A stretch of DNA of 64,000 nucleotides from Phenylobacterium sp. (GTDB lineage: Bacteria; Pseudomonadota; Alphaproteobacteria; Caulobacterales; Caulobacteraceae), in NCBI RefSeq assembly GCF_013911965.1, contig NZ_JACESE010000005.1, positions 1-64,000 of the forward strand. Direction: 5' to 3'. Positions 1 through 64,000 of the stretch are shown here, in pieces. The notes under the pieces are model-generated. The model did no database searches. It was given only the letters and a program-made list of their open reading frames with translations, and was not told where the DNA came from. The translations under genes and the position numbers were made by a program. The number at the start of each line of letters is the position of its first letter. Position 1 is the stretch's first letter.

Positions 1-1
1 A

Positions 2-91
2 CCCTACGAGGCCATCTGCAAGGCCTGGGCAGACGAGCCCGACCGCTTCCGCCTCGATCCGATCCACTTGACCTCGGGACTGAACACCTAG
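2..91 (+). CDS. C-terminal end of an IS481-like transposase (partial)
   Basis: The window opens inside a reading frame that runs from base 2 to a TAG at 89-91. The 29 residues (start PYEAICKAW, end HLTSGLNT) look like the conserved tail of IS481/IS3-type integrase-core transposases, where a TPYE-x-ICK-x-W segment is followed by a short tail ending in LNT. The catalytic core would lie outside the window, so neither intactness nor family can be confirmed. It is the only sign of a mobile element near cobT. Family assignment is from memory of the tail motif. Confidence 0.55.
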   Translation, partial: PYEAICKAWADEPDRFRLDPIHLTSGLNT

Positions 92-114
92 GGCCGAACC
101 CACGGGCCGGCGCG

Positions 115-146
115 AAAACGCCCGCCGCTCGGGGAGCGGCGGGCGT
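115..146 (-). terminator. Rho-independent terminator of the DUF1328 gene
   Basis: A 13-bp GC stem (118-130 pairs with 134-146, loop 131-133) is followed on the minus strand by TTTT. It lies 27 bp past the stop of the minus-strand small membrane gene and also faces the transposase tail. Confidence 0.75.
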
Positions 147-172
147 CCTTCGTCATCGGATGGCTGTTGCGG

Positions 173-352
173 CTAGCGGCCTGTGATCTTCCGCCCGGCC
201 ATGACGCCCAGGACCAGGAAGACCAGGAAGCCCACCAGGAAGAGGAAGAAGAGAACCTTGGCGATGGTGGCGGCCACGCCGGCCACGCCGCCGAAGCCGA
301 AGAAGGCGGCGACGAGCGCCACCACGGCGAAGATAAGGGCCCATTTGAGCAT
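173..352 (-). CDS. DUF1328 (YtjA-like) small membrane protein
   Basis: A 59-residue protein that is almost entirely two hydrophobic segments (about residues 3-23 and 28-50) joined by a glycine-rich turn and ending in a basic tail. This is the signature of the DUF1328/UPF0391 family, tiny inner-membrane proteins of unknown function common in proteobacteria. I chose the ATG at 352 (MLKWAL) because the family starts this way and a GGGAGA ribosome site lies just upstream; longer in-frame starts add an unrelated arginine-rich stretch. Single gene, with its own terminator. Confidence 0.85.
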
Positions 353-492
353 GTCGTGTCTCCCGTCACGTCGTCTCTGCTGTCGCCAGTCCAACGCAGC
401 CCGCGCCCCCGCCGTTCCGAAGCGGCGCAACGCGCCTCCGAAAGCGTGATCTTCCCTTCCCCCGCAGCGACCCGGCGCCTTATCTAAGAGGC

Positions 493-2445
493 ATGGCCAA
501 GTCCCCGCCCGAAAGCCCGGTCGAACCCTTCAAGCGCGCGCTGGCCAACGCCGCGCGCTCGCTCGCGGAATCGCCCGACCTGGAGATCGTCTATTCCGGC
601 GAAGGCCCGCAGCTGCAGGGCAACCGCGCCATCCTGCCCCATCCGCCGCGCGACCTGGGTCCCGACGATGCGGCCCGCATCCGCGGCCTGGCCGACCAGA
701 TGGCCCTGCGCCTGGCCCACCACGACGCCGGAGTCCACGCCAAGGGCCGCCCGCAGTCGGCGCAGGGGGGCCCGGTCTACGACGCCATCGAACGCGCCCG
801 CACAGAGGCCATCGGCGCCAATGCCCTGGGCGGCGTGCGCGAGAACCTGAAGGCGGTGTGGGACCAGGCCTACGCCAAGAAGGTCTTCAACCCCATCGAG
901 GCCCAGGCCAATCCGCCGATGGAGGAGATCGTCGGCCTGATAGTGCGCGAGCGCCTGACCGGCGAGCCGCCGCCGCCATCCGCCAAACCTCTGGTCGACC
1001 TGTTCCGCGCCGATATCGAGGCCAAGGCCGGCGCCGACCTCGACAGGCTGCTGGCCAATATCGAGGACCAGAAGGCGTTCGGGAAGGTCGCCAAGACGAT
1101 CCTGCGCGACCTCTCCATGGGCGACGACCTGTCCGACGCTCCCGAACAGCCTGACGAGGACGAGGAGGGCGGCGACGAGGGCGAGGCCGAGGCGTCCGAG
1201 GATCAGGAAGGCGGCGAGGGCGAGGACCAGTCCCCGCAGCAGACCGCCATGGACGACAGCGAGGCCACGCACCGGGAAAGCGAAGAGACCGACACCCAGG
1301 TGATGACGGCCGAGGACGACCCCGACGCCGAGGACACCGACGACCAGCCGGACATGGGCGAGGGCGAACAGCCCGCGCGGCCCGAGCTGCGCGGCGAGCC
1401 CAAGACGCCGACCTACAAGGTCTTCTCCACCGCCCACGACGAGATCGTGGCGGCCGAGGAGCTCTGCGAGGCCGAGGAGCTGGGCCGCCTGCGCGCCTAT
1501 CTCGACCAGCAGCTGGCGAGCCTGTCGACGGTCGTCTCGCGCCTGGCCAACAAGCTGCAGCGCAAGCTGATGGCCCAGCAGAACCGCACCTGGTCCTTCG
1601 ACCTGGAGGAAGGGATGCTCGATGTCGCGCGGCTGACCCGCGTCATCATCGATCCGACCGCGCCCCTCTCCTTCAAGGAGGAGAAGGACATGGAATTCCG
1701 GGACACGGTCGTCACCATCCTGATCGACAATTCCGGCTCCATGCGCGGCCGTCCGATCATGGTCGCCGCCGTCTGCGCCGACATCCTGGCCCGCACGCTC
1801 GAGCGTTGCGGCGTGAAGACCGAGATCCTGGGCTTCACCACGCGCGCCTGGAAGGGCGGCTCGAGCCGCGAGGACTGGCTGAAGGCCGGCAAGCCGCCGC
1901 AGCCCGGCCGGCTGAACGACCTGCGTCACATCATCTACAAGGCCGCCGACGCCCCCTGGCGCCGCGCCCGGCGCAATCTCGGCCTGATGATGCGCGAGGG
2001 CCTGCTGAAGGAGAACATCGACGGCGAGGCCCTGATGTGGGCGCACCACCGCCTGATGGGGCGACCGGAGCAGCGGCGCATCCTGATGGTCATCTCCGAC
2101 GGCGCGCCGGTGGACGATTCGACCCTGTCGGTGAACTCCGGCCACTACCTCGAACGTCACCTGCGCGAGGTGATCGAGGAGATCGAGACCAAGAGCCCGG
2201 TGCAGCTGATCGCCATCGGCATCGGGCACGACGTGACCCGCTACTACCGCCGCGCGGTGACCATCGTCGATGTGGAGCAGCTGGCCGGCGTCATCGTCGA
2301 CCAGCTGGCCGAGCTCTTCGACGAGGAGGTGCGCAAGCCCACCCGGGCCACGGCCAGCCTGCTGCAGCCGCCGCCGACCACGCAGGGGCCGAGCGGCCCG
2401 ACGCGGGGATCGACCTTCAAGGAAGTCCGGAGAGCGCTCGCGTGA
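493..2445 (+). CDS. cobT: Cobaltochelatase subunit CobT
   Basis: 650 residues, the usual length of CobT, the large subunit of the aerobic cobalt chelatase CobNST that inserts Co2+ into hydrogenobyrinic acid a,c-diamide in cobalamin synthesis (known role). The N-terminal half carries the CobT family domain, followed by a very acidic linker (about residues 215-305) and a C-terminal von Willebrand A domain with a MIDAS motif DNSGS at residues 412-416. The ATG at 493 has AAGAGG just upstream. The partner cobS, often adjacent in alphaproteobacteria, is not upstream here; instead a transposase tail and a DUF1328 gene are. The next gene overlaps by 4 bp (GTGA). Confidence 0.95.
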
Positions 2446-3404
2446 CCCACCTGCCCCGTCTGGCGTCCCTCATCGTCGCGGCGGGGCTCGCCGCCTGCGC
2501 CCCCGAGACGGCGAAGCTGCCCTCGGCGCCGGTCGCCGCCGGCCCGGGAATCGCCGTGACCGCCCAGGCCGTGCCGCTGAACCCCGACGCCCCGGGACAG
2601 AGCGCCATCGGCGCCTTCCGCTACGCCGGAGGCCTCGCCCTCTCGGCGGAGAGCACGGCGCGATTCCATGGCCTGTCCGATCTCGTGGTGAGCGAAGACG
2701 GCGCGCTGACCGCCATCAGCGACGAGGGCGACCTGATCGAGGGCCGGCTGGTCTTCGCCGACGGGCGCCTGAGCGGCCTGGCCGACGTCCGGCTGGCGCC
2801 CCTGCCCGGGCTCGATGGCCAGCCCCTGCAGAACAAGGCCCAGTCCGACGCCGAAGGGCTCGCCATCCTGCCCAATGGCGACCGCCTGGTCAGCTTCGAG
2901 CGCGACCATCGAATCTGGCTCTATCCCGCCGACGGCTCGCCGCCACGTCCCGCGCCGACGCCCGAGGCGGACTTCCCCGCCAATGGCGGTCTGGAGGCTT
3001 TGGGCGCCGATCCGCAGTCGGCGCCGGACGCCTATGTCGCCGGCGGAGAAGATTCGGGGCAGACCTGGACCTGCCGGGTCTCGGCCGGCTGCACGGCGGC
3101 CTACCTGGTGGAGAAGCCTGCGGACTACGGCCTCGTCGCCCTGCGCCGGCTGCCGCAGGACCGCACCGCATACCTCCTGCGCGCCTGGGACCCGCTGCGG
3201 GGCAACCGCATCGTCCTGACGATCCGCGGCCCGGCCGGCGAGATCGCGCGCATGGAGATGGAGCGGCCGCTGACCATCGACAATTTCGAAGGCGTGGACT
3301 TCGTCCCGCGCGAGGATGGCGGCTATCGCCTCTACCTGCTGGCCGACGACAATTTCCAGAGCAGCCAGCGCACCCTGCTGCTGGCCTTCGACTGGACGCC
3401 CTGA
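2442..3404 (+). CDS. Phytase/esterase-like lipoprotein (PF13449-type)
   Basis: 320 residues starting with GTG overlapping the cobT stop (GTGA), so translation is probably coupled. The first 18 residues form a lipoprotein signal with lipobox LAAC. The body resembles the esterase-like domain of phytases, a beta-propeller-like fold: repeated G-x-D-D/S motifs, [14 protein letters not shown] and NFEGVDF. This family is commonly found just upstream of rpmB and beside cobT in Caulobacterales (from memory). The substrate is unknown. It probably acts in the periplasm, anchored in a membrane. Confidence 0.8.
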
Positions 3405-3431
3405 GGGCGGAAGACGAAACAGCCGAAAACG

Positions 3432-3459
3432 AAAAAGGCCGGCCCCGCAGGACCGGCCT
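3432..3459 (-). terminator. Rho-independent terminator of rpmB
   Basis: AGGCCGG at 3436-3442 pairs with CCGGCCT at 3453-3459; on the minus strand the stem is followed by TTTTT. It lies between the convergent lipoprotein gene and rpmB and could stop both, but the T-run favours rpmB. Confidence 0.75.
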
Positions 3460-3483
3460 CTTCGAACCGTCAGGTCGCCTGGA

Positions 3484-3780
3484 TCAGGCGGCCTTGGTCT
3501 CGGCGAGCTTGGCCTTCAGCTGGCGCTTGATCTTCAGAGCGCGCGGCGAGAGCTGCTCGTCGCGGGCCTTGACCAGGAAGGCGTCGAGGCCGCCCTTGAA
3601 GTCGAGCGTGCGCAGCGCCGCATTGCTGACGCGCAGCTTGAACGACTGGCCGAGCGCGTCGGACTGCAGGGTCGCCGGAGACAGCGCCGGCAGGAAGCGG
3701 CGCTTGGTCTTGATATTCGAGTGGCTGACGTTGTGACCGACCATCGGACCAACGCCAGTGAGTTCGCAGCGGCGCGACAT
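3484..3780 (-). CDS. rpmB: 50S ribosomal protein L28
   Basis: 98 residues, typical of alphaproteobacterial L28 (longer than the 78-residue E. coli form by a C-terminal Lys/Ala-rich extension). The start MSRRCELTG and the [10 protein letters not shown] segment are the family signature. It is part of the large ribosomal subunit. The ATG at 3780 is fixed by the conserved N terminus. Transcribed alone from the long intergenic region shared with the TetR gene and ended by its own terminator. Confidence 0.97.
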
Positions 3781-4181
3781 GGTGTTCAACCTTCGCGTGG
3801 AAACCAAAACGGCGGGACCAGCCCGCGCAAGAGAGCGGGCGATATAGGCGAAAGCCGCCCGGCCCGTCAAGGCGGCGCGGGTCGGGATCTGCCTCGCGCC
3901 GTCCGCCGCATCGCCGCCGCCGTCGCCGGCCGCCCTGCGACCGCGTGACTCAGGGCGCACACGGAGCTTCTGGGTTGTGGTTAATCAAGCTTAAGCTACA
4001 ATACTTGGTATGGAACAAAGCCCGAATCGGCGCGAGTCGCTGATTCGGTCCTGATTCGTTTCGCCCGCGTTCCGGCGCGCCGGCTGGCCGCGTTAACCGC
4101 CCCCCTGTGAACAGACAAGCCTTGCCTTGCGGCCGTTTTCGGCACAGTAATAACTGACCGGTCAGTTATTAGTTAGGCGCC
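3781..4181. other. 401-bp divergent intergenic region (rpmB / tetR)
   Basis: No gene seen. It holds the rpmB leader, an AT-rich patch at about 3978-4020 that stands out against the GC-rich background and includes the palindrome AGCTTAAGCT (3988-3997), and a hairpin at 4024-4046 (GAATC-g-GCG, 5-nt loop, CGC-t-GATTC). The TetR operator closes its right end. The hairpin lacks a T-run, so I cannot call it a terminator; a small RNA or leader structure is possible. Confidence 0.5.
4148..4171. promoter_or_regulatory. Perfect 24-bp palindromic operator for the TetR-type regulator
   Basis: The 12-base half-site TAATAACTGACC is followed immediately by its exact reverse complement. It ends 10 bp before the regulator ATG and overlaps the plausible -10 region (TAATAA with TTGCCT/TTGCGG upstream), as expected for an autoregulatory TetR operator that blocks RNA polymerase. 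Confidence 0.85.
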
Positions 4182-4820
4182 ATGCTCCCCTCCGGCCAGC
4201 CGAAGTTCCGCCGCCGCAAGGCCGCCCGACCCGACGAGATCGTCGCCGCGGCGCTGGAGATCTTTTCGGAGAAGGGCTTCGCCGCCGCCCGCCTGGACGA
4301 CATCGCCGCCCGGGCCGGCGTGTCCAAAGGCGCCATCTACCTCTACTTCGCGACCAAGGAAGACATCTTCCGCGCGGTCATCGCCCAGGCCGTCCTGCCC
4401 AATGTCGGGCAGATCCGGCAGCTGGCGGCGGCCCATCCCGGCCCGTTCTCCGATCTCGCACGGGGTCTGGCGGCGCTCGCCCCGACGCTGCTCGCCCGCT
4501 CCGAGCTTGGCGGGGTGATCAAGATGGTGGTGGGCGAGGCCCGGAATTTCCCCGAAATCGCCCGTTTGTGGCACGACCAGGTGATCGACCCGGCCCTGGG
4601 GGCGCTGAGCGAGGCCATCGGCGCCGCCCAGGCCCGCGGCGAAGTCCGGCCAGGCGATCCCCGACTCTACGCCCTGGGGCTCATAGGCCCCCTGCTGGCG
4701 GGCGTCATCTGGCGCGAGACCTTCACGCCGGTGGGCGCGGAGCCCTTCGATCTGCCCACCCTCGCCCGTCAGCATTTCGAGACCGCCCTGCGGGGCATGA
4801 GCCCGGACCCAACGGCATGA
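4182..4820 (+). CDS. TetR/AcrR-family repressor of the adjoining ABC exporter
   Basis: 212 residues. The N terminus has the TetR helix-turn-helix: EIVAAALEIFSEKGF, then ARAGVSKGAIYLYF (about residues 20-60). The rest is an all-helical ligand-binding and dimerisation domain. It overlaps the downstream HlyD gene by ATGA and sits behind a perfect palindrome that overlaps its own promoter, so it most likely represses the whole four-gene operon and is released by a substrate of the pump. The arrangement matches E. coli cecR(ybiH)-ybhG-ybhF-ybhS-ybhR (known); ligand not predictable. Confidence 0.93.
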   Translation: MLPSGQPKFRRRKAARPDEIVAAALEIFSEKGFAAARLDDIAARAGVSKGAIYLYFATKEDIFRAVIAQAVLPNVGQIRQLAAAHPGPFSDLARGLAALAPTLLARSELGGVIKMVVGEARNFPEIARLWHDQVIDPALGALSEAIGAAQARGEVRPGDPRLYALGLIGPLLAGVIWRETFTPVGAEPFDLPTLARQHFETALRGMSPDPTA

Positions 4821-5797
4821 ATCGCCAGCGTCTCCTCATCGTCGGTCTGGTCGCGGTCGCCGGCGCGATCGTCCTTGCGCTCTGGCTGGCGCCGCGGCTG
4901 GGACATGTTGACACCCTCACGGGTTACGTCGAGGGCGAGCCGCTCTACCTCGCCTCCCCCGTCTCCGGCGCGCTGACGTCGGTGGCGGTCAGCCGCGGGC
5001 AGAGGGTCGGCGCAGGACAGCCCCTGTTCGTCGTCGACCCCGACCAGGCCGCCGCACAGCTGGACCAGGCGCAGGCCGCGGCCGAGGCGGCCGAAGCCCA
5101 GGTCGCCGATGCGCGAAAGGGCGGCCGGCCGGCCGAACTGGCCGTGCTGGAGGCCAACATCGCCGCAGCCGAGGCCCGCGCCCGCGAGGCCCAGGCCGAG
5201 CTTCGCCGCGTGGCGACGCTGGCCGAGACGGGCGTCTATGCGCCGGCCCGCCTCGACGACGCCCGCGCCGCGGCCGAAGCCGCCCGGGCCCAGCTCGCCG
5301 CCGCCCGCCGCCAGCGGGACGCTGCGGCCCTGGGCGCGCGGGAGGACCTGCTGCGCGCTGCGGAGTCCCGCGTGCGCGAGGCGCAGGCCCAGGTCGCCGC
5401 CGCCGGCGCCCGCCTGGACGACCTGTCGCCCGCGGCCCCCGCCGCCGCGCGGGTCGAGGACGTCTTCTATCAGGAAGGCGAGTGGGTGGCGGCCAACCAG
5501 CCGGTCCTGTCCCTGCTGCCGGACGACCGGGTCAAGATCCGCTTCTTCGCGCCCCAGGACACGATCCAGGCCTATCGCCCCGGCCGGACCGTCGCCTTCT
5601 CCTGTGACGGCTGCCCGGCGGACCTGACGGCGGAGATCACCTATGTGAGTCCGCGGCCCGAATTCACCCCGCCGGTGATCTACAGCCGCGAGGCCCGCGA
5701 CCGGCTTGTCTATCTGGTGGAGGCGCGGCCGTCCCGGCTGCTCAATCCGGGGCAACCGGTGGACGTTCGCCCGCTGGCCACGGAGCGGGCCCGGTGA
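4817..5797 (+). CDS. HlyD/YbhG-like membrane fusion protein
   Basis: 326 residues with one N-terminal membrane anchor (about residues 5-27), then a biotinyl-lipoyl-like segment (YLASPVSGAL...VSRGQRVGAGQPLF), a long Ala/Glu/Arg-rich coiled-coil hairpin (about 80-215) and a C-terminal beta barrel. This is the periplasmic adaptor layout that links an inner-membrane ABC transporter to an outer-membrane channel. ATGA overlap with tetR and GTGA overlap with the ATPase gene show tight coupling. No outer-membrane factor gene is adjacent, so TolC-like partner would be elsewhere. Confidence 0.9.
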   Translation: MNRQRLLIVGLVAVAGAIVLALWLAPRLGHVDTLTGYVEGEPLYLASPVSGALTSVAVSRGQRVGAGQPLFVVDPDQAAAQLDQAQAAAEAAEAQVADARKGGRPAELAVLEANIAAAEARAREAQAELRRVATLAETGVYAPARLDDARAAAEAARAQLAAARRQRDAAALGAREDLLRAAESRVREAQAQVAAAGARLDDLSPAAPAAARVEDVFYQEGEWVAANQPVLSLLPDDRVKIRFFAPQDTIQAYRPGRTVAFSCDGCPADLTAEITYVSPRPEFTPPVIYSREARDRLVYLVEARPSRLLNPGQPVDVRPLATERAR

Positions 5798-6711
5798 CCC
5801 TGGCCATCGACGTGCGGGGGCTGAACAAGAGCTTCGGCGACAAGCACGTGGTGCAGGACGTCTCCATTCAGGTCGAGCAGGGCCGCATCTGCGGCTTCCT
5901 CGGCCCCAACGGCTCGGGCAAGACCACGACGCTTCGCATGCTCTGCGGCCTGCTGACGCCGGATTCGGGCGAAGGCGCCTGCCTGGGCTTCGACATCCTG
6001 CGCCAGGCCGGCGAGATCAAGCGGCGCACCGGCTACATGACCCAGAAGTTCTCGCTCTACGAGGACCTGACGATCGCGGAGAACCTGCAGTTCACCGCCC
6101 GGGTCTATGGGCTGGACCGGCGGCGACAGCGGGTGGATTCCGCGCTCGAGCGCCTGGGCCTGTCGGCGCGGCGCGGACAGCTGGCCGGCGCGCTGTCCGG
6201 CGGCTGGAAGCAGCGCCTGGCCCTGGCCGCCGCCACCCTGCACGAGCCGCAGCTTCTCCTGCTCGACGAGCCCACCGCCGGCGTCGACCCGCTGGCGCGG
6301 CGCACCTTCTGGGACGAGATCCACGCCCTGTCGGGCCAGGGCCTGACCGTGCTGGTCTCCACCCACTACATGGACGAGGCCGAGCGGTGCCATGAGATCG
6401 CCTATATCAGCTATGGCCGCCTGATCGCCCGGGGCACGGCCGGCGAGGTGGCCGACCAGGCCCGCCTCGTCACCCTGCGCGGCGAAGGCCCGGGGATCGA
6501 CCGGCTGTCGGGCGAGATCGACGGCGCGCCCGGCGTCGACAGCGTCGCCCCCTTCGGCGCGGCCCTGCACGTCAGCGGCTCGGACCGGGCGGCGCTGGAG
6601 ACCGCCCTGAAGCCCTGGATGCGCCCGCCCTATCGCTGGACCGAGGTCGAGCCGACGCTGGAGGACGTCTTCATCAAGCTGATGAAGACCTCGCAGGACA
6701 ATTTCCGATGA
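5794..6711 (+). CDS. ABC transporter ATP-binding protein (YbhF-type, single domain)
   Basis: 305 residues. Walker A GPNGSGKT at residues 37-44, signature LSGGWKQR, Walker B LLLLDEPTAGVD and the switch histidine in STHYMDEAE are intact. E. coli YbhF has two ATPase domains; this one has a single domain and presumably works as a homodimer. GTG start overlaps the adaptor stop (GTGA) and its own stop overlaps the permease start (ATGA). It powers export by the adjoining permease. Confidence 0.93.
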   Translation: MTLAIDVRGLNKSFGDKHVVQDVSIQVEQGRICGFLGPNGSGKTTTLRMLCGLLTPDSGEGACLGFDILRQAGEIKRRTGYMTQKFSLYEDLTIAENLQFTARVYGLDRRRQRVDSALERLGLSARRGQLAGALSGGWKQRLALAAATLHEPQLLLLDEPTAGVDPLARRTFWDEIHALSGQGLTVLVSTHYMDEAERCHEIAYISYGRLIARGTAGEVADQARLVTLRGEGPGIDRLSGEIDGAPGVDSVAPFGAALHVSGSDRAALETALKPWMRPPYRWTEVEPTLEDVFIKLMKTSQDNFR

Positions 6712-7841
6712 GCGGCCTTTCCGGCGCCCGAGTCCTGGCGGTCCTGATCAAGGAGTTCAAACAGCTCACCCGCGACCGGCTGACCTACGCCATGATGCTG
6801 GCCATGCCGGTCGTTCAGCTCCTGCTGTTCGGCTACGCCATCAACACCGAACCCCGCCACCTGCCGACCGCCGTGCTCGTCCAGGAGGACAGCGTCTTCG
6901 CCCGCTCGGTGCTGACGGGGCTGAAGAACAGCGACTATTTCGACCTCGTCGCCCAGGCGCGCAGCCCGCAGGAACTGGACGCCATGATCCGCCAGGGCGA
7001 GGCGCAGTTCGCCATCACCATCCCCGGCGACTTCACCCGCCGCGTCGTGCGCGGCGACGGAGCCCAGATCCTGGTGGAAGCCGATGCGGCCGATCCGTCG
7101 GCGACCGGCGCGGCGGTCGCCGCCCTGGCGGCCCTGCCGCGCGAAGCCCTGGCCCACGACCTGAAAAGGGCGCTCGCCCCCCTCGCGCGCGGCGCGCCGC
7201 CGTTCGAGGTGGTGATCCACCGGCGCTTCAATCCGGAATCGATCACCGCCTACAACATCGTGCCGGGCCTGCTGGGCGTCATCCTCTCCATGACGCTGGT
7301 CATGATGACCGCGCTCAGCGTCACCCGCGAGATCGAGCGCGGCACCATGGAGAGCCTGCTCGCCACGCCCGTCGAGCCGCTGGAGGTGATGGTCGGCAAG
7401 CTCGCCCCCTACGTCCTGGTGGGCCTCGTGCAGACCGCCCTGATCCTGATCCTGGCGGCCACCCTGTTCGACGTTCCCATGGGCGGTGGCTGGCTTGGCC
7501 TTTCGGCCGGCGTCGGGCTCTTCATCGTCGGTTCGCTGGCGCTCGGCTTCCTGATCTCCACCGTGGCGCGGTCCCAGCTGCAGGCCATGCAGATGAGCAT
7601 CTTCTACATGCTGCCTTCCATCCTGCTGTCGGGCTTCATGTTCCCTTTCCGCGGCATGCCGGACTGGGCCCAGGCGCTCGGCCAGGTCATTCCGGTCACC
7701 CACTTCCTGCGTGTCGTGCGCGGGGCCCTGCTGAAGGGCCAGGCCTTCCCCGACATGTGGCGCGAGCTGGCGGCCCTGCTCGCTTTCGTGCTGGTGGTCA
7801 CGGCGCTCGCCATGGCGCGCTACCACCGGACCCTGGACTAG
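6708..7841 (+). CDS. ABC-2 type permease (YbhS/YbhR-like)
   Basis: 377 residues with the ABC-2 exporter plan: an N-terminal membrane helix (about 24-44, preceded by LIKEFKQLTRDR), a large extracytoplasmic domain (about 50-180), then five helices (about 185-370). The ERGTMESLLATPV segment is typical of the family. One permease gene replaces the YbhS/YbhR pair, implying a homodimer. Last gene of the tetR-hlyD-ATPase operon; its stop codon overlaps the stop of the converging phosphatase gene (7838-7841), leaving no room for a classical terminator. Confidence 0.92.
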   Translation: MSGLSGARVLAVLIKEFKQLTRDRLTYAMMLAMPVVQLLLFGYAINTEPRHLPTAVLVQEDSVFARSVLTGLKNSDYFDLVAQARSPQELDAMIRQGEAQFAITIPGDFTRRVVRGDGAQILVEADAADPSATGAAVAALAALPREALAHDLKRALAPLARGAPPFEVVIHRRFNPESITAYNIVPGLLGVILSMTLVMMTALSVTREIERGTMESLLATPVEPLEVMVGKLAPYVLVGLVQTALILILAATLFDVPMGGGWLGLSAGVGLFIVGSLALGFLISTVARSQLQAMQMSIFYMLPSILLSGFMFPFRGMPDWAQALGQVIPVTHFLRVVRGALLKGQAFPDMWRELAALLAFVLVVTALAMARYHRTLD

Positions 7842-8587
7842 CCGCCCTGCGCCACGGCCCAGACGACGATCAGGCTGACATTGTCGGGGGCGCCCCGCTG
7901 GAGCGCGAGCTCCAGCAGACCGTCGGCCGCCGTCTCCGGATCGGCGGCCGCCAAATGCTCGGCGAGCTCGGCGTCCGAGACGCAGGCCGTCAGACCATCG
8001 GAGCAGAGCAGGAACCGGTCGCCGGCCGCGATCTCGGCGAAGCGCTGGTCGAGGTCCAGTTCGGCCGCCGCGCCGACCGCCCGCGTCACCATGTGGACCT
8101 TGGGATGTGTCCGCCGCGCCGTCTCGGCGATCTCGCCGCGGTCGATCAGGCTCTGGACCACGGTGTGGTCGTGGGTGACCTGTTCCAGCCGCCGGTCCCG
8201 CAGGCGGTAGGCCCGGCTGTCGCCGGCCCAGACGCACGCGAAATGCCCGTCATGCGCCAGCAGCGCGACGACCGTGGCCCCGCTCGTGCCCCCGCCCGCC
8301 TCGCCCGCCGCGCGGAAGAGGTCGCCGTTCACCTGCTCGACGCCGCCGATCAGCGCCCGCAGGCGCTGATATCCGGAGCCGTCCGGCGTCAGGCGATCGA
8401 GCGCCTCGACCAGGCGCGAGGCGGCGACCTCGCCGGCCTGGTGACCGCCCATTCCGTCGGCGACGGCCCATAGGCCGGCGTCCGTCCGGACGAGCAGCCG
8501 ATCCTCGTTGAGCGACCGGACACATCCCGCATGGGTGCGAGCGGCGGCGCGGAAGGTCAGGCGCGGGGGGCAGTCGACCTCCCCCAT
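7838..8587 (-). CDS. PP2C-family Ser/Thr phosphatase (PppA-like)
   Basis: 249 residues, a compact bacterial PP2C/Stp1-type phosphatase. Metal-binding motifs are present: NEDR near the N terminus, ADGMGGH, AGDSRAY, CSDGLT and the C-terminal DNVSLIV. The start at 8587 lies 2 bp after the stop of the FHA gene, and the kinase lies beyond that, so kinase, FHA reader and phosphatase form one operon. In T6SS loci (Pseudomonas PpkA-Fha1-PppA, known) the phosphatase counters kinase activation of secretion. Role here inferred from that gene set. Confidence 0.92.
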   Translation of the reverse strand: MGEVDCPPRLTFRAAARTHAGCVRSLNEDRLLVRTDAGLWAVADGMGGHQAGEVAASRLVEALDRLTPDGSGYQRLRALIGGVEQVNGDLFRAAGEAGGGTSGATVVALLAHDGHFACVWAGDSRAYRLRDRRLEQVTHDHTVVQSLIDRGEIAETARRTHPKVHMVTRAVGAAAELDLDQRFAEIAAGDRFLLCSDGLTACVSDAELAEHLAAADPETAADGLLELALQRGAPDNVSLIVVWAVAQGG

Positions 8588-8589
8588 GC

Positions 8590-9561
8590 TCAGCCGCCGC
8601 CCTCGACATAGCCCTGGGCGAAGGCGCGGGTCAGGGCCCCGCCGTCCACGAGATCGCGGTGGCGCTGATTGTGGATGTCCCAGCGCAGGGCCTGGGCGCC
8701 CTTGAGAAGGCTCGACTGCCGCTTGGCTTCCGCCTCGATCGCCGCCGGCGAAAGGCTGTCCACCACCAGCTGGGCCATGGCGTCGACGCCCTTCGACAGG
8801 CCGGTCATGTGACGGCCGAGATCGTCGAACGAGGCGCGCACGGCGTCGGCCCCGGACAGGAATTCGCTGGCGCCGTCGCAGAGCAGGTCCTGCGCCAGCC
8901 GGCGGGTCGGCGTCCACTTGAAGGGATTGTTCTGGGCCGCCTGGATCGTGGTGCGCTCGAGCTGAGCGGCCTCCTTGACGCGCGCGCGGTCGGCCATGAG
9001 GGCCGAGAGCCCCAGGACGGTCTGCTGATAGACGGCGCCGATCCGCTGCATCAGTTCGTGCGGCTCGACGCCGGAGAGGGCCGAGGCGTCGAGACCTGCG
9101 CCTTCGCAGAAGGCCTCCAGCAGCGATCCGTCGCGATGCGGCGGCCGCGGCGCCGGAGCCGCATCGCTCCAGCCCTCGGCCAGCGGCGTGCGCACGCCGC
9201 CCAGGGCCCCGTGGACCGTGGTGGAATCCGGCGACGGCAAGGGCCGTTCGTCGGGGCGCTCCACGAGCACGCTCAGCGGGCCCAGACGCAGGCTCTGGCC
9301 GGCGAAGATCTCCACCGGCTCGCCCGCCGGCGCGCGGGCGCCGTCGTCGAGGAACGTGCCGTTGGTGCTGCTGTCGCAGAGGAAGAGGCGGCCGTCCTCC
9401 ACGGTCAGCGCGCAGTGGATGCGCGACAGCACGCTGTCGGGATCGGCGATCGGCCAGTCGGCCGACGGATCACGGCCGAGGGTCAGCCGCCCCTCGCCGA
9501 GCAGGCGCGCCTCGACCTGCTCGAAGGGACGGTCGCGGTGGAACAGACGGCAGATGTACAT
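8590..9561 (-). CDS. tagH: T6SS-associated FHA-domain protein (TagH/Fha1-like)
   Basis: 323 residues in two parts. An N-terminal FHA domain (about 25-95) has the phosphothreonine-reading features GRDPSADW, SRIHC and SSTNGTFLD. The C-terminal part (about 140-310) matches the domain specific to type VI secretion FHA proteins: LLEAFCEGAGLD, a GLSALMADRARVK helix, the NNPFKW motif and a DLGRHMTGL helix. Lies 7 bp from the kinase and 2 bp from the phosphatase. In known systems the phosphorylated FHA protein licenses T6SS assembly. No tss gene is in the window. Confidence 0.88.
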   Translation of the reverse strand: MYICRLFHRDRPFEQVEARLLGEGRLTLGRDPSADWPIADPDSVLSRIHCALTVEDGRLFLCDSSTNGTFLDDGARAPAGEPVEIFAGQSLRLGPLSVLVERPDERPLPSPDSTTVHGALGGVRTPLAEGWSDAAPAPRPPHRDGSLLEAFCEGAGLDASALSGVEPHELMQRIGAVYQQTVLGLSALMADRARVKEAAQLERTTIQAAQNNPFKWTPTRRLAQDLLCDGASEFLSGADAVRASFDDLGRHMTGLSKGVDAMAQLVVDSLSPAAIEAEAKRQSSLLKGAQALRWDIHNQRHRDLVDGGALTRAFAQGYVEGGG

Positions 9562-9568
9562 GGCCGCC

Positions 9569-11308
9569 TCAGGCGCTCTGCCGCTGGTCGGGGGCGAAGG
9601 GCGTCCCCGCCGCCGGATCGGGCGCAGCCGGCAGGATCTGGGTCGCCTCCACGGCCTGCGGCCGCCGGCCGAAGGGACGTTCGGCCGCCAGCAGGCGCTC
9701 CTGGACCTCGGAAGCCATGCGGTTGAAGCCGTCGAAGAGTTCGCCGAACTCGTCGCGCCGGCGGTGCGAGATGCGGAAGTCGAAATCGCCCATGGCCGCG
9801 TCGCGCAGGGCCTGCTTCAGCCGGCGCAGCGGCAGCGTCATGAGACGGCCGAAGACGAAGCCCAGGCCCGCGACCACCGCCAGCACCAGGGCGGCCAGGC
9901 CGAGCATCAGGTTGCGCGACGTCGCGGCGGCCGCGTCGAGCTCGGCCCGGCTGATGCTGACCTCGATCAGGCCGAAGGGCCGGTCGGCATAGACGATCGG
10001 ATGGACGAAGCGGAAGCCGGGCTGATCGTTCTGCAGCGCGATCTCGGTGACGACCACGTCGTCGCTCCGGCGCACCACCTTCTCGCCGGTGGGAGGCGCG
10101 TAGCGGCGGCCGATCTGGGCCGGATCGCTGGCCCCGCGGATAATCCCGTCGGCGTCGACCATGGTCATCCAGCGGACCGACTGGTCCTGGGCCGCGGCGG
10201 CGATGAAGGCCTGGATCGGCGACCAGTCCTGCTGTCCTTCCGGCGCGGCGGCGTTCTCCACCGCCGGCAGCGCCGCATTGCTGGCCACGAAGGCGGCGAT
10301 GGAGGAGCCCGAGGCGAGCGCGATCTCCTCCATGGCCGCGTGCTGACGCGACAAAACGGCGGTCATGCTGGCGACCAGGGCGAGCGCGGTCACCGCCACC
10401 ATGGCCAAGGTGAGGCGCAACTGGAGCGGCACGTAGCGGCCGCGAGCGGCGTCGTCGGCGCGGACCGCCTCGTGCGCCTTGATCTCCCGCTCCACCGCGC
10501 GCTTCAGCTCGGCGCCGTCGACGAAGCGTCGCTCGGGCCGCTTGGCCAGAAGCTTCTCGATGATGAAACGCAGCCCGCCCGCGCAGCCCGGCGCCAGGGT
10601 CGAGATCGGTTCCGGGTTCTGCTGGGTGATCTGCAGGGCGAGCGTGGCGGCGCTGGAACCCGAAAAGGCCGGACGGCCCGTGACCAGCTCGTAGAGCACG
10701 GCGCCGACCGAGAAGAGATCCGAACGGCCGTCGACCGTCTGGCCCAGCGCCTGCTCGGGGCTCATATAGCGCGGCGTGCCGAGCACCTGCCCCACCTGGG
10801 TCTGCAGGAGCTCGCGGTGGCGTTCTCCAGGATCGGCCTCCGCCACGCGGGCGATGCCGAAGTCCAGGATCTTGATGGTGCGCCCGTCAGGGGCGAGCAT
10901 GATGTTGGAGGGCTTGATGTCCCGGTGGACCACGCCCGACAGGTGAGCGTAGCTGAGCGCGCTGGCCAGTTGCGCCGCGATGGCGAGCACCCGTTCGCCG
11001 TCCAGCGGCCCTTCCCGCTCCAGCACGAGGTCGAGCGGCTCGCCCTCGAGCAGCTCCATGGCGATGTAGGCGTAGCCGCCGGCCTCGCCGACGTCGTAGA
11101 TCGTGACGATCGCCGGATGGGCCAGGGCTCCGGCCGCACGAGCCTCGCGCAGGAAGCGGGCGCTGTATTCCGGCGAGCGGCGGAACTCCGGCTTCAAGAT
11201 CTTGATCGCCAGCACCCGGTCGATGTCCGGATCGTGAGCGCGCCACACCTCCGCCATCGCGCCTTCGCCGATGCGCTCTTCCAGTTCGTAGCGACCCACC
11301 CGTCCCAT
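9569..11308 (-). CDS. Receptor-type Ser/Thr protein kinase with sensor and HAMP domains
   Basis: 579 residues from the ATG at 11308 (a GTG one codon earlier is possible). Kinase domain about 8-270: GEGAMAEV loop, Lys36 in AIKIL, HRDIKPSN with Asp130, DFG 149-151, SPE 183-185. A membrane helix (298-319) leads to a roughly 145-residue extracytoplasmic sensor domain, then a second helix (467-488), a HAMP domain (489-540) and a short Pro-rich tail. It heads the kinase-FHA-phosphatase operon, so it is the likely PpkA equivalent, but the kinase-sensor-HAMP order is unusual because HAMP lies after, not before, the catalytic domain. Confidence 0.9.
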   Translation of the reverse strand: MGRVGRYELEERIGEGAMAEVWRAHDPDIDRVLAIKILKPEFRRSPEYSARFLREARAAGALAHPAIVTIYDVGEAGGYAYIAMELLEGEPLDLVLEREGPLDGERVLAIAAQLASALSYAHLSGVVHRDIKPSNIMLAPDGRTIKILDFGIARVAEADPGERHRELLQTQVGQVLGTPRYMSPEQALGQTVDGRSDLFSVGAVLYELVTGRPAFSGSSAATLALQITQQNPEPISTLAPGCAGGLRFIIEKLLAKRPERRFVDGAELKRAVEREIKAHEAVRADDAARGRYVPLQLRLTLAMVAVTALALVASMTAVLSRQHAAMEEIALASGSSIAAFVASNAALPAVENAAAPEGQQDWSPIQAFIAAAAQDQSVRWMTMVDADGIIRGASDPAQIGRRYAPPTGEKVVRRSDDVVVTEIALQNDQPGFRFVHPIVYADRPFGLIEVSISRAELDAAAATSRNLMLGLAALVLAVVAGLGFVFGRLMTLPLRRLKQALRDAAMGDFDFRISHRRRDEFGELFDGFNRMASEVQERLLAAERPFGRRPQAVEATQILPAAPDPAAGTPFAPDQRQSA

Positions 11309-11439
11309 CACCTCATCCCGCCTTCCGGCTCTCCGAACGCCTCCCCCCAGAGACTCCTCCGTCCCGGCGCATCGGGCGCCGGACTCGCCCTAGGATTGTC
11401 ACGACAGGTTAAGACGGGGTTCGAAACCGCGACGAAACG

Positions 11440-11916
11440 TCACGGTGCGCTGCGCACGGCGCGGCTGATCCGCAAGGCCCGCTCCAGATCGCGGGCGATC
11501 AGGGCGTTGTCGGGGTCCAGCGCCTGGGCCTGGCGCAGAAGGCGGACGGCGCTCTCCACATTTCCGCGATTGAGCTCGGTGAGGCCCTGGGTGCGCAGCT
11601 TTGCCGCCTGGGCCGCCTGGGCCGCCTGGGCGCCGCCGCCCGGCTTCTGGGCCGGCGCCGGGGAGCTCTCCCGCGGCGGCGGCGGGGCGGAGCGCGCCTG
11701 CGGCTCGGCGGCGCGGCGGGGCGCGGGCGAGGCGGCGGGCGACGAGGACTCGTCCTCCGGCGGGTTCGGGATCGGCGCCATCTCGCCCCAGGCGCGGCCC
11801 GGCGCGGCGGGCTGCGTCTCCGCCGGCTGCGGCGAGGGCGTCGCGCAGGCGGCCAGGAGGGCGCCGGCGAGGGCGGAGGCGGCGGTCAGGCGCGCCGCGG
11901 AACGGAGGGTCGTCAT
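11440..11916 (-). CDS. Lipoprotein with TPR-like C terminus
   Basis: 158 residues. Signal peptide with lipobox LLAAC (Cys at about 24), a long Pro/Ala/Ser/Glu-rich linker (25-105), then one or two TPR-like helices (GLTELNRGNVESAVRLLRQA, ALDPDNALIARDLERAL). Likely an envelope-anchored adaptor. It overlaps the upstream EAL gene by ATGA and precedes the kinase by 131 bp on the same strand. In some T6SS phosphorylation pathways lipoproteins (TagQRST) act upstream of PpkA; no sequence similarity to those is claimed. Confidence 0.75.
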   Translation of the reverse strand: MTTLRSAARLTAASALAGALLAACATPSPQPAETQPAAPGRAWGEMAPIPNPPEDESSSPAASPAPRRAAEPQARSAPPPPRESSPAPAQKPGGGAQAAQAAQAAKLRTQGLTELNRGNVESAVRLLRQAQALDPDNALIARDLERALRISRAVRSAP

Positions 11917-13496
11917 GCTGAGAGCTCTTTCGCCGTCAGGTTCGGATCGGAGGCGGCGCCGACCAGCCGGCGCGGCCAGTCGGGATCGGCCGCGAGGCGG
12001 CAGAATTCCTCGGCCGGCAGGGGGCGCGAGAAGCGGTAGCCCTGGAAGATGTGGCAGCCGAGGGCCTGCAAGGCCGCCACCTCTTCCGGCGTCTCCACGC
12101 CCTCGGCCAGGACCTGGAGGTCGAGGCCGCGGCCGAGTTCGATGAGCGCGCGGCAGATGGCGCGGCTGTCGCGGCGCCGGTCGGCCTGGGTGACGAACTC
12201 CCGGTCGATCTTCAGTTTGTCGAACGGCAGGTTCTTCAGATAGCTGAGGCTGGAATAGCCGCTGCCGAAATCGTCGATCGCCAGGCTCACCCCCAGGTCC
12301 CGGAGGGTCGAAAAGAGCCGCACGGTCCGTTCGCCGTCAGCCATGGCCGCGGTCTCGGTCAATTCGAGCTCCAGCGCCTGCGGCGGCAGGCCGTGGCGGG
12401 CCAGGGTCCGTTCGACCTTGGCGCTCAGGTGCGGATCGAGGAGCTGTCGGGCGGAGAGGTTCACCGCCACCTTCAGCCCCTGTGCGCCGGCCTCCCGCCA
12501 GCGGCTGGCTTCGCGGCAGGCGGTGTTGAGCGCCCACAGGCCGTAACGGTCGCTCAGACCCAGCGCTTCGACCACGGGGATGAAGCGAGCGGGCGACACC
12601 GGCCCGAGTTTCGGATGGTTCCAGCGCATCAGCGCCTCGGCGCCGACGACGCGGCCGGCGGCGAGATCGACCACCGGCTGGAAGACCATGGCCAGCTGGT
12701 CCTCGGCGATGGCCTGGGCGAGGTCCTGCTCGAGCATGAACTGCTCGCGCGCCGCCTCCGCCGAGAGCGGCGCCCCATGGCTTTCGAGGCCGCCGCGGGA
12801 GAGCGCCGCGGTGGCCTTCAGGATCAGCCGGCCCCCTTCGGCGCCGTCGCGGGGATAGGAGACGGCGCTGACCTCGACGGTCGGCGAGAGCACGGCCTCG
12901 GACCCGCAGATCTCCTGCCGCGCCACATGGGTCAGGGCGCGCAGCTCGCCGAAGGCCTCCGCCATCTCGGAGCCGGAGAACCAGATCGCCACGCAGTCGC
13001 GGTCGATCTGGCCGAGGGCGTGACCGGACTTCACCGCCGCCCCGAGGCGTCCGGCGAACTGCGCCAGGGCCTCTTCGGCGAAGGCGAGGTCGAAGCCGGC
13101 GAGGCGGTCGAAGTCGGCGAACCGCAGAAGCCCCATCAGACGCGGCGTTCCGCGCTCGGCGACGTCCCGTGCGATGGCCTCGCAGAAGGGCTCGCGGGTG
13201 GGCAGGCCGGTGACGGGGTGGAGCTGGGCGGTGCGGTGATCCAGGGCGGCGAGACGCTCGACGAGCCGGGCGACGGCGCCGGTCGCCGAGCCCGGCCGAT
13301 CCTGCAGGACCCGCGCAGCCAGGCGCTGGGCCCGGAGCCGGTCCCAGACGCCGAGAAGGGTCAGGCCTGCGGCCGAGGCCAGGATGACGGAGGCGAGCGG
13401 GGCGGCGTCGCGCCAGAGGGCGCCGCCGACGACCGCCAGCGCCACGGCCGCCGGCCAGGCTGCGCCGATCAGCCGCTCGGCGAGGCGCTCGGCCAT
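11913..13496 (-). CDS. EAL-domain c-di-GMP phosphodiesterase with degenerate GGDEF
   Basis: About 527 residues from the ATG at 13496 (a TTG at 13580 would add 28). One or two N-terminal membrane helices, then a GGDEF-like domain that has lost its signature (IDRDCVAIW where GGDEF should be), then an EAL domain with its catalytic set intact: AEALMRWNHP, LELTETAAM, DDFGSGYSSL, KIDREFV and EGVETPEE. Expected to hydrolyse c-di-GMP to pGpG at the inner membrane; the degenerate domain may sense GTP. Overlaps the lipoprotein gene (ATGA), tying c-di-GMP turnover to the downstream kinase locus. Confidence 0.88.
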   Translation of the reverse strand: MAERLAERLIGAAWPAAVALAVVGGALWRDAAPLASVILASAAGLTLLGVWDRLRAQRLAARVLQDRPGSATGAVARLVERLAALDHRTAQLHPVTGLPTREPFCEAIARDVAERGTPRLMGLLRFADFDRLAGFDLAFAEEALAQFAGRLGAAVKSGHALGQIDRDCVAIWFSGSEMAEAFGELRALTHVARQEICGSEAVLSPTVEVSAVSYPRDGAEGGRLILKATAALSRGGLESHGAPLSAEAAREQFMLEQDLAQAIAEDQLAMVFQPVVDLAAGRVVGAEALMRWNHPKLGPVSPARFIPVVEALGLSDRYGLWALNTACREASRWREAGAQGLKVAVNLSARQLLDPHLSAKVERTLARHGLPPQALELELTETAAMADGERTVRLFSTLRDLGVSLAIDDFGSGYSSLSYLKNLPFDKLKIDREFVTQADRRRDSRAICRALIELGRGLDLQVLAEGVETPEEVAALQALGCHIFQGYRFSRPLPAEEFCRLAADPDWPRRLVGAASDPNLTAKELSA

Positions 13497-13640
13497 GCGC
13501 AGCGGGGGCCGCGTGCGTTCGCCCGCCGCCTCCCTGTTCCCGCCCGCTGTCGCCAAAGTCGCCACGGGGCCACGATACAACCCCGCAGTTAATCGATCGT
13601 CCTCAAGCTTGGCCGTGGAGGAGGCTGAAGGCCGGCGCGC

Positions 13641-14597
13641 CTAGGGCGCTGCGATCCGTTCCTCCAGGAAGGCGCGAAGATCGCGCGCGCTTTCGTCGGG
13701 CATCTGCTCCATCGGGACGTGACCGCCCTGCGGATAGACCACCTTGCGGGCGTCGGGGATCGCCTCGGCGAAACCGGCCGAGCGGGCAGCCGGGATCACC
13801 TGGTCTCTCGCCCCCACCATGACGAGCGTCGGCGCCGATATGGCGGCGAAGGTCTCCGGCGTCACGGCCTCGCCGGCGCCCCCGCGACGGCCGGTCAGGA
13901 GCGCACGGTGGCCCGGCGCGCGGGCGAGCGCCACGTAGCGGTCGACCAGTTCGGGGGTCACGAGGCTCTCGTCCTCATAGGCCTGGACCAGCCCGTCCTT
14001 GGCCAGGGGGCGCGGATCGAGGTTGCGCAGAAGCGCCCGGCCGAGCGGATTGGCCAGAAGACGGAAGACGAGCGGCGGCCCCGACTCGGCCCCCTCCGCC
14101 TGCGGCCAGCCGGCGGCGTTGACCAGCACCAGGCCGCGGACCTTGTCCGGATGGGCCAGCGTGTAGCGCCACGCCACGGCGCCGCCCATGGAGTTGCCGG
14201 CGATGACGAAAGGCTCCAGCTCCAGGTGTCCCGCGACCGCGTCGACCACCGCCACCTGCGAGGCCGGCGTGATCTCGTAGTCCTCCGGCGCCCGCGTCAG
14301 CCCATGGCCGGGCAGGTCGAGGCTGACCATCCGGTAGTCGGGCGACAGCCGCGCGACCCACGGCTCCCAGGCGTGCAACGAAGCCGCGAAGCCGTGGACG
14401 AGGACGATCGTCGTCGGCGCGTCCCTCGGCCCCTCGTCGCGATAGTGGATGCGCAGGCCCTCATCCGTCTCCAGATAGCGCGAGGCGGGGCTCGCATACC
14501 GCTCCTCCAGCTCGGCATAGGGGAGGTCCGGCGCCACGCAGGCGCTCAGGCCCACCAGGATCAGCCCCACCGCCAGCAAACGGCCCGCCCAGCGCAT
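13641..14597 (-). CDS. Alpha/beta hydrolase lipoprotein
   Basis: 318 residues. Signal peptide with lipobox LSAC (Cys 20), then an alpha/beta hydrolase fold: oxyanion segment LVHGFAAS, nucleophile elbow GNSMGG, acid in GARDQVIP and catalytic His in GGHVPMEQ. Substrate unknown; family includes esterases and haloperoxidase/epoxide hydrolase relatives. The lipobox suggests an envelope location, rare for this family. Monocistronic, 60 bp from the EAL gene start and divergent from the next gene. Confidence 0.88.
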   Translation of the reverse strand: MRWAGRLLAVGLILVGLSACVAPDLPYAELEERYASPASRYLETDEGLRIHYRDEGPRDAPTTIVLVHGFAASLHAWEPWVARLSPDYRMVSLDLPGHGLTRAPEDYEITPASQVAVVDAVAGHLELEPFVIAGNSMGGAVAWRYTLAHPDKVRGLVLVNAAGWPQAEGAESGPPLVFRLLANPLGRALLRNLDPRPLAKDGLVQAYEDESLVTPELVDRYVALARAPGHRALLTGRRGGAGEAVTPETFAAISAPTLVMVGARDQVIPAARSAGFAEAIPDARKVVYPQGGHVPMEQMPDESARDLRAFLEERIAAP

Positions 14598-14737
14598 CGC
14601 AACCCTCCCCGCGCCGGCTCTGACGTCCGGCCTTTTCGCCAGCTTGGGCGGCTGGCGGCGAAGGTCAATGCTGTCGCAAGGTCACCCCGCGGACCTCGGC
14701 ACGGCTCTTGCGAGGCAGCAGCCCAGAGGAGCGCGAG

Positions 14738-15406
14738 ATGGTCTCTGCAGTCTCTGGAACCGGCAATTCCTTCCTCCTGGAAGCGCTGACGCGCGCCCGG
14801 TCGGCAGAACCTGCCCAGCAGGTCACCGCCGCGCGGGAGCTCGTCCTGCCGGTCCAGCCGGTGGCGCCCGTGGCGCCGGCGGCCAAGTCGCTCGCCCCGC
14901 CGCCCAATCCGCTGGCCGAACCCGCCGCGGTGACCAGCGCCCTGCAGCAGGTCGACGTTCCGCCGTCGGAGTTCGCCGCCTTCGCCCAGGCCCGCGCCGC
15001 CGGCGCCTATGGCCTCGCGACGATGCCGGCCGTGGAGACCCTGCAACCTGTCGCACCGCCCGAACCGCTGCGCGACGTGGGCGAGCTGGGCTTCATCCCG
15101 GGCGAGGTCTTCACCAGCGAGGATCCGAACGCCGTCACCGACTATCTCCGCGGCGAAGTGGCCAAGGCGAAGGCCGCCGCCGAGCGCGAAGCGAAGATCA
15201 GCGAGAACCTCGGCGTCGAGGTGAAGATCGCGTTCGACCCCAACACCGGCAACCAGACCGTGCTGAAGCCCGGCGAGGCCGGCTATGACGATGTCCGCGG
15301 CGCCCGCGCCAGCTACGCTCTGATCGGCTACGACCTCGAGAAGATGGGCCAGTCGCGGGCCGATTTCCAAGACCTCTTGCCCGCCCGCCCCCGCCAGGCC
15401 GCCTGA
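14738..15406 (+). CDS. Hypothetical proline-rich protein, 222 residues
   Basis: I do not recognise a family. The ATG at 14738 is chosen for the AGAGGAG ribosome site 6 nt upstream. The protein has a Pro/Val/Ala-rich N-terminal half (residues 30-75), then a mixed segment, an alpha helix rich in Ala/Lys/Glu (about 150-165) and a C-terminal section (EVKIAFDPNTGNQ, GYDLEKMGQSR). The EVKIAFDPNTG region is reminiscent of flagellar FlaG/FlbT-type small proteins, but this is weak. It precedes the helicase gene by 81 bp. Confidence 0.7.
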   Translation: MVSAVSGTGNSFLLEALTRARSAEPAQQVTAARELVLPVQPVAPVAPAAKSLAPPPNPLAEPAAVTSALQQVDVPPSEFAAFAQARAAGAYGLATMPAVETLQPVAPPEPLRDVGELGFIPGEVFTSEDPNAVTDYLRGEVAKAKAAAEREAKISENLGVEVKIAFDPNTGNQTVLKPGEAGYDDVRGARASYALIGYDLEKMGQSRADFQDLLPARPRQAA

Positions 15407-15487
15407 CGCCGCCTGCGACGATGACAGCTGGGTGAAGCCTGCGCGCCCGCGCTTGTGCGCGCGCGATTCCGGCCCCACCTTCGAGAC

Positions 15488-18123
<2,636 letters not shown>

Positions 18124-18127
<4 letters not shown>

Positions 18128-18411
18128 GCGAGGCCGCCGAATCCTGCCGCGTCGATGTCTGGCTGTGGCGGGCGCGCTTCTTCAAGACCCGCTCCATGGC
18201 CGCCAGGTTCGTCGAGGACGGCCGCGTCCGGATGACGCGCAGCGGCCAGGAGACGCGGCTCGACAAGCCCTCGCGCGCCGTCCGCATCGGCGACGTCCTG
18301 GTCTTCGCCATCGGCGGACGGCTGACGGCGCTCACGGTCTCGGCGCTCGGCATACGCCGCGGCCCGCCGGCCGAGGCCCGCACCCTCTATCGTCCCTTGG
18401 AGAATTCCTGA
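18124..18411 (+). CDS. S4-domain RNA-binding protein (Hsp15-like)
   Basis: 95 residues beginning at a GTG that overlaps the helicase stop. The S4 fold is clear: [30 protein letters not shown], followed by a beta segment with RIGDVLVF. Similar to HslR/Hsp15, which recycles 50S subunits carrying nascent chains in E. coli (known for that homologue). Translational coupling to an RNA helicase fits an RNA or ribosome maintenance role. Confidence 0.92.
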
Positions 18412-18530
18412 GCAGCAGGCGCGGCCCAAAGACGCTATGGCCCCAGGTTGACAAGCCGCGCCCGCGCCGTGAAAAACCCGCGCCCTCAAAGACACGCGCC
18501 AGAGTTCGGCGCGATGGAGCTTCTGACCCG

Positions 18531-18872
18531 ATGACCTACATCGTCATGGATCCCTGCATCAAATGTAAGTTCATGGATTGCGTGGAGGTCTGTCCGGTCG
18601 ACTGCTTCTATGAGGGTGAAAACTTCCTCGCCATCAATCCGGACGAGTGCATCGACTGCGGCGTCTGCGAGCCCGAATGCCCGGTCGACGCGATCAAGCC
18701 GGACACGGAGGATGATCCTGACGGCAAGTGGCTGCGGATCAACTCCGAATACTCCCGCGTCTGGCCCAACATCACGGTGAAGGGCGATCCGCCCGAAGAC
18801 CGCGAGGCTTACGAGCGCGAGACCGGCAAGTTCGAGAAGTACTTCAGCGAGAAGCCAGGCCGCGGCTCCTGA
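18531..18872 (+). CDS. fdxA: 7Fe ferredoxin FdxA
   Basis: 113 residues, the usual length. Cys at 9, 12, 17, 21, 25, 40, 43, 46 and 50 give the 3Fe-4S plus 4Fe-4S pattern of FdxA ([17 protein letters not shown], then [12 protein letters not shown]). Soluble electron carrier. ATG at 18531 is fixed by the conserved MTYIV start. It follows the helicase and S4 genes in the order usual for Caulobacterales and precedes carD. Confidence 0.97.
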
Positions 18873-19167
18873 CGCCGAAGCTGTCCGACTGCTGCGCTGC
18901 GGCGCCAAGCCTTTCTTTCGGCTGAACTTTATGCTATCGTCACACTCGACGTGGCGGTAGGCGGTTGTCGCCTGCCCCGTCGAAAGAGCAGAAGAGCCGT
19001 CTCCGGCCGAAAACGCCTGCCAAGGGCGAGGGTGTCTTAAGAGGTCTACTCCGTTTTATGGGTTTCCGGCTGTCGCGAACTTTTCGCGGGCGAGGCCGGT
19101 TTGTCCCATTCAGCGGGGTTTTCCGCGACTCCCGCCGGTCGAGCGACGCAATTGAAAGGTCATTGCG

Positions 19168-19680
19168 ATGAGCAAGAACGGTCTGGATTTCCAGGTTGGC
19201 GATCACGTCGTCTATCCGGCGCACGGCGTCGGCCAGGTGCAGGCGATCGAGACCCAGGAAGTCGCCGGTCTTTCGCTTGAAGTGTACGTGATCACCTTCG
19301 ACCACGAGAAGATGACCCTGCGGGTGCCGACGGGCAAGGCGCGCAGCTCGGGCCTGCGCTCCCTGGCCGAAGGCGATGTGGTCAGCCAGGCGCTGAACAC
19401 GCTGAAAGGTCGCGCCCGCGTGAAGCGCACCATGTGGAGCCGCCGCGCCCAGGAGTACGAAGCCAAGATCAATTCCGGCGACCTGATCTCCATCGCCGAG
19501 GTGGTCCGCGACCTGCACCGCGCCGAGAACCAGCCCGAGCAGTCCTATTCGGAGCGTCAGCTCTATGAATCGGCGCTCGACCGCATGGCCCGCGAAGTCG
19601 CCGCCATCGAGCAGATCGACCGCGACGCGGCCATCGTGATGCTGAACAAGTCCCTGCTGGTGAAGGCCGCCGCGGCCTGA
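19168..19680 (+). CDS. carD: CarD/CdnL-family RNA polymerase-binding regulator
   Basis: 170 residues. The N-terminal Tudor-like RNAP-binding domain (about 8-65: FQVGDHVVYPAHGVGQV, VYVITFDHEKMTLRVP) and the C-terminal helical DNA-binding domain (about 75-160, including WSRRAQEYEAKINSGD) are complete. CdnL stabilises open complexes at rRNA and housekeeping promoters and in Caulobacter is tied to growth control (known). Preceded by a 295-bp leader and followed by a strong terminator, so transcribed alone or from its own promoter. Confidence 0.96.
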   Translation: MSKNGLDFQVGDHVVYPAHGVGQVQAIETQEVAGLSLEVYVITFDHEKMTLRVPTGKARSSGLRSLAEGDVVSQALNTLKGRARVKRTMWSRRAQEYEAKINSGDLISIAEVVRDLHRAENQPEQSYSERQLYESALDRMAREVAAIEQIDRDAAIVMLNKSLLVKAAAA

Positions 19681-19708
19681 CGCCGGACCGCAAGGACCAT
19701 CGACAGGA

Positions 19709-19740
19709 CGCCCGGCCTCAGCGCCGGGCGTTCTTCGTTT
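19709..19740 (+). terminator. Rho-independent terminator of carD
   Basis: CGCCCGGC (19709-19716) pairs with GCCGGGCG (19723-19730), followed by TTCTTCGTTT, 29 bp after the carD stop. Confidence 0.85.
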
Positions 19741-19812
19741 CAGGGGGTGAGCGGGGCGCCGGCCCGACAGGGCTTGTCCCAAGCCCCCGCCCCATGGCAT
19801 CGAACCCGCGCC

Positions 19813-19889
19813 GGCCCGGTAGCTCAGCAGGATAGAGCAGCGGTTTCCTAAACCGAAGGTCAGGGGTTCGAGTCCCTTCCGGGCCGCCA
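19813..19889 (+). tRNA. tRNA-Arg (CCT anticodon)
   Basis: Complete cloverleaf with encoded CCA: acceptor GGCCCGG/CCGGGCC, D arm GCTC...GAGC, anticodon loop TTCCTAA with CCT at positions 34-36, T arm AGGGG-TTCGAGT-CCCTT, discriminator G, CCA at 19887-19889. The first anticodon-stem pair is G-A rather than a Watson-Crick pair. It reads the rare codon AGG. The foreign-looking segment starts directly after it. Confidence 0.96.
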
Positions 19890-19905
19890 GTGTCTGTCGT
19901 TCCCA

Positions 19906-19962
19906 CTTAAGGTGGGCCACATCGCAACCTAAGGCTGGCCCAAACAAGTTAAAGCGGGCCAC
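19906..19962 (+). repeat. Three imperfect 15-bp direct repeats after the tRNA
   Basis: Copies at 19906-19920, 19928-19942 and 19948-19962 share the pattern N-T-TAA-RG-N-GGGCCA (for example CTTAAGGTGGGCCAC). Spacing is 22 and 20 bp, about two helical turns. IS21-family ends carry such spaced terminal repeats, so this may be the leftover end of a second, lost IS21-type element. An iteron-like binding array is the alternative. Confidence 0.6.
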
Positions 19963-20094
19963 GACTGCCTTGCCAGACCGCGTTCTCGAGCCTCTGGCCG
20001 GGTTTGCCGCCGAATTCCATGAGAGATAGCGACACGAGCTAGCTCGCCGGCTGCGCCAATGTTGCCGTGGTGCAGCCACAGCGGCTCTGACCGT

Positions 20095-20529
20095 TTACCC
20101 GTGGCCAAACATTGAGCGAAGCTCAGGCCGGAGGTCGGCCACCTCCAGGGGCCACGGATTTGCGCTGAGCGGCGGGTCGATGGCGACGACAGCGCCGATC
20201 GTCGGGAGCTGGAACCTGGCGGCTGTAAGGCTGACGAGCGCCCCCAGGGACTCCCCGACCAGCAGAATTGGTCTAGCGCCGAAGAACGTCGCGACAGCGA
20301 CAGCAAAGGCCTTCCCCCAAGCATCTAGGCTGGTCTCGGAGAGGGAGGGAACGCCGTGCCCGGGCAGGTGCCCCACGACGCAATTTGGGATTTGCTCGGC
20401 CAGCGGAACCATGTCGGCGCCCGAGCGCATAGCGCCATGGAGCAGGCAAACCGCAGGTCCTGGGTCAAACTCGCCCAACGTGCTGAGCCACACCGGCCCG
20501 AGACGCGTTTCGACGGCCGTGTGACGCAA
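20095..20529 (-). CDS. Short alpha/beta hydrolase, probably 3' truncated
   Basis: About 144 residues from a TTG at 20529 (AAGGG-rich ribosome site upstream; the start is not secure). It has the oxyanion motif LLHGA, LPGHG and the nucleophile elbow GESLG, but the frame stops soon after the first post-nucleophile strand (VVAIDPPL), before the acid and catalytic His. The neighbouring plus-strand hydrolase keeps about 90 more residues. The loss of the 3' end next to the repeat array suggests truncation by a mobile element. Probably non-functional. Confidence 0.6.
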   Translation of the reverse strand: MRHTAVETRLGPVWLSTLGEFDPGPAVCLLHGAMRSGADMVPLAEQIPNCVVGHLPGHGVPSLSETSLDAWGKAFAVAVATFFGARPILLVGESLGALVSLTAARFQLPTIGAVVAIDPPLSANPWPLEVADLRPELRSMFGHG

Positions 20530-20616
20530 TCCCTTCGCCCCCTTCAGTGAGCGATGCCGGTCTAGCAGGGCGGGAGGCTGGGCGGCTATACGCGGCTGAC
20601 GGATAGGAGCTGGTCG

Positions 20617-21246
20617 GTGACAGATCGGGCGAGGCGTTACTTCATTCCCACGCCGGGCGGCGAAGTGGCGCTCGTGTTTGAACCCTCGCCCCGCAGTTCG
20701 GTCCTGGCAATCATCCACGGTGCGGCGCGCCGCTCCATTCAGCTGAAGCCGTGGCTCGCTCACAACGCGGTGCTCATCGAACTGCCGGGCCATGGCCAGG
20801 CGCCTTGGATCGAGGGCGGAGTGGCAGATTGGGCGAGAGCCTTCCAAGCGGCGCTCGATCACTTATGGCCCGGCGCGCCTGTGACCTTGGTCGGCGAGAG
20901 TCTGGGGGGCGTGATCAGCCTCCACATGTCGGCCGGCCGAACAATCCTCCTCGACCCACCAATGCAGCCGACTGAGGCCGTCGAGCACGAGATCCGCCAT
21001 GGCAACGTCGCTGAGTGGCTGCGCCCCCTGATCCGCGCCGACTACTGGTCGCTCCTTGATGCACAAGAGCGGGTGGTCGAGGTCGTGTGCGGGGCGGACG
21101 GTATTCTCCCTGAAGATGCCCGCGCCCGGCTGGCATGCCACCCAAGGGTCATCTATCAGTTGGTGGATGGCGGACACGTCCTCCTGGACGATAATCCAGA
21201 AGCAATACTTCAGATCGTGCAGATGGCGCCGGGCAGAGGCGAATAG
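20617..21246 (+). CDS. Alpha/beta hydrolase (complete paralogue of the divergent gene)
   Basis: 209 residues from GTG 20617 with AGGAG 7 nt upstream. Motifs: IIHGAARR (oxyanion), LPGHGQAPW, GESLGG nucleophile elbow, GADGILPED (acid region) and GGHVLLDDNP with the catalytic His. It is short for the fold, lacking much of a cap domain. It resembles the divergent gene 88 bp away (shared HGA, LPGHG, GESLG, DPP landmarks), so the two look like diverged duplicates placed head to head. Substrate unknown. GC and codon use look less extreme than in the flanking core genes. Confidence 0.75.
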   Translation: MTDRARRYFIPTPGGEVALVFEPSPRSSVLAIIHGAARRSIQLKPWLAHNAVLIELPGHGQAPWIEGGVADWARAFQAALDHLWPGAPVTLVGESLGGVISLHMSAGRTILLDPPMQPTEAVEHEIRHGNVAEWLRPLIRADYWSLLDAQERVVEVVCGADGILPEDARARLACHPRVIYQLVDGGHVLLDDNPEAILQIVQMAPGRGE

Positions 21247-21412
21247 CGAGCACGAGCTTCAACGCCCAGGCCGGGCGAGCCTACGTCCTGGCCTCCGACT
21301 CCGTGACCAGCGCACTCGCGGTTGTCCCCACTGAAGGTCTGCCTTTCCGGTCTATGGCTTGGGTCCCGCCGCGCTTTCCCGGAGGGCAACGCGGCTGCGC
21401 CGGTCGAACGCT

Positions 21413-22924
21413 TCAAGCCACGCCGCCCCCTGACGACGGATGCTGAGCAGCCGCTGCGAACGCTCGGGTCAGGCTCCCAAACCGCCGCTCGATTGTCGAG
21501 GAGCTGGGTAAGTCTGGAGAATTGTCCATCATGGCGCGTGTCGCTCTGCCGTTGGCCATCACCATCTGGCCTAGCGCGGTCAGGATCGCATCATCTGAGT
21601 ACTTGATCTTGAAACTGGTGCGGGGCGCCGTTGGACATTCGTAGCCCACCAAGGCGTAGGCCCGCCGCAGCGTTCCGAACCGCTTCATATAGGTCGTGGG
21701 CGAGGGAAGCTCCGGACTGCGATTAATCAGCTCATAGGTGAGCCGGCCTTCCCGCTCGAAGAGCGCCTTCAGGCGGTCGAGCATGTCCTGGTCGGCATAC
21801 CTCCGGCAGTGGACCCGATACGGGCGGCCCCCGATGTCGGCCCCGACCATGGCCCAGATGCCTTTCAGTCCACCCAGCCGTTTGCGGACCACCCCTGCGG
21901 TTGGGAGGTCCTCGGCGGCGTCGACCAATGCGGAGCTCAGCTTCGATCCAGAAGCTGCGAGCACCCGGAGCCGATCCAGCAATTCGTCGTCGGTGAGGCG
22001 GCAGACCCCCGCCTTGATGATCTCTTGGGCCCGATTGAATAGGGCCGTAGAGATGATCGGCTCCACCGCGTCAGCCGTGATCACCTGTTCCGAGACAGGA
22101 TTGGCGACGGCCTTGCTCCCCATCTTGATCGAGCGCCGATTGTAGCGAATCTCGCCGACATAGGCGGGGTTGACCAGAAGCATGCGGACTGTGTGGCCGC
22201 GCCAGGGCCTGCCCCGCCTGAACGGAACACCTTCTTCATTCAGCAGGCGCGCGATGGATCGCTGCCTCAGCCCCGTGATCGTGAAGAGCCGGAAGATGCG
22301 CCGAACACAGGCGACTTCTTCCTCGGGCCCGGGAATGAGCTTTTCCCGATAGGTGGCGGTGAGCTTCTTCTCGCCATCCTGAAGGACCAACAAGATGCGC
22401 CCAGCGTCGTCCACCACTGCGCGGCGCAGCCCGTACGGCGCACTGCCGCCGGCATGATAGCCGGCCTGCGCGACCCGCACCTGAGCGGCGAAGACCTTCC
22501 GACTGAGGTCGCGGCTGTACTCGGCCGCCATCATCCGCTTGATGCTCTTCAGCACGGTAGCGGCTGGCGAGCCGTCATTCGCAAACGCCTCAGCACAATA
22601 CTCGACCCCGATCCCCGCCTGGCGGCACAGGAACTCGTAGTGAGCGGCCTGGTCGGGATCCTGAAAGCGTCCCCACCGGCTGACATCGTAGACGAGGATC
22701 ATCTCCGCACCGAGCTGGCCGGCAAGCACATCGCGCAGCAGAGATTTGAGACCTTCACGGCGCTCGAAGGTCAGGCCGCTTACGCCGGCGTCCCGGTAGG
22801 TGCCGACGATCTCAATTCCATGCTCCAGGGCATAGGCGAGATTGGCGGCTGCCTGATTGTCGAGAGAGTAGCGCTGATGCTCCGTCGACATGCGGAGATA
22901 CTGCACGGCGCGGGCGGCTGGCAT
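21413..22924 (-). CDS. Large serine recombinase with three C-terminal repeats
   Basis: 503 residues. N-terminal resolvase domain (1-145): catalytic Ser13 in YLRMSTEHQ, YDVSRWGR, and the LSRKV linker. The recombinase domain follows (about 155-270: PYGLRR, IARLLNEEGVPFRRGRPW, ILVNPAY-like MLLVNPAYVG). No Cys-rich zinc ribbon follows; instead residues 312-361, 379-428 and 443-492 are three copies of a 50-residue unit with an LPS...RFGSL..A core. GGAG lies upstream of the ATG. Likely mobilises or once mobilised this island; attachment sites not found. Confidence 0.88.
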   Translation of the reverse strand: MPAARAVQYLRMSTEHQRYSLDNQAAANLAYALEHGIEIVGTYRDAGVSGLTFERREGLKSLLRDVLAGQLGAEMILVYDVSRWGRFQDPDQAAHYEFLCRQAGIGVEYCAEAFANDGSPAATVLKSIKRMMAAEYSRDLSRKVFAAQVRVAQAGYHAGGSAPYGLRRAVVDDAGRILLVLQDGEKKLTATYREKLIPGPEEEVACVRRIFRLFTITGLRQRSIARLLNEEGVPFRRGRPWRGHTVRMLLVNPAYVGEIRYNRRSIKMGSKAVANPVSEQVITADAVEPIISTALFNRAQEIIKAGVCRLTDDELLDRLRVLAASGSKLSSALVDAAEDLPTAGVVRKRLGGLKGIWAMVGADIGGRPYRVHCRRYADQDMLDRLKALFEREGRLTYELINRSPELPSPTTYMKRFGTLRRAYALVGYECPTAPRTSFKIKYSDDAILTALGQMVMANGRATRAMMDNSPDLPSSSTIERRFGSLTRAFAAAAQHPSSGGGVA

Positions 22925-23008
22925 GGCATGCTCCCGGGCCCGAGCGGCCCGCGAAGATTTTGCACGCTAAAATTCGGAGTCCACGAGTTTCGGGGCCATC
23001 CTTCTACC

Positions 23009-23182
23009 ATGCCCGAAACTCATCCCTCCGCGCGCCCAGCGCCGCGGGTAAACTCGTTCAAGTTCCGGGTGGGGCGGTGGCTTGAGGCGGAGGGGAGCGG
23101 CTGGGGGGTCGTCTCAGCGACGGTCCTGTCGCTCGCCGCTCTGGGGATCCTTGCGCTCCTCGCTGGCGTGACGCTCAACTAG
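23009..23182 (+). CDS. Possible 57-residue single-span membrane protein
   Basis: ATG at 23009 opens a frame with a polar N terminus (about 30 residues, Pro/Arg rich) and a hydrophobic segment near the C terminus (about 34-55, rich in Leu/Ala/Val). It is divergent from the recombinase and converges on the XRE gene. No family recognised and no strong ribosome site, so it may be chance. Confidence 0.4.
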   Translation: MPETHPSARPAPRVNSFKFRVGRWLEAEGSGWGVVSATVLSLAALGILALLAGVTLN

Positions 23183-23194
23183 TAGCTGGCCGTC

Positions 23195-23440
23195 TCAGTG
23201 TCCAGGCGAAGCCAGCCGCGCCTCCACCTCGGTCACCATAGCGCTCGCTGTCGTGCCCAGCGCCGCAGAGATGGCCATCAGCCGCGAGACGCTGATCCGG
23301 TTGGCCGCCCGTTCGTACTTCTGCACCTGCTGAAAGGTGATGCCGCAGGCCTCGGCCAGCTGCTGCTGGGAGATACCCGCGGCGAGCCGCTTCTGTCTGA
23401 GGAGCTCGCCCAGCACAAAGTCGGCCTGAGTAGGCGCCAT
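23195..23440 (-). CDS. XRE-family helix-turn-helix regulator
   Basis: 81 residues. ATG at 23440 has AAGAGGCG upstream; the longer frame to 23524 adds an unrelated N terminus. Helix-turn-helix at about 11-65: LGELLRQKRLAAGISQQQLAEACGI followed by TFQQVQKYERAANRI, the classical Cro/C1 layout. Alphaproteobacterial relatives of similar size are common next to the SOS-linked SRAP gene or on plasmids. It is divergent from the broken SRAP gene, so it may once have controlled it. Confidence 0.85.
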   Translation of the reverse strand: MAPTQADFVLGELLRQKRLAAGISQQQLAEACGITFQQVQKYERAANRISVSRLMAISAALGTTASAMVTEVEARLASPGH

Positions 23441-23516
23441 GTTCGCGCCTCTTGTCGATCTGGTCGGCACGGTGTCCCTTTCGGCGGAAGCTTCAGCAAA
23501 GGGCGTCGGGCCGGCC

Positions 23517-23790
23517 ATGTGCAACCTCTACTCGATGACCAAGGGCCAGACGGCGATCCTGAACGTCGTCCGGGCGACGCTGGACAAGACCGGCAACCTG
23601 CCGCCCCTCCCCGGGATCTATCCCGACTATCCCGCGCCGATCGTGCGCCAGCTCGACGGCGAGTGCACCCTGGCCATGGCCCGGTGGGGTATGCCGTCCC
23701 CAGGTCCGCCCACTGAAGCCCTGGCTGACGCCGGAGCATCGTTGCCTCGTCCCCTTCACCGCCTTTAGCGAGCCGGCGCCCGCTCAGTGG
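23517..23790 (+). pseudogene. Broken SRAP (YedK/HMCES-like) peptidase gene
   Basis: The first 60 residues match SOS response-associated peptidases: MCNLYSMTKGQ (catalytic Cys2), LPPLPGIYPDYPAPIVR and MARWGMPSP. The expected middle (the Asn/Thr-Asn-R-x-E-type core) is then missing, and the continuation PEHRCLVPFTAFSEPAP appears in a different frame (about 23712-23790), after which similarity stops. So the gene has an internal deletion, a frameshift and a lost 3' end. The intact family crosslinks abasic sites in single-stranded DNA (known). Non-functional. Confidence 0.8.
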
Positions 23791-23906
23791 CGTCAACGTC
23801 ACCGCTGGAACTACGGGTTGTTAGTGGGATGGGGCAAGGCACCGCCCTCGCTTAGAGCACCTAGTGATGCTACCCATGAGTCTGCGAAGCAGGAGGATCG
23901 AATCCG

Positions 23907-24218
23907 TTGCCCGTGTTCTATCTGCGGGACGCCAGGAGCGACTTTCATGGTTACTCGACGCTCGCCTGGCTGCATGAGTTCGCACGGAAAGCACCATCAG
24001 GCGAGATCGTTCTGGACTGCAGTCGATTGCGGTGGCTCGACGCCAACCTTTCAGCACCGCTCAGTGCCGTTATGCATGCCTCGCTCGGCCCCTCAAACAG
24101 AACCTACCGGTTCGCTCAACTGAGTAGATCCCTTGCGAGCCTGCTTTGCGACAATGGGCTGGTCCAGGGGGAGCGATCCGCTCGCGGCACCGTGATCTGG
24201 ATCGGCGTGGAAAATTGA
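23907..24218 (+). CDS. Small STAS-like protein, 3' end replaced by IS21
   Basis: 103 residues. The core (about 30-85) resembles STAS-like modules: EIVLDCSRLRWLDANLSAPLSAVM, then a helix and SLASLLCDNGLV. Such proteins often sit before a HATPase-type ATP-binding protein, but none is seen. The last residues and stop (IGVEN) come from the left end of the IS21 element at 24204, so the native C terminus or downstream partner has been displaced. The start at 23907 is uncertain (no clear ribosome site). Family assignment is tentative. Confidence 0.45.
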   Translation: MPVFYLRDARSDFHGYSTLAWLHEFARKAPSGEIVLDCSRLRWLDANLSAPLSAVMHASLGPSNRTYRFAQLSRSLASLLCDNGLVQGERSARGTVIWIGVEN

Positions 24219-24256
24219 CCCCTATCTCGGGGAAATCGGCGTCGAAAAATGACCCC
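24204..24256 (+). repeat. IS21 left end: two terminal repeat copies
   Basis: Outer copy at 24204-24222 and inner copy at 24238-24256 share GGCGT-N-GAAAA-N-TGACCCC. Tandem end repeats bound by the IstA transposase are typical of IS21. Confidence 0.85.
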
Positions 24257-24310
24257 CTGTCTCTGAGGCTTTGATGGCCAGATCGGCGGCTTGTTCAGCT
24301 GCGGATCGAG

Positions 24311-25831
24311 ATGGGGATGCTGGTATTGGAGACGGTTGCGAAGATCCGGCGTGAGCACTTTGGTCGGGGCAAGGGCGTAAAGACGATCGCGCGGGAGCTG
24401 GGGTTGTCGCGCAACACGGTCCGCAAGGTGCTGAGGTCGGGAGAGACCTCGTTTGAGTACGAGCGTTCCGAGCAGCCTCATCCCAAGCTGGGCGCCTTCA
24501 TCGGGCGGTTAGAGGCGATGCTGGAGAGCAACGCCGCCAGCGCCAAGAAGGACCGGCTGACCCTGACGCGGATCGCCGATCTGCTGAGCCGGGAGGGCTA
24601 TGACGGCGGCTACGACGCCGTCCGACGATATGCAGGCCGGTGGGCTGCCACGCGCCGCGGCGTGAGCTCTCCGGTCGAGGCGTTTGTGCCGCTGAGCTTT
24701 GCGCCGGGCGACGCCTACCAGTTCGACTGGAGCCACGACCAGGTCGAGATCGGCGGCACGCCGATGACCGTGAAGGTCGCGCATTTGCGGCTTTGCCACA
24801 GTCGTCGGTTCTACATCCGGGCCTATCCGCGCGAGAGCCAGGAGATGGTGTTCGATGCTCACGCCCGCGCCTTTGCGCTGTTCGGCGGGGTCACGGCGCG
24901 CGGGATCTACGATAACATGAAGACTGCGGTGGACGCGGTGTTTGCGGGCAAGACCCGGCGGTTCAATCGGCGCTTCGAGCAGATGTGCTCGCACTACCTG
25001 ATCGAGCCGGTCGCCTGCACACCAGCCTCGGGCTGGGAGAAGGGGCAGGTCGAGAACCAGGTGGGCTATGCCCGCGACAACATCTTCAAGCCACGCCTGC
25101 GCTTCAGTACGCTGGAGGAGCTCAACGGCTGGCTGGAAGCCGAGTGCGAGCGCCGGGCGCGAAACGACCGACATCCTGAGCAACGCGACCGGACGGTCTG
25201 GGAGGTGTTTGAGACCGAGCAGCCGTTTCTGGCGCCGTTTGCTGGGGCCTTCGACGGCTTCCACCAGATCGAGGCCGTGGCGCAGGCCACCTGCCTGGTC
25301 AGCTTCGACCGCAATCGCTACTCGGTGGCGGCCCGGGCGGCGCGCCGGGCGGTGCAGATCCGCGCCTACGCCGACCGGATCGTGCTGCTCTGCGGCGGCG
25401 AGGTCGTGGCCGATCACCCGCGCAGCTTCGGCCGCGACCGGACAATCTATGATCCCTGGCACTACCTGCCGGTGCTGGCGCGCAAACCCGGGGCGCTGCG
25501 CAACGGCGCGCCCTTCCAGGACTGGGCGCTGCCGCCGGCCTTGACCCGGCTGCGGAAGAAGCTGGGCTCTGGCGACGAGGCCGACCGCCGCTTCGTGCGG
25601 GTGCTGGCCGCGGTGCTCGACGATGGCCTGGAGGCTGTCGACGAGGCGGTCCGTGAGGCCTTGGACGCCGGTCTCTCCAGCGACGATCTGATCCTCAATA
25701 TCCTTGCCCGGCGACGCGAGCCGCCACGACCTGCGGGGATCACCACGTCGGAGGCGCTTCAGCTGCGGCACCCGCCGATCGCCGACTGCGCCCGCTACGA
25801 CCGTCTGAGAGGCCCCCGTGCAGCGGCATGA
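24311..25831 (+). CDS. istA: IS21-family transposase IstA
   Basis: 506 residues, full length. N-terminal helix-turn-helix (VKTIARELGLSRNTVRKVL, about 24-42), then the DDE integrase core: first Asp in YQFDWSHDQV, second in GIYDNMKTAV, Glu in GWEKGQVENQVGYAR; all three present. The C terminus has the usual Arg-rich tail. It overlaps istB by 14 bp. The gene looks intact, so transposase could be made even though the helper is frameshifted. Confidence 0.95.
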   Translation: MGMLVLETVAKIRREHFGRGKGVKTIARELGLSRNTVRKVLRSGETSFEYERSEQPHPKLGAFIGRLEAMLESNAASAKKDRLTLTRIADLLSREGYDGGYDAVRRYAGRWAATRRGVSSPVEAFVPLSFAPGDAYQFDWSHDQVEIGGTPMTVKVAHLRLCHSRRFYIRAYPRESQEMVFDAHARAFALFGGVTARGIYDNMKTAVDAVFAGKTRRFNRRFEQMCSHYLIEPVACTPASGWEKGQVENQVGYARDNIFKPRLRFSTLEELNGWLEAECERRARNDRHPEQRDRTVWEVFETEQPFLAPFAGAFDGFHQIEAVAQATCLVSFDRNRYSVAARAARRAVQIRAYADRIVLLCGGEVVADHPRSFGRDRTIYDPWHYLPVLARKPGALRNGAPFQDWALPPALTRLRKKLGSGDEADRRFVRVLAAVLDDGLEAVDEAVREALDAGLSSDDLILNILARRREPPRPAGITTSEALQLRHPPIADCARYDRLRGPRAAA

Positions 25832-26545
25832 GATGATCGAGGTCTTGGGGCAACTGGGCTTGAAGGGCATGGCCGGCGCCTTCGACGACGCCGTCACCAC
25901 CGGGCTGCAGCGCAACCGTACGGCCATGGAGATGCTGGCCGATCTCCTGGAGGCCGAGACCGCTCACCGCAAGGCCGCATCCATCCGCTACCGCATGACG
26001 GCGGCCAAGCTGCCAGTGATGAAGGACCTCTCGACCTTCATCTTCCAAGGCTCGCCGATCAATGAGGGGCTGATCCGCACGCTGCACGACGGCGCCTTCC
26101 TGGCCAACCATCGCAACGTCGTGCTGGTGGGCGGTACCGGTACGGGCAAGACCCATCTGGCCGTCGCGATCACCGCCAGCGTGGTCCGCGCCGGCGCCCG
26201 CGGCCGCTTCTTCAACCTCGTCGATCTTGTGAACCGCCTGGAGGACGAGGCCGGCGTGGCAAGGCTGGAGCGCTCGCGGCCCAGCTCTCCCGGCTGGATC
26301 TCGTCGTGCTCGACGAGCTGGGTTATCTGCCGTTTGCCCAGGCTGGCGGCCAACTGCTCTTCCACCTGATCAGCAAACTCTACGAGCGCACCTCGGTGCT
26401 CATCACCACGAACCTGGCCTTCGGCGAATGGCCGACCGTCTTCGGCGACGCCAAGATGACCACGGCGCTGCTCGACCGGCTCACCCACCACTGCGACATC
26501 GTCGAAACCGGCAATGACAGCTGGCGGCTGAAAAGCCGGTCCTAA
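25818..26545 (+). pseudogene. istB: IS21 helper ATPase IstB, frameshifted
   Basis: The first 145 residues are normal IstB (DnaA/DnaC-like AAA+): LGLKGMAGAFDD, then Walker [10 protein letters not shown] and a normal helix up to NRLEDEA. The frame then runs into nonsense and stops at 26369. The correct continuation ([14 protein letters not shown] with the Walker [13 protein letters not shown], ending WRLKSRS at 26545) lies one frame back. A missing base near 26251-26262 explains this. IstB loads IstA for transposition, so the copy is probably immobile unless the shift is a sequencing error. Confidence 0.85.
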
Positions 26546-26638
26546 ACCCAACGTGAGGGGTGCGCCCGCCGGCTACGCGCTGCGCTACGCCGATGGCTAC
26601 GCGCTACGCCGCCGGGCGACTGCCAACGCCCGCACCAA

Positions 26639-26682
26639 GGGGGTCAATTTTGCACGCCGGTCGGGGGTCATTTTTCAACGCC
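26639..26682 (-). repeat. IS21 right end: two terminal repeat copies
   Basis: Inner copy at 26639-26656 (GGGGGTCAATTTTGCACG) and outer copy at 26663-26682 (GGGGGTCATTTTTCAACGCC) are inverted relative to the left-end copies. Confidence 0.85.
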
Positions 26683-26953
26683 GTTTGACACTGCTGAGTA
26701 GGAACGAGCGATCGGCGCAGGTCAGGGGATCTGCTCTCTGACCTGTCCGCGTCTGATCGGCGTCAGTCGCTGATCTTGTCGCTCGGCCGGAAAGCGGACG
26801 CCGCGGAGCGGGCAGGAGCGCGATCTCCACGGCGCGCTGGCGTTCACGCCGCCCATGCCGAAGCCGTTCGACAGCGCGCCCTCCGTGAAGGACTGCTGCC
26901 ACACCGCTGTCAGCAGCGTGAGGATAGGTGGTCTCAAACAGCTGGAGCCGACC
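26683..26953. other. 271-bp gene-free junction between IS21 and the GST gene
   Basis: No convincing gene. Reading minus from about 26902 to 26830, a short stretch GALSNGFGMGGVNAS resembles the C-terminal glycine-rich loop of beta-ketoacyl-ACP synthases, but nothing else of such an enzyme is present. The GST ribosome site (GGAG, about 26943) closes the right end. It is likely the scar of rearrangement beside the IS. Confidence 0.4.
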
Positions 26954-27589
26954 ATGTCCGACCTCGTCTTCTACACCAACCCCATGTCGCGCAGCCGCAT
27001 CGTCCGCTGGATGCTCGAGGAGGTGGGCCAGCCTTACGAGGCGAGAATCCTGCGCTGGGAGACCGGAGACGCCAAGACGGCCGACTATCTGGCGATCAAT
27101 CCCATGGGCAAGGTTCCCGCCATCGTCCATGACGGGACCGTCGTCACCGAATGCGCGGCCATCTGCGCCTACCTCGCCGACGCCTTCCCTGAAGCCGGCC
27201 TCGCGCCCCCCGCCCACAGCCGGCTGCGCGGTCCCTACTATCGCTGGCTGTTCTTCGGGGCCGGTCCGATCGAGCAGGCCATCGGCGCCAAGGCGGTGAA
27301 CCTGGAACCGACGCCCGAGCAGCGCAGCTCCCTGGGCTTCGGCTGCATGGAGGATGTCCTGGACGTCCTTGAGGGCGCGGTGAAGGACCGCGCCTATCTG
27401 GTGGGCGAAACCTTCACCGCCGCCGACCTCTACCTCGCCTCACACCTGTCCTGGGGGATGAACTTCGGGATGATCGAGAAGCGTCCGGCGTTCGAGACCT
27501 ATGCGGAACGCCATCTCCAGCGTCCCGCGGCCCGGCGCGCGGACGAGATCGACGACGCCCTGATCCATCAGGCGCAGCCGACCGCGTGA
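26954..27589 (+). CDS. Glutathione S-transferase
   Basis: 211 residues. N-terminal thioredoxin-like domain (1-78): FYTNPMSRSRIVRWMLEEVG with Ser in the catalytic SR motif, NPMGKVPAI with the cis-proline and DGTVVTECAAICAYLAD for glutathione binding. C-terminal helical domain (90-205) with YLVGETFTAADLYLA, the hydrophobic staple region. ATG at 26954 is set by the conserved start and GGAG upstream. Cytosolic conjugation or reduction; substrate unknown. First core gene after the mobile region. Confidence 0.92.
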   Translation: MSDLVFYTNPMSRSRIVRWMLEEVGQPYEARILRWETGDAKTADYLAINPMGKVPAIVHDGTVVTECAAICAYLADAFPEAGLAPPAHSRLRGPYYRWLFFGAGPIEQAIGAKAVNLEPTPEQRSSLGFGCMEDVLDVLEGAVKDRAYLVGETFTAADLYLASHLSWGMNFGMIEKRPAFETYAERHLQRPAARRADEIDDALIHQAQPTA

Positions 27590-27735
27590 ACCGGGGCGCC
27601 GGCGGCTGACAAGGCCGCCGCGCCCGTCCTGCTCTGGCGCGCGCCGCCGGGAGGGGCCGGCGCAGCCGGGCGCGTCGAAGGCGGTGCGAGGCCCGGCTGC
27701 CGGATCGAAAGCCCAGCTCTGCAGTTCATTGGGGC

Positions 27736-28350
27736 ATGCTCGACTCCCTTCCCCACTGGCAGCAGCTCGCCCTCTTCGCCGTCGTCGCCGCCCTGGGCCT
27801 GACGCTCCTTTTCCGGTTGCCCTACGTGGGCGGCGCCCTGCGGCACGTGGTGTCCGTCGCCGTCCTGGCCCTCTGCCTGTTCGTGGTGGCCCAGCAGCTT
27901 CCCTATCAGCCCTGGCTCGCCCCGCTGCTGGCCCGGGCCGGGCTGGACGGCCAGGAGGTGACCGGGGAGGAGGTGCGCATCCGCATGTCGCCGGACGGCC
28001 ACTTCTGGGCGCGGGTCAGCCTGAACGGGGTCGAGACGCGGATGCTGATCGACAGCGGGGCCACCCTGACGACCCTCTCGACCGAGACGGCCGCACGGGC
28101 CGGCATCCGTCCGGAGGTCAGCCTCGCCCCCATCGTCGCGCGCACGGCCAACGGCGTGGTGCAGGCGCAGCCCGCACGGGCGGAGTCCTTCAGCCTCGGC
28201 CCCATCTCCGCCTCGGACCTGAAGGTCGCGATCTCTCCCTCGCTGGGGCCGGTGGACGTCCTTGGCATGAACTTCCTGGTCCGCCTGGCGAGCTGGCGCG
28301 TCGAAGGCCAGTCCATGGTGCTGACGCCGCGGAGCGAGCCGGGGGCGTGA
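27736..28350 (+). CDS. Membrane-anchored retropepsin-like aspartic protease
   Basis: 204 residues. Two N-terminal membrane helices (about 12-27 and 36-52), then a single aspartic protease domain with the catalytic Asp106 in MLIDSGATLTTLS, a flap region (RTANGVVQA) and the ILG-like motif VDVLGMNFL. This is the TIGR02281-type clan AA family common in alphaproteobacteria; like retroviral proteases it should act as a dimer, here in the periplasm. Targets unknown. Converges on the 2H phosphoesterase gene across a hairpin. Confidence 0.9.
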   Translation: MLDSLPHWQQLALFAVVAALGLTLLFRLPYVGGALRHVVSVAVLALCLFVVAQQLPYQPWLAPLLARAGLDGQEVTGEEVRIRMSPDGHFWARVSLNGVETRMLIDSGATLTTLSTETAARAGIRPEVSLAPIVARTANGVVQAQPARAESFSLGPISASDLKVAISPSLGPVDVLGMNFLVRLASWRVEGQSMVLTPRSEPGA

Positions 28351-28361
28351 AGCTCCGGCTG

Positions 28362-28406
28362 AGGCGCCGACGAGAATCCACAGCAGACTCTCGCCCGTCG
28401 GCGCCT
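28362..28406. terminator. Hairpin between convergent genes
   Basis: AGGCGCCGACG (28362-28372) pairs with CGTCGGCGCCT (28396-28406), and GAGA/TCTC extends the stem. No long T-run, so termination is inferred mainly from position between two convergent genes. Confidence 0.45.
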
Positions 28407-28409
28407 GCT

Positions 28410-28964
28410 TCAGGAGCCATCCGCCTCGCCGAGACCGCTTCCGGCGGGGCTTGCGTCGCCGAACGCCAGGCGCGCTATCGGCGACCAGGGGCCGCCGAGA
28501 TAGCGCCAGACCTCCAGCCCCTCGGCCCAGATATCGAAGGGCTCGAAGGCCTGCTGCAGGTCTTCGAGCAGGGCCCGCGCGGCGTCCGGTTCGGCCTTGT
28601 TCTGGATGGTGATGTGCGGCCGGAAGGGGGCGCGGTCCTGGGGCGTCAGCCAGCCGGAGAAGGCCGCCGCCAGTTCGGCGCGCAGATCCTCAAGCTCGGG
28701 CGAGGCGATGCGATAGGCCACGCCCCGGCCGAGAAACCAGGGGCCGCGAACCTCCAGCCGCATCGGCGCGCGCCGTCCGGCGGCGGCCTTCAGCACTTCG
28801 GCGACGGCGGTCTCCTCCGCCCCCGGCAGGGCGTGGAAAAGGGTCAGGTGCGCCGGGACCTGATTGCGTCCCTTCGGGAAGTGGGCGCGCCGCAGGTCGT
28901 CGAACCAGGCGAAGGCGCCCTCGTCCAGGGCGGCGGTGACGATCAGGGGCGGATGGTCGATCAT
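28410..28964 (-). CDS. 2H phosphoesterase (2'-5' RNA ligase-like)
   Basis: 184 residues from ATG 28964. Two H-x-T motifs, HLTLFH (about residue 39) and HITIQN (about 118), define the 2H phosphoesterase fold of LigT/CPDase relatives, which open 2',3'-cyclic phosphates or join RNA 2'-5'. Divergent from the metallophosphoesterase gene 60 bp away; both are nucleic acid or nucleotide phosphoesterases, perhaps sharing a promoter region. Substrate not predictable. Confidence 0.88.
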   Translation of the reverse strand: MIDHPPLIVTAALDEGAFAWFDDLRRAHFPKGRNQVPAHLTLFHALPGAEETAVAEVLKAAAGRRAPMRLEVRGPWFLGRGVAYRIASPELEDLRAELAAAFSGWLTPQDRAPFRPHITIQNKAEPDAARALLEDLQQAFEPFDIWAEGLEVWRYLGGPWSPIARLAFGDASPAGSGLGEADGS

Positions 28965-29023
28965 GGAAGAACCTGGCGCTGGGCTCCGGGCACGGTCGAA
29001 CAGGTGTGGGCGTTCCGCAGACC

Positions 29024-29524
29024 ATGGCGACATTCTTCACCAGCGACACCCACTTCGGCGATCACCGCGTCCTCAACCTCTATCCCCGGCCTTACGGCTC
29101 GGTGGCGGAGATGGACGCCGACCTGATCGCCCGCTGGAACGCCGTCGTCGGCGCAGGGGACGAGATCTGGCACCTGGGAGACTTCGCCCGCACGCCGCGC
29201 CTGGCCGCCGAGCTCCTGCCGAAGCTGAACGGGCGCAAGCACCTCGTGGCCGGCAATAACGACATCGGCCCAGACGTCGCCCACGGCTGGGAGACGGTGC
29301 AGCCCTATGCCGAGATCGAGCGCGAGGGCCGGCGGCTCGTTCTGTGCCACTATCCGTTCCGGAGCTGGAACGGCCAGCACCGCGGCAGCCTGAACCTGCA
29401 TGGCCACAGTCACGGCCGGATGAAGCCCCTGCCGCGCCAGTTCGACGTGGGCGTCGATGTGCGCGACTATGCCCCGGTCGCGCTGGAAGCCCTGCTGGCG
29501 GCGCGCCGGCCGAAAGCGCCCTGA
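29024..29524 (+). CDS. Calcineurin-like metallophosphoesterase
   Basis: 166 residues from ATG 29024. All metal-binding blocks are present: SDTHFGDH (Asp8, His10), GDEIWHLGDF, AGNND, LCHYPF and LHGHSHG. The small size and HGHSHG ending fit the YfcE-like or ligase-associated small phosphoesterases. The WNGQHRGSLNLHGHSHG region is typical of phage and bacterial small phosphoesterases. Cytosolic. Upstream divergent 2H gene suggests related roles in nucleotide or RNA turnover. Confidence 0.9.
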   Translation: MATFFTSDTHFGDHRVLNLYPRPYGSVAEMDADLIARWNAVVGAGDEIWHLGDFARTPRLAAELLPKLNGRKHLVAGNNDIGPDVAHGWETVQPYAEIEREGRRLVLCHYPFRSWNGQHRGSLNLHGHSHGRMKPLPRQFDVGVDVRDYAPVALEALLAARRPKAP

Positions 29525-29625
29525 GCGACGCCCTCGCCCCGCTCCGGAGGCCGCCGCCGGCTGTTCACCCCAGGCCCGCCGGGGCGTAGGCTCGCCTCAA
29601 GGCCCTCCAGCCCAGGAGCGAGACC

Positions 29626-31272
29626 ATGCCCGCCTACGCCCCCACGGACGTCCTCGAGACCCACGAGGTCACGAACCAGCCGCCCCCGTTCGCCGGCCAG
29701 AACCTGTATCTGATCGACCAGCCCTTGCGCGAAGCCGTACGACGCGAGGCCGGGCCGTGGCTGGACGAACGCATGGCGGCGCTGGGCGCGGTGGTCGGGT
29801 CCGAGCACGTGCTGGAACTGGGAGAACTGGCCAACCGCCATCCGCCGGAGCTGGTCGCCTTCGACCGGTACGGGCGACGGCTGGACGAGGCGCGCTTCCA
29901 TCCCGCCTATCACGAGCTCATGGCGCTGGCGATGGATCACGGCGTCCATGACGTGGCCTGGACGGTCGACGAGCCCGGCGCGCATGTGGGCCACCTCGGC
30001 CTGCTCGCCCTCTTCACCCAGGCCGAGGCCGGGACCATGTGCCCGATCAACATGACCTACGCCGCCGTGCCCGTCCTGGCGGCCCATCGGGACGCCGCCG
30101 GCCCCTGGCTCGAGCGGCTGATCGGCGGCCGCTACGACGCCCCCCTGCGGCCGATCACGCAGAAGCGCGGGATCACCCTGGGCATGGCCATGACGGAAAA
30201 GCAGGGCGGCAGCGACGTGCGCGCCAACGCCACGCGGGCCGAGCCCCTGGGCGAGGGGCTCTATCGCTTGACCGGCCACAAGTGGTTCTGCTCGGCGCCG
30301 ATGAGCGACGGCTTCCTGACGCTGGCCCAGGCGCCCGGCGGCCTCAGCTGCTTCCTCGTTCCGCGCATCGCCGAAGGGGGCGAGCGCAACGCCATCCGCC
30401 TCATGCGGCTGAAGGACAAGCTCGGCAACCGCTCCAACGCCTCCAGCGAGATCGAATACCACGGCGCGACGGCCCGCCTGCTGGGCGAGGAGGGGCGCGG
30501 CGTGAAGGTTATCATCGACATGGTCCACCACACGCGCCTGGGAACCATGGCCGCCACGCTCGGCGTCATGCGCATGGCGCTCGCCCAGGCGGCCCACCAC
30601 GTCAGCGGCCGCAGGGCCTTCCAGAAGACGCTGATCGACCAGCCGGCCATGCGCGCGGTGATCGCCGATCTGGCCCTGGAGTACGAGGCGGCCGTCGTGC
30701 TCGCGACCCGCACCGCGCGCGCCTTCGGCGACCTGGACCCTCAGGGCCGCGCCTTCGCTCGCCTGGCCGTGGCTCTGGGCAAGTACTGGCTGACCAAGCG
30801 CTGCCCCGGCTTCGTCTTCGAGTGCATGGAATGCCACGGCGGCGTCGGCTACGTCGAAGAGACGCCCATGCCCCGGCTGTTCCGGGAATCGCCCCTGAAC
30901 GCCATCTGGGAAGGCTCGGGCAACGTCATCGCCCTGGACATCCTGCGCACGCTGGCGCGCGAGCCCGAGGCCCTGGCCGCCTGGCGGGCGGAGGTCGAGG
31001 CGGCGCGCGGGGTCTCGCGCACCCTGGACGCCGCGGCCGACCAGCTGACGTCGATCCTGGACCGGGGCGCGGTCGGCGAGGGCGAGGCCCGCTGGGTCGC
31101 CGAGCGCATGGCTCTCGTCCTGCAGGGCGCCCTGCTCGTCCGGCACGCGCCCGCGGCCGTCGCCGAGGCCTTTGTCGGCAGCCGGCTTAGCGAAGACCGC
31201 AGCGCCTTCTACGGCGCCTTCGCCCGTGCGCCCGATATCGCGGCCATCGTGGCGCGCCAGCTGCCGGCCTGA
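29626..31272 (+). CDS. AidB-like acyl-CoA dehydrogenase family protein
   Basis: 548 residues, the AidB length. Flavin-binding signature MAMTEKQGGSDVRANAT, SAPMSDGFLTLAQA, and the C-terminal RESPLNAIWEGSGNVIALDILR are typical of AidB, an FAD protein in the E. coli adaptive response to alkylation (known) that binds DNA and may inactivate alkylating agents. The N-terminal HEVTNQPPPFAGQNLY is also AidB specific. GGAG-like site upstream of ATG 29626. No ada or alkB is adjacent, so damage-inducible regulation is not evident. Confidence 0.9.
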   Translation: MPAYAPTDVLETHEVTNQPPPFAGQNLYLIDQPLREAVRREAGPWLDERMAALGAVVGSEHVLELGELANRHPPELVAFDRYGRRLDEARFHPAYHELMALAMDHGVHDVAWTVDEPGAHVGHLGLLALFTQAEAGTMCPINMTYAAVPVLAAHRDAAGPWLERLIGGRYDAPLRPITQKRGITLGMAMTEKQGGSDVRANATRAEPLGEGLYRLTGHKWFCSAPMSDGFLTLAQAPGGLSCFLVPRIAEGGERNAIRLMRLKDKLGNRSNASSEIEYHGATARLLGEEGRGVKVIIDMVHHTRLGTMAATLGVMRMALAQAAHHVSGRRAFQKTLIDQPAMRAVIADLALEYEAAVVLATRTARAFGDLDPQGRAFARLAVALGKYWLTKRCPGFVFECMECHGGVGYVEETPMPRLFRESPLNAIWEGSGNVIALDILRTLAREPEALAAWRAEVEAARGVSRTLDAAADQLTSILDRGAVGEGEARWVAERMALVLQGALLVRHAPAAVAEAFVGSRLSEDRSAFYGAFARAPDIAAIVARQLPA

Positions 31273-31286
31273 GCGGCCGTCCGCCC

Positions 31287-32282
31287 TCAGCCCTTCAGCG
31301 CCTCCAGGCAGCCGGACTCCGCCAGGATGGCCGCCAGTCGCTCATCCCCCGCCGCCTCGGCGTACTTGCGGCGCAGTTCGGCCAGCGACTTCGCGTGGTA
31401 CTTCTGCGGCGGCTGGGCGTAGTCGCCGCCCGGCAGGGCGACGGTGAAGCTCTCCTCGCCGGCCGCCAGGGCGCGGGCGTTGGCGTCGGCCCAGGGCAGG
31501 AAGTAGGCGCCGGCATAGTCCAGCAGCGGCTTGAACGTCGGGGCGAGCGCGTCCCAGCTCTCGAAGTCGCCATCGATCCGTGGGTCGTTCATGCGCAGCG
31601 CCCAGTCGGCCACCGCCGGCGCCCGGGCGCGCATGATGGCCCCGGTGGTGGGGTCGATCAGCATCTCGAAGAACTGGGCGGCGAGACCGAAGTCGCCGAG
31701 CGCCGGCCGGCCGCCGAACAGGTAGGGCCGGTCGGTCAGGTGTGGCTGCAGGATGTCGAGCAGGCGCTCGTAATAGGCCGTGATGAGCGGCGCATTGGCG
31801 TCGCTGGAGCCCACGAAGTGACCCCGGCCGGTCATGCGCTCGCGCACCATCCTGGCGCGCTCGGCCACCGCCTCGGCGCTCGCGGTCGGCAGGCTCAGCC
31901 GGGCCAGCGCCTGGGCCGAGGCGAGCTGGTCGACCTCGGCGTACCAGCGGTGGTGGAACATCAGCTTGTTGCCCCACTCGTCGCCGAACTCCTCGACGAA
32001 CTGCGAGAGGAACTTCAGCGCCGGGCCGTCGGGATGGATCGAGGGCTCCGGATGGGCCGCCTCGACCGCCTCGATGATCGGAGTGGAGTCCTGCAGGCCC
32101 TGGCCGTCGGGGCTCACCACCGTCGGGATGATCGGCAGGCGCGAGTGCTTGCGGTACTCCGCCTCGTTGTCCGGGCCGCGCGGGGTCCAGCGATGCGGCA
32201 GCCCCTTGAACCGGAAGTAGGACCGGACCTTCACCGAATAGGGCGACATTTCCGATCCGAAGATCACATAGGGCTCAGGCAA
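31287..32282 (-). CDS. Glutathione S-transferase family protein, long form
   Basis: 331 residues, longer than the usual 200-220. The N-terminal thioredoxin-like domain (1-80) has SEMSPYSVKVRSYFRFKG with a Ser at the active-site position, LPIIPTVVSPDG with the cis-Pro and QDSTPIIEAVE. A C-terminal helical domain follows (about 90-240: DRPYLFGGRPALGDFGLAAQ), then an extra 90-residue tail of unknown role. Converges with aidB (15 bp apart). Substrate unknown. Confidence 0.85.
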   Translation of the reverse strand: MPEPYVIFGSEMSPYSVKVRSYFRFKGLPHRWTPRGPDNEAEYRKHSRLPIIPTVVSPDGQGLQDSTPIIEAVEAAHPEPSIHPDGPALKFLSQFVEEFGDEWGNKLMFHHRWYAEVDQLASAQALARLSLPTASAEAVAERARMVRERMTGRGHFVGSSDANAPLITAYYERLLDILQPHLTDRPYLFGGRPALGDFGLAAQFFEMLIDPTTGAIMRARAPAVADWALRMNDPRIDGDFESWDALAPTFKPLLDYAGAYFLPWADANARALAAGEESFTVALPGGDYAQPPQKYHAKSLAELRRKYAEAAGDERLAAILAESGCLEALKG

Positions 32283-32360
32283 GGCGTCCTCCGCGGCGTC
32301 TCAGGCGTCGTCGGAGGCCAGTCTGCCGCCCATCGCCGCGCCTGGCGAGCCCGCGATCGG

Positions 32361-32816
32361 CTAACGGCTGCGCGCGGCGAGCGCCACCGTCTGGGCTGCG
32401 CCGAGCGTGAGCGCGTCCTCGATCAGGCCGGTGGAGGTCTGGCCGAAGCGGCGCATGGCGCGCATGCGCAGGGCGAAGGTGACGTAGGACGCCGCGACGG
32501 CCGCTCCGGCCCCCAGCACGGCTCCGGCGAGGGCGCGACGGCGCGGCGCCAGCGCCATGCCCGCAATCCCGCCGGTGACGAGACGCGCGGCGATCCCGGC
32601 CAGCACGATCCGGTCCGGCGCCGAGCGCAGCTTGTCGCCCCAGATCTCGCCGGCGGCCAGGGTCTTGGCGGCGCCAGACACCAGGGGGTGGCCCAGCCAG
32701 GAGGGCGCGCCGTTGTCGGCCGGCAGGGTCCCGCACCGGGCGGCGTCGGCGACCACGGCGAGCGGGGTCATGGACCGCGCGCCGGCGGAAAGTCCGATGA
32801 GAAGGGCATGGAGCAT
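32361..32816 (-). CDS. DUF4126-type small membrane protein
   Basis: 151 residues with about four hydrophobic helices. The N-terminal GLSAGARSMTPLAVV motif and the central APDRIVLAGIAARLVTGGIAG match DUF4126 proteins, integral inner-membrane proteins of unknown function. Same direction as the GST gene but 78 bp upstream of it. A 250-bp non-coding stretch separates it from the alternative oxidase gene. Confidence 0.75.
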   Translation of the reverse strand: MLHALLIGLSAGARSMTPLAVVADAARCGTLPADNGAPSWLGHPLVSGAAKTLAAGEIWGDKLRSAPDRIVLAGIAARLVTGGIAGMALAPRRRALAGAVLGAGAAVAASYVTFALRMRAMRRFGQTSTGLIEDALTLGAAQTVALAARSR

Positions 32817-33068
32817 GGGCTGTCCTCTGATGGCTCCAGGCCAAATCGCTCAATGCGCCGATTGGCTCCCACACATTGGCGTCCTGACGGACGCGAACCG
32901 GCGGAGCGCGCGTCCTCGGATCCGGCGATCCCGTGCGACAGCTTGGCCTAAGGGTCAGCCCTTAGGGCGACGCCCCGAATATCGGCGGACGGACGAGAGG
33001 CGTACTCAAAGGCTCACACGCGGCGTTCGCGCCCCCCGATGTTCGTCTTGAGTAAGTAAGGCCCCGTC

Positions 33069-33758
33069 ATGCAAAGCCCCGCCATCGACCTGACCGTCCA
33101 TCATCAGCCCAAGGGCGCGGCCGATCGCGTCGCCTTCGGCTTCGTCAAGCTGCTGCGGTTCTGCGCCGACACCTTCTTCGCCAAGCGTTATGGCCATCGC
33201 GCCGTGGTGCTGGAGACCGTGGCGGCGGTGCCGGGCATGGTGGGCGCGACGCTCAACCACCTGAAGTGCCTGCGCCGCATGTGCGACGACCGCGGCTGGA
33301 TCAAGACGCTGATGGATGAGGCCGAGAACGAGCGCATGCACCTGATGACCTTCATCGAGGTGGCCAAGCCGACCCTGTTCGAGCGCTTCGTGGTCGTCGC
33401 CGCCCAGTGGGTCTTCTACCTGTTCTTCTTCGGCCTCTATCTGATCTCGCCGAAGACCGCCCACCGCGTGGTCGGCTATTTCGAGGAAGAGGCGGTGATC
33501 AGCTACACTCACTATCTCGCCGAGATCGACGAGGGCCGTTCGGAGAACGTGCCGGCGCCGGCCATCGCCAAGGCCTACTGGAACCTGCCCGACGACGCGA
33601 CCCTGCGTGACGTGGTCGAGGTGGTCCGCGCCGATGAGGCCCACCACCGCGACGTGAACCACGACTTCGCCAACGAGCTGGCCGGCCTGCCGCAAGGCGT
33701 GGTCGCCCCCTGCCCGCCGCACGTGACCCTGGAGCCGGCCTGGAAGCAGGCGGCCTGA
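33069..33758 (+). CDS. aox: Alternative oxidase (diiron ubiquinol oxidase)
   Basis: 229 residues. All four AOX motifs are present with their iron ligands: LETVAAVPG (Glu49), NERMHLM (Glu88, His91), FEEEAV (Glu139) and RADEAHHRD (Glu190, His193). Two hydrophobic stretches (about 105-128 and 45-62) fit monotopic binding to the inner membrane. AOX reduces O2 to water with ubiquinol without pumping protons, bypassing cytochrome oxidases (known). Bacterial AOX is uncommon and patchy. The closest downstream genes are a small ORF and a second diiron protein on the same strand. Start chosen at the only reasonable ATG; the leader is GC-mixed with a possible stem TACTCAA/TTGAGTA. Confidence 0.96.
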
Positions 33759-33772
33759 GGAACGAAGGCTCC

Positions 33773-33796
33773 GCCGGACGCAGCCCTGCGTCCGGC
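33773..33796 (+). other. Strong intercistronic hairpin after aox
   Basis: GCCGGACGCAG (33773-33783) pairs with CTGCGTCCGGC (33786-33796) across a 2-nt gap. It lacks a T-run and the next gene's GGAGG follows within 5 nt, so mRNA stabilisation, processing or attenuation is more likely than full termination. Confidence 0.6.
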
Positions 33797-33810
33797 CCTG
33801 GAGGTCCAGC

Positions 33811-34026
33811 ATGATGCAGACCTACGAATTGATGATGGATGTCAGGGGGGAGCGGGTCTTCGTTCCCCTGACCTGCCGTCCCGGCGAACTGATCACCCTG
33901 GCCCGCCGGGCCCTGGCCGAGGCCGGCGCCTCCAGCTGCGACATCACGCAGTTCGGCGACCTGCTCTTCTCGCTGGACGTGGCCGACGCGCCTCCGCGGC
34001 GCCCCCAGCCGGCCAACGCCCCTTGA
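33811..34026 (+). CDS. Small hypothetical protein between aox and the diiron gene
   Basis: 71 residues. GGAGG lies 6 nt before tandem ATGs (33811, 33814). The sequence has a compact alpha/beta-looking core (TYELMMDVRGERVFVPLTCRPGE, then a helix LITLARRALAEAG and SCDITQFGDLLFSLDV) and a Pro-rich tail. No family recognised. Its stop overlaps the FNR-like box that drives the next gene. Position suggests an accessory role with aox. Confidence 0.7.
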   Translation: MMQTYELMMDVRGERVFVPLTCRPGELITLARRALAEAGASSCDITQFGDLLFSLDVADAPPRRPQPANAP

Positions 34027-34036
34027 CCCATGTCAA
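34023..34036 (+). promoter_or_regulatory. FNR/FixK-type box upstream of the diiron gene
   Basis: TTGAC-CCAT-GTCAA, a perfect inverted repeat matching the TTGAY-N4-RTCAA consensus of FNR/FixK/Dnr. A TATAGT hexamer (34058-34063) begins exactly 21 nt after it, the geometry of a class II activated promoter (site centred near -41). Confidence 0.75.
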
Positions 34037-34058
34037 AGATGACGCCGGCGTCATCTTT
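34035..34058. promoter_or_regulatory. 24-bp perfect palindrome between activator box and -10
   Basis: Half-site AAAGATGACGCC followed directly by its reverse complement. It fills the spacer between the FNR-like box and the -10 hexamer, so a bound repressor would exclude RNA polymerase. The AAGATG...CATCTT edges resemble NsrR sites, but the centre does not match. Confidence 0.75.
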
Positions 34059-34108
34059 ATAGTGGCTCTTGAGCTCGGCGATGGAACCGGGCCGAAGGGA
34101 GCCAAGCC

Positions 34109-35227
34109 ATGCTGCATGTTCAGATCGTCCAGGGACCGCCGACCGAGGTCCAGACCTTCGATGACGACGACCTCGCCCGCCGCCTGACCGACCACGACGT
34201 CGACTGCATCCGCGAGATCTTCAACACTCCGCTGACCGGGTCCTACAACTGGGACTACGAGACGGCGAACACGAAGATCCGCAAGCTCTACGAGCTCGGC
34301 AAGCGGTTCAACTGGAACTCCGAGCTCGACATCGACTGGGACCAGCCCCTGCCCCAGCGCCCGGCCGCCGCGGGCGAGGACGACGGGCCCGAGGGCTTCA
34401 AGGACCATCCCAAGTGGAAGGCCCTGACGCCGGCCCAGAAGGCCGAGTTCGCCCACCGCTCGCAGGCCCAGACCCTGTCGCAGTTCCTGCACGGCGAGCA
34501 GGGCGCCCTGATGGTGGCCTCGCAGCTGGTCAGCTGCGCGCCGACCCACGACGCCAAGCTCTACGCCGCCTCCCAGACCTTCGACGAGGCCCGCCACGTC
34601 GAGGTGTTCCACAAGTACCTGATGCACCGCTGCCGGATGATCTATCCGATCAATCCGAGCCTGAAGTTCCTGCTCGACAAGGTGCTCACCGACCAGCGCT
34701 GGGACCTGAAGTTCATCGGCATGCAGATCCTGATCGAGGGCCTGGCGCTGGCGGCCTTCCAGACCATCCACGAGACCACCGAGGACCCGCTGCTGCGCGA
34801 CGTGGTGGGCCTGGTCATGCGTGACGAGGGCCGGCACGTGGCCTTCGGCGTCAACTATCTGGAGGACTGGATCCGCGCCCTGCCGCAGGAGGAGATCGAG
34901 GAGCGCGCCCAGTTCGCCTACGAGGCCTGCGTCGTCATGCGCAACCGCCTCGTCTCCACGACGGTCGCCGAGGAGTTCGGCTTCACGCCCGAGGAGGCCA
35001 TGGAGATCAACAACGCCAGCCAGGGCGGCCAGGCGTTCCGCAAGTTCCTGTTCGAACGGATGATCCCGAACCTGAAGCGCGTCGGCCTGCTGACCGACAA
35101 GGTGCGGCCGAAGTTCGAGGAACTGGGCGTGCTGGAGTTCGAGAACCTGAAGCACGACGGCGCCATCGACTGGGCGACCCTGGAACGTCCCCTCACCGTC
35201 GGCGACGGCAAGGTCATCGCCGCCTGA
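34109..35227 (+). CDS. Ferritin-like diiron protein (R2/AurF-like)
   Basis: 372 residues. A four-helix diiron core can be read directly: Glu130 (HGEQG), Glu160 and His163 (FDEARH), Glu210 (LIEG), Glu240 and His243 (RDEGRH), the E-ExxH-E-ExxH pattern of ferritin-like oxidases such as ribonucleotide reductase R2, R2lox and AurF. Substrate unknown; oxidase, oxygenase or peroxide reductase activity is possible. Found widely in proteobacteria and mycobacteria as an unassigned ferritin-like protein. It has its own FNR-like promoter and a strong terminator, and follows another diiron enzyme, aox. Confidence 0.88.
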   Translation: MLHVQIVQGPPTEVQTFDDDDLARRLTDHDVDCIREIFNTPLTGSYNWDYETANTKIRKLYELGKRFNWNSELDIDWDQPLPQRPAAAGEDDGPEGFKDHPKWKALTPAQKAEFAHRSQAQTLSQFLHGEQGALMVASQLVSCAPTHDAKLYAASQTFDEARHVEVFHKYLMHRCRMIYPINPSLKFLLDKVLTDQRWDLKFIGMQILIEGLALAAFQTIHETTEDPLLRDVVGLVMRDEGRHVAFGVNYLEDWIRALPQEEIEERAQFAYEACVVMRNRLVSTTVAEEFGFTPEEAMEINNASQGGQAFRKFLFERMIPNLKRVGLLTDKVRPKFEELGVLEFENLKHDGAIDWATLERPLTVGDGKVIAA

Positions 35228-35266
35228 GCCTGTCGGCTCGACCATCCCCTCCTGGGGTGAGCCTGG

Positions 35267-35302
35267 CCCGCATCCGACCTCGGATGCGGGTCTCCTTTTT
35301 TT
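35267..35302 (+). terminator. Rho-independent terminator of the diiron gene
   Basis: 11-bp stem CCCGCATCCGA/TCGGATGCGGG (35267-35290, 2-nt loop) followed by TCTCCTTTTTTT. Confidence 0.92.
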
Positions 35303-35316
35303 GGCTGCGGGCCAAG

Positions 35317-35346
35317 CAAAACGGCCCGGGACGATGTCCCGGGCCG
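35317..35346 (-). terminator. Rho-independent terminator of aceA
   Basis: Stem CGGCCCGGGAC (35322-35332) / GTCCCGGGCCG (35336-35346); on the minus strand it is followed by TTTTGC. Back to back with the diiron terminator. Confidence 0.88.
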
Positions 35347-35374
35347 CTCGCTTTCCCGCGATGACCGCCGCTCT

Positions 35375-36967
35375 TTAGGCGAACTGGTTCATCGTGTTGT
35401 GGACGCCGCCGGCCTTCAGGGCCGCTTCGCCGGCGAAGTACTCCTTGTGGTCGTCGCCGATGTCGGAGCCCGACATGTTCTGGTGCTTCACGCAGGCGAT
35501 GCCCTGGCGGATCTCCTCACGCTGCACCTGCTTGACGTAGCCGAGCATGGCTTCGTCGCCGAAGTAGCGCTTGGCCAGGTTGTCCGTGGACAGGGCGGCC
35601 GTGTGATAGGTCGGCAGGGTGATCAGGTGGTGGAAGATGCCCGCCCGCTTGGCGCCGTCGGCCTGGAAGGTGCGGATGCGCTCGTCGGCTTCCTTGGCGA
35701 GGTCGGTCTCGTCGTAGTCGACGCTCATCAGCTTGGCGCGGTCGTAGGCCGAGACGTCCTTGCCGGCGTCCTTCCACGCGTCGAACACCTGCTGGCGGAA
35801 GTTCAGCGTCCAGTTGAAGGACGGGCTGTTGTTGTAGACAAGCTTGGCGTTCGGGATGACCTCGCGGATGCGGTCCATCATCGAGGCGATCTGCTCGACG
35901 TGCGGCTTCTCGGTCTCGATCCACAGCAGGTCGGCGCCGTTCTGCAGCGAGACGATGGAGTCCAGGACGCAGCGGTCGGCGCCGGTGCCTTCGCGGAACT
36001 GGAAGAGGTTCGAGGGCAGACGCTTCGGACGCAGCAGCTTGCCGTTGCGGCTGATGATGACGTCGCCGTTGCCGACCTTCGAGGGATCGACCTCTTCGCA
36101 GTCGAGGAAGCTGTTGTACTGGTCGCCGATGTCGCCCGGCTCATGGCTGACGGCGATCTGCTTGGTCAGGCCGGCGCCCAGCGAGTCGGTGCGGGTGACG
36201 ATGATGCCGTCCTCGACGCCCAGCTCTAGGAAGGCGTAGCGGCAGGCGCGGATCTTCTGCAGGAAGTCCTCGTGCGGGACGGTCACCTTGCCGTCCTGGT
36301 GGCCGCACTGCTTCTCGTCGGAGACCTGGTTTTCGATCTGCAGGGCGCAGGCGCCCGCCTCGATCATCTTCTTGGCCAGCAGATAGGTGGCTTCCGCGTT
36401 GCCGAAGCCGGCGTCGATGTCGGCGATGATCGGAACCACGTGGGTCTGGTAGTTGTCGATCGCGTCGAGCAGCTGCTGTTCCTTGGCCTTGTCGCCGGCG
36501 GCGCGCGCGGCGTCCAGGTCGCGGAACATGAGGCCGAGCTCACGGGCGTCGGCCTGGCGCAGGAAGGTGTAGAGCTCTTCGATCAGCGCCGGCACCGAGG
36601 TCTTCTCGTGCATCGACTGGTCGGGCAGCGGGCCGAACTCCGAGCGCAGGGCCGCGACCATCCAGCCCGACAGATAGAGGTACTTCCGGTCGGTGGTGCC
36701 GAAGTGCTTCTTGATGGAGATCATCTTCTGCTGGCCGATGAAGCCGTGCCAGCAGCCGAGCGACTGGGTGTACTTGCTCGGATCGGCGTCGTAGGCGGCC
36801 ATGTCCTTGCGCATGATGGCCGCGTTGTAGCGGGCGATCTCCAGGCCGGTCTTGAAGCGGTTCTGCAGACGCATGCGGGCCACGCTCTCGGGATTGATCC
36901 CGTCCCACGTGCCGTTCTTGCTCTGAATGAGCTGCTGCATCTGAATGATATGATCTTGGTAGGACAT
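35375..36967 (-). CDS. aceA: Isocitrate lyase
   Basis: 530 residues, matching the long subgroup typified by Pseudomonas aeruginosa AceA (about 531), not the 430-residue E. coli type. Catalytic signature KQCGH at 219-223 with Cys221. Splits isocitrate to glyoxylate and succinate, the first step of the glyoxylate shunt. GAGGAGAGG precedes the ATG at 36967. Divergent from its probable regulator, with glcB beyond it, so the full shunt is encoded here. Growth on acetate or fatty acids is implied. Confidence 0.97.
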   Translation of the reverse strand: MSYQDHIIQMQQLIQSKNGTWDGINPESVARMRLQNRFKTGLEIARYNAAIMRKDMAAYDADPSKYTQSLGCWHGFIGQQKMISIKKHFGTTDRKYLYLSGWMVAALRSEFGPLPDQSMHEKTSVPALIEELYTFLRQADARELGLMFRDLDAARAAGDKAKEQQLLDAIDNYQTHVVPIIADIDAGFGNAEATYLLAKKMIEAGACALQIENQVSDEKQCGHQDGKVTVPHEDFLQKIRACRYAFLELGVEDGIIVTRTDSLGAGLTKQIAVSHEPGDIGDQYNSFLDCEEVDPSKVGNGDVIISRNGKLLRPKRLPSNLFQFREGTGADRCVLDSIVSLQNGADLLWIETEKPHVEQIASMMDRIREVIPNAKLVYNNSPSFNWTLNFRQQVFDAWKDAGKDVSAYDRAKLMSVDYDETDLAKEADERIRTFQADGAKRAGIFHHLITLPTYHTAALSTDNLAKRYFGDEAMLGYVKQVQREEIRQGIACVKHQNMSGSDIGDDHKEYFAGEAALKAGGVHNTMNQFA

Positions 36968-37048
36968 GCGCCTCTCCTCGATGCGAATTCGGTTGGCGGC
37001 TCCCTACCCTCCGCGCGAGGGGCGCCGAAAGCCCTGGCGAGGTGGGGA

Positions 37049-37085
37049 TGTAAGGCTTTACAGAATTTCGTTGTAATGTTGTAAG
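37049..37085. promoter_or_regulatory. Candidate operator in the aceA / regulator intergenic region
   Basis: TGTAAGGCTTTACA (37049-37062) is a near-perfect palindrome, followed by TTGTAATGTTGTAAG (37071-37085), which repeats the TGTAA unit twice. The AT-rich cluster lies just upstream of the regulator start and within the shared promoter region, so it is a likely binding site for the regulator. Confidence 0.6.
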
Positions 37086-37107
37086 GGTCCTCACGAAAGG
37101 ATTCCGC

Positions 37108-38520
37108 ATGGCCAACGAACGGCGCCTCTATCTGGGCGCCAACCTGCGCCGCCTGCGGCGCGACCTCGGCCTCACCCAGGCCGACATGGCCGCCGACCTC
37201 GAAGTCTCGGCCTCGTACATCGCGCTGCTCGAACGCAATCACCGGCCGCTCAGCGCCGAGATGCTGCTGCGGCTGGCCCAGACCTACAAGGTGGACGTGG
37301 CCGCCCTGGCCGGCGGGGCCGGCGCGGACGACGCTGCGCGGCTCCAGGCGGTGCTGAAGGACCCGCTTTTCGCCGACATCGACCTGCCCGCTCTGGAGAG
37401 CGGCGACGTCGCCACCAACTATCCGGCCTTCACCGAGGCGCTGCTGCGCCTCTACACCGCCTATCAGGAGGAGCACCTGGCGCTCGCCGACCGGGCCGAG
37501 GCGGCGCGTGACAGCGACCTGGAGGAAGCGCCCGATCCCGTGGCGGAGTCCCGCCGCTTCCTCGCCGCCCGGCGCAACAGCTTCCCGACCCTGGACGATG
37601 CGGCCGAGCGTCTGGCCCAGGCCATCGCCGCCCACGAGGGCATGGCCGGCTATCTGAAGTCGCGCCATCAGCTGAGGGTGCGGCGGATCCCCTCCTCCGT
37701 CATGGTCGGATCAACCCGGCGGCTCGACTGGCACCGGCGCGAACTGCTGCTGGACGACTCCCTGGACGGCGCCAGCCAGTCCTTCCAGCTCGCCCTGCAG
37801 CTCGCCTATCTCGAACTGCCCAAGGAGATCGATGCGGCGCTCGCGGAAAGCAGTTTCGCCACCGAGAGCGGCGAGCGCCTGACCCGGCGCGCGCTCGCCA
37901 GCTATGCCGCCGCCGCCGTGCTCATGCCCTACTCGGCCTTCGCCAAGGCCGTGGAGGCGCGCCACTATGACGTCGAAGCCCTGGGCCGCCAGTTCGGGAC
38001 GAGCTTCGAGCAGACCGCCCACCGGCTGACGACCCTGCAGAAGCCCGGCCAGGAGCGGGTGCCCTTCTTCTTCATCCGCGTCGATCCGGCGGGCAATGTG
38101 TCCAAGCGCCTGGACGGGGCGGGCTTCCCCTTCGCCCGGCACGGCGGCGGCTGCCCGCTCTGGTCCCTGCACGAGGCCTTCCGCACGCCCCGGCAGATCG
38201 TGACCCAGTGGCTGGAGTTGCCGGACGGCCAGCGCTTCTTCTCCATCGCCCGCACGGTGACGGCCGGCGGCGGCGCCTATGGCGCGCCCCGGGTGGAGCG
38301 GGCTATCGCCCTCGGCTGCGCGGCCGAGCACGCCCACAGGCTGGTCTACACGCAAGGTCCCGACGCGCCGCGGCCCGAGAACGCCACCCCGATCGGCGTC
38401 ACCTGCCGCCTGTGCCACCGGACCGAATGCACCGCCCGCTCCGCGCCGCCGATCGGACGCCAGATCCTGCCTGACGACATCCGCCGGACGACCGCGCCGT
38501 TCGGATTCTCGGACAACTGA
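37108..38520 (+). CDS. XRE-DUF955 short-chain fatty acid/glyoxylate regulator (ScfR/RamB-like)
   Basis: 470 residues. N-terminal XRE helix-turn-helix (about 8-65: LRRLRRDLGLTQADMAADLEVSASYIALLERN), a middle part related to ImmA/IrrE (DUF955), and a C-terminal DUF2083 domain with Cys pairs (CRLCHRTEC). This is the family of RamB in actinobacteria and ScfR-type regulators that control isocitrate lyase and malate synthase in response to acyl-CoA metabolites (known). Location between divergent aceA and downstream glcB strongly supports that role. AAAGGA ribosome site before ATG 37108. Confidence 0.92.
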   Translation: MANERRLYLGANLRRLRRDLGLTQADMAADLEVSASYIALLERNHRPLSAEMLLRLAQTYKVDVAALAGGAGADDAARLQAVLKDPLFADIDLPALESGDVATNYPAFTEALLRLYTAYQEEHLALADRAEAARDSDLEEAPDPVAESRRFLAARRNSFPTLDDAAERLAQAIAAHEGMAGYLKSRHQLRVRRIPSSVMVGSTRRLDWHRRELLLDDSLDGASQSFQLALQLAYLELPKEIDAALAESSFATESGERLTRRALASYAAAAVLMPYSAFAKAVEARHYDVEALGRQFGTSFEQTAHRLTTLQKPGQERVPFFFIRVDPAGNVSKRLDGAGFPFARHGGGCPLWSLHEAFRTPRQIVTQWLELPDGQRFFSIARTVTAGGGAYGAPRVERAIALGCAAEHAHRLVYTQGPDAPRPENATPIGVTCRLCHRTECTARSAPPIGRQILPDDIRRTTAPFGFSDN

Positions 38521-38752
38521 GGAATCCGGGCACGCCCTGCCCCGTCGCGTGAAGATCGCGGGGAAAGCTTCGACGCTGCAGAAGGAGGCGCGCAACGACC
38601 TTGCTTTCGGCAGCCTTCGCCCGGCGCGCCAGGCGCGGCCATCGCAACGCATGGGGGCTTCAAACGCGCGCGCTTCCGTGCAGTAAAGCGGCCAAGATGC
38701 GCCCGCCGTCCGCGGCGGGCCGGACGCTTGGAGTGGAAAGGCCGTTACGCGC

Positions 38753-40903
38753 ATGGACATCAGCAACACCCTTTCGGTCGACGATCTTCTGCACGCCTTC
38801 GTGGAGAAGGAGCTGCTGCCGGGCACGGGCGTAGAGGCCGGGGCGTTCTGGGCTGCGCTGGAGAAGATCCTGGCGGAGTTCGGCCCCCGCAACGCGCAGC
38901 TGCTGGCCAAGCGCGACGAACTGCAGGCGAAGATCGACGCCTGGTGGAAGGACCGCCGCGGCAAGCCCTTCGACGTGGCCGAGGAGATCGCCTTCCTGAA
39001 GGAGATCGGCTATCTCCTGCCCGAACCGCCGGCCTTCGAGATCGGCACGCAGAACGTCGATCCGGAGATCGGCAAGGTGGCCGGTCCGCAGCTGGTGGTG
39101 CCCGTCTCCAACGGCCGCTACGCCCTGAACGCCGCCAACGCCCGCTGGGGCAGCCTCTATGACGCCCTTTACGGCACCGATGCGCTGGAGCCGCCGACCG
39201 GCGGCAAGGGCTATGATCCGGCGCGTGGCGCCAAGGTGATCGCCTATGCCCGCGGCGTGCTCGATCGCGCCGCGCCCCTGGCCGCCGGCTCGCACGCCGA
39301 CTCCGCAGGCTACGCCGTCGAAGGCGGCAAGCTTGTCGTGAAGCTGAAGGACGGGACGACCACGGGCCTGGCCGACCCGGCCCAGTTCGTCGGCTATCGC
39401 GGCGAGGCCGCAGATCCCGCCGGCGTGCTGCTGCGCCACAACGGCCTGCACATGGAGATCCAGGTCGACCGCACGCACAACGTCGGCAAGGACGATCCCG
39501 CCGGCGTGGCCGACGTGCTGGTGGAATCGGCCCTGACCGCCATCCAGGACTGTGAGGACTCGGTCGCCGCCGTCGACGCCGAGGACAAGACCAACGTCTA
39601 TCGGAACTGGCTCGGCCTGATGAAGGGCGACCTGACGGCCACCTTCGCCAAGGGCGGCAAGACCGAGACCCGCCGCCTCGAGCCGGACCGCACCTATGCC
39701 GCGCCCGGCGGCGGCGAGGTCACCCTGCGCGGCCGCAGCCTGCTGCTGGTCCGCAATGTGGGCCACCACATGCTGACCGACATCGCCACCCTGGACGGAA
39801 AGCCGGTCTACGAGACCCTGGTCGACGCCCTGGTCACCGTCGCGGCGGCCCTGCACGACCTGAAGGGCAAGCGGGCCAACAGCGCCGCGGGCTCGGTCTA
39901 TGTGGTGAAGCCCAAGCTGCATGGCCCCGAAGAGGTCGCCCTGGCCGTGGCCCTGTTCGACCAGGTCGAGGACGCGCTGGGCCTCGCCCGCAACACCGTC
40001 AAGATCGGCATCATGGACGAGGAGCGCCGCACCAGCGCCAACCTGGCCGCCTGCATCCACGCCGCCAGGGACCGGGTCGTCTTCATCAACACCGGCTTCC
40101 TCGACCGTACGGGCGACGAGATCCACACGGCCATGGAGGCCGGCCCCATGGTGCGCAAGGACGCCATGAAGGCCGAGCCGTGGCTGGCCTCCTACGAGAA
40201 GCGCAATGTGGAGATCGGCCTGGCGACCGGCTTCCCCGGCCGCGCCCAGATCGGCAAGGGCATGTGGGCCATGCCCGACATGATGAAGGACATGCTGAGC
40301 GCCAAGATCGGCCATCCGAAGGCCGGCGCGACCACGGCCTGGGTGCCGTCGCCGACGGCGGCCACGCTGCACGCCCTGCACTACCACGAGGTCGACGTGC
40401 CGGCGCTGCAGGCCGAGATGGCCCAGGCGGCGACGAAGACCGGCGCCGACGCGCTGCTGACCCCGCCGCTCGCCAAGTCCAACTGGAACGCCGCCGACGT
40501 GCAGCAGGAGCTGGACAACAACTGCCAGGGCATCCTGGGCTACGTCGTCCGCTGGATCGACCAGGGCGTCGGCTGCTCCAAGGTGCCGGACATCCACGAT
40601 GTGGGCCTGATGGAAGACCGCGCGACCCTGCGCATCTCCAGCCAGCACATGGCCAACTGGCTGCACCACGGCGTCTGCACCGAGGCGCAGGTCCGCGAGA
40701 CCTTCGCCCGCATGGCCAAGGTGGTGGACGAGCAGAACGCAGGCGATCCGGCCTATGCGCCGATGGCGGGCAATCCGGACAGCATCGCCTATCAGGCGGC
40801 GCTGGAGCTGGTGTTCGACGGCCGCAACCAGCCCAACGGCTATACCGAGCACATCCTGACCCGCCGCCGCCGCGAGCGGAAGGCGCAGGTCGCCGGCGCC
40901 TGA
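38753..40903 (+). CDS. glcB: Malate synthase G
   Basis: 716 residues, the normal G-isoform length. Condenses glyoxylate and acetyl-CoA to malate, completing the shunt with aceA. Landmarks: [30 protein letters not shown] (active-site region), [16 protein letters not shown] (catalytic-loop signature), and C-terminal AD-NNCQG. An AAAGG site lies 10 nt before ATG 38753. A 232-bp gap separates it from the regulator, leaving room for its own promoter. Confidence 0.96.
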
Positions 40904-40922
40904 GCGCGCCTGCGGGGGGCGG

Positions 40923-41390
40923 CTAGATCCAGCCGCCCTCCCGCAGGGCTTCGATCGAGCTCTGCGCCCCGGCGTGGTGAATGAAGGCGCCGCCCTCGGC
41001 CTCCCAGAGGTGGCGGAAGCGGTCGGTGTCGTCGACCAGCACGTCGCCCGCATGGCAATGCCGGCACTTCAGCGCCGCCTGGGTGGTGATCACCTCCACG
41101 CCAGGAAAGTGCTGCGCCGCCCAACGGCGCTTCTGTGGCTCGGCCCAGCGGCCATGGGGCAGGCCCGTCAGAATGACGGGGTCGCGATGGCGGACCGCCT
41201 GGTGGAGCTCCATGGCGTCGGGCAGGAGCGGCAGGCGTCCGAAGAAGTCCGGCGCGGCGGCGAGCCGCCGCCAGAACTCCTTCAGCCCGTAGCGCTCCGA
41301 AAACACCCGGGGCGGCGCCCCCAGGACCGCTTCGGCGCCGCGGTCGAAATCGGCCAGCACGCCGTCGCAGTCGAGGAAGATGCGCCCCAT
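40923..41390 (-). CDS. HAD-type 5'(3')-deoxyribonucleotidase-like protein
   Basis: 155 residues from ATG 41390. HAD motif I FLDCDGVLADFD at the extreme N terminus, motif II Thr in VILTGLPHG, and the acidic DVLVDDTDRFRHLWE (motif IV). The DGVLADF variant and small size fit the NT5C-type nucleotidases, although substrate cannot be set. Converges on glcB with a 19-bp gap; 10 bp after the HhH gene on the same strand. Confidence 0.82.
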   Translation of the reverse strand: MGRIFLDCDGVLADFDRGAEAVLGAPPRVFSERYGLKEFWRRLAAAPDFFGRLPLLPDAMELHQAVRHRDPVILTGLPHGRWAEPQKRRWAAQHFPGVEVITTQAALKCRHCHAGDVLVDDTDRFRHLWEAEGGAFIHHAGAQSSIEALREGGWI

Positions 41391-41400
41391 GCCGCCAGGC

Positions 41401-41670
41401 TCAGGCGCGGCCGAAGTTGCGGCTGGTCGCCCCGCCTTGGCCGCCGCTGCCGGGCTCGCCGATGGGGCCCTCGGGCGCCTCGCCAAGTTGGGCTCCGGCG
41501 CTCTTCATGGCGTTCACGGCCTCGGCGTCGACGCCGTCCACCCGCTCGACATCGTCCCAGCTGAGGAAGGGACGCGCCTCCACCAGGGCCCGCGCGCGCG
41601 CGTCGCCGGCGACGGTGCGAAGATCCTCCTCCGTCGAGGTGTTGAGATAGACCGTCTGGCCCTGGGCCAT
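41401..41670 (-). CDS. Helix-hairpin-helix protein
   Basis: 89 residues from ATG 41670, which has AGGAGG at ideal spacing. Residues 8-65 look like a ComEA-type HhH pair: VYLNTSTEEDLRTVAGDARARALVEARPFLSWDDVERVDGVD. Such modules bind DNA without sequence preference. A Gly/Ser-rich tail follows. No export signal, so cytoplasmic. Likely cotranscribed with the nucleotidase (10 bp). Confidence 0.8.
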   Translation of the reverse strand: MAQGQTVYLNTSTEEDLRTVAGDARARALVEARPFLSWDDVERVDGVDAEAVNAMKSAGAQLGEAPEGPIGEPGSGGQGGATSRNFGRA

Positions 41671-41746
41671 GTTCGCCTCCTGTCGATCGTTGGGGTTGCT
41701 CATCCAACCGCCGAGCGGCGCTCCCGTTCCTGACATGGCGGCCAAC

Positions 41747-41778
41747 GAAAAGCGCCCCCGGGAGATCCCGGGGGCGCT
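41747..41778 (-). terminator. Rho-independent terminator of the outer-membrane protein gene
   Basis: 12-bp stem AGCGCCCCCGGG/CCCGGGGGCGCT (41751-41762 / 41767-41778) followed on the minus strand by TTTTCG. Confidence 0.88.
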
Positions 41779-41802
41779 CGCCGAACGGTCCTGGCGTCGA
41801 GC

Positions 41803-42588
41803 TTAGAGCTCGCCGGCCGCCGCGATCAGGGCCGAACCGATGGTCCCGCCGAACAGGTTCGAGACCGAACCCTGGCCGACGCCGGCCGCGTCGCGGGCGC
41901 GCAGGTCGCCGCCGAAGCTGTAGCGGACGCCGATGCGGAAGGTGTCGGTCGTCAGGTCCAGATCGTCCCACTTGCCGCGCTCATAGCCGCCGACGACGCT
42001 CACCGGCGTGCCGGCGAACTGGTACTCGGCGTCCAGGCCCAGATTGTAGAGGTCGGTGTCGAGGCCGTCGCCGTCGGCCTTCGAGAAGCCGGCGCTGGCG
42101 CCGACGCGGAAGTTGTCGGCGAAGAAGTAGCGGCCCTCGCCCCGGACGGACCAGAAGTCCACATCGTCCAGGTCGTCGGCGCGGCCGTAGCCGAGCTGGC
42201 CGTGCAGGGACACGTTCTGCATCTGGGCCTTGCCCTCGACGCCGACGCCCCAGAGCTTGGCGTCGTCGTTGGCCTGGACGCCCAGGAAGCCGCCGACATA
42301 GCCCGCGCCCACCGGCGTGTTCAGATGGCCGGTGGCGGAGAAGACGTCGGCGTCGTCGCCGTCGGCGTCGAAACGGGTCACCGAGCCCTCGATCTGGCCG
42401 TTCAGAGTGCCACCCTGGAAGGCGGCGGCGCCTTCGACCTGCCAGGCGTCGCCGTCGGCGTCGAGCCCGGCGGCTTCGACGTCGGTCTTGCCATAGTTGA
42501 GACCGATCTGGCCGACCTGAGCGGCGGCGGGCGAAACGGCGGCGAACAGAGCAGCGGCGGACACCGCGGCGAGAAGCGACTTGGTCAT
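41803..42588 (-). CDS. Porin-like outer-membrane beta-barrel protein
   Basis: 261 residues. Signal peptide (1-23, cleavage near AAA-QV). The mature part is a run of alternating polar/hydrophobic strands separated by Gly/Asp turns (for example WQVEGAAAFQGG, WSVRGEGRYFFADN, FRIGVRYSFGG), as in small alphaproteobacterial barrels. The acidic DADGDDAD turns are notable and may bind cations. Monocistronic with a terminator; 200 bp of upstream leader. Possibly abundant and general, but the substrate is unknown. Confidence 0.85.
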   Translation of the reverse strand: MTKSLLAAVSAAALFAAVSPAAAQVGQIGLNYGKTDVEAAGLDADGDAWQVEGAAAFQGGTLNGQIEGSVTRFDADGDDADVFSATGHLNTPVGAGYVGGFLGVQANDDAKLWGVGVEGKAQMQNVSLHGQLGYGRADDLDDVDFWSVRGEGRYFFADNFRVGASAGFSKADGDGLDTDLYNLGLDAEYQFAGTPVSVVGGYERGKWDDLDLTTDTFRIGVRYSFGGDLRARDAAGVGQGSVSNLFGGTIGSALIAAAGEL

Positions 42589-42789
42589 TTGTTATTATCC
42601 GTAAGCGAACGAAAGAGGGCGCCCAATAAGGTGGCGCTTGAATCGCTGCAATGCCGATTGAATCGGCAGGACCGCTTCAACTCTCAATTGTGGCGCGCGG
42701 GCCACAGCCGCCCGGGCGGCATTGATCTGCCTTAAGGCGCCGACGCCCGCCCTCCGTCAGTCTTCCCGCATGCAGCCAGGGAGATTGAG

Positions 42790-43557
42790 ATGGACCGGTT
42801 GAAGGGAAAGGTCGCCGTCGTCACCGGCGCGGCGGTCGGACTGGGACGCGCCATCGTCCAGCGGATGGCCGAGGAAGGCGCCAAGGTGGCGCTGTTCGAT
42901 GTCCTGGTCGAAGAGGGCGAAGCCGCGGCTGAGACGCTGCGCAAGGCCGGATATGAGGCGGCGTTCTGGCGCTGCGACGTGGCCAAGGAAGCCGAGGTCG
43001 CCGCCTGCGTCGATGCGGCCGCCCAGCGCTTCGGGCGGATCGACATCCTCGTCAACAACGCCGGCGTGTCCGGCGCCAACAAGCCGACGCACGAGATCAC
43101 CGAGGCGGATTGGGACTTCGTCCAGGCGATCAACGTCAAGGGCGTCTTCTTCGGGACCAAGCACGCCATCCCGCATCTGAGAAAGGCGGGCGGCGGGGCG
43201 ATCATCAATCTCTCGTCGATCTACGGCCTGGTCGGCGCCCCCGACGTGCCGCCCTATCACGCCTCGAAAGGGGCGGTGCGGCTGATGACCAAGACGGATG
43301 CGCTGACCTATGCGGCCGAGAAGATCCGCGTGAACTCGATCCATCCGGGCTTCATCTGGACGCCCATGGTCGAACATCATCTGGAGAACCTGGGCGACCT
43401 GGAGGCGGGGCGGCGCGCGACCGCCGAACTCCACCCCCTCGGCCATATCGGGGAGCCGGACGACATCGCCTGGGCGGCCGTCTATCTCGCCAGCGACGAG
43501 GCCAAGTTCGTCACCGGCGCGGAACTGGTGGTGGACGGCGGCTACACCGCGCGCTGA
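42790..43557 (+). CDS. Short-chain dehydrogenase/reductase
   Basis: 255 residues, classical SDR. Cofactor motif TGAAVGLGRA (about 12-21), NNAG, and catalytic Ser (NLSS), Tyr and Lys (YHASK). An Asp after the second strand (ALFDV) favours NAD over NADP. Close in type to cyclopentanol or 3-alpha-hydroxy-type dehydrogenases (VDGGYTAR end). AGGGAG-like site upstream. Substrate unknown. Confidence 0.92.
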   Translation: MDRLKGKVAVVTGAAVGLGRAIVQRMAEEGAKVALFDVLVEEGEAAAETLRKAGYEAAFWRCDVAKEAEVAACVDAAAQRFGRIDILVNNAGVSGANKPTHEITEADWDFVQAINVKGVFFGTKHAIPHLRKAGGGAIINLSSIYGLVGAPDVPPYHASKGAVRLMTKTDALTYAAEKIRVNSIHPGFIWTPMVEHHLENLGDLEAGRRATAELHPLGHIGEPDDIAWAAVYLASDEAKFVTGAELVVDGGYTAR

Positions 43558-43574
43558 GCCGGAAGGCCGGCGAA

Positions 43575-43597
43575 GGGGGCCGCCGACCGCGGCCCCC
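43575..43597 (-). terminator. Probable terminator between the SDR and usp genes
   Basis: GGGGGCCGC (43575-43583) pairs with GCGGCCCCC (43589-43597); short TTCG on the minus side. Located between convergent genes. Confidence 0.5.
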
Positions 43598-43605
43598 GTG
43601 CGCCC

Positions 43606-44442
43606 TCAGTGCGACACCAGGATCGGGACCGGCAGGCTCGCCGTCATCTGGCGGCTCACCCCGCCCAGGATCAGCTCCTGCAGGCGCGGCCGGCCATAGA
43701 GGCCCATCACCACCATGTCGGCGCCGAGTTCGGCGGCCTGGCGCTCCAGGACGTCGCCGGCGGACTCGTCCTGGCTGGGATCGACGATGAGGTTGGCCGA
43801 TACGCCGTGCCGCTCCAGCAGACGCTGGAGCATGCCGTCAGGCCCGCCCTCGCCCTTGGGCGAGACCACCAGCACAGTCACCTCCTCGGCGGTCTCCAGA
43901 ATCGGCCAGGCGTCGCGCAGGGCCCGGCCGGCCTCGCGGCCGCCGTTCCAGGCCACCAGGACGCGACGGCCGACGGGCGGGGCATAGTCGTCCTGCGGCG
44001 TGATCAGCACCGGCCCGCCGCTGGCCATGGCGAGGTGCGCGGCCGAGATCTCGTGCTCGCTCAGGCAGGCCTTTGCGACCCGCGGCATGACCGTCAGGTC
44101 GGCCCGGCGGGCGGCGGCCATGATCGGCGCGTGGTAGTCGCCGCTGAGCGTCAGCCAGTCGGAGGCGACGCCGGCGTCGCCCGCGGCCGCCTCAAAGGCC
44201 ATGCGTGCGGCCTCGCCCGCCTCGTCCACCGCCTTCTGGTGCCCGGACAGCACCTCGTCGACCACGTCCCGCGGCAGGGCGCTGAGGCTCTCGGCCGCCA
44301 TGTACTGGCGGATGTAATCGCTGGTCAGGAAGACGCCGGTGAGGTGGGCCTTGAAACGGCTGGCGAGGTCGGCGGCGGTCCGGGCGCGCAGGGTGGCGGC
44401 CGGCGTTTCGTCCACATGGACGAGAATCTGGCTGTAGGACAT
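43606..44442 (-). CDS. Tandem universal stress protein
   Basis: 278 residues with two UspA domains. The C-terminal copy keeps the ATP-binding G-2x-G-9x-G(S/T) pattern (VMGLYGRPRLQELILGGVSRQM); the N-terminal copy is less conserved. Tandem Usp proteins are classic low-oxygen or dormancy genes. An FNR/FixK box (44493-44506) lies 51 bp upstream with a -10-like TAGGTT exactly 21 nt after it, which supports oxygen-responsive control (inference). The box abuts the stop of the nuclease gene. Confidence 0.93.
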   Translation of the reverse strand: MSYSQILVHVDETPAATLRARTAADLASRFKAHLTGVFLTSDYIRQYMAAESLSALPRDVVDEVLSGHQKAVDEAGEAARMAFEAAAGDAGVASDWLTLSGDYHAPIMAAARRADLTVMPRVAKACLSEHEISAAHLAMASGGPVLITPQDDYAPPVGRRVLVAWNGGREAGRALRDAWPILETAEEVTVLVVSPKGEGGPDGMLQRLLERHGVSANLIVDPSQDESAGDVLERQAAELGADMVVMGLYGRPRLQELILGGVSRQMTASLPVPILVSH

Positions 44443-44465
44443 GGGGGCTCTCCGTCTGTCGGCTC

Positions 44466-44506
44466 AACCTAGCCGGGCGGGCGGGCGCCACCTTGACCGG
44501 CGTCAA
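44466..44506 (-). promoter_or_regulatory. FNR/FixK-activated promoter of the universal stress gene
   Basis: On the minus strand TTGAC-GCCG-GTCAA (44506-44493), 21 nt, then TAGGTT (44471-44466). The same spacing is seen at the diiron gene. Confidence 0.72.
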
Positions 44507-46101
44507 CCCGTCGGCCGGGCCTCGGCAAGCCGCGCGGCGAGGCTGGCGATCAGGGCCTCGCGGGCGGCGTCGTCCGGCGCCTCGGCCAGGGCGGCGTTCA
44601 GGGCCAGGTTCAGCGCCGCGCGCGCATTGTGCCAGTCGGCCCGGCTGGCGGCGCCGGCCGCAATGCGGCTCGCGCTCGCGCCGAGCGGAACGGCCTGCGG
44701 GCCGGTCAGTTCGAAGGCCGCGTCCATCTCCGGGATGACGAGCTGGCCTTCCTCGAAGCCCGACTGCGCCAGACGGTCCTTCAGCGCGGCCAGCGCAACC
44801 GGCTCGCCGTGGTTCAGGAACACCTTGCCCGCGACGGGCCCCCGCGCCTGGGCCCACTCGGCCAGTCCGGCGGCGTCGGCGTGGCCGGAATAGACGTCGA
44901 GGGACACTATGCGCGCCCGGACCCGCACCTCGTCCTCCTGGATGCTGACCCGCTCCGCCCCCTCCTGCAGGAAGCGCCCGAGCGTGCCTGCCGCCTGGAA
45001 TCCGGGGAGGAAGACGGTGGTCTCCCGGCGCCACAGGAGGCGCTTGAGGTGCTTGCGGATCCGGCCGGCCTCGCACATGCCGCTGCCGGCCATGATGATG
45101 TGCCAGCCGCGGAGGCGGTCGAGCCGGTCGCTCTCGGCGGGCCTGCGCAGGAAGGTGAGCCGCCCGCCCGCGCGCAGGCCTTCGAACGGGTTTCGCCCGG
45201 TCTGGCGATTATAGCCGCGCTCGCGGAAGACCTCCGTCGCCTCGATGGCGAGCGGCGAGTCGAGGAAGATGTCGGCCTCGGGAATGCGGTTCGCCTGCAT
45301 CAGGATCTGCAGGTCGGCGATAATCTCCTGCGCGCGTTCGACGGCGAAGGTCGGAATGAGCAGCGGACCGCCCGCGGCATAGGCCTGGTTGATCTCCTCG
45401 GCCAGGAAGTCGCGCCGCGCATCCGGCGTCATCCGCAGCCGGTCGCGGTCGCCGTAGGTGGATTCCAGCACCAGATGGTCGACGCCGCTCGGCCCCTCCG
45501 GATCGGCGGCGTATTCGCGGCCGCCGGCGCCGATATCGCCGGAGAAGAGGATGGTGGTGTCGCCCTGCTCGCCCGAGACCCGCACCTCGACCGAGGCGGC
45601 GCCTAGTATGTGCCCGGCCTCCCAGTAGGTGGCGGTCAGTCCCGGCAGCACCTGGGCCGGCGCGTTCAGCTTCACCTTGGCGAAGGCCTTCGTCGTCTTC
45701 TCGCCGTCGCGGGCGGTGTAGATCGGCTCGACCTCCGGCAGGCCGCGCCGCTGGTTGCGGCGGTTCAGGCGACGGACCTCGTTCTCCTGGATGTCGCCGG
45801 CGTCGCGCAGCATCACGCCGCACAGGTCGCGGGTCGCCGCCGTGGCGTAGATCGGCCCCTTGAAGCCGGCCTTGACCAGCTTGGGCAGCAGCCCCGAGTG
45901 GTCCAGGTGCGCGTGGGTCAGCAGCACGGCGTCGATCGTCGCCGGATCGAAGGGGAAGTCGCGGTAGTTCAGAGCCTTCAGCGTCTTCGGCCCCTGGAAC
46001 ATGCCACAGTCGATCAGCACCCGCCCGGCCTCCGTCTCAAGCTCGGCGCAGGAACCGGTGACGCAGCCGGCGGCGCCGTGGAAGGTGAGGCGGATGGACA
46101 T
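44503..46101 (-). CDS. Beta-CASP metallo-beta-lactamase ribonuclease
   Basis: 532 residues from ATG 46101. Metallo-beta-lactamase motif HAHLDHSG (about 58-65), a beta-CASP insertion, SGHADAAGL (motif C region) and the RMMBL end VFLNHGEPVAL. Same family as CPSF73-like archaeal and bacterial RNases. The C-terminal 80 residues are an added Ala-rich tail. Divergent from yaiI; an FNR-like box lies 62 bp upstream. Such nucleases are often found in Usp-containing hypoxia gene clusters. Confidence 0.9.
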   Translation of the reverse strand: MSIRLTFHGAAGCVTGSCAELETEAGRVLIDCGMFQGPKTLKALNYRDFPFDPATIDAVLLTHAHLDHSGLLPKLVKAGFKGPIYATAATRDLCGVMLRDAGDIQENEVRRLNRRNQRRGLPEVEPIYTARDGEKTTKAFAKVKLNAPAQVLPGLTATYWEAGHILGAASVEVRVSGEQGDTTILFSGDIGAGGREYAADPEGPSGVDHLVLESTYGDRDRLRMTPDARRDFLAEEINQAYAAGGPLLIPTFAVERAQEIIADLQILMQANRIPEADIFLDSPLAIEATEVFRERGYNRQTGRNPFEGLRAGGRLTFLRRPAESDRLDRLRGWHIIMAGSGMCEAGRIRKHLKRLLWRRETTVFLPGFQAAGTLGRFLQEGAERVSIQEDEVRVRARIVSLDVYSGHADAAGLAEWAQARGPVAGKVFLNHGEPVALAALKDRLAQSGFEEGQLVIPEMDAAFELTGPQAVPLGASASRIAAGAASRADWHNARAALNLALNAALAEAPDDAAREALIASLAARLAEARPTG

Positions 46102-46162
46102 GCGGACCCTTTCGCGCTGAGGACGAGGCCGGGCACACTGGGCGGAGGCGGGCGGCCGTCCC

Positions 46163-46176
46163 GTGATCCAGATCAA
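46163..46176. promoter_or_regulatory. FNR/FixK-like box between the nuclease and YaiI genes
   Basis: GTGAT-CCAG-ATCAA, nine of ten positions of TTGAT-N4-ATCAA. It lies 62 bp before the minus-strand nuclease start and 16 bp before yaiI, so the nuclease is the likelier target. No clear -10 at the expected spacing. Confidence 0.5.
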
Positions 46177-46192
46177 GCCCTGCGGAGGACGA

Positions 46193-46660
46193 ATGGCGAA
46201 CGCGCCGATCACCATCTTCATCGACGCCGACGCCTGCCCGGTGAAGGACGAGGTCTACAGGGTGGCCCAGCGGTACGGGCTGAAGACCTATGTCGTCTCC
46301 AACGCCTTCATGATGATCCCCGCCTCGCCCCTCGTCGAGCGGGTGGTGGTGGACGCCGGTCCGGACGTGGCCGACGACTGGATCGCCGAGCACGTCGCGC
46401 CGGGAGACGTCGCGATCACCAACGACATTCCCCTGGCCGAGCGGGTGCTGAAGGCCGGCGGCCACGCCGTGGCGCCGAACGGCAGACCCTTTACGGAAAA
46501 CTCCATCGGCTCGGCTGTCGCCCAGCGCGCCCTGATGGAACAGCTGCGCTCCACCGGCGATTTCCTGGGCGGACCGAAGCCCTTCGACCGCAACGACAGG
46601 TCCCGGTTCCTCCAGGCGCTGGACGAGATCATCCAGAAGGAGCGCCGGCGCCGAGGCTGA
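46193..46660 (+). CDS. YaiI/YqxD family protein (UPF0178)
   Basis: 155 residues from ATG 46193 with GGAGG upstream. Landmarks of the family: FIDADACPVK at the N terminus, DVAITNDIPLAERVL and the conserved RPFTENSIG. The PIN-like, acid-rich start hints at a nuclease, but function is unknown. Divergent from the nuclease gene and 80 bp before the DUF1428 gene. Confidence 0.92.
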   Translation: MANAPITIFIDADACPVKDEVYRVAQRYGLKTYVVSNAFMMIPASPLVERVVVDAGPDVADDWIAEHVAPGDVAITNDIPLAERVLKAGGHAVAPNGRPFTENSIGSAVAQRALMEQLRSTGDFLGGPKPFDRNDRSRFLQALDEIIQKERRRRG

Positions 46661-46740
46661 TCGGGTATCTTGCCGCCGGCCTGTCGGGTTGGCGCGCCGC
46701 CGACCGTCCTTGCGGCGCGGACGACGAAAAGGAGTTCCCC

Positions 46741-47094
46741 ATGCCCTATGTCGACGGCTTCGTCCTGGCCGTGCCGAAGGACAATGTCGAGGCCTACAAG
46801 GATCTGGCCCGCCGCGCCGGCGAGGTCTGGATGGAGTACGGCGCGCTGACCTATGTCGAATGCGCCGGCGACGACGTGCCGGAGGGTGAGACGACCTCCT
46901 TCCCCATGGCCGTGAAGGCGCGGGCCGACGAGGTCGTCTTCTTCTCGTGGATCACCTACGTCTCGAAGGAAAGCCGAGACGAGATCGTCGCCAAGGTCAT
47001 GGCCGACCCGCGCCTGCAGGCGGACGAGTCGGCCATGCCGTTCGACGGCAAGCGGATGATCTTCGGCGGCTTCGTCCCCGTCGTGACGTTCTGA
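46741..47094 (+). CDS. DUF1428 (YbaA-like) protein
   Basis: 117 residues. The whole protein fits DUF1428: [36 protein letters not shown], and the C-terminal [14 protein letters not shown] ferredoxin-like dimeric alpha/beta barrel fold is expected; function unknown. AGGAGTTCC ribosome site at ideal distance. It ends 1 bp before the converging S9 peptidase stop. Confidence 0.93.
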
Positions 47095-47095
47095 C

Positions 47096-49027
47096 CTACT
47101 CGGCGCCCAGGCCCAGGACCTTCTTCAGGAACTGGACCTCGGTGGCGCGGACCTGTTCCTGGTTGGCCTTCTTGTGCACGCCGTGGCCCTCGTCCCGGGC
47201 CAGCACGTACCAGACCTCGGTCCCCTGCTCGCGCAGTTTGGCGACCATCTGCTCGGACTCGCTCTGCGGCACGCGGGGATCGTTGGCGCCCTGATAGATC
47301 ATCATGGGCTTGCGCATGCGCTCGCTCATGTTGATCGGCGCGATCTTCTCGAAGACGGCCCGCATGGCCGGGTCGCGTTCGTCGCCATACTCGGCCCGAC
47401 GCAGGTCGCGGCGGTAGCCCTCGGTGTTCTCCAGGAAGGTGACGAAGTCGGAGATGCCATAGAGGTCGATGACGCCGACCAGCCGCGGGTTGTAGTGGGC
47501 CGCGACGGCGAGCGCCATGTAGCCGCCATAGGACTGGCCGACCACGGCCACCCGGCTCGAGTCCAGATCCGGCTGCTGCTCCACCCAGTCCAGCAGGGCG
47601 CCGATGTCCTTGACCGAATCCTCGCGCTTCTCGGCGTTGTCGAGCGACAGGTAGGTCTTCCCGTAGCCGGACGAGCCGCGGACGTTGGGGATGATCACGG
47701 CTGCGCCCAGCTCGTTCACCCAGGCCTGGCGCCGGGCGCTGAAGCTGGGCAGCTCCTGGCCTTCCGGGCCGCCGTGGATCTGGATGACCACCGGCAGTTT
47801 CCCGCTGGCGCCTTGCGGCTTGTAGACGAAGGCGGGGATCGAGCGGCCGTCGAAGGTCTCGTAGCGGAAGAGGCTCGGCTCCACGAGGGTCGACGGGTCG
47901 AGGCCGCCCAGTTCGCTGTCGGTCCAGCGGGTGAGCTTGCGGCTCGCCAGCTCGTAGCTCCAGACGTCGCCCGAGGCGTTATAGGTCGACAGGCTCAGAC
48001 CCAGCCGCGCGCCGTCGGGCGAGAACTTCAGGGCCGTCAGCACACCCTTGGGCAGGTCGGGGCCGGCGAGCTCGCGGCCGGTGGCCACGTCGCGCAGGAC
48101 GACCTTCGAATAGCCCTCCTCGTTGACGACATAGGCGATGGTCTTGCCGTCCGGCGTCAGGTCGAAGCCCTCCGCGCCCCACTTCGCGCCGCTTTCCAGT
48201 TCGCGCATGGCGCCGGTGGCCAGGTCGAACACCACCGGCCGCGTCACTTCCGAGCCGTCGTCGGAGAGGGTGACGACCGTGTTTCCGCCCGGCCCGAAGG
48301 CCGCGCCGGCATAGTGGACCTTGCGATCCTGCGGTCCGAGCCGCGTCAGCTCGCCCGAGGCGATGTCGAGGACGAACAGCTCGACATCGGCGATGGAGTT
48401 GTAGCGCGTCAGCAGCATGCGACGGCCGTCGGCGGAGATCTCCAGGGGCGACATGGCCCCCTCGCCTTCCAGGACGACGCGACGGCCCTCCGGATCGGCG
48501 GCCGGCGCGATCATGATGTCGTAGTTGGGGTCGCCGGGCGTCACCTGGCTCCAGGCCACCCGGGCGCCGTCCTTGGAGAAGACGAAGTCGCTGTTGCGGG
48601 TGCCGGGCTTGGTCAGGCGGACCTCGTGGCCCTGAAGATCGCGCAGGAAGCCCTGATAGTATTCGGAGCCGCCCTCGTCGCGGCGATAGGCGAAGCGCGC
48701 GGCCCCCGGCTGGGCCGTCGCCACGGTGATCGGCTCGTCGAAGAAGGTGAGCTGGGTGCGCGCGGCCAGGGGCTGGGCGACATGGTGGATCTGCTCGGTC
48801 TGGCCGAAGCGGGTGGCGATCAGCATCGAGCCGTCGGCCAGCCAGTCCTCGAACACCGCCGAGCGGACCTCGTAATAGGGGGCGATCGCCTCGGCCACCG
48901 CGTCGGGCAGGGGCGGCGCGCCCTCGAAGACGAGTTGCCCGACCTCGCGCCGCTCCACCTGGGCGAAAGCCGTTGCGGCCAGGCCAAGCGCCATGACCGA
49001 ACCGAGAAGAAGCGCGCGCGAAAGCAT
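47096..49027 (-). CDS. Secreted S9-family prolyl oligopeptidase
   Basis: 643 residues. Signal peptide (1-22, AFA-QV). A seven-bladed beta-propeller-like N-terminal part (about 40-380; WD/PD40-like repeats such as [12 protein letters not shown]) is followed by a catalytic alpha/beta hydrolase domain: IHGGPEGQ, nucleophile GQSYGGYM, acid in GANDPRVP and His in EGHGVHK. Removes dipeptides or cleaves short peptides in the periplasm. Such DPP/acylaminoacyl-peptidase relatives are abundant in Caulobacterales. Monocistronic. Confidence 0.92.
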
Positions 49028-49104
49028 GGGAAGCCCCTGAACCAGTGAACAGGGGCGTGAGCCAAGCCCTTCGGGCGGCCGGCGTCAATGCGCAGCCGGC
49101 CGGC

Positions 49105-49368
49105 TCAACCCTCCCGGTGCGCCACCGTCCACAGGAGCCACAGGCCGATCAGGATCGCGCACTGGCCAAGGGCGGCGACGAAGGAGATGGGGCCGATGCC
49201 CAGTCCGAACAGCGCCCGCTCCAGCATCGGCGTATGGCCGTAGGAGATGGCCAGCATGGCGCTGAGCAGGGCGAGGCCTCCGAGGACGAAAGCCGCTCCC
49301 GCGACGGCGCGGGCGATCAGGGGCCGCCGCGGCGGCCCGGAGCCGGATGTCATGGCCGTATTTCCCAT
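49105..49368 (-). CDS. Small two- to three-helix membrane protein
   Basis: 87 residues (or 82 from an internal ATG at 49353). Hydrophobic segments at about 21-43 and 53-82. No family recognised. Divergent from the DUF421 gene, with the FNR/FixK box at 49413 between them, so it may share low-oxygen control. Confidence 0.6.
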   Translation of the reverse strand: MGNTAMTSGSGPPRRPLIARAVAGAAFVLGGLALLSAMLAISYGHTPMLERALFGLGIGPISFVAALGQCAILIGLWLLWTVAHREG

Positions 49369-49412
49369 GGTGACTGACTGCGGGACGATCCGTCGCCACG
49401 GGACGCCTCGCC

Positions 49413-49426
49413 TTGATCGCAGTCAA
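49413..49426. promoter_or_regulatory. FNR/FixK-type box in the DUF421 divergent region
   Basis: TTGAT-CGCA-GTCAA matches TTGAY-N4-RTCAA. It lies 65 bp before the DUF421 ATG and 45 bp before the small membrane gene. No strong -10 at 21 nt on either side. Confidence 0.62.
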
Positions 49427-49491
49427 GCCGCGCCGCCGGTTGAACGCCGCACGGCCACGCTGCGTTGTCGGTTCAGTCGAAAGGAGACGAG

Positions 49492-49971
49492 ATGGATCCC
49501 GATTCCTTCTTCACGGGCTGGCAGCCCATCGTGCGCGTGCTGGTGATCGGGACGGCGGCCTATGTCGCCCTGGTGGCCGTGCTGCGCGTCTCCGGCAAGC
49601 GGACGCTGTCCAAGCTGAACGCCTTCGACCTGGTGGTCACCGTGGCCATCGGTTCGACCTTCGCCTCGATCCTGACCTCGAAGGATCTGGCCCTGGCCGA
49701 GGGCGTGACGGCGCTCGCCCTGCTCACCGGCCTGCAGTTCGCCGTCACCTTCCTGTCGGTGCGCATCAGGGCCGTGGACCGGCTGGTCAAGGCCGAGCCG
49801 ACCCTCCTGCTGCGCGACGGCGAGCCCCTGCCGGGGGTCATGAAGCGGCAGCGGGTGACGGAGGACGAACTGCGCGTGGCCGTCCGCAATTCGGGCGGCC
49901 GCGAACTCCAGGACGCCGCCGTCGTGATCCTGGAGTCCGACGGCAGCCTGAACGCCATCCTGAAGGGTTAG
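49492..49971 (+). CDS. DUF421 (YetF-like) membrane protein
   Basis: 159 residues from ATG 49492 with AAGGAGACGAG before it. Three N-terminal membrane helices (about 14-95) and a cytosolic domain with the family hallmarks SGKRTLSKLNAFDLVVTVAIGS, LLRDGEPL and MKRQRVTEDELRVAVR. Function unknown; linked to stress and sporulation phenotypes in Bacillus. The upstream FNR/FixK box suggests low-oxygen expression. Converges on the ctaG-like gene with a 4-bp overlap. Confidence 0.9.
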   Translation: MDPDSFFTGWQPIVRVLVIGTAAYVALVAVLRVSGKRTLSKLNAFDLVVTVAIGSTFASILTSKDLALAEGVTALALLTGLQFAVTFLSVRIRAVDRLVKAEPTLLLRDGEPLPGVMKRQRVTEDELRVAVRNSGGRELQDAAVVILESDGSLNAILKG

Positions 49972-50783
49972 TTGGCCGCGGTCGCCCGGCCGGCGAGTAG
50001 TTCGGGCAGGCCGGCGCGACGGCGGAACCAAAGCGCGAAGAAGGCGGCCGCCAACAGCAATTCGGCCAGGTCGCCGCCGTAGTACATCCACTGGGCCGCC
50101 GCTTCGACCTCCGCCCGAGAGGCGGCGACGCCCCTGGGATAGCCGTAGCCGTACATGATCTTGCCCAGCATCGCATGGGCCGCCGTGGCCAGGAACAGCA
50201 CGGCCAGCCGCAGCCCCATGCCCGGACGGTGCGGCGCGGGGTCGGGGCCGGCGATCGACCAGGTGAAGAGGTAGCCCGACAGCACGAAGTGGACGTGCAG
50301 CAGTACGTGAACCGCCCCATTGCCCTGGCTGAGCGCGTAGAGCGGCGTCAGGTAGAGGACGTACATGCCGCCGATGTCGAGCAGGGCCGCGGTGATCGGG
50401 TGGATCAGGATCCGCAGGGGCGGCGTCGCCAGCAGGGCCGTGATCGCGCGCGCCGTGGCCACGGGAACCTGCCGCAGCAGCAGCGTGCCCGGAGCGCCCA
50501 GCGCAAGGCCGATCGGGGCGAACATGCCGAGCAGCAGATGCTGGACCATGTGGCCGCGCAGATCGCCGTGCGCCCAGGGGGCGATGGGCGGCAGCATCGC
50601 CGCGCAGATCAGGCCGACGCCGACGGCGAAGGCCGCCGTGCGCCACGGGCTCCAGCCCTGCGCCCGCTGTTCGCGGCCTGCGCCGAAGAGGTAGGCGGCC
50701 AGTCCGAGGCTCGGCAGGACGACAAGCAGCAGGACCAGCGCGGCCGAACTGGCCGCCAGGCCGGCATGACCCCCGTGATCCAT
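49968..50783 (-). CDS. CtaG-type cytochrome c oxidase assembly membrane protein
   Basis: 271 residues with seven predicted helices. Family landmarks: HMVQHLLLGMFAPIGLALG with paired His, VHVLLHVHFVLSGYLF, and MYYGGDLAELLLA. This is the caa3-type CtaG (YppF/DUF1404-like) family, tied to assembly of caa3 cytochrome oxidase in Gram-positives (known there). No oxidase gene lies in the window. Follows the DUF2243 gene by 3 bp, as commonly paired. Confidence 0.88.
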   Translation of the reverse strand: MDHGGHAGLAASSAALVLLLVVLPSLGLAAYLFGAGREQRAQGWSPWRTAAFAVGVGLICAAMLPPIAPWAHGDLRGHMVQHLLLGMFAPIGLALGAPGTLLLRQVPVATARAITALLATPPLRILIHPITAALLDIGGMYVLYLTPLYALSQGNGAVHVLLHVHFVLSGYLFTWSIAGPDPAPHRPGMGLRLAVLFLATAAHAMLGKIMYGYGYPRGVAASRAEVEAAAQWMYYGGDLAELLLAAAFFALWFRRRAGLPELLAGRATAAN

Positions 50784-50786
50784 GGC

Positions 50787-51257
50787 CTAGCGGCCCGGGG
50801 CCCGCTCGGCCCGCGCCCGCCGCAGAAGCACGAAGCCCACCGCCAGCAGCAGGAGCCCCGCCCCGTTCCAGGCCAGGTCGTAGGGCAGGAGGTTGTCCAC
50901 ATAGCGGACCTGATGCAGGCGCAGCACCTTGTGATCGACGATCCCGTCGAAGAGCTGGAAACCGCCCGCGCCAATGAAGAAGCCCGCCCAGGCCGAGCTG
51001 CGGGCCAGGGCGCGCCGGGCGCGGACGTCGGCCAGCATGAAGAAGCCCAGCACCAGGATGATCAGCTCCGCCGAGTGCAGCAGGCCGTCGGAGAACAGGG
51101 CGACGGCCGATGTCGAACGATCGAAGAAGTGGTGCCACGCGAGAAGCTGGTGGAAGACGATCTCGTCCACCGCGGCGGTGACGCCCACGCCGATCAGCCC
51201 GGCGGCGAGCAGGGACCGGCGAGGATCGGCCGGTTCGCGTTCGGCGGCTTCGGCCAT
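50787..51257 (-). CDS. DUF2243 membrane protein
   Basis: 156 residues from ATG 51257 (GGAGGG upstream). Four helices (about 17-37, 51-72, 84-103, 125-147). Landmarks VDEIVFHQLLAWHHFFD and GAGGFQLFDGIVDHKVLRLHQVR contain several His, which could hold a metal or haem. It is normally found with CtaG-like proteins, as here (3-bp gap), so the two likely function together in copper or oxidase maturation (inference). Confidence 0.88.
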   Translation of the reverse strand: MAEAAEREPADPRRSLLAAGLIGVGVTAAVDEIVFHQLLAWHHFFDRSTSAVALFSDGLLHSAELIILVLGFFMLADVRARRALARSSAWAGFFIGAGGFQLFDGIVDHKVLRLHQVRYVDNLLPYDLAWNGAGLLLLAVGFVLLRRARAERAPGR

Positions 51258-51360
51258 CGGAACCCTCCAGGAGCGGCGCGGCGGCGCCTGTGGGCTCCTC
51301 AACTGACCAGGGCCCGCCGCCGGTTCCCGCCCGGCGGCGGCGCCATGCGCCCCGGCGCGG

Positions 51361-53232
<1,872 letters not shown>

Positions 53233-53640
53233 TCAGCCGGCGGCGCGACGATAGCCGACCAGGGTCAGCCAGACCCCGACCGCCACGGCGGCGAGGCCCG
53301 AGCCGACCACCAGGGTCTTCGAGCGCAGGGCCCTGTCGGCGAGGTCGAAGACCACCTCGGGCGCGAAGATCAGGAAGACGCCCCTCAGGACGAAGAGCCA
53401 GGCGACGAGGCTGACGGCGATCTCGGCCGGGGCGCGCCATCTCTGGTGCGTCGCCAGGAGCGCGAGCCCCGCCAGGAGAACCAGCATGCCGGTGACGAAG
53501 GTGAGCGCCGCATCACCCTGGAAGGCGTCGATGAGCCCGCCCAGATCGTCGCGCCGCAGGACGGCGACCGCGCCCGCGGCGGCGAGGAACGGCCCCAGGA
53601 CGCGGGCCGATAGCCGGGTGGATTCCACAATGCGCGCCAT
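53233..53640 (-). CDS. Unknown four-helix membrane protein, first gene after the TPP riboswitch
   Basis: 135 residues with four hydrophobic stretches (about 12-28, 43-62, 72-91, 108-128). Start ATG 53640 has GGGAG inside the 3' strand of the riboswitch P1 region, so TPP binding should hide the ribosome site. No family recognised with confidence. Position first in a TPP-controlled operon with thiC suggests a thiamine- or precursor-linked role such as transport or membrane accessory; this is inference. Confidence 0.75.
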   Translation of the reverse strand: MARIVESTRLSARVLGPFLAAAGAVAVLRRDDLGGLIDAFQGDAALTFVTGMLVLLAGLALLATHQRWRAPAEIAVSLVAWLFVLRGVFLIFAPEVVFDLADRALRSKTLVVGSGLAAVAVGVWLTLVGYRRAAG

Positions 53641-53647
53641 GCGCTCT

Positions 53648-53744
53648 CCCTTCCCTTCGCCGGCATGACCCGGATCAGGTTCTGCGGGTCGCGGGCTCGC
53701 CCGCCTCTCAGCCGCCCAAGCGCGGCCCCCCGAGGACGAAGGGG
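53648..53744 (-). promoter_or_regulatory. TPP (thi-box) riboswitch
   Basis: The minus strand shows the THI-element landmarks: GGGG, CTGAGA (at about 53703-53708), GACCCGCAGAACCTGATC, then GGGTCATGCCGGCGAAGGGAA. P1 is closed by CCCTTCG/CGAAGGG (53737-53743 with 53653-53659). The 3' end overlaps the ribosome site of the first gene, so control is probably translational. Confidence 0.95.
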
Positions 53745-53865
53745 ACTCTAGTGCCGCGCGACCGCCGCGCCAAGCGCCCTCCTGCGGTCAAGCTTTGGCC
53801 GCAATGGGGCGGAGAGTCGGAACAGCGGGCCGGGCGGGGAGTTGTCCGCCGCAGGAGGAAGACGA

Positions 53866-54318
53866 ATGACCAGAAGACTTGCTTCGCCCCTCGCCGCGGG
53901 CCTCGCCGGCGCAGCCGCCGCGCTCGCCCTGTCGGCCTGCGCGGCCAACGACACGCAGAGCTACGCGGCCGAAGCGGCCACGGGGAACGCCAATGTCGCC
54001 TCGACGGCGCGCTCCTGCTTCCGCATCAGCAACATCCGCGCCCAGAAGGTGCTCGACAACGACACGGTCCTGTTCAGCACCGGCCTCGGCCGCGACGACG
54101 TCTACCAGGTCGACATGCGCAGCGCCTGCCTGACCGGCGCCCTGGCGAGCGATCCGCTGATCCTGCGGCCGACCGGCGCGTCGGACGTGGTCTGCGACCG
54201 GATGGATATGGACATCGGGGTCAAGACGCCCATCGGGGCGACGCCCTGCATGATCGAGAATGTCCGGCGGCTGACGGCGCAGGAAGTCGCGGCCATGCCC
54301 CCGCGCGACCTGCCCTAA
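53866..54318 (+). CDS. DUF6491-type lipoprotein
   Basis: 150 residues from ATG 53866 (AGGAGGAAGACGA, strong site). Signal with lipobox LSAC (Cys about 25). The body (SCFRISNIRAQKVLDNDTVLF, VYQVDMRSACL, then a Cys in ATPCMI) fits the DUF6491 family of small periplasmic proteins with paired cysteines and a small beta domain. Function unknown. Converges on the sulfotransferase gene with a 3-bp gap. Confidence 0.82.
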   Translation: MTRRLASPLAAGLAGAAAALALSACAANDTQSYAAEAATGNANVASTARSCFRISNIRAQKVLDNDTVLFSTGLGRDDVYQVDMRSACLTGALASDPLILRPTGASDVVCDRMDMDIGVKTPIGATPCMIENVRRLTAQEVAAMPPRDLP

Positions 54319-54321
54319 GGC

Positions 54322-55920
54322 CTACTCCACCGCGATCCCCGCGGCCTCCAGCGCCTGGCGCAGGGGCGCAAGCCCCTCGCCATAGCGCCGCCAGCGGCCG
54401 ACCGAGGAAGCGTAGATCGGACGGCGCACCTGGACCGAACTGGCGGTGGCCACCGGCGCGCCGTTCTCGTGGAAGGCCAGGCAGCGGGGGTCGAAATCCA
54501 GGCCGCAGAAGTCGAGCAGGCGGCGCGTCTCGCCCTCCTGGTCGGCCACCAGATCCTCGTAGGCGACCTCGGTGAACCGGTCCGCCGGCAGGGCGGCGCG
54601 CCAGTGCGCCACGAGGCGGTCGAAGCCGGCGTAGTAGCGCGCCGTGTCGGCCAGGTCGTAGGCGTAGTCGTAATAGGAAAAGCCGGTGGCGAAGAGCTGC
54701 CGGAAATTGGCCAGGCAGGCGTCCATCGGATGGCGCCGCAGGCAGACGATGCGGGCGTTCGGCAGGGCCCTGTGGATCAGCCCGGCATAGATGACGTTCA
54801 GCGGCATCTTGTCGACGAAGCGGCCGTCGCCGCCGATGACCGGCCGCACGCTCTCCAGATAGCTTGCCCCCGCACGGCGCAGATCGAGCCCGAGCGCGCC
54901 CTCCAGGACCGGCGCGTCGAGCACATAGGCCCCTGGCGTCTTCGTCATGCGCTTGAGGATCAGGGCGAAGTTGGTGAGTTCGCCGGCCGAGCGCACCTGA
55001 GGGTGGCTGGACAGGATCCGGTCGACGAGGGTGGTGCCGGTGCGCGGCAGGCCGACCACGAAGATCGGCCGTTCCGACGGATCGCCCTGGCTCTCGTCTC
55101 CCGCCCGGAAGGTCGCCGCCGCGGCCTCGAACAGCTCGGCGTCGGCGGCGGGGTCGTAGCCCACGTCCCGCCGCTTGGCGGACTTGGCCTTCAACAGCCA
55201 GGAGAGCGCCGTCTGCGGATCGCCGAGATCCTCATAGGTCTTGGCGAGCGCATGGCCGAGATGGAGCCGGCGCTCGGCGTCGCCGCCGGCGGCCTCGAAC
55301 TGGCGGGACAGCGCCTCCACGAAATTGCTCTCCGCCGTCTGGCGGCGGAGCTGCACGCGTGAGGACCAGGCGCGGTGGAGGCTGGGATCGAGATCCAGCG
55401 CCGCGGCATAGGCTGCTTCGGCCCCGTCGAAGTCTCCGGAGAACTGTCGCGAGGCCGCCAGATTGTAGGCGAAGCCGGCGTTGCGCGGCTCACGCGCGAA
55501 GGCTCGTTCGAAGAAGCCGATCGCCCGGTCGTGCAGGCCGGCGCGACTGTAGACGACGCCGAGCGTGTCCAGCGTGTGGGCGTCGGCGGCGCCCCTCGCC
55601 TCGGCCTCCTGCGCGGCGTCCAGGGCCTCTTCACGACGGTTGAGCGCGATCAGGCAGCGCGCCAGCTGGGCCGGCGCCTTGGGGTCGGCCGCGTCGAGGG
55701 CGGCGGCGCGCCCGAAGAGCTCGGCGGCCTTGAGCGGATTGTCATGGTCGGCCGCCAGCACCCCCAGGAGAAACCAGGCCCTGGCGGCCCCGGGGTCGGC
55801 TGAGAGGACCTCCAGGCACAGGGCGTGGGCGGGCTGATAGGCCTTGTCCGCCATCAGGCGCTCGGCGCGCGCCAGCCGCTCGGCCAGCGCGGAGAGGGGA
55901 TGGGAAGCCATCGACGCCAT
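54322..55920 (-). CDS. TPR-containing sulfotransferase
   Basis: 532 residues from ATG 55920. N-terminal half is a run of TPR repeats (about 5-245: ARAWFLLGVLAADHDNPLKAAELF, TLDTLGVVYSRAGLHDRAIGFFERAF). The C-terminal half is a PAPS sulfotransferase domain with the 5'-phosphosulfate loop GLPRTGTTL and the 3'-phosphate segment RRHPMDACLANF. Cytosolic; target may be a protein or surface molecule. It is divergent from the TonB receptor, a pairing seen repeatedly in Sphingomonadales and Caulobacterales. Confidence 0.9.
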   Translation of the reverse strand: MASMASHPLSALAERLARAERLMADKAYQPAHALCLEVLSADPGAARAWFLLGVLAADHDNPLKAAELFGRAAALDAADPKAPAQLARCLIALNRREEALDAAQEAEARGAADAHTLDTLGVVYSRAGLHDRAIGFFERAFAREPRNAGFAYNLAASRQFSGDFDGAEAAYAAALDLDPSLHRAWSSRVQLRRQTAESNFVEALSRQFEAAGGDAERRLHLGHALAKTYEDLGDPQTALSWLLKAKSAKRRDVGYDPAADAELFEAAAATFRAGDESQGDPSERPIFVVGLPRTGTTLVDRILSSHPQVRSAGELTNFALILKRMTKTPGAYVLDAPVLEGALGLDLRRAGASYLESVRPVIGGDGRFVDKMPLNVIYAGLIHRALPNARIVCLRRHPMDACLANFRQLFATGFSYYDYAYDLADTARYYAGFDRLVAHWRAALPADRFTEVAYEDLVADQEGETRRLLDFCGLDFDPRCLAFHENGAPVATASSVQVRRPIYASSVGRWRRYGEGLAPLRQALEAAGIAVE

Positions 55921-56049
55921 CAAACCGGTGCATACGCGCTCATAATTTCGTCATACTCAGGAATTGCGTTCGGCGCCGCAACATCGGAGTTGAGGCACGG
56001 TCAAGCCGCTCCCCAGCCTGCCTTCAAGGTAAGCCGAGGGGATATAATC

Positions 56050-58467
56050 ATGCGTCTCAAGTTGTCGCCGCGGGCGGCCATGCTGACCTCCATCAGCGCG
56101 CTCGCCGTATCCGTCGCCGTCCCGACCGTCGCATCGGCCCAGGCCGTCGAACTGGACGAACTCATCATCACCGCCACCCGGCGCAACAGCACCGTCCAGG
56201 ATGCGCCGATCAACATCGCCGCCGTCGGCGCCTCGGAGATCGAGGAGCAGGGCCTTGGCGACCTGGCCGAGGTGGCCAGGTGGGTGCCCGGCGTCCACAT
56301 CGTCGACCAGGGCTCGCGCGGGGACAACCGCATCATCGTCCGCGGCCTCAACGCCGACCCGCTGGGCTCGGCCGAGGGCGTCAACAACAACGGCGGCGGC
56401 ACGGTCGCCACCTATGTCGGCGAAATCCCGCTCTATGTGGATCTGAAGACCAACGACCTGGAGCGGGTCGAGATCCTGCTCGGGCCGCAGGGCACGCTCT
56501 ACGGCGCCGGCACGCTGGGCGGCGCGGTGCGCTACATCCCGGCCAAGCCGCGGTTCGACGCCCCGATGATGGAGGTCCGCAGCGATCTTTATCAGTATTC
56601 CGAGGCGAACGACCTTTCGACCGACTTCGGCGTCACCCTGAACGCGCCGATCACCGACAGCTTCGCCCTGCGCGCCTCCTTCGACCGGCTGCATGACACG
56701 GGCTTCATCGACTACGACTACCTCGTCCAGCAGATCGCCATCTCCGATCCGGACCCCGACTTCAGCGATCCCGCCGACGTCGCCGCGAACCTCTACCAGA
56801 ACAAGGACGCCAACTACGAGCACGTGGCCTCCGGCCGCATCGCCGCGCGCTGGGCGCCGACGGACTGGCTGGACGGCACGCTGACCTACTACTTCCAGGA
56901 CTCCGATTCCGGCGGCCGGCAGGTCAGTCATCGCCGCACCGAACTGCAGACCGGCGACTACGTCTCAGCCGAGCGTGTGCCCGAGCCCAACCACCGCCAG
57001 AACGAGCTGCTCGCGCTGGAGATCTCCGCCGACCTCGGCTTCGCCGAACTGACCTCGGCGACGGGCAAGTCGCGCTATGTGGAAAGGGGCCAGCGGGACC
57101 AGACCGACCTGCTGATCAGCCTGGAATACTCCTACGAGGCCTTCCCCACCTTCACCGCCTACACGCTGGAAGAGTCCGGCCAGCAGGTGCTGAGCCAGGA
57201 GCTGCGGCTCGTCTCCAAGCACGAGGGGCCGTTCAGCTGGATCCTCGGCGGCTTCTACTACGAGCTCGACTCCAACTCCTCGAGCAAGGAGTTCACCCCG
57301 GGCTACGCCGAATGGCTGGGGGGCGAGCGCCCCGACGCCCTGGAATACTACAACGTCGGCACGAGGAGCCTGAAGGAAGAGGCCATCTATGGCGAGCTGA
57401 CCTATGAGGTGACGCCGGCCTGGCAGGTGACGGTCGGCGCCCGGCGCTACGGCTACGAGCTCGAAACCTTCCAGGCGGTCGACTTCCCGCTGCTCAACAG
57501 CGTCTTCTTCGGCGCCGCGCCGGACGCCATCACCCTGGACTTCGAACCGGGCGGCCAGGAGGACGACGGCTGGCTCTACAAGTTCAACACCTCCTACCAG
57601 TTCACCCCCGACATCCTGGGCTACTTCACGGTCAGCGAGGGCTACCGAATCGGCAATTCCAACGGCGTCGGCCCCTGTCCCGACCCGCTGCCTCCCAACC
57701 AGCTCGCCTGCGCCCTGCCCAACGAGCTGGCCTATCAGCCGGACAAGACCCTGAACTACGAGGTCGGACTGAAGACCCAGCTGTTCGACCGGCGGCTGAC
57801 CCTGAACGGGGCGGTCTACTACATCGAGTGGAGCGATCCGCAGGTCTCCTCGGCGACCGAAAACGGCCTCATCCCGATCACCAAGAACGGGGCCGCGGCC
57901 GAGTCCAAGGGGGCGGAGGTCAACTTCATCGCCTCGGTCCTGCAGGACTGGACCGTCCGCGGCAGCTATTCCTACAACACCTCCGAACTGACCGAGGTGA
58001 CCCCGAACCTGGTGCCGCGGTTCAACCCGCCCGGCTACCAGAGCACGATCACCTATGAGGACGGCGAGCCCGGCGACCGCCTGCCCGGCTCGCCCGAGCA
58101 CCAGGGCAGCCTGTTCGTCGACTATTCCCGCGAGCTCGGCAACGGCATGGACTTCGGGTTCAACTACGGCGTCACCGCCGTCTCCGATGTCCTGACGCGC
58201 ACGGGCGGCCGCGGCGAAAGCCTGACCCTGGAGGGCTACGCCGTCCACAACGTCGCGATCTCCCTCGGCGCCGAGGTGTGGACCGCCACCCTCTATGCGG
58301 AGAACCTGTTCAACGAATTCGCCGAGACCGGCGCCCGCGGCACCGCGCAGTACAACCAGCCCGTCTTCGACGGCGACGGCGACCGCGTCTATGTGCGGAC
58401 TTTCTACACCTATGTCCTGCCGCCCCGCGCGGCCGGGATCCGCTTCACCCGCCGCTTCGGCGGCTGA
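56050..58467 (+). CDS. TonB-dependent outer-membrane receptor
   Basis: 805 residues from ATG 56050, with GAGGGG upstream. Signal peptide (1-30), TonB box ELDELIITATRR (34-44), plug domain (about 50-170: NIAAVGASEIEEQ, RGLNADPLG, ERVEILLGPQGTLYGAGTLGGAVRY) and a 22-strand barrel ending in RRFGG. Only two close Cys (about 550) are present in a CPDPLPPNQLAC loop. Substrate unknown; neither iron-siderophore nor vitamin genes are adjacent. Opposite to the sulfotransferase. Confidence 0.95.
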   Translation: MRLKLSPRAAMLTSISALAVSVAVPTVASAQAVELDELIITATRRNSTVQDAPINIAAVGASEIEEQGLGDLAEVARWVPGVHIVDQGSRGDNRIIVRGLNADPLGSAEGVNNNGGGTVATYVGEIPLYVDLKTNDLERVEILLGPQGTLYGAGTLGGAVRYIPAKPRFDAPMMEVRSDLYQYSEANDLSTDFGVTLNAPITDSFALRASFDRLHDTGFIDYDYLVQQIAISDPDPDFSDPADVAANLYQNKDANYEHVASGRIAARWAPTDWLDGTLTYYFQDSDSGGRQVSHRRTELQTGDYVSAERVPEPNHRQNELLALEISADLGFAELTSATGKSRYVERGQRDQTDLLISLEYSYEAFPTFTAYTLEESGQQVLSQELRLVSKHEGPFSWILGGFYYELDSNSSSKEFTPGYAEWLGGERPDALEYYNVGTRSLKEEAIYGELTYEVTPAWQVTVGARRYGYELETFQAVDFPLLNSVFFGAAPDAITLDFEPGGQEDDGWLYKFNTSYQFTPDILGYFTVSEGYRIGNSNGVGPCPDPLPPNQLACALPNELAYQPDKTLNYEVGLKTQLFDRRLTLNGAVYYIEWSDPQVSSATENGLIPITKNGAAAESKGAEVNFIASVLQDWTVRGSYSYNTSELTEVTPNLVPRFNPPGYQSTITYEDGEPGDRLPGSPEHQGSLFVDYSRELGNGMDFGFNYGVTAVSDVLTRTGGRGESLTLEGYAVHNVAISLGAEVWTATLYAENLFNEFAETGARGTAQYNQPVFDGDGDRVYVRTFYTYVLPPRAAGIRFTRRFGG

Positions 58468-58566
58468 CGCCAGGGCGCCCCGGGCCGTCGCTTGACGGCG
58501 GGCCGGGGTCGGCGTCCCCTCCTGCGACCAGCGGCGCAGCTTCGCGCCGCAAAGGGGGAGACGCAC

Positions 58567-58962
58567 GTGACCATCGAACTCGCCATGCTGGCCTGGACCC
58601 TCGTCCTGGCCTTCGTCCAGATCATCCTCTTCGACATCGCGCGGACGTCGCAGTACGGGCTGAAGTGGAACACCGGCCCGCGCGACGAGGCCATGCCGGA
58701 GCTGAGCGTGCGGGCCCAGCGCCTGCAGCGCGCCCAGGCCAACCTCTTCGAGACCCTGCCGCTGTTCATCGGCGCCGTCCTGATCGCCCACGTCACCGAC
58801 CGGACCTCGGATCTGACCGCCATCGGCGCGCAGATCTACTTCTGGGCGCGCGTCGTCTATGTGCCGCTCTACGCCTTCGGAATCCGCCAGATCCGCTCGC
58901 TCGCCTGGCTGGTCAGCATCGTCGGCCTGGGCCTGGTGGCCGCGCCGATCCTCGTGCCCTGA
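58567..58962 (+). CDS. MAPEG-family membrane protein
   Basis: 131 residues from GTG 58567 with GGGGGAG upstream. Four helices. Landmarks: NTGPRDEAMPELSVRAQRLQRAQANLFETLPLFIGA (the conserved glutathione-binding R-x-x-R-x-x-N-x-x-E region), and VYVPLYAFGIRQIRSLAW. Bacterial MAPEG proteins can have glutathione transferase activity. Inner membrane. Confidence 0.88.
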   Translation: MTIELAMLAWTLVLAFVQIILFDIARTSQYGLKWNTGPRDEAMPELSVRAQRLQRAQANLFETLPLFIGAVLIAHVTDRTSDLTAIGAQIYFWARVVYVPLYAFGIRQIRSLAWLVSIVGLGLVAAPILVP

Positions 58963-59022
58963 GGACGGCAAGACGCAGGCGCGGGGAGCGTGCTAGGCAG
59001 GGCCTCCAAGAGGAGTTCGCGC

Positions 59023-60027
59023 ATGCATCTGGCCCGCTTCCCCCGCGCCCATTTCGCCCACCTGCCCACGCCGCTGGAGGCCGCGCCGCGGCTGGGCGAG
59101 GCGCTCGGCGGGGTGAACCTGTTCGTCAAGCGCGACGACTGCACGGGCCTGGCCGGCGGCGGCAACAAGACGCGCAAGCTGGAGTTCCTGGTGGGCGAGG
59201 CGCTGGCCAGGGGCGCCGACACCCTGGTGACGCAAGGGGCGGTGCAGTCCAACCACGTCCGCCAGACGGCGGCGGCGGCGGCCCGCTTCGGCCTGGCGTG
59301 CGAGGTCATCCTGGAAACCCGCACGGGCTCCAAGGCGGAGGACTACAACGAGAACGGCAACGTCCTGCTCGACCGCCTGCTGGGCGCCGCCTTGCGCACC
59401 GTGCCGGGCGGCAGCGACATGAACGCCGCCCTCGAGGAAACCGCCCAGGCCGTCCGCGACCGCGGCGGCAAGCCCTATGTGATCCCCGGCGGCGGATCGA
59501 ACGCGATCGGCGCGCTCGGCTATGCGGACTGCGCCCGCGAGCTCATGGTCCAGGCCGACGCCATGGGCCTGAAGATCGATCAGATCGTCACCGCCACCGG
59601 CAGCGCCGGCACCCAGGCGGGCCTCGTCGCCGGGCTGGCCGTGGTCGGCGCCGACGTGCCCGTGCTCGGGATCGGCGTGCGCGCGCCCAGGCCGACCCAG
59701 GAGGGGAACGTCTTCAAGCTCGCCCAGGAGACCGCCGCCCTGCTCGGCCATCCCGACCGCGTGGCGCGCGAGCAGGTGGTCGCCGACTGCGACTATGTCG
59801 GCGAAGGCTATGGCCTGGTCGATCAGGCCGTCATCGAGGCCCTGAAGCTGGCGGCCCGCACCGAGGGCCTGCTGCTCGATCCGGTCTATAGCGGCAAGGC
59901 GATGAAGGGGCTGATCGCCCTGGCCGCCCAGGGCCGCTTCGAATGCCGGACGGTGGTCTTCCTGCACACCGGCGGGGCCCAGGGCCTGTTCGGCTACCAG
60001 AGCGAACTGGAAGGGAAGCTGGCATGA
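59023..60027 (+). CDS. dcyD: D-cysteine desulfhydrase (PLP)
   Basis: 334 residues from ATG 59023 (AAGAGGAG site). Fold type II PLP enzyme: KRDDCTGLAGGGNKTRKLEF carries the Schiff-base Lys; phosphate-binding region GSAGTQAGL; GAVQSNHVRQ. Converts D-cysteine to pyruvate, H2S and ammonia. ACC deaminase is the closest alternative. The ATGA overlap with a racemase gene suggests a D-amino-acid unit. Confidence 0.88.
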   Translation: MHLARFPRAHFAHLPTPLEAAPRLGEALGGVNLFVKRDDCTGLAGGGNKTRKLEFLVGEALARGADTLVTQGAVQSNHVRQTAAAAARFGLACEVILETRTGSKAEDYNENGNVLLDRLLGAALRTVPGGSDMNAALEETAQAVRDRGGKPYVIPGGGSNAIGALGYADCARELMVQADAMGLKIDQIVTATGSAGTQAGLVAGLAVVGADVPVLGIGVRAPRPTQEGNVFKLAQETAALLGHPDRVAREQVVADCDYVGEGYGLVDQAVIEALKLAARTEGLLLDPVYSGKAMKGLIALAAQGRFECRTVVFLHTGGAQGLFGYQSELEGKLA

Positions 60028-60719
60028 GCCTGGTCCTCGGCGTGCTCGGCGGCATGGGTCCGGCCGCCACCCTGGACTTCCTGGCCAAGCTGCAGGCCTA
60101 CACCCCGGCCGAGCGCGACCAGGACCACATCCGCGTCCTGGCCGACATCAACCCGCAGGTGCCCGACCGCAACACGCCCGGCGGCGCTGCTGGCCCGGTT
60201 CTGGCGGAGATGGCGGGAGGCCTCGCTGGCGCCGGGGCCCAGGTGCTGGCCATGCCCTGCAACACCGCCCACGCCCATGCCGACCTGATCATGGACGCCA
60301 GCGGCCTGCCGCTCATCGACATGATCGCGGTGGCGGCCCAGGCCGCAGCCGAGACCGGCGCGCACCGGGTGGGCGTGCTGGGCACCAAGGGCGCCTTGCG
60401 TCTCTATCGCGAATACCTGGCCGCCCAGGGGCTCGGCTTCGTCGGCCTGCCGGCCGAGCGGCAGGAGGCCTTCATGGCGCTTCTCTACCGGATCAAGGCG
60501 GGCGAGTTCGGCGCGGCCGCGCGCAACGAGATGCGCGCCCTTGCGGAGGACCTGATGGCGGCGGGAGCCGAGGCGCTGATCGCCGGCTGCACCGAGGCCC
60601 CGCTGGTGCTGTCGGCCGACGAGGTCCGCCTGCCCTTCATCGATGCGGGCGACCACCTGGCCCGCCGCTGCGTCGCCGTCTGCCTGGAGTACGAGCCGGC
60701 GCCCACCCTGCCGCTCTGA
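60024..60719 (+). CDS. Aspartate/glutamate racemase family protein
   Basis: 231 residues, ATGA overlap with dcyD. The two catalytic Cys are in MPCNTAH (about 76) and AGCTEAPL (about 192), as in cofactor-independent Asp/Glu racemases. N-terminal GVLGGMGPAAT and DINPQVPDRN fit the aspartate racemase group. May make or remove a D-amino acid feeding dcyD. Confidence 0.9.
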   Translation: MSLVLGVLGGMGPAATLDFLAKLQAYTPAERDQDHIRVLADINPQVPDRNTPGGAAGPVLAEMAGGLAGAGAQVLAMPCNTAHAHADLIMDASGLPLIDMIAVAAQAAAETGAHRVGVLGTKGALRLYREYLAAQGLGFVGLPAERQEAFMALLYRIKAGEFGAAARNEMRALAEDLMAAGAEALIAGCTEAPLVLSADEVRLPFIDAGDHLARRCVAVCLEYEPAPTLPL

Positions 60720-60775
60720 CGGGCGGCCGCAGAGCGTCGCAGCCGGGAAGGCGCCGCAGGCCCGAGCCTTCGGCC

Positions 60776-61147
60776 TCAGCGATCGCGCTCGCCGACGATC
60801 TCCAGCACGCGCCGGTTGGAGGCGGCCAGCCGCTCGGGCGGAATGAGAGGCAGGCCATAGGGGCCGTAGGATTGGCCGTCCTCATCGGCCGTATAGGCCT
60901 CCGTCGTCGGCAGGTAGGGCGCCTCCCGCAGCACCCGGGCTTCCCGCGCCCGCCGCTCGGTCTGCGCCTGGGCGTCGCGGGCGTTCAGCTCGTTCTCCAG
61001 GGCGACCGCCCGCTGGCGGTCCATTTCCTGCTGCGCCTGCAGCACGCCCATCTGATGGTCGCGGTAGGCGTCGGTCTGGGCTGTCGCGCCTCCGGCGGAC
61101 AGCAGGATGACGAGGGGGCTGGCGGCGAAAAGGGCGATGCGGATCAC
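60776..61147 (-). CDS. Hypothetical secreted coiled-coil protein
   Basis: 123 residues. Signal peptide (1-23, ATA-QT), then a Gln/Glu/Arg-rich helix (about 32-75: GVLQAQQEMDRQRAVALENE) and a Pro/Tyr-rich tail (LPTTEAYT, GLPLIPPERL). No family recognised. Periplasmic. Lies 58 bp downstream of the TPR gene on the same strand, possibly coexpressed. Confidence 0.75.
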   Translation of the reverse strand: MIRIALFAASPLVILLSAGGATAQTDAYRDHQMGVLQAQQEMDRQRAVALENELNARDAQAQTERRAREARVLREAPYLPTTEAYTADEDGQSYGPYGLPLIPPERLAASNRRVLEIVGERDR

Positions 61148-61205
61148 GGAGGGACTCCTTGCTTGTCCTGTCCAACGCCCAAGCCGCCTTGCGGCTCCGC
61201 AGGTC

Positions 61206-61784
61206 CTATTGCGGCACGGAGCGCCGGGTCACGGTGAAGCGGGCGAGCTGCTCGGCCGGCGCGCCCCAGCCGGGCGCCAGCTCCTGGGCCTTCTGGTAGT
61301 CGAAATAGGCCGAGCGGGCGTCCTCCAGGCCCTCATAGGCGAGGGCCCGGTTGTAGTAGGCCTTGGCGGGCTCCTCGACGCCCAGTTCGAGACCGCGATT
61401 GATCTCGCCGATGCTGGCCTCGTAGCGCTCCTGGCCGATATAGGCCGCGCCGCGGTTCACATAGCCCTCGCCCAGGTCCGGCTTCATGCGGATCGCCTGG
61501 TCGAAGTCCTCGATCGCCTTGCCGTACTCCGTGCGGCGCATGCGCAGGACGCCGCGGTTCACATAGGTGCCGGCGCGGTCGCGGGCGTTGAGGAACTCGG
61601 TCTCGATGGCCAGGTCGCACAGCTCCTCGTACTCGCGGTCGGATTCTCCGCCCACCGCCGCCTGGGAGCAGGCCTCCGCCAGGCCGCCGCCGATGACCGT
61701 GACGGCCGCCTGGGCGCCGGCGGCGAAGCCCAGCGCCACGGCGGCGGCGGCCGTGGCGAGGAGGAAGCGGGACTGGGGGACCAT
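61206..61784 (-). CDS. Secreted TPR protein
   Basis: 192 residues. Signal peptide (1-26, AQA-AV), a short N-terminal piece with two Cys (ACSQ, ELCDL), then three TPR-like repeats (about 72-170: TYVNRGVLRMRRTEYGKAIEDFDQAI, GYVNRGAAYIGQERYEASIGEI, AYYNRALAYEGLEDARSAYFDY). Periplasmic protein-protein scaffold. Function unknown. Monocistronic or with the downstream secreted protein. Confidence 0.85.
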   Translation of the reverse strand: MVPQSRFLLATAAAAVALGFAAGAQAAVTVIGGGLAEACSQAAVGGESDREYEELCDLAIETEFLNARDRAGTYVNRGVLRMRRTEYGKAIEDFDQAIRMKPDLGEGYVNRGAAYIGQERYEASIGEINRGLELGVEEPAKAYYNRALAYEGLEDARSAYFDYQKAQELAPGWGAPAEQLARFTVTRRSVPQ

Positions 61785-61921
61785 TGGCGGACTTCCCTTG
61801 ACGATCGGCCGGCGGCCCTGCGCCGCGGCCTCGCGGGCAGAGTCTTCCGATACCCATGTTCCGTCAATGTTTCGGAGCGCGTCGAAGCTGCAATTTCTCG
61901 TTAGAATACAACCTCAGGCCG

Positions 61922-62848
61922 TCAGCTGAGCCGTTGTCGCCGTCGCACCGTCTCGCGGTAGAGGATGTAGAGCCCGCTGGCCGCCACCACGCCGGCGCCG
62001 ATCAGCGTGTAGGGCCGCGGCAGCTCGTCCCAGACGAAGAAGGCGATCAGACTGGCCCAGACGAGCTGGGTGTAGTCGAAGGGCGCGACCACCGAGACTG
62101 GCGCCACGCGAATGGCTTCGGTCAGCAGCATCTGCCCGACGCCGCCCAGCAGGCCCATGACCACCAGCAGGGCGAAGGTCTGGGGGTCGGGCATGACCCA
62201 GCCGAAAGGCAGGCTGCAGAGCCCCGCCAGCGCGCCGGCCAGGGTGAAGTAGAAGACGATGCGCGGCCCCGGTTCGGTGGCGCTGATCTGGCGGATCGTA
62301 ATCATGGCTCCCGCCGAGCCCACGGCGCCGACCAGGGCGAAGACGACGCCGATGGAGGCCATATGGGCGGGGTCGGGCCGGATCATGATCAGGACGCCGA
62401 CGAAGCCCACCGCCACCGCCGCCCAGCGATGCCGCCCCACCGGCTCTTTCAGCAGGGGCGCCGACAGGGCCGTCATGAACAGGGGCGCGGAGAAGGAGAG
62501 CGCCGTGGCCTCGGTCAGCGGCAGGTGCGACACCGCCATGAAGCCGCCGATCATGCCGGTCAGCCCGATCAGCGCACGGGTCACGTGCGCGCCCGGACGG
62601 GTGGTGCGCAGCACGCCGAACCCGCTGGTCCGCTGGATGTAGATGGCCAGGGGCACGAAGGCGAAGGCGTTGCGGAAGAAGAGGACCTCGAAGAGCGGCA
62701 CGCCCCGCTCCGAGGCCACCTTCACCAGGGCGAACAGGCCCGCCAGGCAGGCCATGGCCGCGACGCGCAGCATGATCCCCAGCCCGGCGCGGGCGGCGGG
62801 GCGGTCGAGGGTGACGGCGGGCGGCGGCGGCGAAGGGGAAGCGGTCAC
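61922..62848 (-). CDS. EamA/DMT-family transporter
   Basis: 308 residues from GTG 62848 (weak ribosome site; start uncertain). Ten helices in two EamA repeats, with RALIGLTGMIGGFMAVSHLPLTEATALSFSAPLF in the first and VAPFDYTQLVWASLIAFFVWDE in the second, the hallmark of the drug/metabolite transporter superfamily. It probably exports a small metabolite. Gap of 63 bp to the regulator stop on the same strand. Confidence 0.9.
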   Translation of the reverse strand: MTASPSPPPPAVTLDRPAARAGLGIMLRVAAMACLAGLFALVKVASERGVPLFEVLFFRNAFAFVPLAIYIQRTSGFGVLRTTRPGAHVTRALIGLTGMIGGFMAVSHLPLTEATALSFSAPLFMTALSAPLLKEPVGRHRWAAVAVGFVGVLIMIRPDPAHMASIGVVFALVGAVGSAGAMITIRQISATEPGPRIVFYFTLAGALAGLCSLPFGWVMPDPQTFALLVVMGLLGGVGQMLLTEAIRVAPVSVVAPFDYTQLVWASLIAFFVWDELPRPYTLIGAGVVAASGLYILYRETVRRRQRLS

Positions 62849-62911
62849 GACGCGGTGGCCTTGAGCCCTTCCGGCGGCAAGGTCAATCGCGCATGGGCCG
62901 CCGGCGCGCAA

Positions 62912-63862
62912 TCAGTCGAAGACGATCCCGAGGCGGGCCATCGAGCCGTAGCTGCGCTGCACATCGGCCAGGTGGGCGGCCAGGGCCACGCGGGATCCTT
63001 CCCGGTCCAGGAAGTCGTGCGGGGCGATCACGCCGCCGCGGACGCGACGCACGACGCCGGAGCGGATCAGCCGGTGGACGTTCCGCCGCGTCGTCTCGAA
63101 GGGCAGGCCAAGATCGGTCGACACCGACAGGACCGGCACGGGCGCCAGGAGTCCGTCGGGCGGCGGGTTGTCGGCGCTGGAATGGCGCCGCGCCAGCTCC
63201 GGGTCGGCGAGCAGCGGCTCGACGTTGGCCTGCATGATCGCCAGAAGGATCAGGCCGCGGCCCAGGTCCCCCACCGTCTCCGCCAGTCGCTCGGCGTAGC
63301 GCAGCAGGTATTCGCCGGCGAACCGCGCGGCCAGCCGCTCGGGCGAGGTCGGCGCGACGAGGCCGGGAATGGGCGAGGCGCCGCCCGTCGGATCGAATTC
63401 CGGCGCCGCAGCCCGCAGGCTGGCGCGGAACTGCCGCGTGCTCAGGAGGGTCTCCTGCAGGGCCGCGAGGCTCTCCGGCGTCTGCAGCGCGCGGGCCGGC
63501 ACATAGACGCCGCCGGCGGTCCGGGCGCACTGGTCCCGCGCCTCGAGCTCGGCCACGCGCCGGCGGGCGGTGTCGTAGGGAATCCGGAGCGAGGCGGCGA
63601 GAGCGCGCACGCTGATGGGACGACGGATCTCGTCGGGGGGCGGATTGTCCGGCGCGGCGTGGCGAAGGGCCAGCACCGGATCGCGTGCGATGTGGCGCAG
63701 GTTGGCTTCGATGATCGAAAGCACGAGGACCGCCGAAAGGGCGTCGCCGCTGCCGAAATAGCCCATCCGCCGAATGCCGCGGAGGAAGTGCGGGATCGAA
63801 AACAACATGACCAGGCGGGACACGTCGGTCCCGCTCGCTGCGGTCGCCTCGATCTCTTCCAT
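62912..63862 (-). CDS. Regulator-like protein made of two copies of a winged-helix unit
   Basis: 316 residues. Two related halves: residues about 40-125 and 195-290 each carry an N-terminal helix (LSIIEANLRHIARD / LLAIMQANVEPLLAD), a DNPPPD motif, then a winged-helix core (SVRALAASLRIPYDTARRRVAEL / SVSTDLGLPFETTRRNVHRLI) and RxxGGVxxP wing. One hydrophobic segment near the N terminus (about 40-55). I do not know a named family. DNA binding is inferred. The EamA gene follows by 63 bp on the same strand, so it may be the target. Confidence 0.75.
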   Translation of the reverse strand: MEEIEATAASGTDVSRLVMLFSIPHFLRGIRRMGYFGSGDALSAVLVLSIIEANLRHIARDPVLALRHAAPDNPPPDEIRRPISVRALAASLRIPYDTARRRVAELEARDQCARTAGGVYVPARALQTPESLAALQETLLSTRQFRASLRAAAPEFDPTGGASPIPGLVAPTSPERLAARFAGEYLLRYAERLAETVGDLGRGLILLAIMQANVEPLLADPELARRHSSADNPPPDGLLAPVPVLSVSTDLGLPFETTRRNVHRLIRSGVVRRVRGGVIAPHDFLDREGSRVALAAHLADVQRSYGSMARLGIVFD

Positions 63863-63910
63863 TTCGCCTCATAGGCTCTCGCGGGGACTGGCCCCTCGTC
63901 GAAAGGTAGC

Positions 63911-64000
63911 ATGGCCGCAACCACTCCGCGCCCCTCTACCGATGGCTGGCGCGATGGCCGGTGTCCGGCCCATACTGAGGCGGGGAAAAGCGCCGCTGGA
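63911..64000 (+). CDS. Possible start of a gene running off the window
   Basis: ATG at 63911 with AAAGG 8 nt upstream opens a frame that stays open to the end (30 codons, polar, starts MAATTPRPS). Divergent from the winged-helix gene. Too short to identify. Confidence 0.35.
   Translation, partial: MAATTPRPSTDGWRDGRCPAHTEAGKSAAG

Follow-up and report, generated by a model that had tools for sequence, protein, structure and literature searches.

An AurF-like diiron protein gene of Phenylobacterium sp. is preceded by a 41-bp block in which a FixK/FNR-type box, a perfect 24-bp palindrome and a presumed −10 element run into one another. We read this block as a promoter of class II, activated by FixK/FNR, with a spacer that would double as the operator of a repressor, probably of the TetR type, that governs an oxygenase regulon; we put the probability of this reading at roughly 0.7.

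A presumed promoter block of fused elements upstream of a diiron protein gene

In the window, that is, the whole 64-kb stretch of DNA analyzed here, sequence reading places a box of the form TTGAC-N4-GTCAA on the forward strand at 34023-34036 (TTGACCCATGTCAA; TTGAC-CCAT-GTCAA), with zero mismatches to the pattern TTGAY-N4-RTCAA. The palindrome AAAGATGACGCCGGCGTCATCTTT, a strandless element identified from the sequence and from genome comparison, occupies 34035-34058 and is the presumed operator. The presumed −10 element, TATAGT, follows on the forward strand at 34058-34063, as judged from the sequence and an offset scan. All three elements had been named in the original prediction, and their coordinates were confirmed in the sequence. 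The prediction had also claimed that the palindrome shares one base with the box; the overlap is real but comprises two bases, and one base is shared with TATAGT. The gap between box and hexamer is 21 nt (34037-34057), which is the spacing of class II FNR promoters.

Perfect palindromes of at least 24 bp are expected 0.02 times in the window from base composition alone, and two of exactly this length were found. The other one (4148-4171) lies just 5′ of a TetR gene (4182-4820), itself followed by a gene resembling an HlyD-type efflux protein, and looks like an ordinary TetR self-operator. As for the block upstream of the diiron gene, it is conserved across related genomes and hence not a chance feature.

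The gene downstream of the block (34109-35227, forward strand) encodes an AurF-like carboxylate-bridged diiron protein of 372 aa with a match to PF11583 (AurF; E = 8.8e-17, above the cut-off). Six ligand-type residues, E130, E160, H163, E210, E240 and H243, are invariant in an alignment of 31 sequences, among them one AurF_B and one AurF_C member, and together with the family match they bear out the predicted nature of the target gene. An AlphaFold2 model of the protein is helical, with a mean pLDDT of 77.8. Directly after the gene, the segment 35375-40903 brings together isocitrate lyase, malate synthase and, on the opposite strand, an ScfR-type HTH/IrrE regulator.

The upstream neighbor is an alternative oxidase gene (33069-33758, forward strand; PF01786, E = 2.6e-85), which had been thought relevant to the function of the promoter. 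This did not hold up, since a tblastn search of the fetched loci recovered the oxidase only in L001, L083 and L109, all of them copies of the window's own locus; the gene probably lies outside the module. Between the two genes, a small ORF of 71 aa (33811-34026, forward strand), which runs into the first bases of the box at its 3′ end, has no family match, and no match to it was seen among the fetched loci beyond the window's own.

Conservation upstream of homologous diiron genes

Among 468 loci, 80 were kept as diiron homologues, and 79 upstream regions were read and scored over 300 nt; L022, in which the gene start is truncated, was excluded from this reading. The original prediction had proposed to look for the palindrome at homologous diiron genes of related genomes, and the comparison shows conservation: the palindrome (at most two mismatches) is present in 62 of the 79 regions, the box (at most one mismatch) in 52 and both together in 45. 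The fixed spacing is not kept in Caulobacter-type loci. The pairing of box and palindrome at diiron genes is thus not universal. As a background, the box matched with at most one mismatch in 86 of 2,094 random 300-nt windows from the same loci.

Breaking the loci down by type, the 19 closest Phenylobacterium-type loci (L003-L020 and L072) have the palindrome in 15 cases when one mismatch is allowed and in 17 when two are, and 18 have the box (at most one mismatch) at the same gene. Caulobacter-type loci (n = 14) show each element 13 times. Here, however, the box is found 166 to 283 nt from the diiron gene in 12 of the 14, the fused block being present only in L023, and the fused geometry is thus not kept in those 12. 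A distal FixK box along with a palindrome near the start codon is seen in L024, L025, L027-L032, L034, L036, L039 and L051. Both elements are present in all 15 loci of a Hyphomonadaceae group (L057-L077), with mostly 10 to 27 nt between palindrome and start codon and with the box farther upstream. The 15 Hyphomonas/Henriciella loci all have the palindrome and one has the box, leaving 14 with the palindrome only, whereas the three Zavarzinia loci have the box in every case and the palindrome in none. Neither element was detected in the 300 nt scored upstream of the Halieaceae genes or of L021, a homologue with 76% identity.

Two further arrangements were observed. At L006 and L085, a second palindrome sits just upstream of the FixK box, which thus has a palindrome on either side. 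Five Hyphomonadaceae loci (L352, L354, L355, L357 and L359) have the box next to the palindrome in the interval that separates a Zincin_1 metallopeptidase-like gene from an AurF-like gene.

Genes preceded by the palindrome

The palindrome is not confined to the diiron gene. When up to one mismatch was allowed, AARWTGACGCNNGCGTCAWYTT was found in 95 of 101 genomes of the genus (218 sites; none with a reversed-pattern control), its exact form in 4 of the 22 genera of the family, or 73 of 390 genomes (control, 0), and a slightly wider pattern in 21 of the 24 genomes reached via the diiron loci (control, 0), all of these being counts over related genomes and so not independent observations. The exact motif was found in none of the 131 genomes of genus g6.

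Which genes does the palindrome precede? Pooling all loci gave 130 unique sites (at most one mismatch), 128 of which have a listed target within 300 nt, on a list that was drawn up after the loci had been inspected and in which PF10118, acyl-CoA dehydrogenase and L371 are matched by their own locus. We examined 71 pattern-found loci, taking one site per locus among the sites listed (3 from the window's own genome, 29 from the genus, 15 from the family and 24 from the diiron-reached genomes, the last picked for carrying the diiron gene). In 66 of them, the palindrome stands before one of six recurring kinds of gene: the present diiron gene (20), Coq4 (16), CYP153 (9), ferredoxin reductase (9), AurF_B (8) or a desaturase operon (4). 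The remaining five are a ferredoxin gene, a PF10118 gene, an acyl-CoA dehydrogenase gene, L371 (with a sub-threshold match to aldehyde decarbonylase) and L138, where the site precedes another P450.

The recurring P450 target is CYP153-like (3rwl, CYP153A7, E = 2.3e-169; top match, 6hqg), and the desaturase belongs to PF00487 (FA_desaturase). The AurF_B paralogue group falls below the PF11583 cut-off (23.3 versus 29.6 bits), but its one aligned member has the ligand-type residues. On L175, from the same genome as the window, three AurF-like paralogues stand in near tandem (1889-6388), close to a palindrome-bearing pair of ferredoxin and reductase genes.

A looser core pattern (one mismatch) yielded seven sites in the window's own genome, compared to one with the control. 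Among four extra sites, all outside the 71 loci, those at L111 (acyl-CoA dehydrogenase) and L112 (AurF_B) look possible; those at L113 and L114 do not. No palindrome within four mismatches was found at CYP153 plasmid loci of Novosphingobium, Sphingobium and Polaromonas (3 of 111 matching records).

Two separate elements in a common register

The distribution of the box relative to the palindrome differs by target. In the 300 nt that precede the palindrome, a box (at most one mismatch) is present at 46 of 62 sites of the diiron gene and at both ferredoxin sites, versus 1 of 13 for AurF_B, 1 of 14 for CYP153, and none for reductase (0/12), Coq4 (0/18) and desaturase (0/4). The palindrome is thus without a box at 43 of the 44 CYP153, reductase and Coq4 sites taken together, which argues for two separate inputs, as the predicted dual control would have it.

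When the sites of the diiron gene were not selected for register, a box with at most one mismatch was found in the 60 nt preceding the palindrome at 35 of 62, where dinucleotide shuffles predict 0.4, and the exact register of the window recurs at 21 of the 62 diiron sites and at both ferredoxin sites. For AurF_B, the same distance holds a box upstream at 1 of 13 sites and on the other side at 5 of 13.

The fused block in the window's register is represented by 24 promoters, two of them at ferredoxin genes. In these, the box has no mismatch in 20 cases, one in three and two in one; since the promoters were chosen for carrying the palindrome and a box with at most two mismatches in fixed register, the high conservation of these two elements is partly a product of that choice. 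The −10 element was not part of it. Over offsets of 0 to 35 nt after the box, resemblance to TATAAT peaked at 21 nt, with a mean of 3.46 of 6 positions matched, and the runner-up (3.04) was at 19 nt, in agreement with the claim that box, palindrome and −10 element share one register with class II FNR spacing.

Candidate regulators of the box and the palindrome

A candidate for the activator is L374, a FixK-like protein encoded in the same genome, which matches FixK2 (4i2o; E = 1.7e-54) and has the recognition helix ETVSR. The usual site of the FixK/FNR subfamily is TTGAT-N4-ATCAA. Judged by the box itself, its spacing and the FixK2-like regulator, TTGAC-N4-GTCAA would constitute a class II FixK/FNR site. 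The genome has seven Crp/Fnr-type HTH matches above 40 bits, and an E-x-x-SR helix is shared by L379 and L380, so the box might be used by another Crp/Fnr protein of similar specificity that is not an oxygen regulator. Given how close a relative of FixK2 L374 is, and given the site preference of the subfamily, we regard this as rather unlikely.

The position of the palindrome varies: it lies between box and −10 element or, often, 11 to 28 nt before the start codon. This variability fits a repressor better than an activator. As for its class, operators shaped like the 24-bp palindrome are usual for the TetR family, and in 4 of 24 loci, all Hyphomonas-type, a TetR gene (three Pfam-confirmed) and the diiron gene are transcribed away from each other on either side of the palindrome. 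For these two reasons, TetR appears to be the likeliest class. None of the TetRs compared from the window's own genome is closely related to these Hyphomonas-type neighbors.

Two TetR candidates were considered and set aside. One is adjacent to CYP153 genes (C11 in the window's own genome, L191, L194, L136) and was detected, at E 1e-25, in 54 of the 101 genomes of the genus but in none of 289 others; since Caulobacter and Hyphomonadaceae have sites, we rejected it as the general regulator. The other, resembling L158, was picked from a comparison of five genomes (30 TetR frames in the window's own genome, 28 in G306, 24 in G023, 19 in G015 and 15 in G012, among the matches listed). It tracks the number of sites, in that 5 of 18 genus genomes without it are siteless versus 1 of 83 with it. 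Nonetheless, it is not convincing: 13 genomes of the genus, not all of them complete, keep sites but lack it, whereas most genomes of g6, the genus in which the exact site was not found, have it. On L178, a single 405-aa protein with two TetR domains in an Mce3R-like layout (4566-5783) is encoded ∼3 kb from a fused-block ferredoxin promoter, an arrangement seen once.

Other readings of the palindrome have to be weighed against a TetR-type repressor. The original prediction saw in its AAGATG/CATCTT edges a hint of an NsrR-like nitric oxide sensor, and these edges do resemble NsrR half-sites. Rrf2 proteins bind palindromes of similar length, and the window's own genome has four of them above the family cut-off: L386, with three clustered cysteines, is IscR-like by reading, L387 has four, and L388 and L389 have one each after the likely start. 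An Rrf2-family sensor of NO or of iron-sulfur status, be it NsrR-like or the four-cysteine L387, would thus be at hand. Yet the palindrome core, GATGACGC-NN-GCGTCATC, differs both in sequence and in spacing from the NsrR consensus gATGyAT-N5-ATrCATc, and nsrR was reported, among the alpha-proteobacterial genomes examined, in R. capsulatus E1F1 only (PMC1274295); the hint is thus not supported. Nor did the published type I and II IscR motifs of Caulobacter (PMC11475020) resemble the palindrome in a comparison by eye. With targets that look like oxygenases rather than NO detoxification genes, NsrR and IscR are unlikely regulators, and we hold an Rrf2 protein of any kind to be quite improbable here.

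Slightly less probable still, in our estimate, is a MerR-type activator bound in the spacer, with the right half of the box, GTCAAA (34032-34037), as a −35 element. The geometry at the window would suit it, as GTCAAA is separated by 20 nt from TATAGT with the dyad center at most 1 bp off the center of that spacer, and a TTGCA-like −35 element stands ahead of the palindrome in several Coq4 promoters. But at reductase genes and many CYP153 and diiron genes, a location 11 to 28 nt before the start codon places the palindrome too far downstream for such a mechanism. We give almost no weight to the idea that the palindrome is an RNA hairpin or terminator rather than a protein site: the sequence admits a short stem-loop, and the sites of some genes fall into the presumed leader, but in the window and in the other fused promoters the palindrome lies 5′ of the presumed −10 element and so would not be transcribed, and it also serves divergent promoters.

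Discussion

We propose that the block integrates two signals. At low oxygen, a FixK/FNR protein would be recruited to the box, centered ∼41.5 bp upstream of the presumed start, and a repressor seated between box and −10 element would block the polymerase until it leaves on a signal, perhaps a lipid or an acyl-CoA. In Phenylobacterium, Caulobacter and Hyphomonadaceae, the same repressor may govern a regulon of oxygenase genes that comprises AurF-like diiron proteins, CYP153, ferredoxin, ferredoxin reductase, Coq4 and a fatty acid desaturase. One point against this proposal is that there would have to be some physiological rationale for switching on an enzyme that consumes oxygen when oxygen is scarce.

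Going further, and with somewhat less than even confidence, we suggest that Caulobacterales possess a previously undescribed repressor and regulon for oxygen-dependent lipid and quinone chemistry, and that fusion of its operator to a FixK box at diiron and ferredoxin promoters creates an AND gate that, at low oxygen, would switch oxygenases on only in the presence of a lipid-type signal. For a set of oxygenase-type genes whose roles are largely unknown, the palindrome provides a precise operator that can be put to the test, linking AurF-like diiron proteins, CYP153 systems and bacterial Coq4 under one presumed regulator, and it raises the question of why a low-oxygen regulator would activate enzymes that consume oxygen.

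The consensus of the palindrome was not found in print in the open-licence part of PubMed Central, a search that motifs published solely as logos would escape. The pairing of a Crp/Fnr-type activator with a repressor is, as a type of control, already known. The E. coli hcp and hcp-hcr type promoters, which are activated by FNR and repressed by NsrR, are a precedent for the logic, and the original statement that no case has been described was too strong in this respect. They share with the present promoter a low-oxygen Crp/Fnr activation combined with a repressor that is relieved by a signal, and differ in operator and targets; here, operator, box and −10 element are fused within 41 bp. DesT/FabR and MadR are TetR-family regulators of desaturase genes that respond to acyl-CoA, a parallel to the PF00487 desaturase among our palindrome targets, although the MadR consensus TCTGTG-N7-GT is unlike the palindrome, and the available portions of the accounts of DesT, FabR and MadR feature no FixK box (PMC8872791, PMC4273635). 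With the FixK/FixK2 regulons of alpha-proteobacteria, finally, the locus has in common the box sequence, the class II spacing and a FixK2-like protein, and it stands apart from them through its AurF-like diiron target and the additional operator in the spacer.
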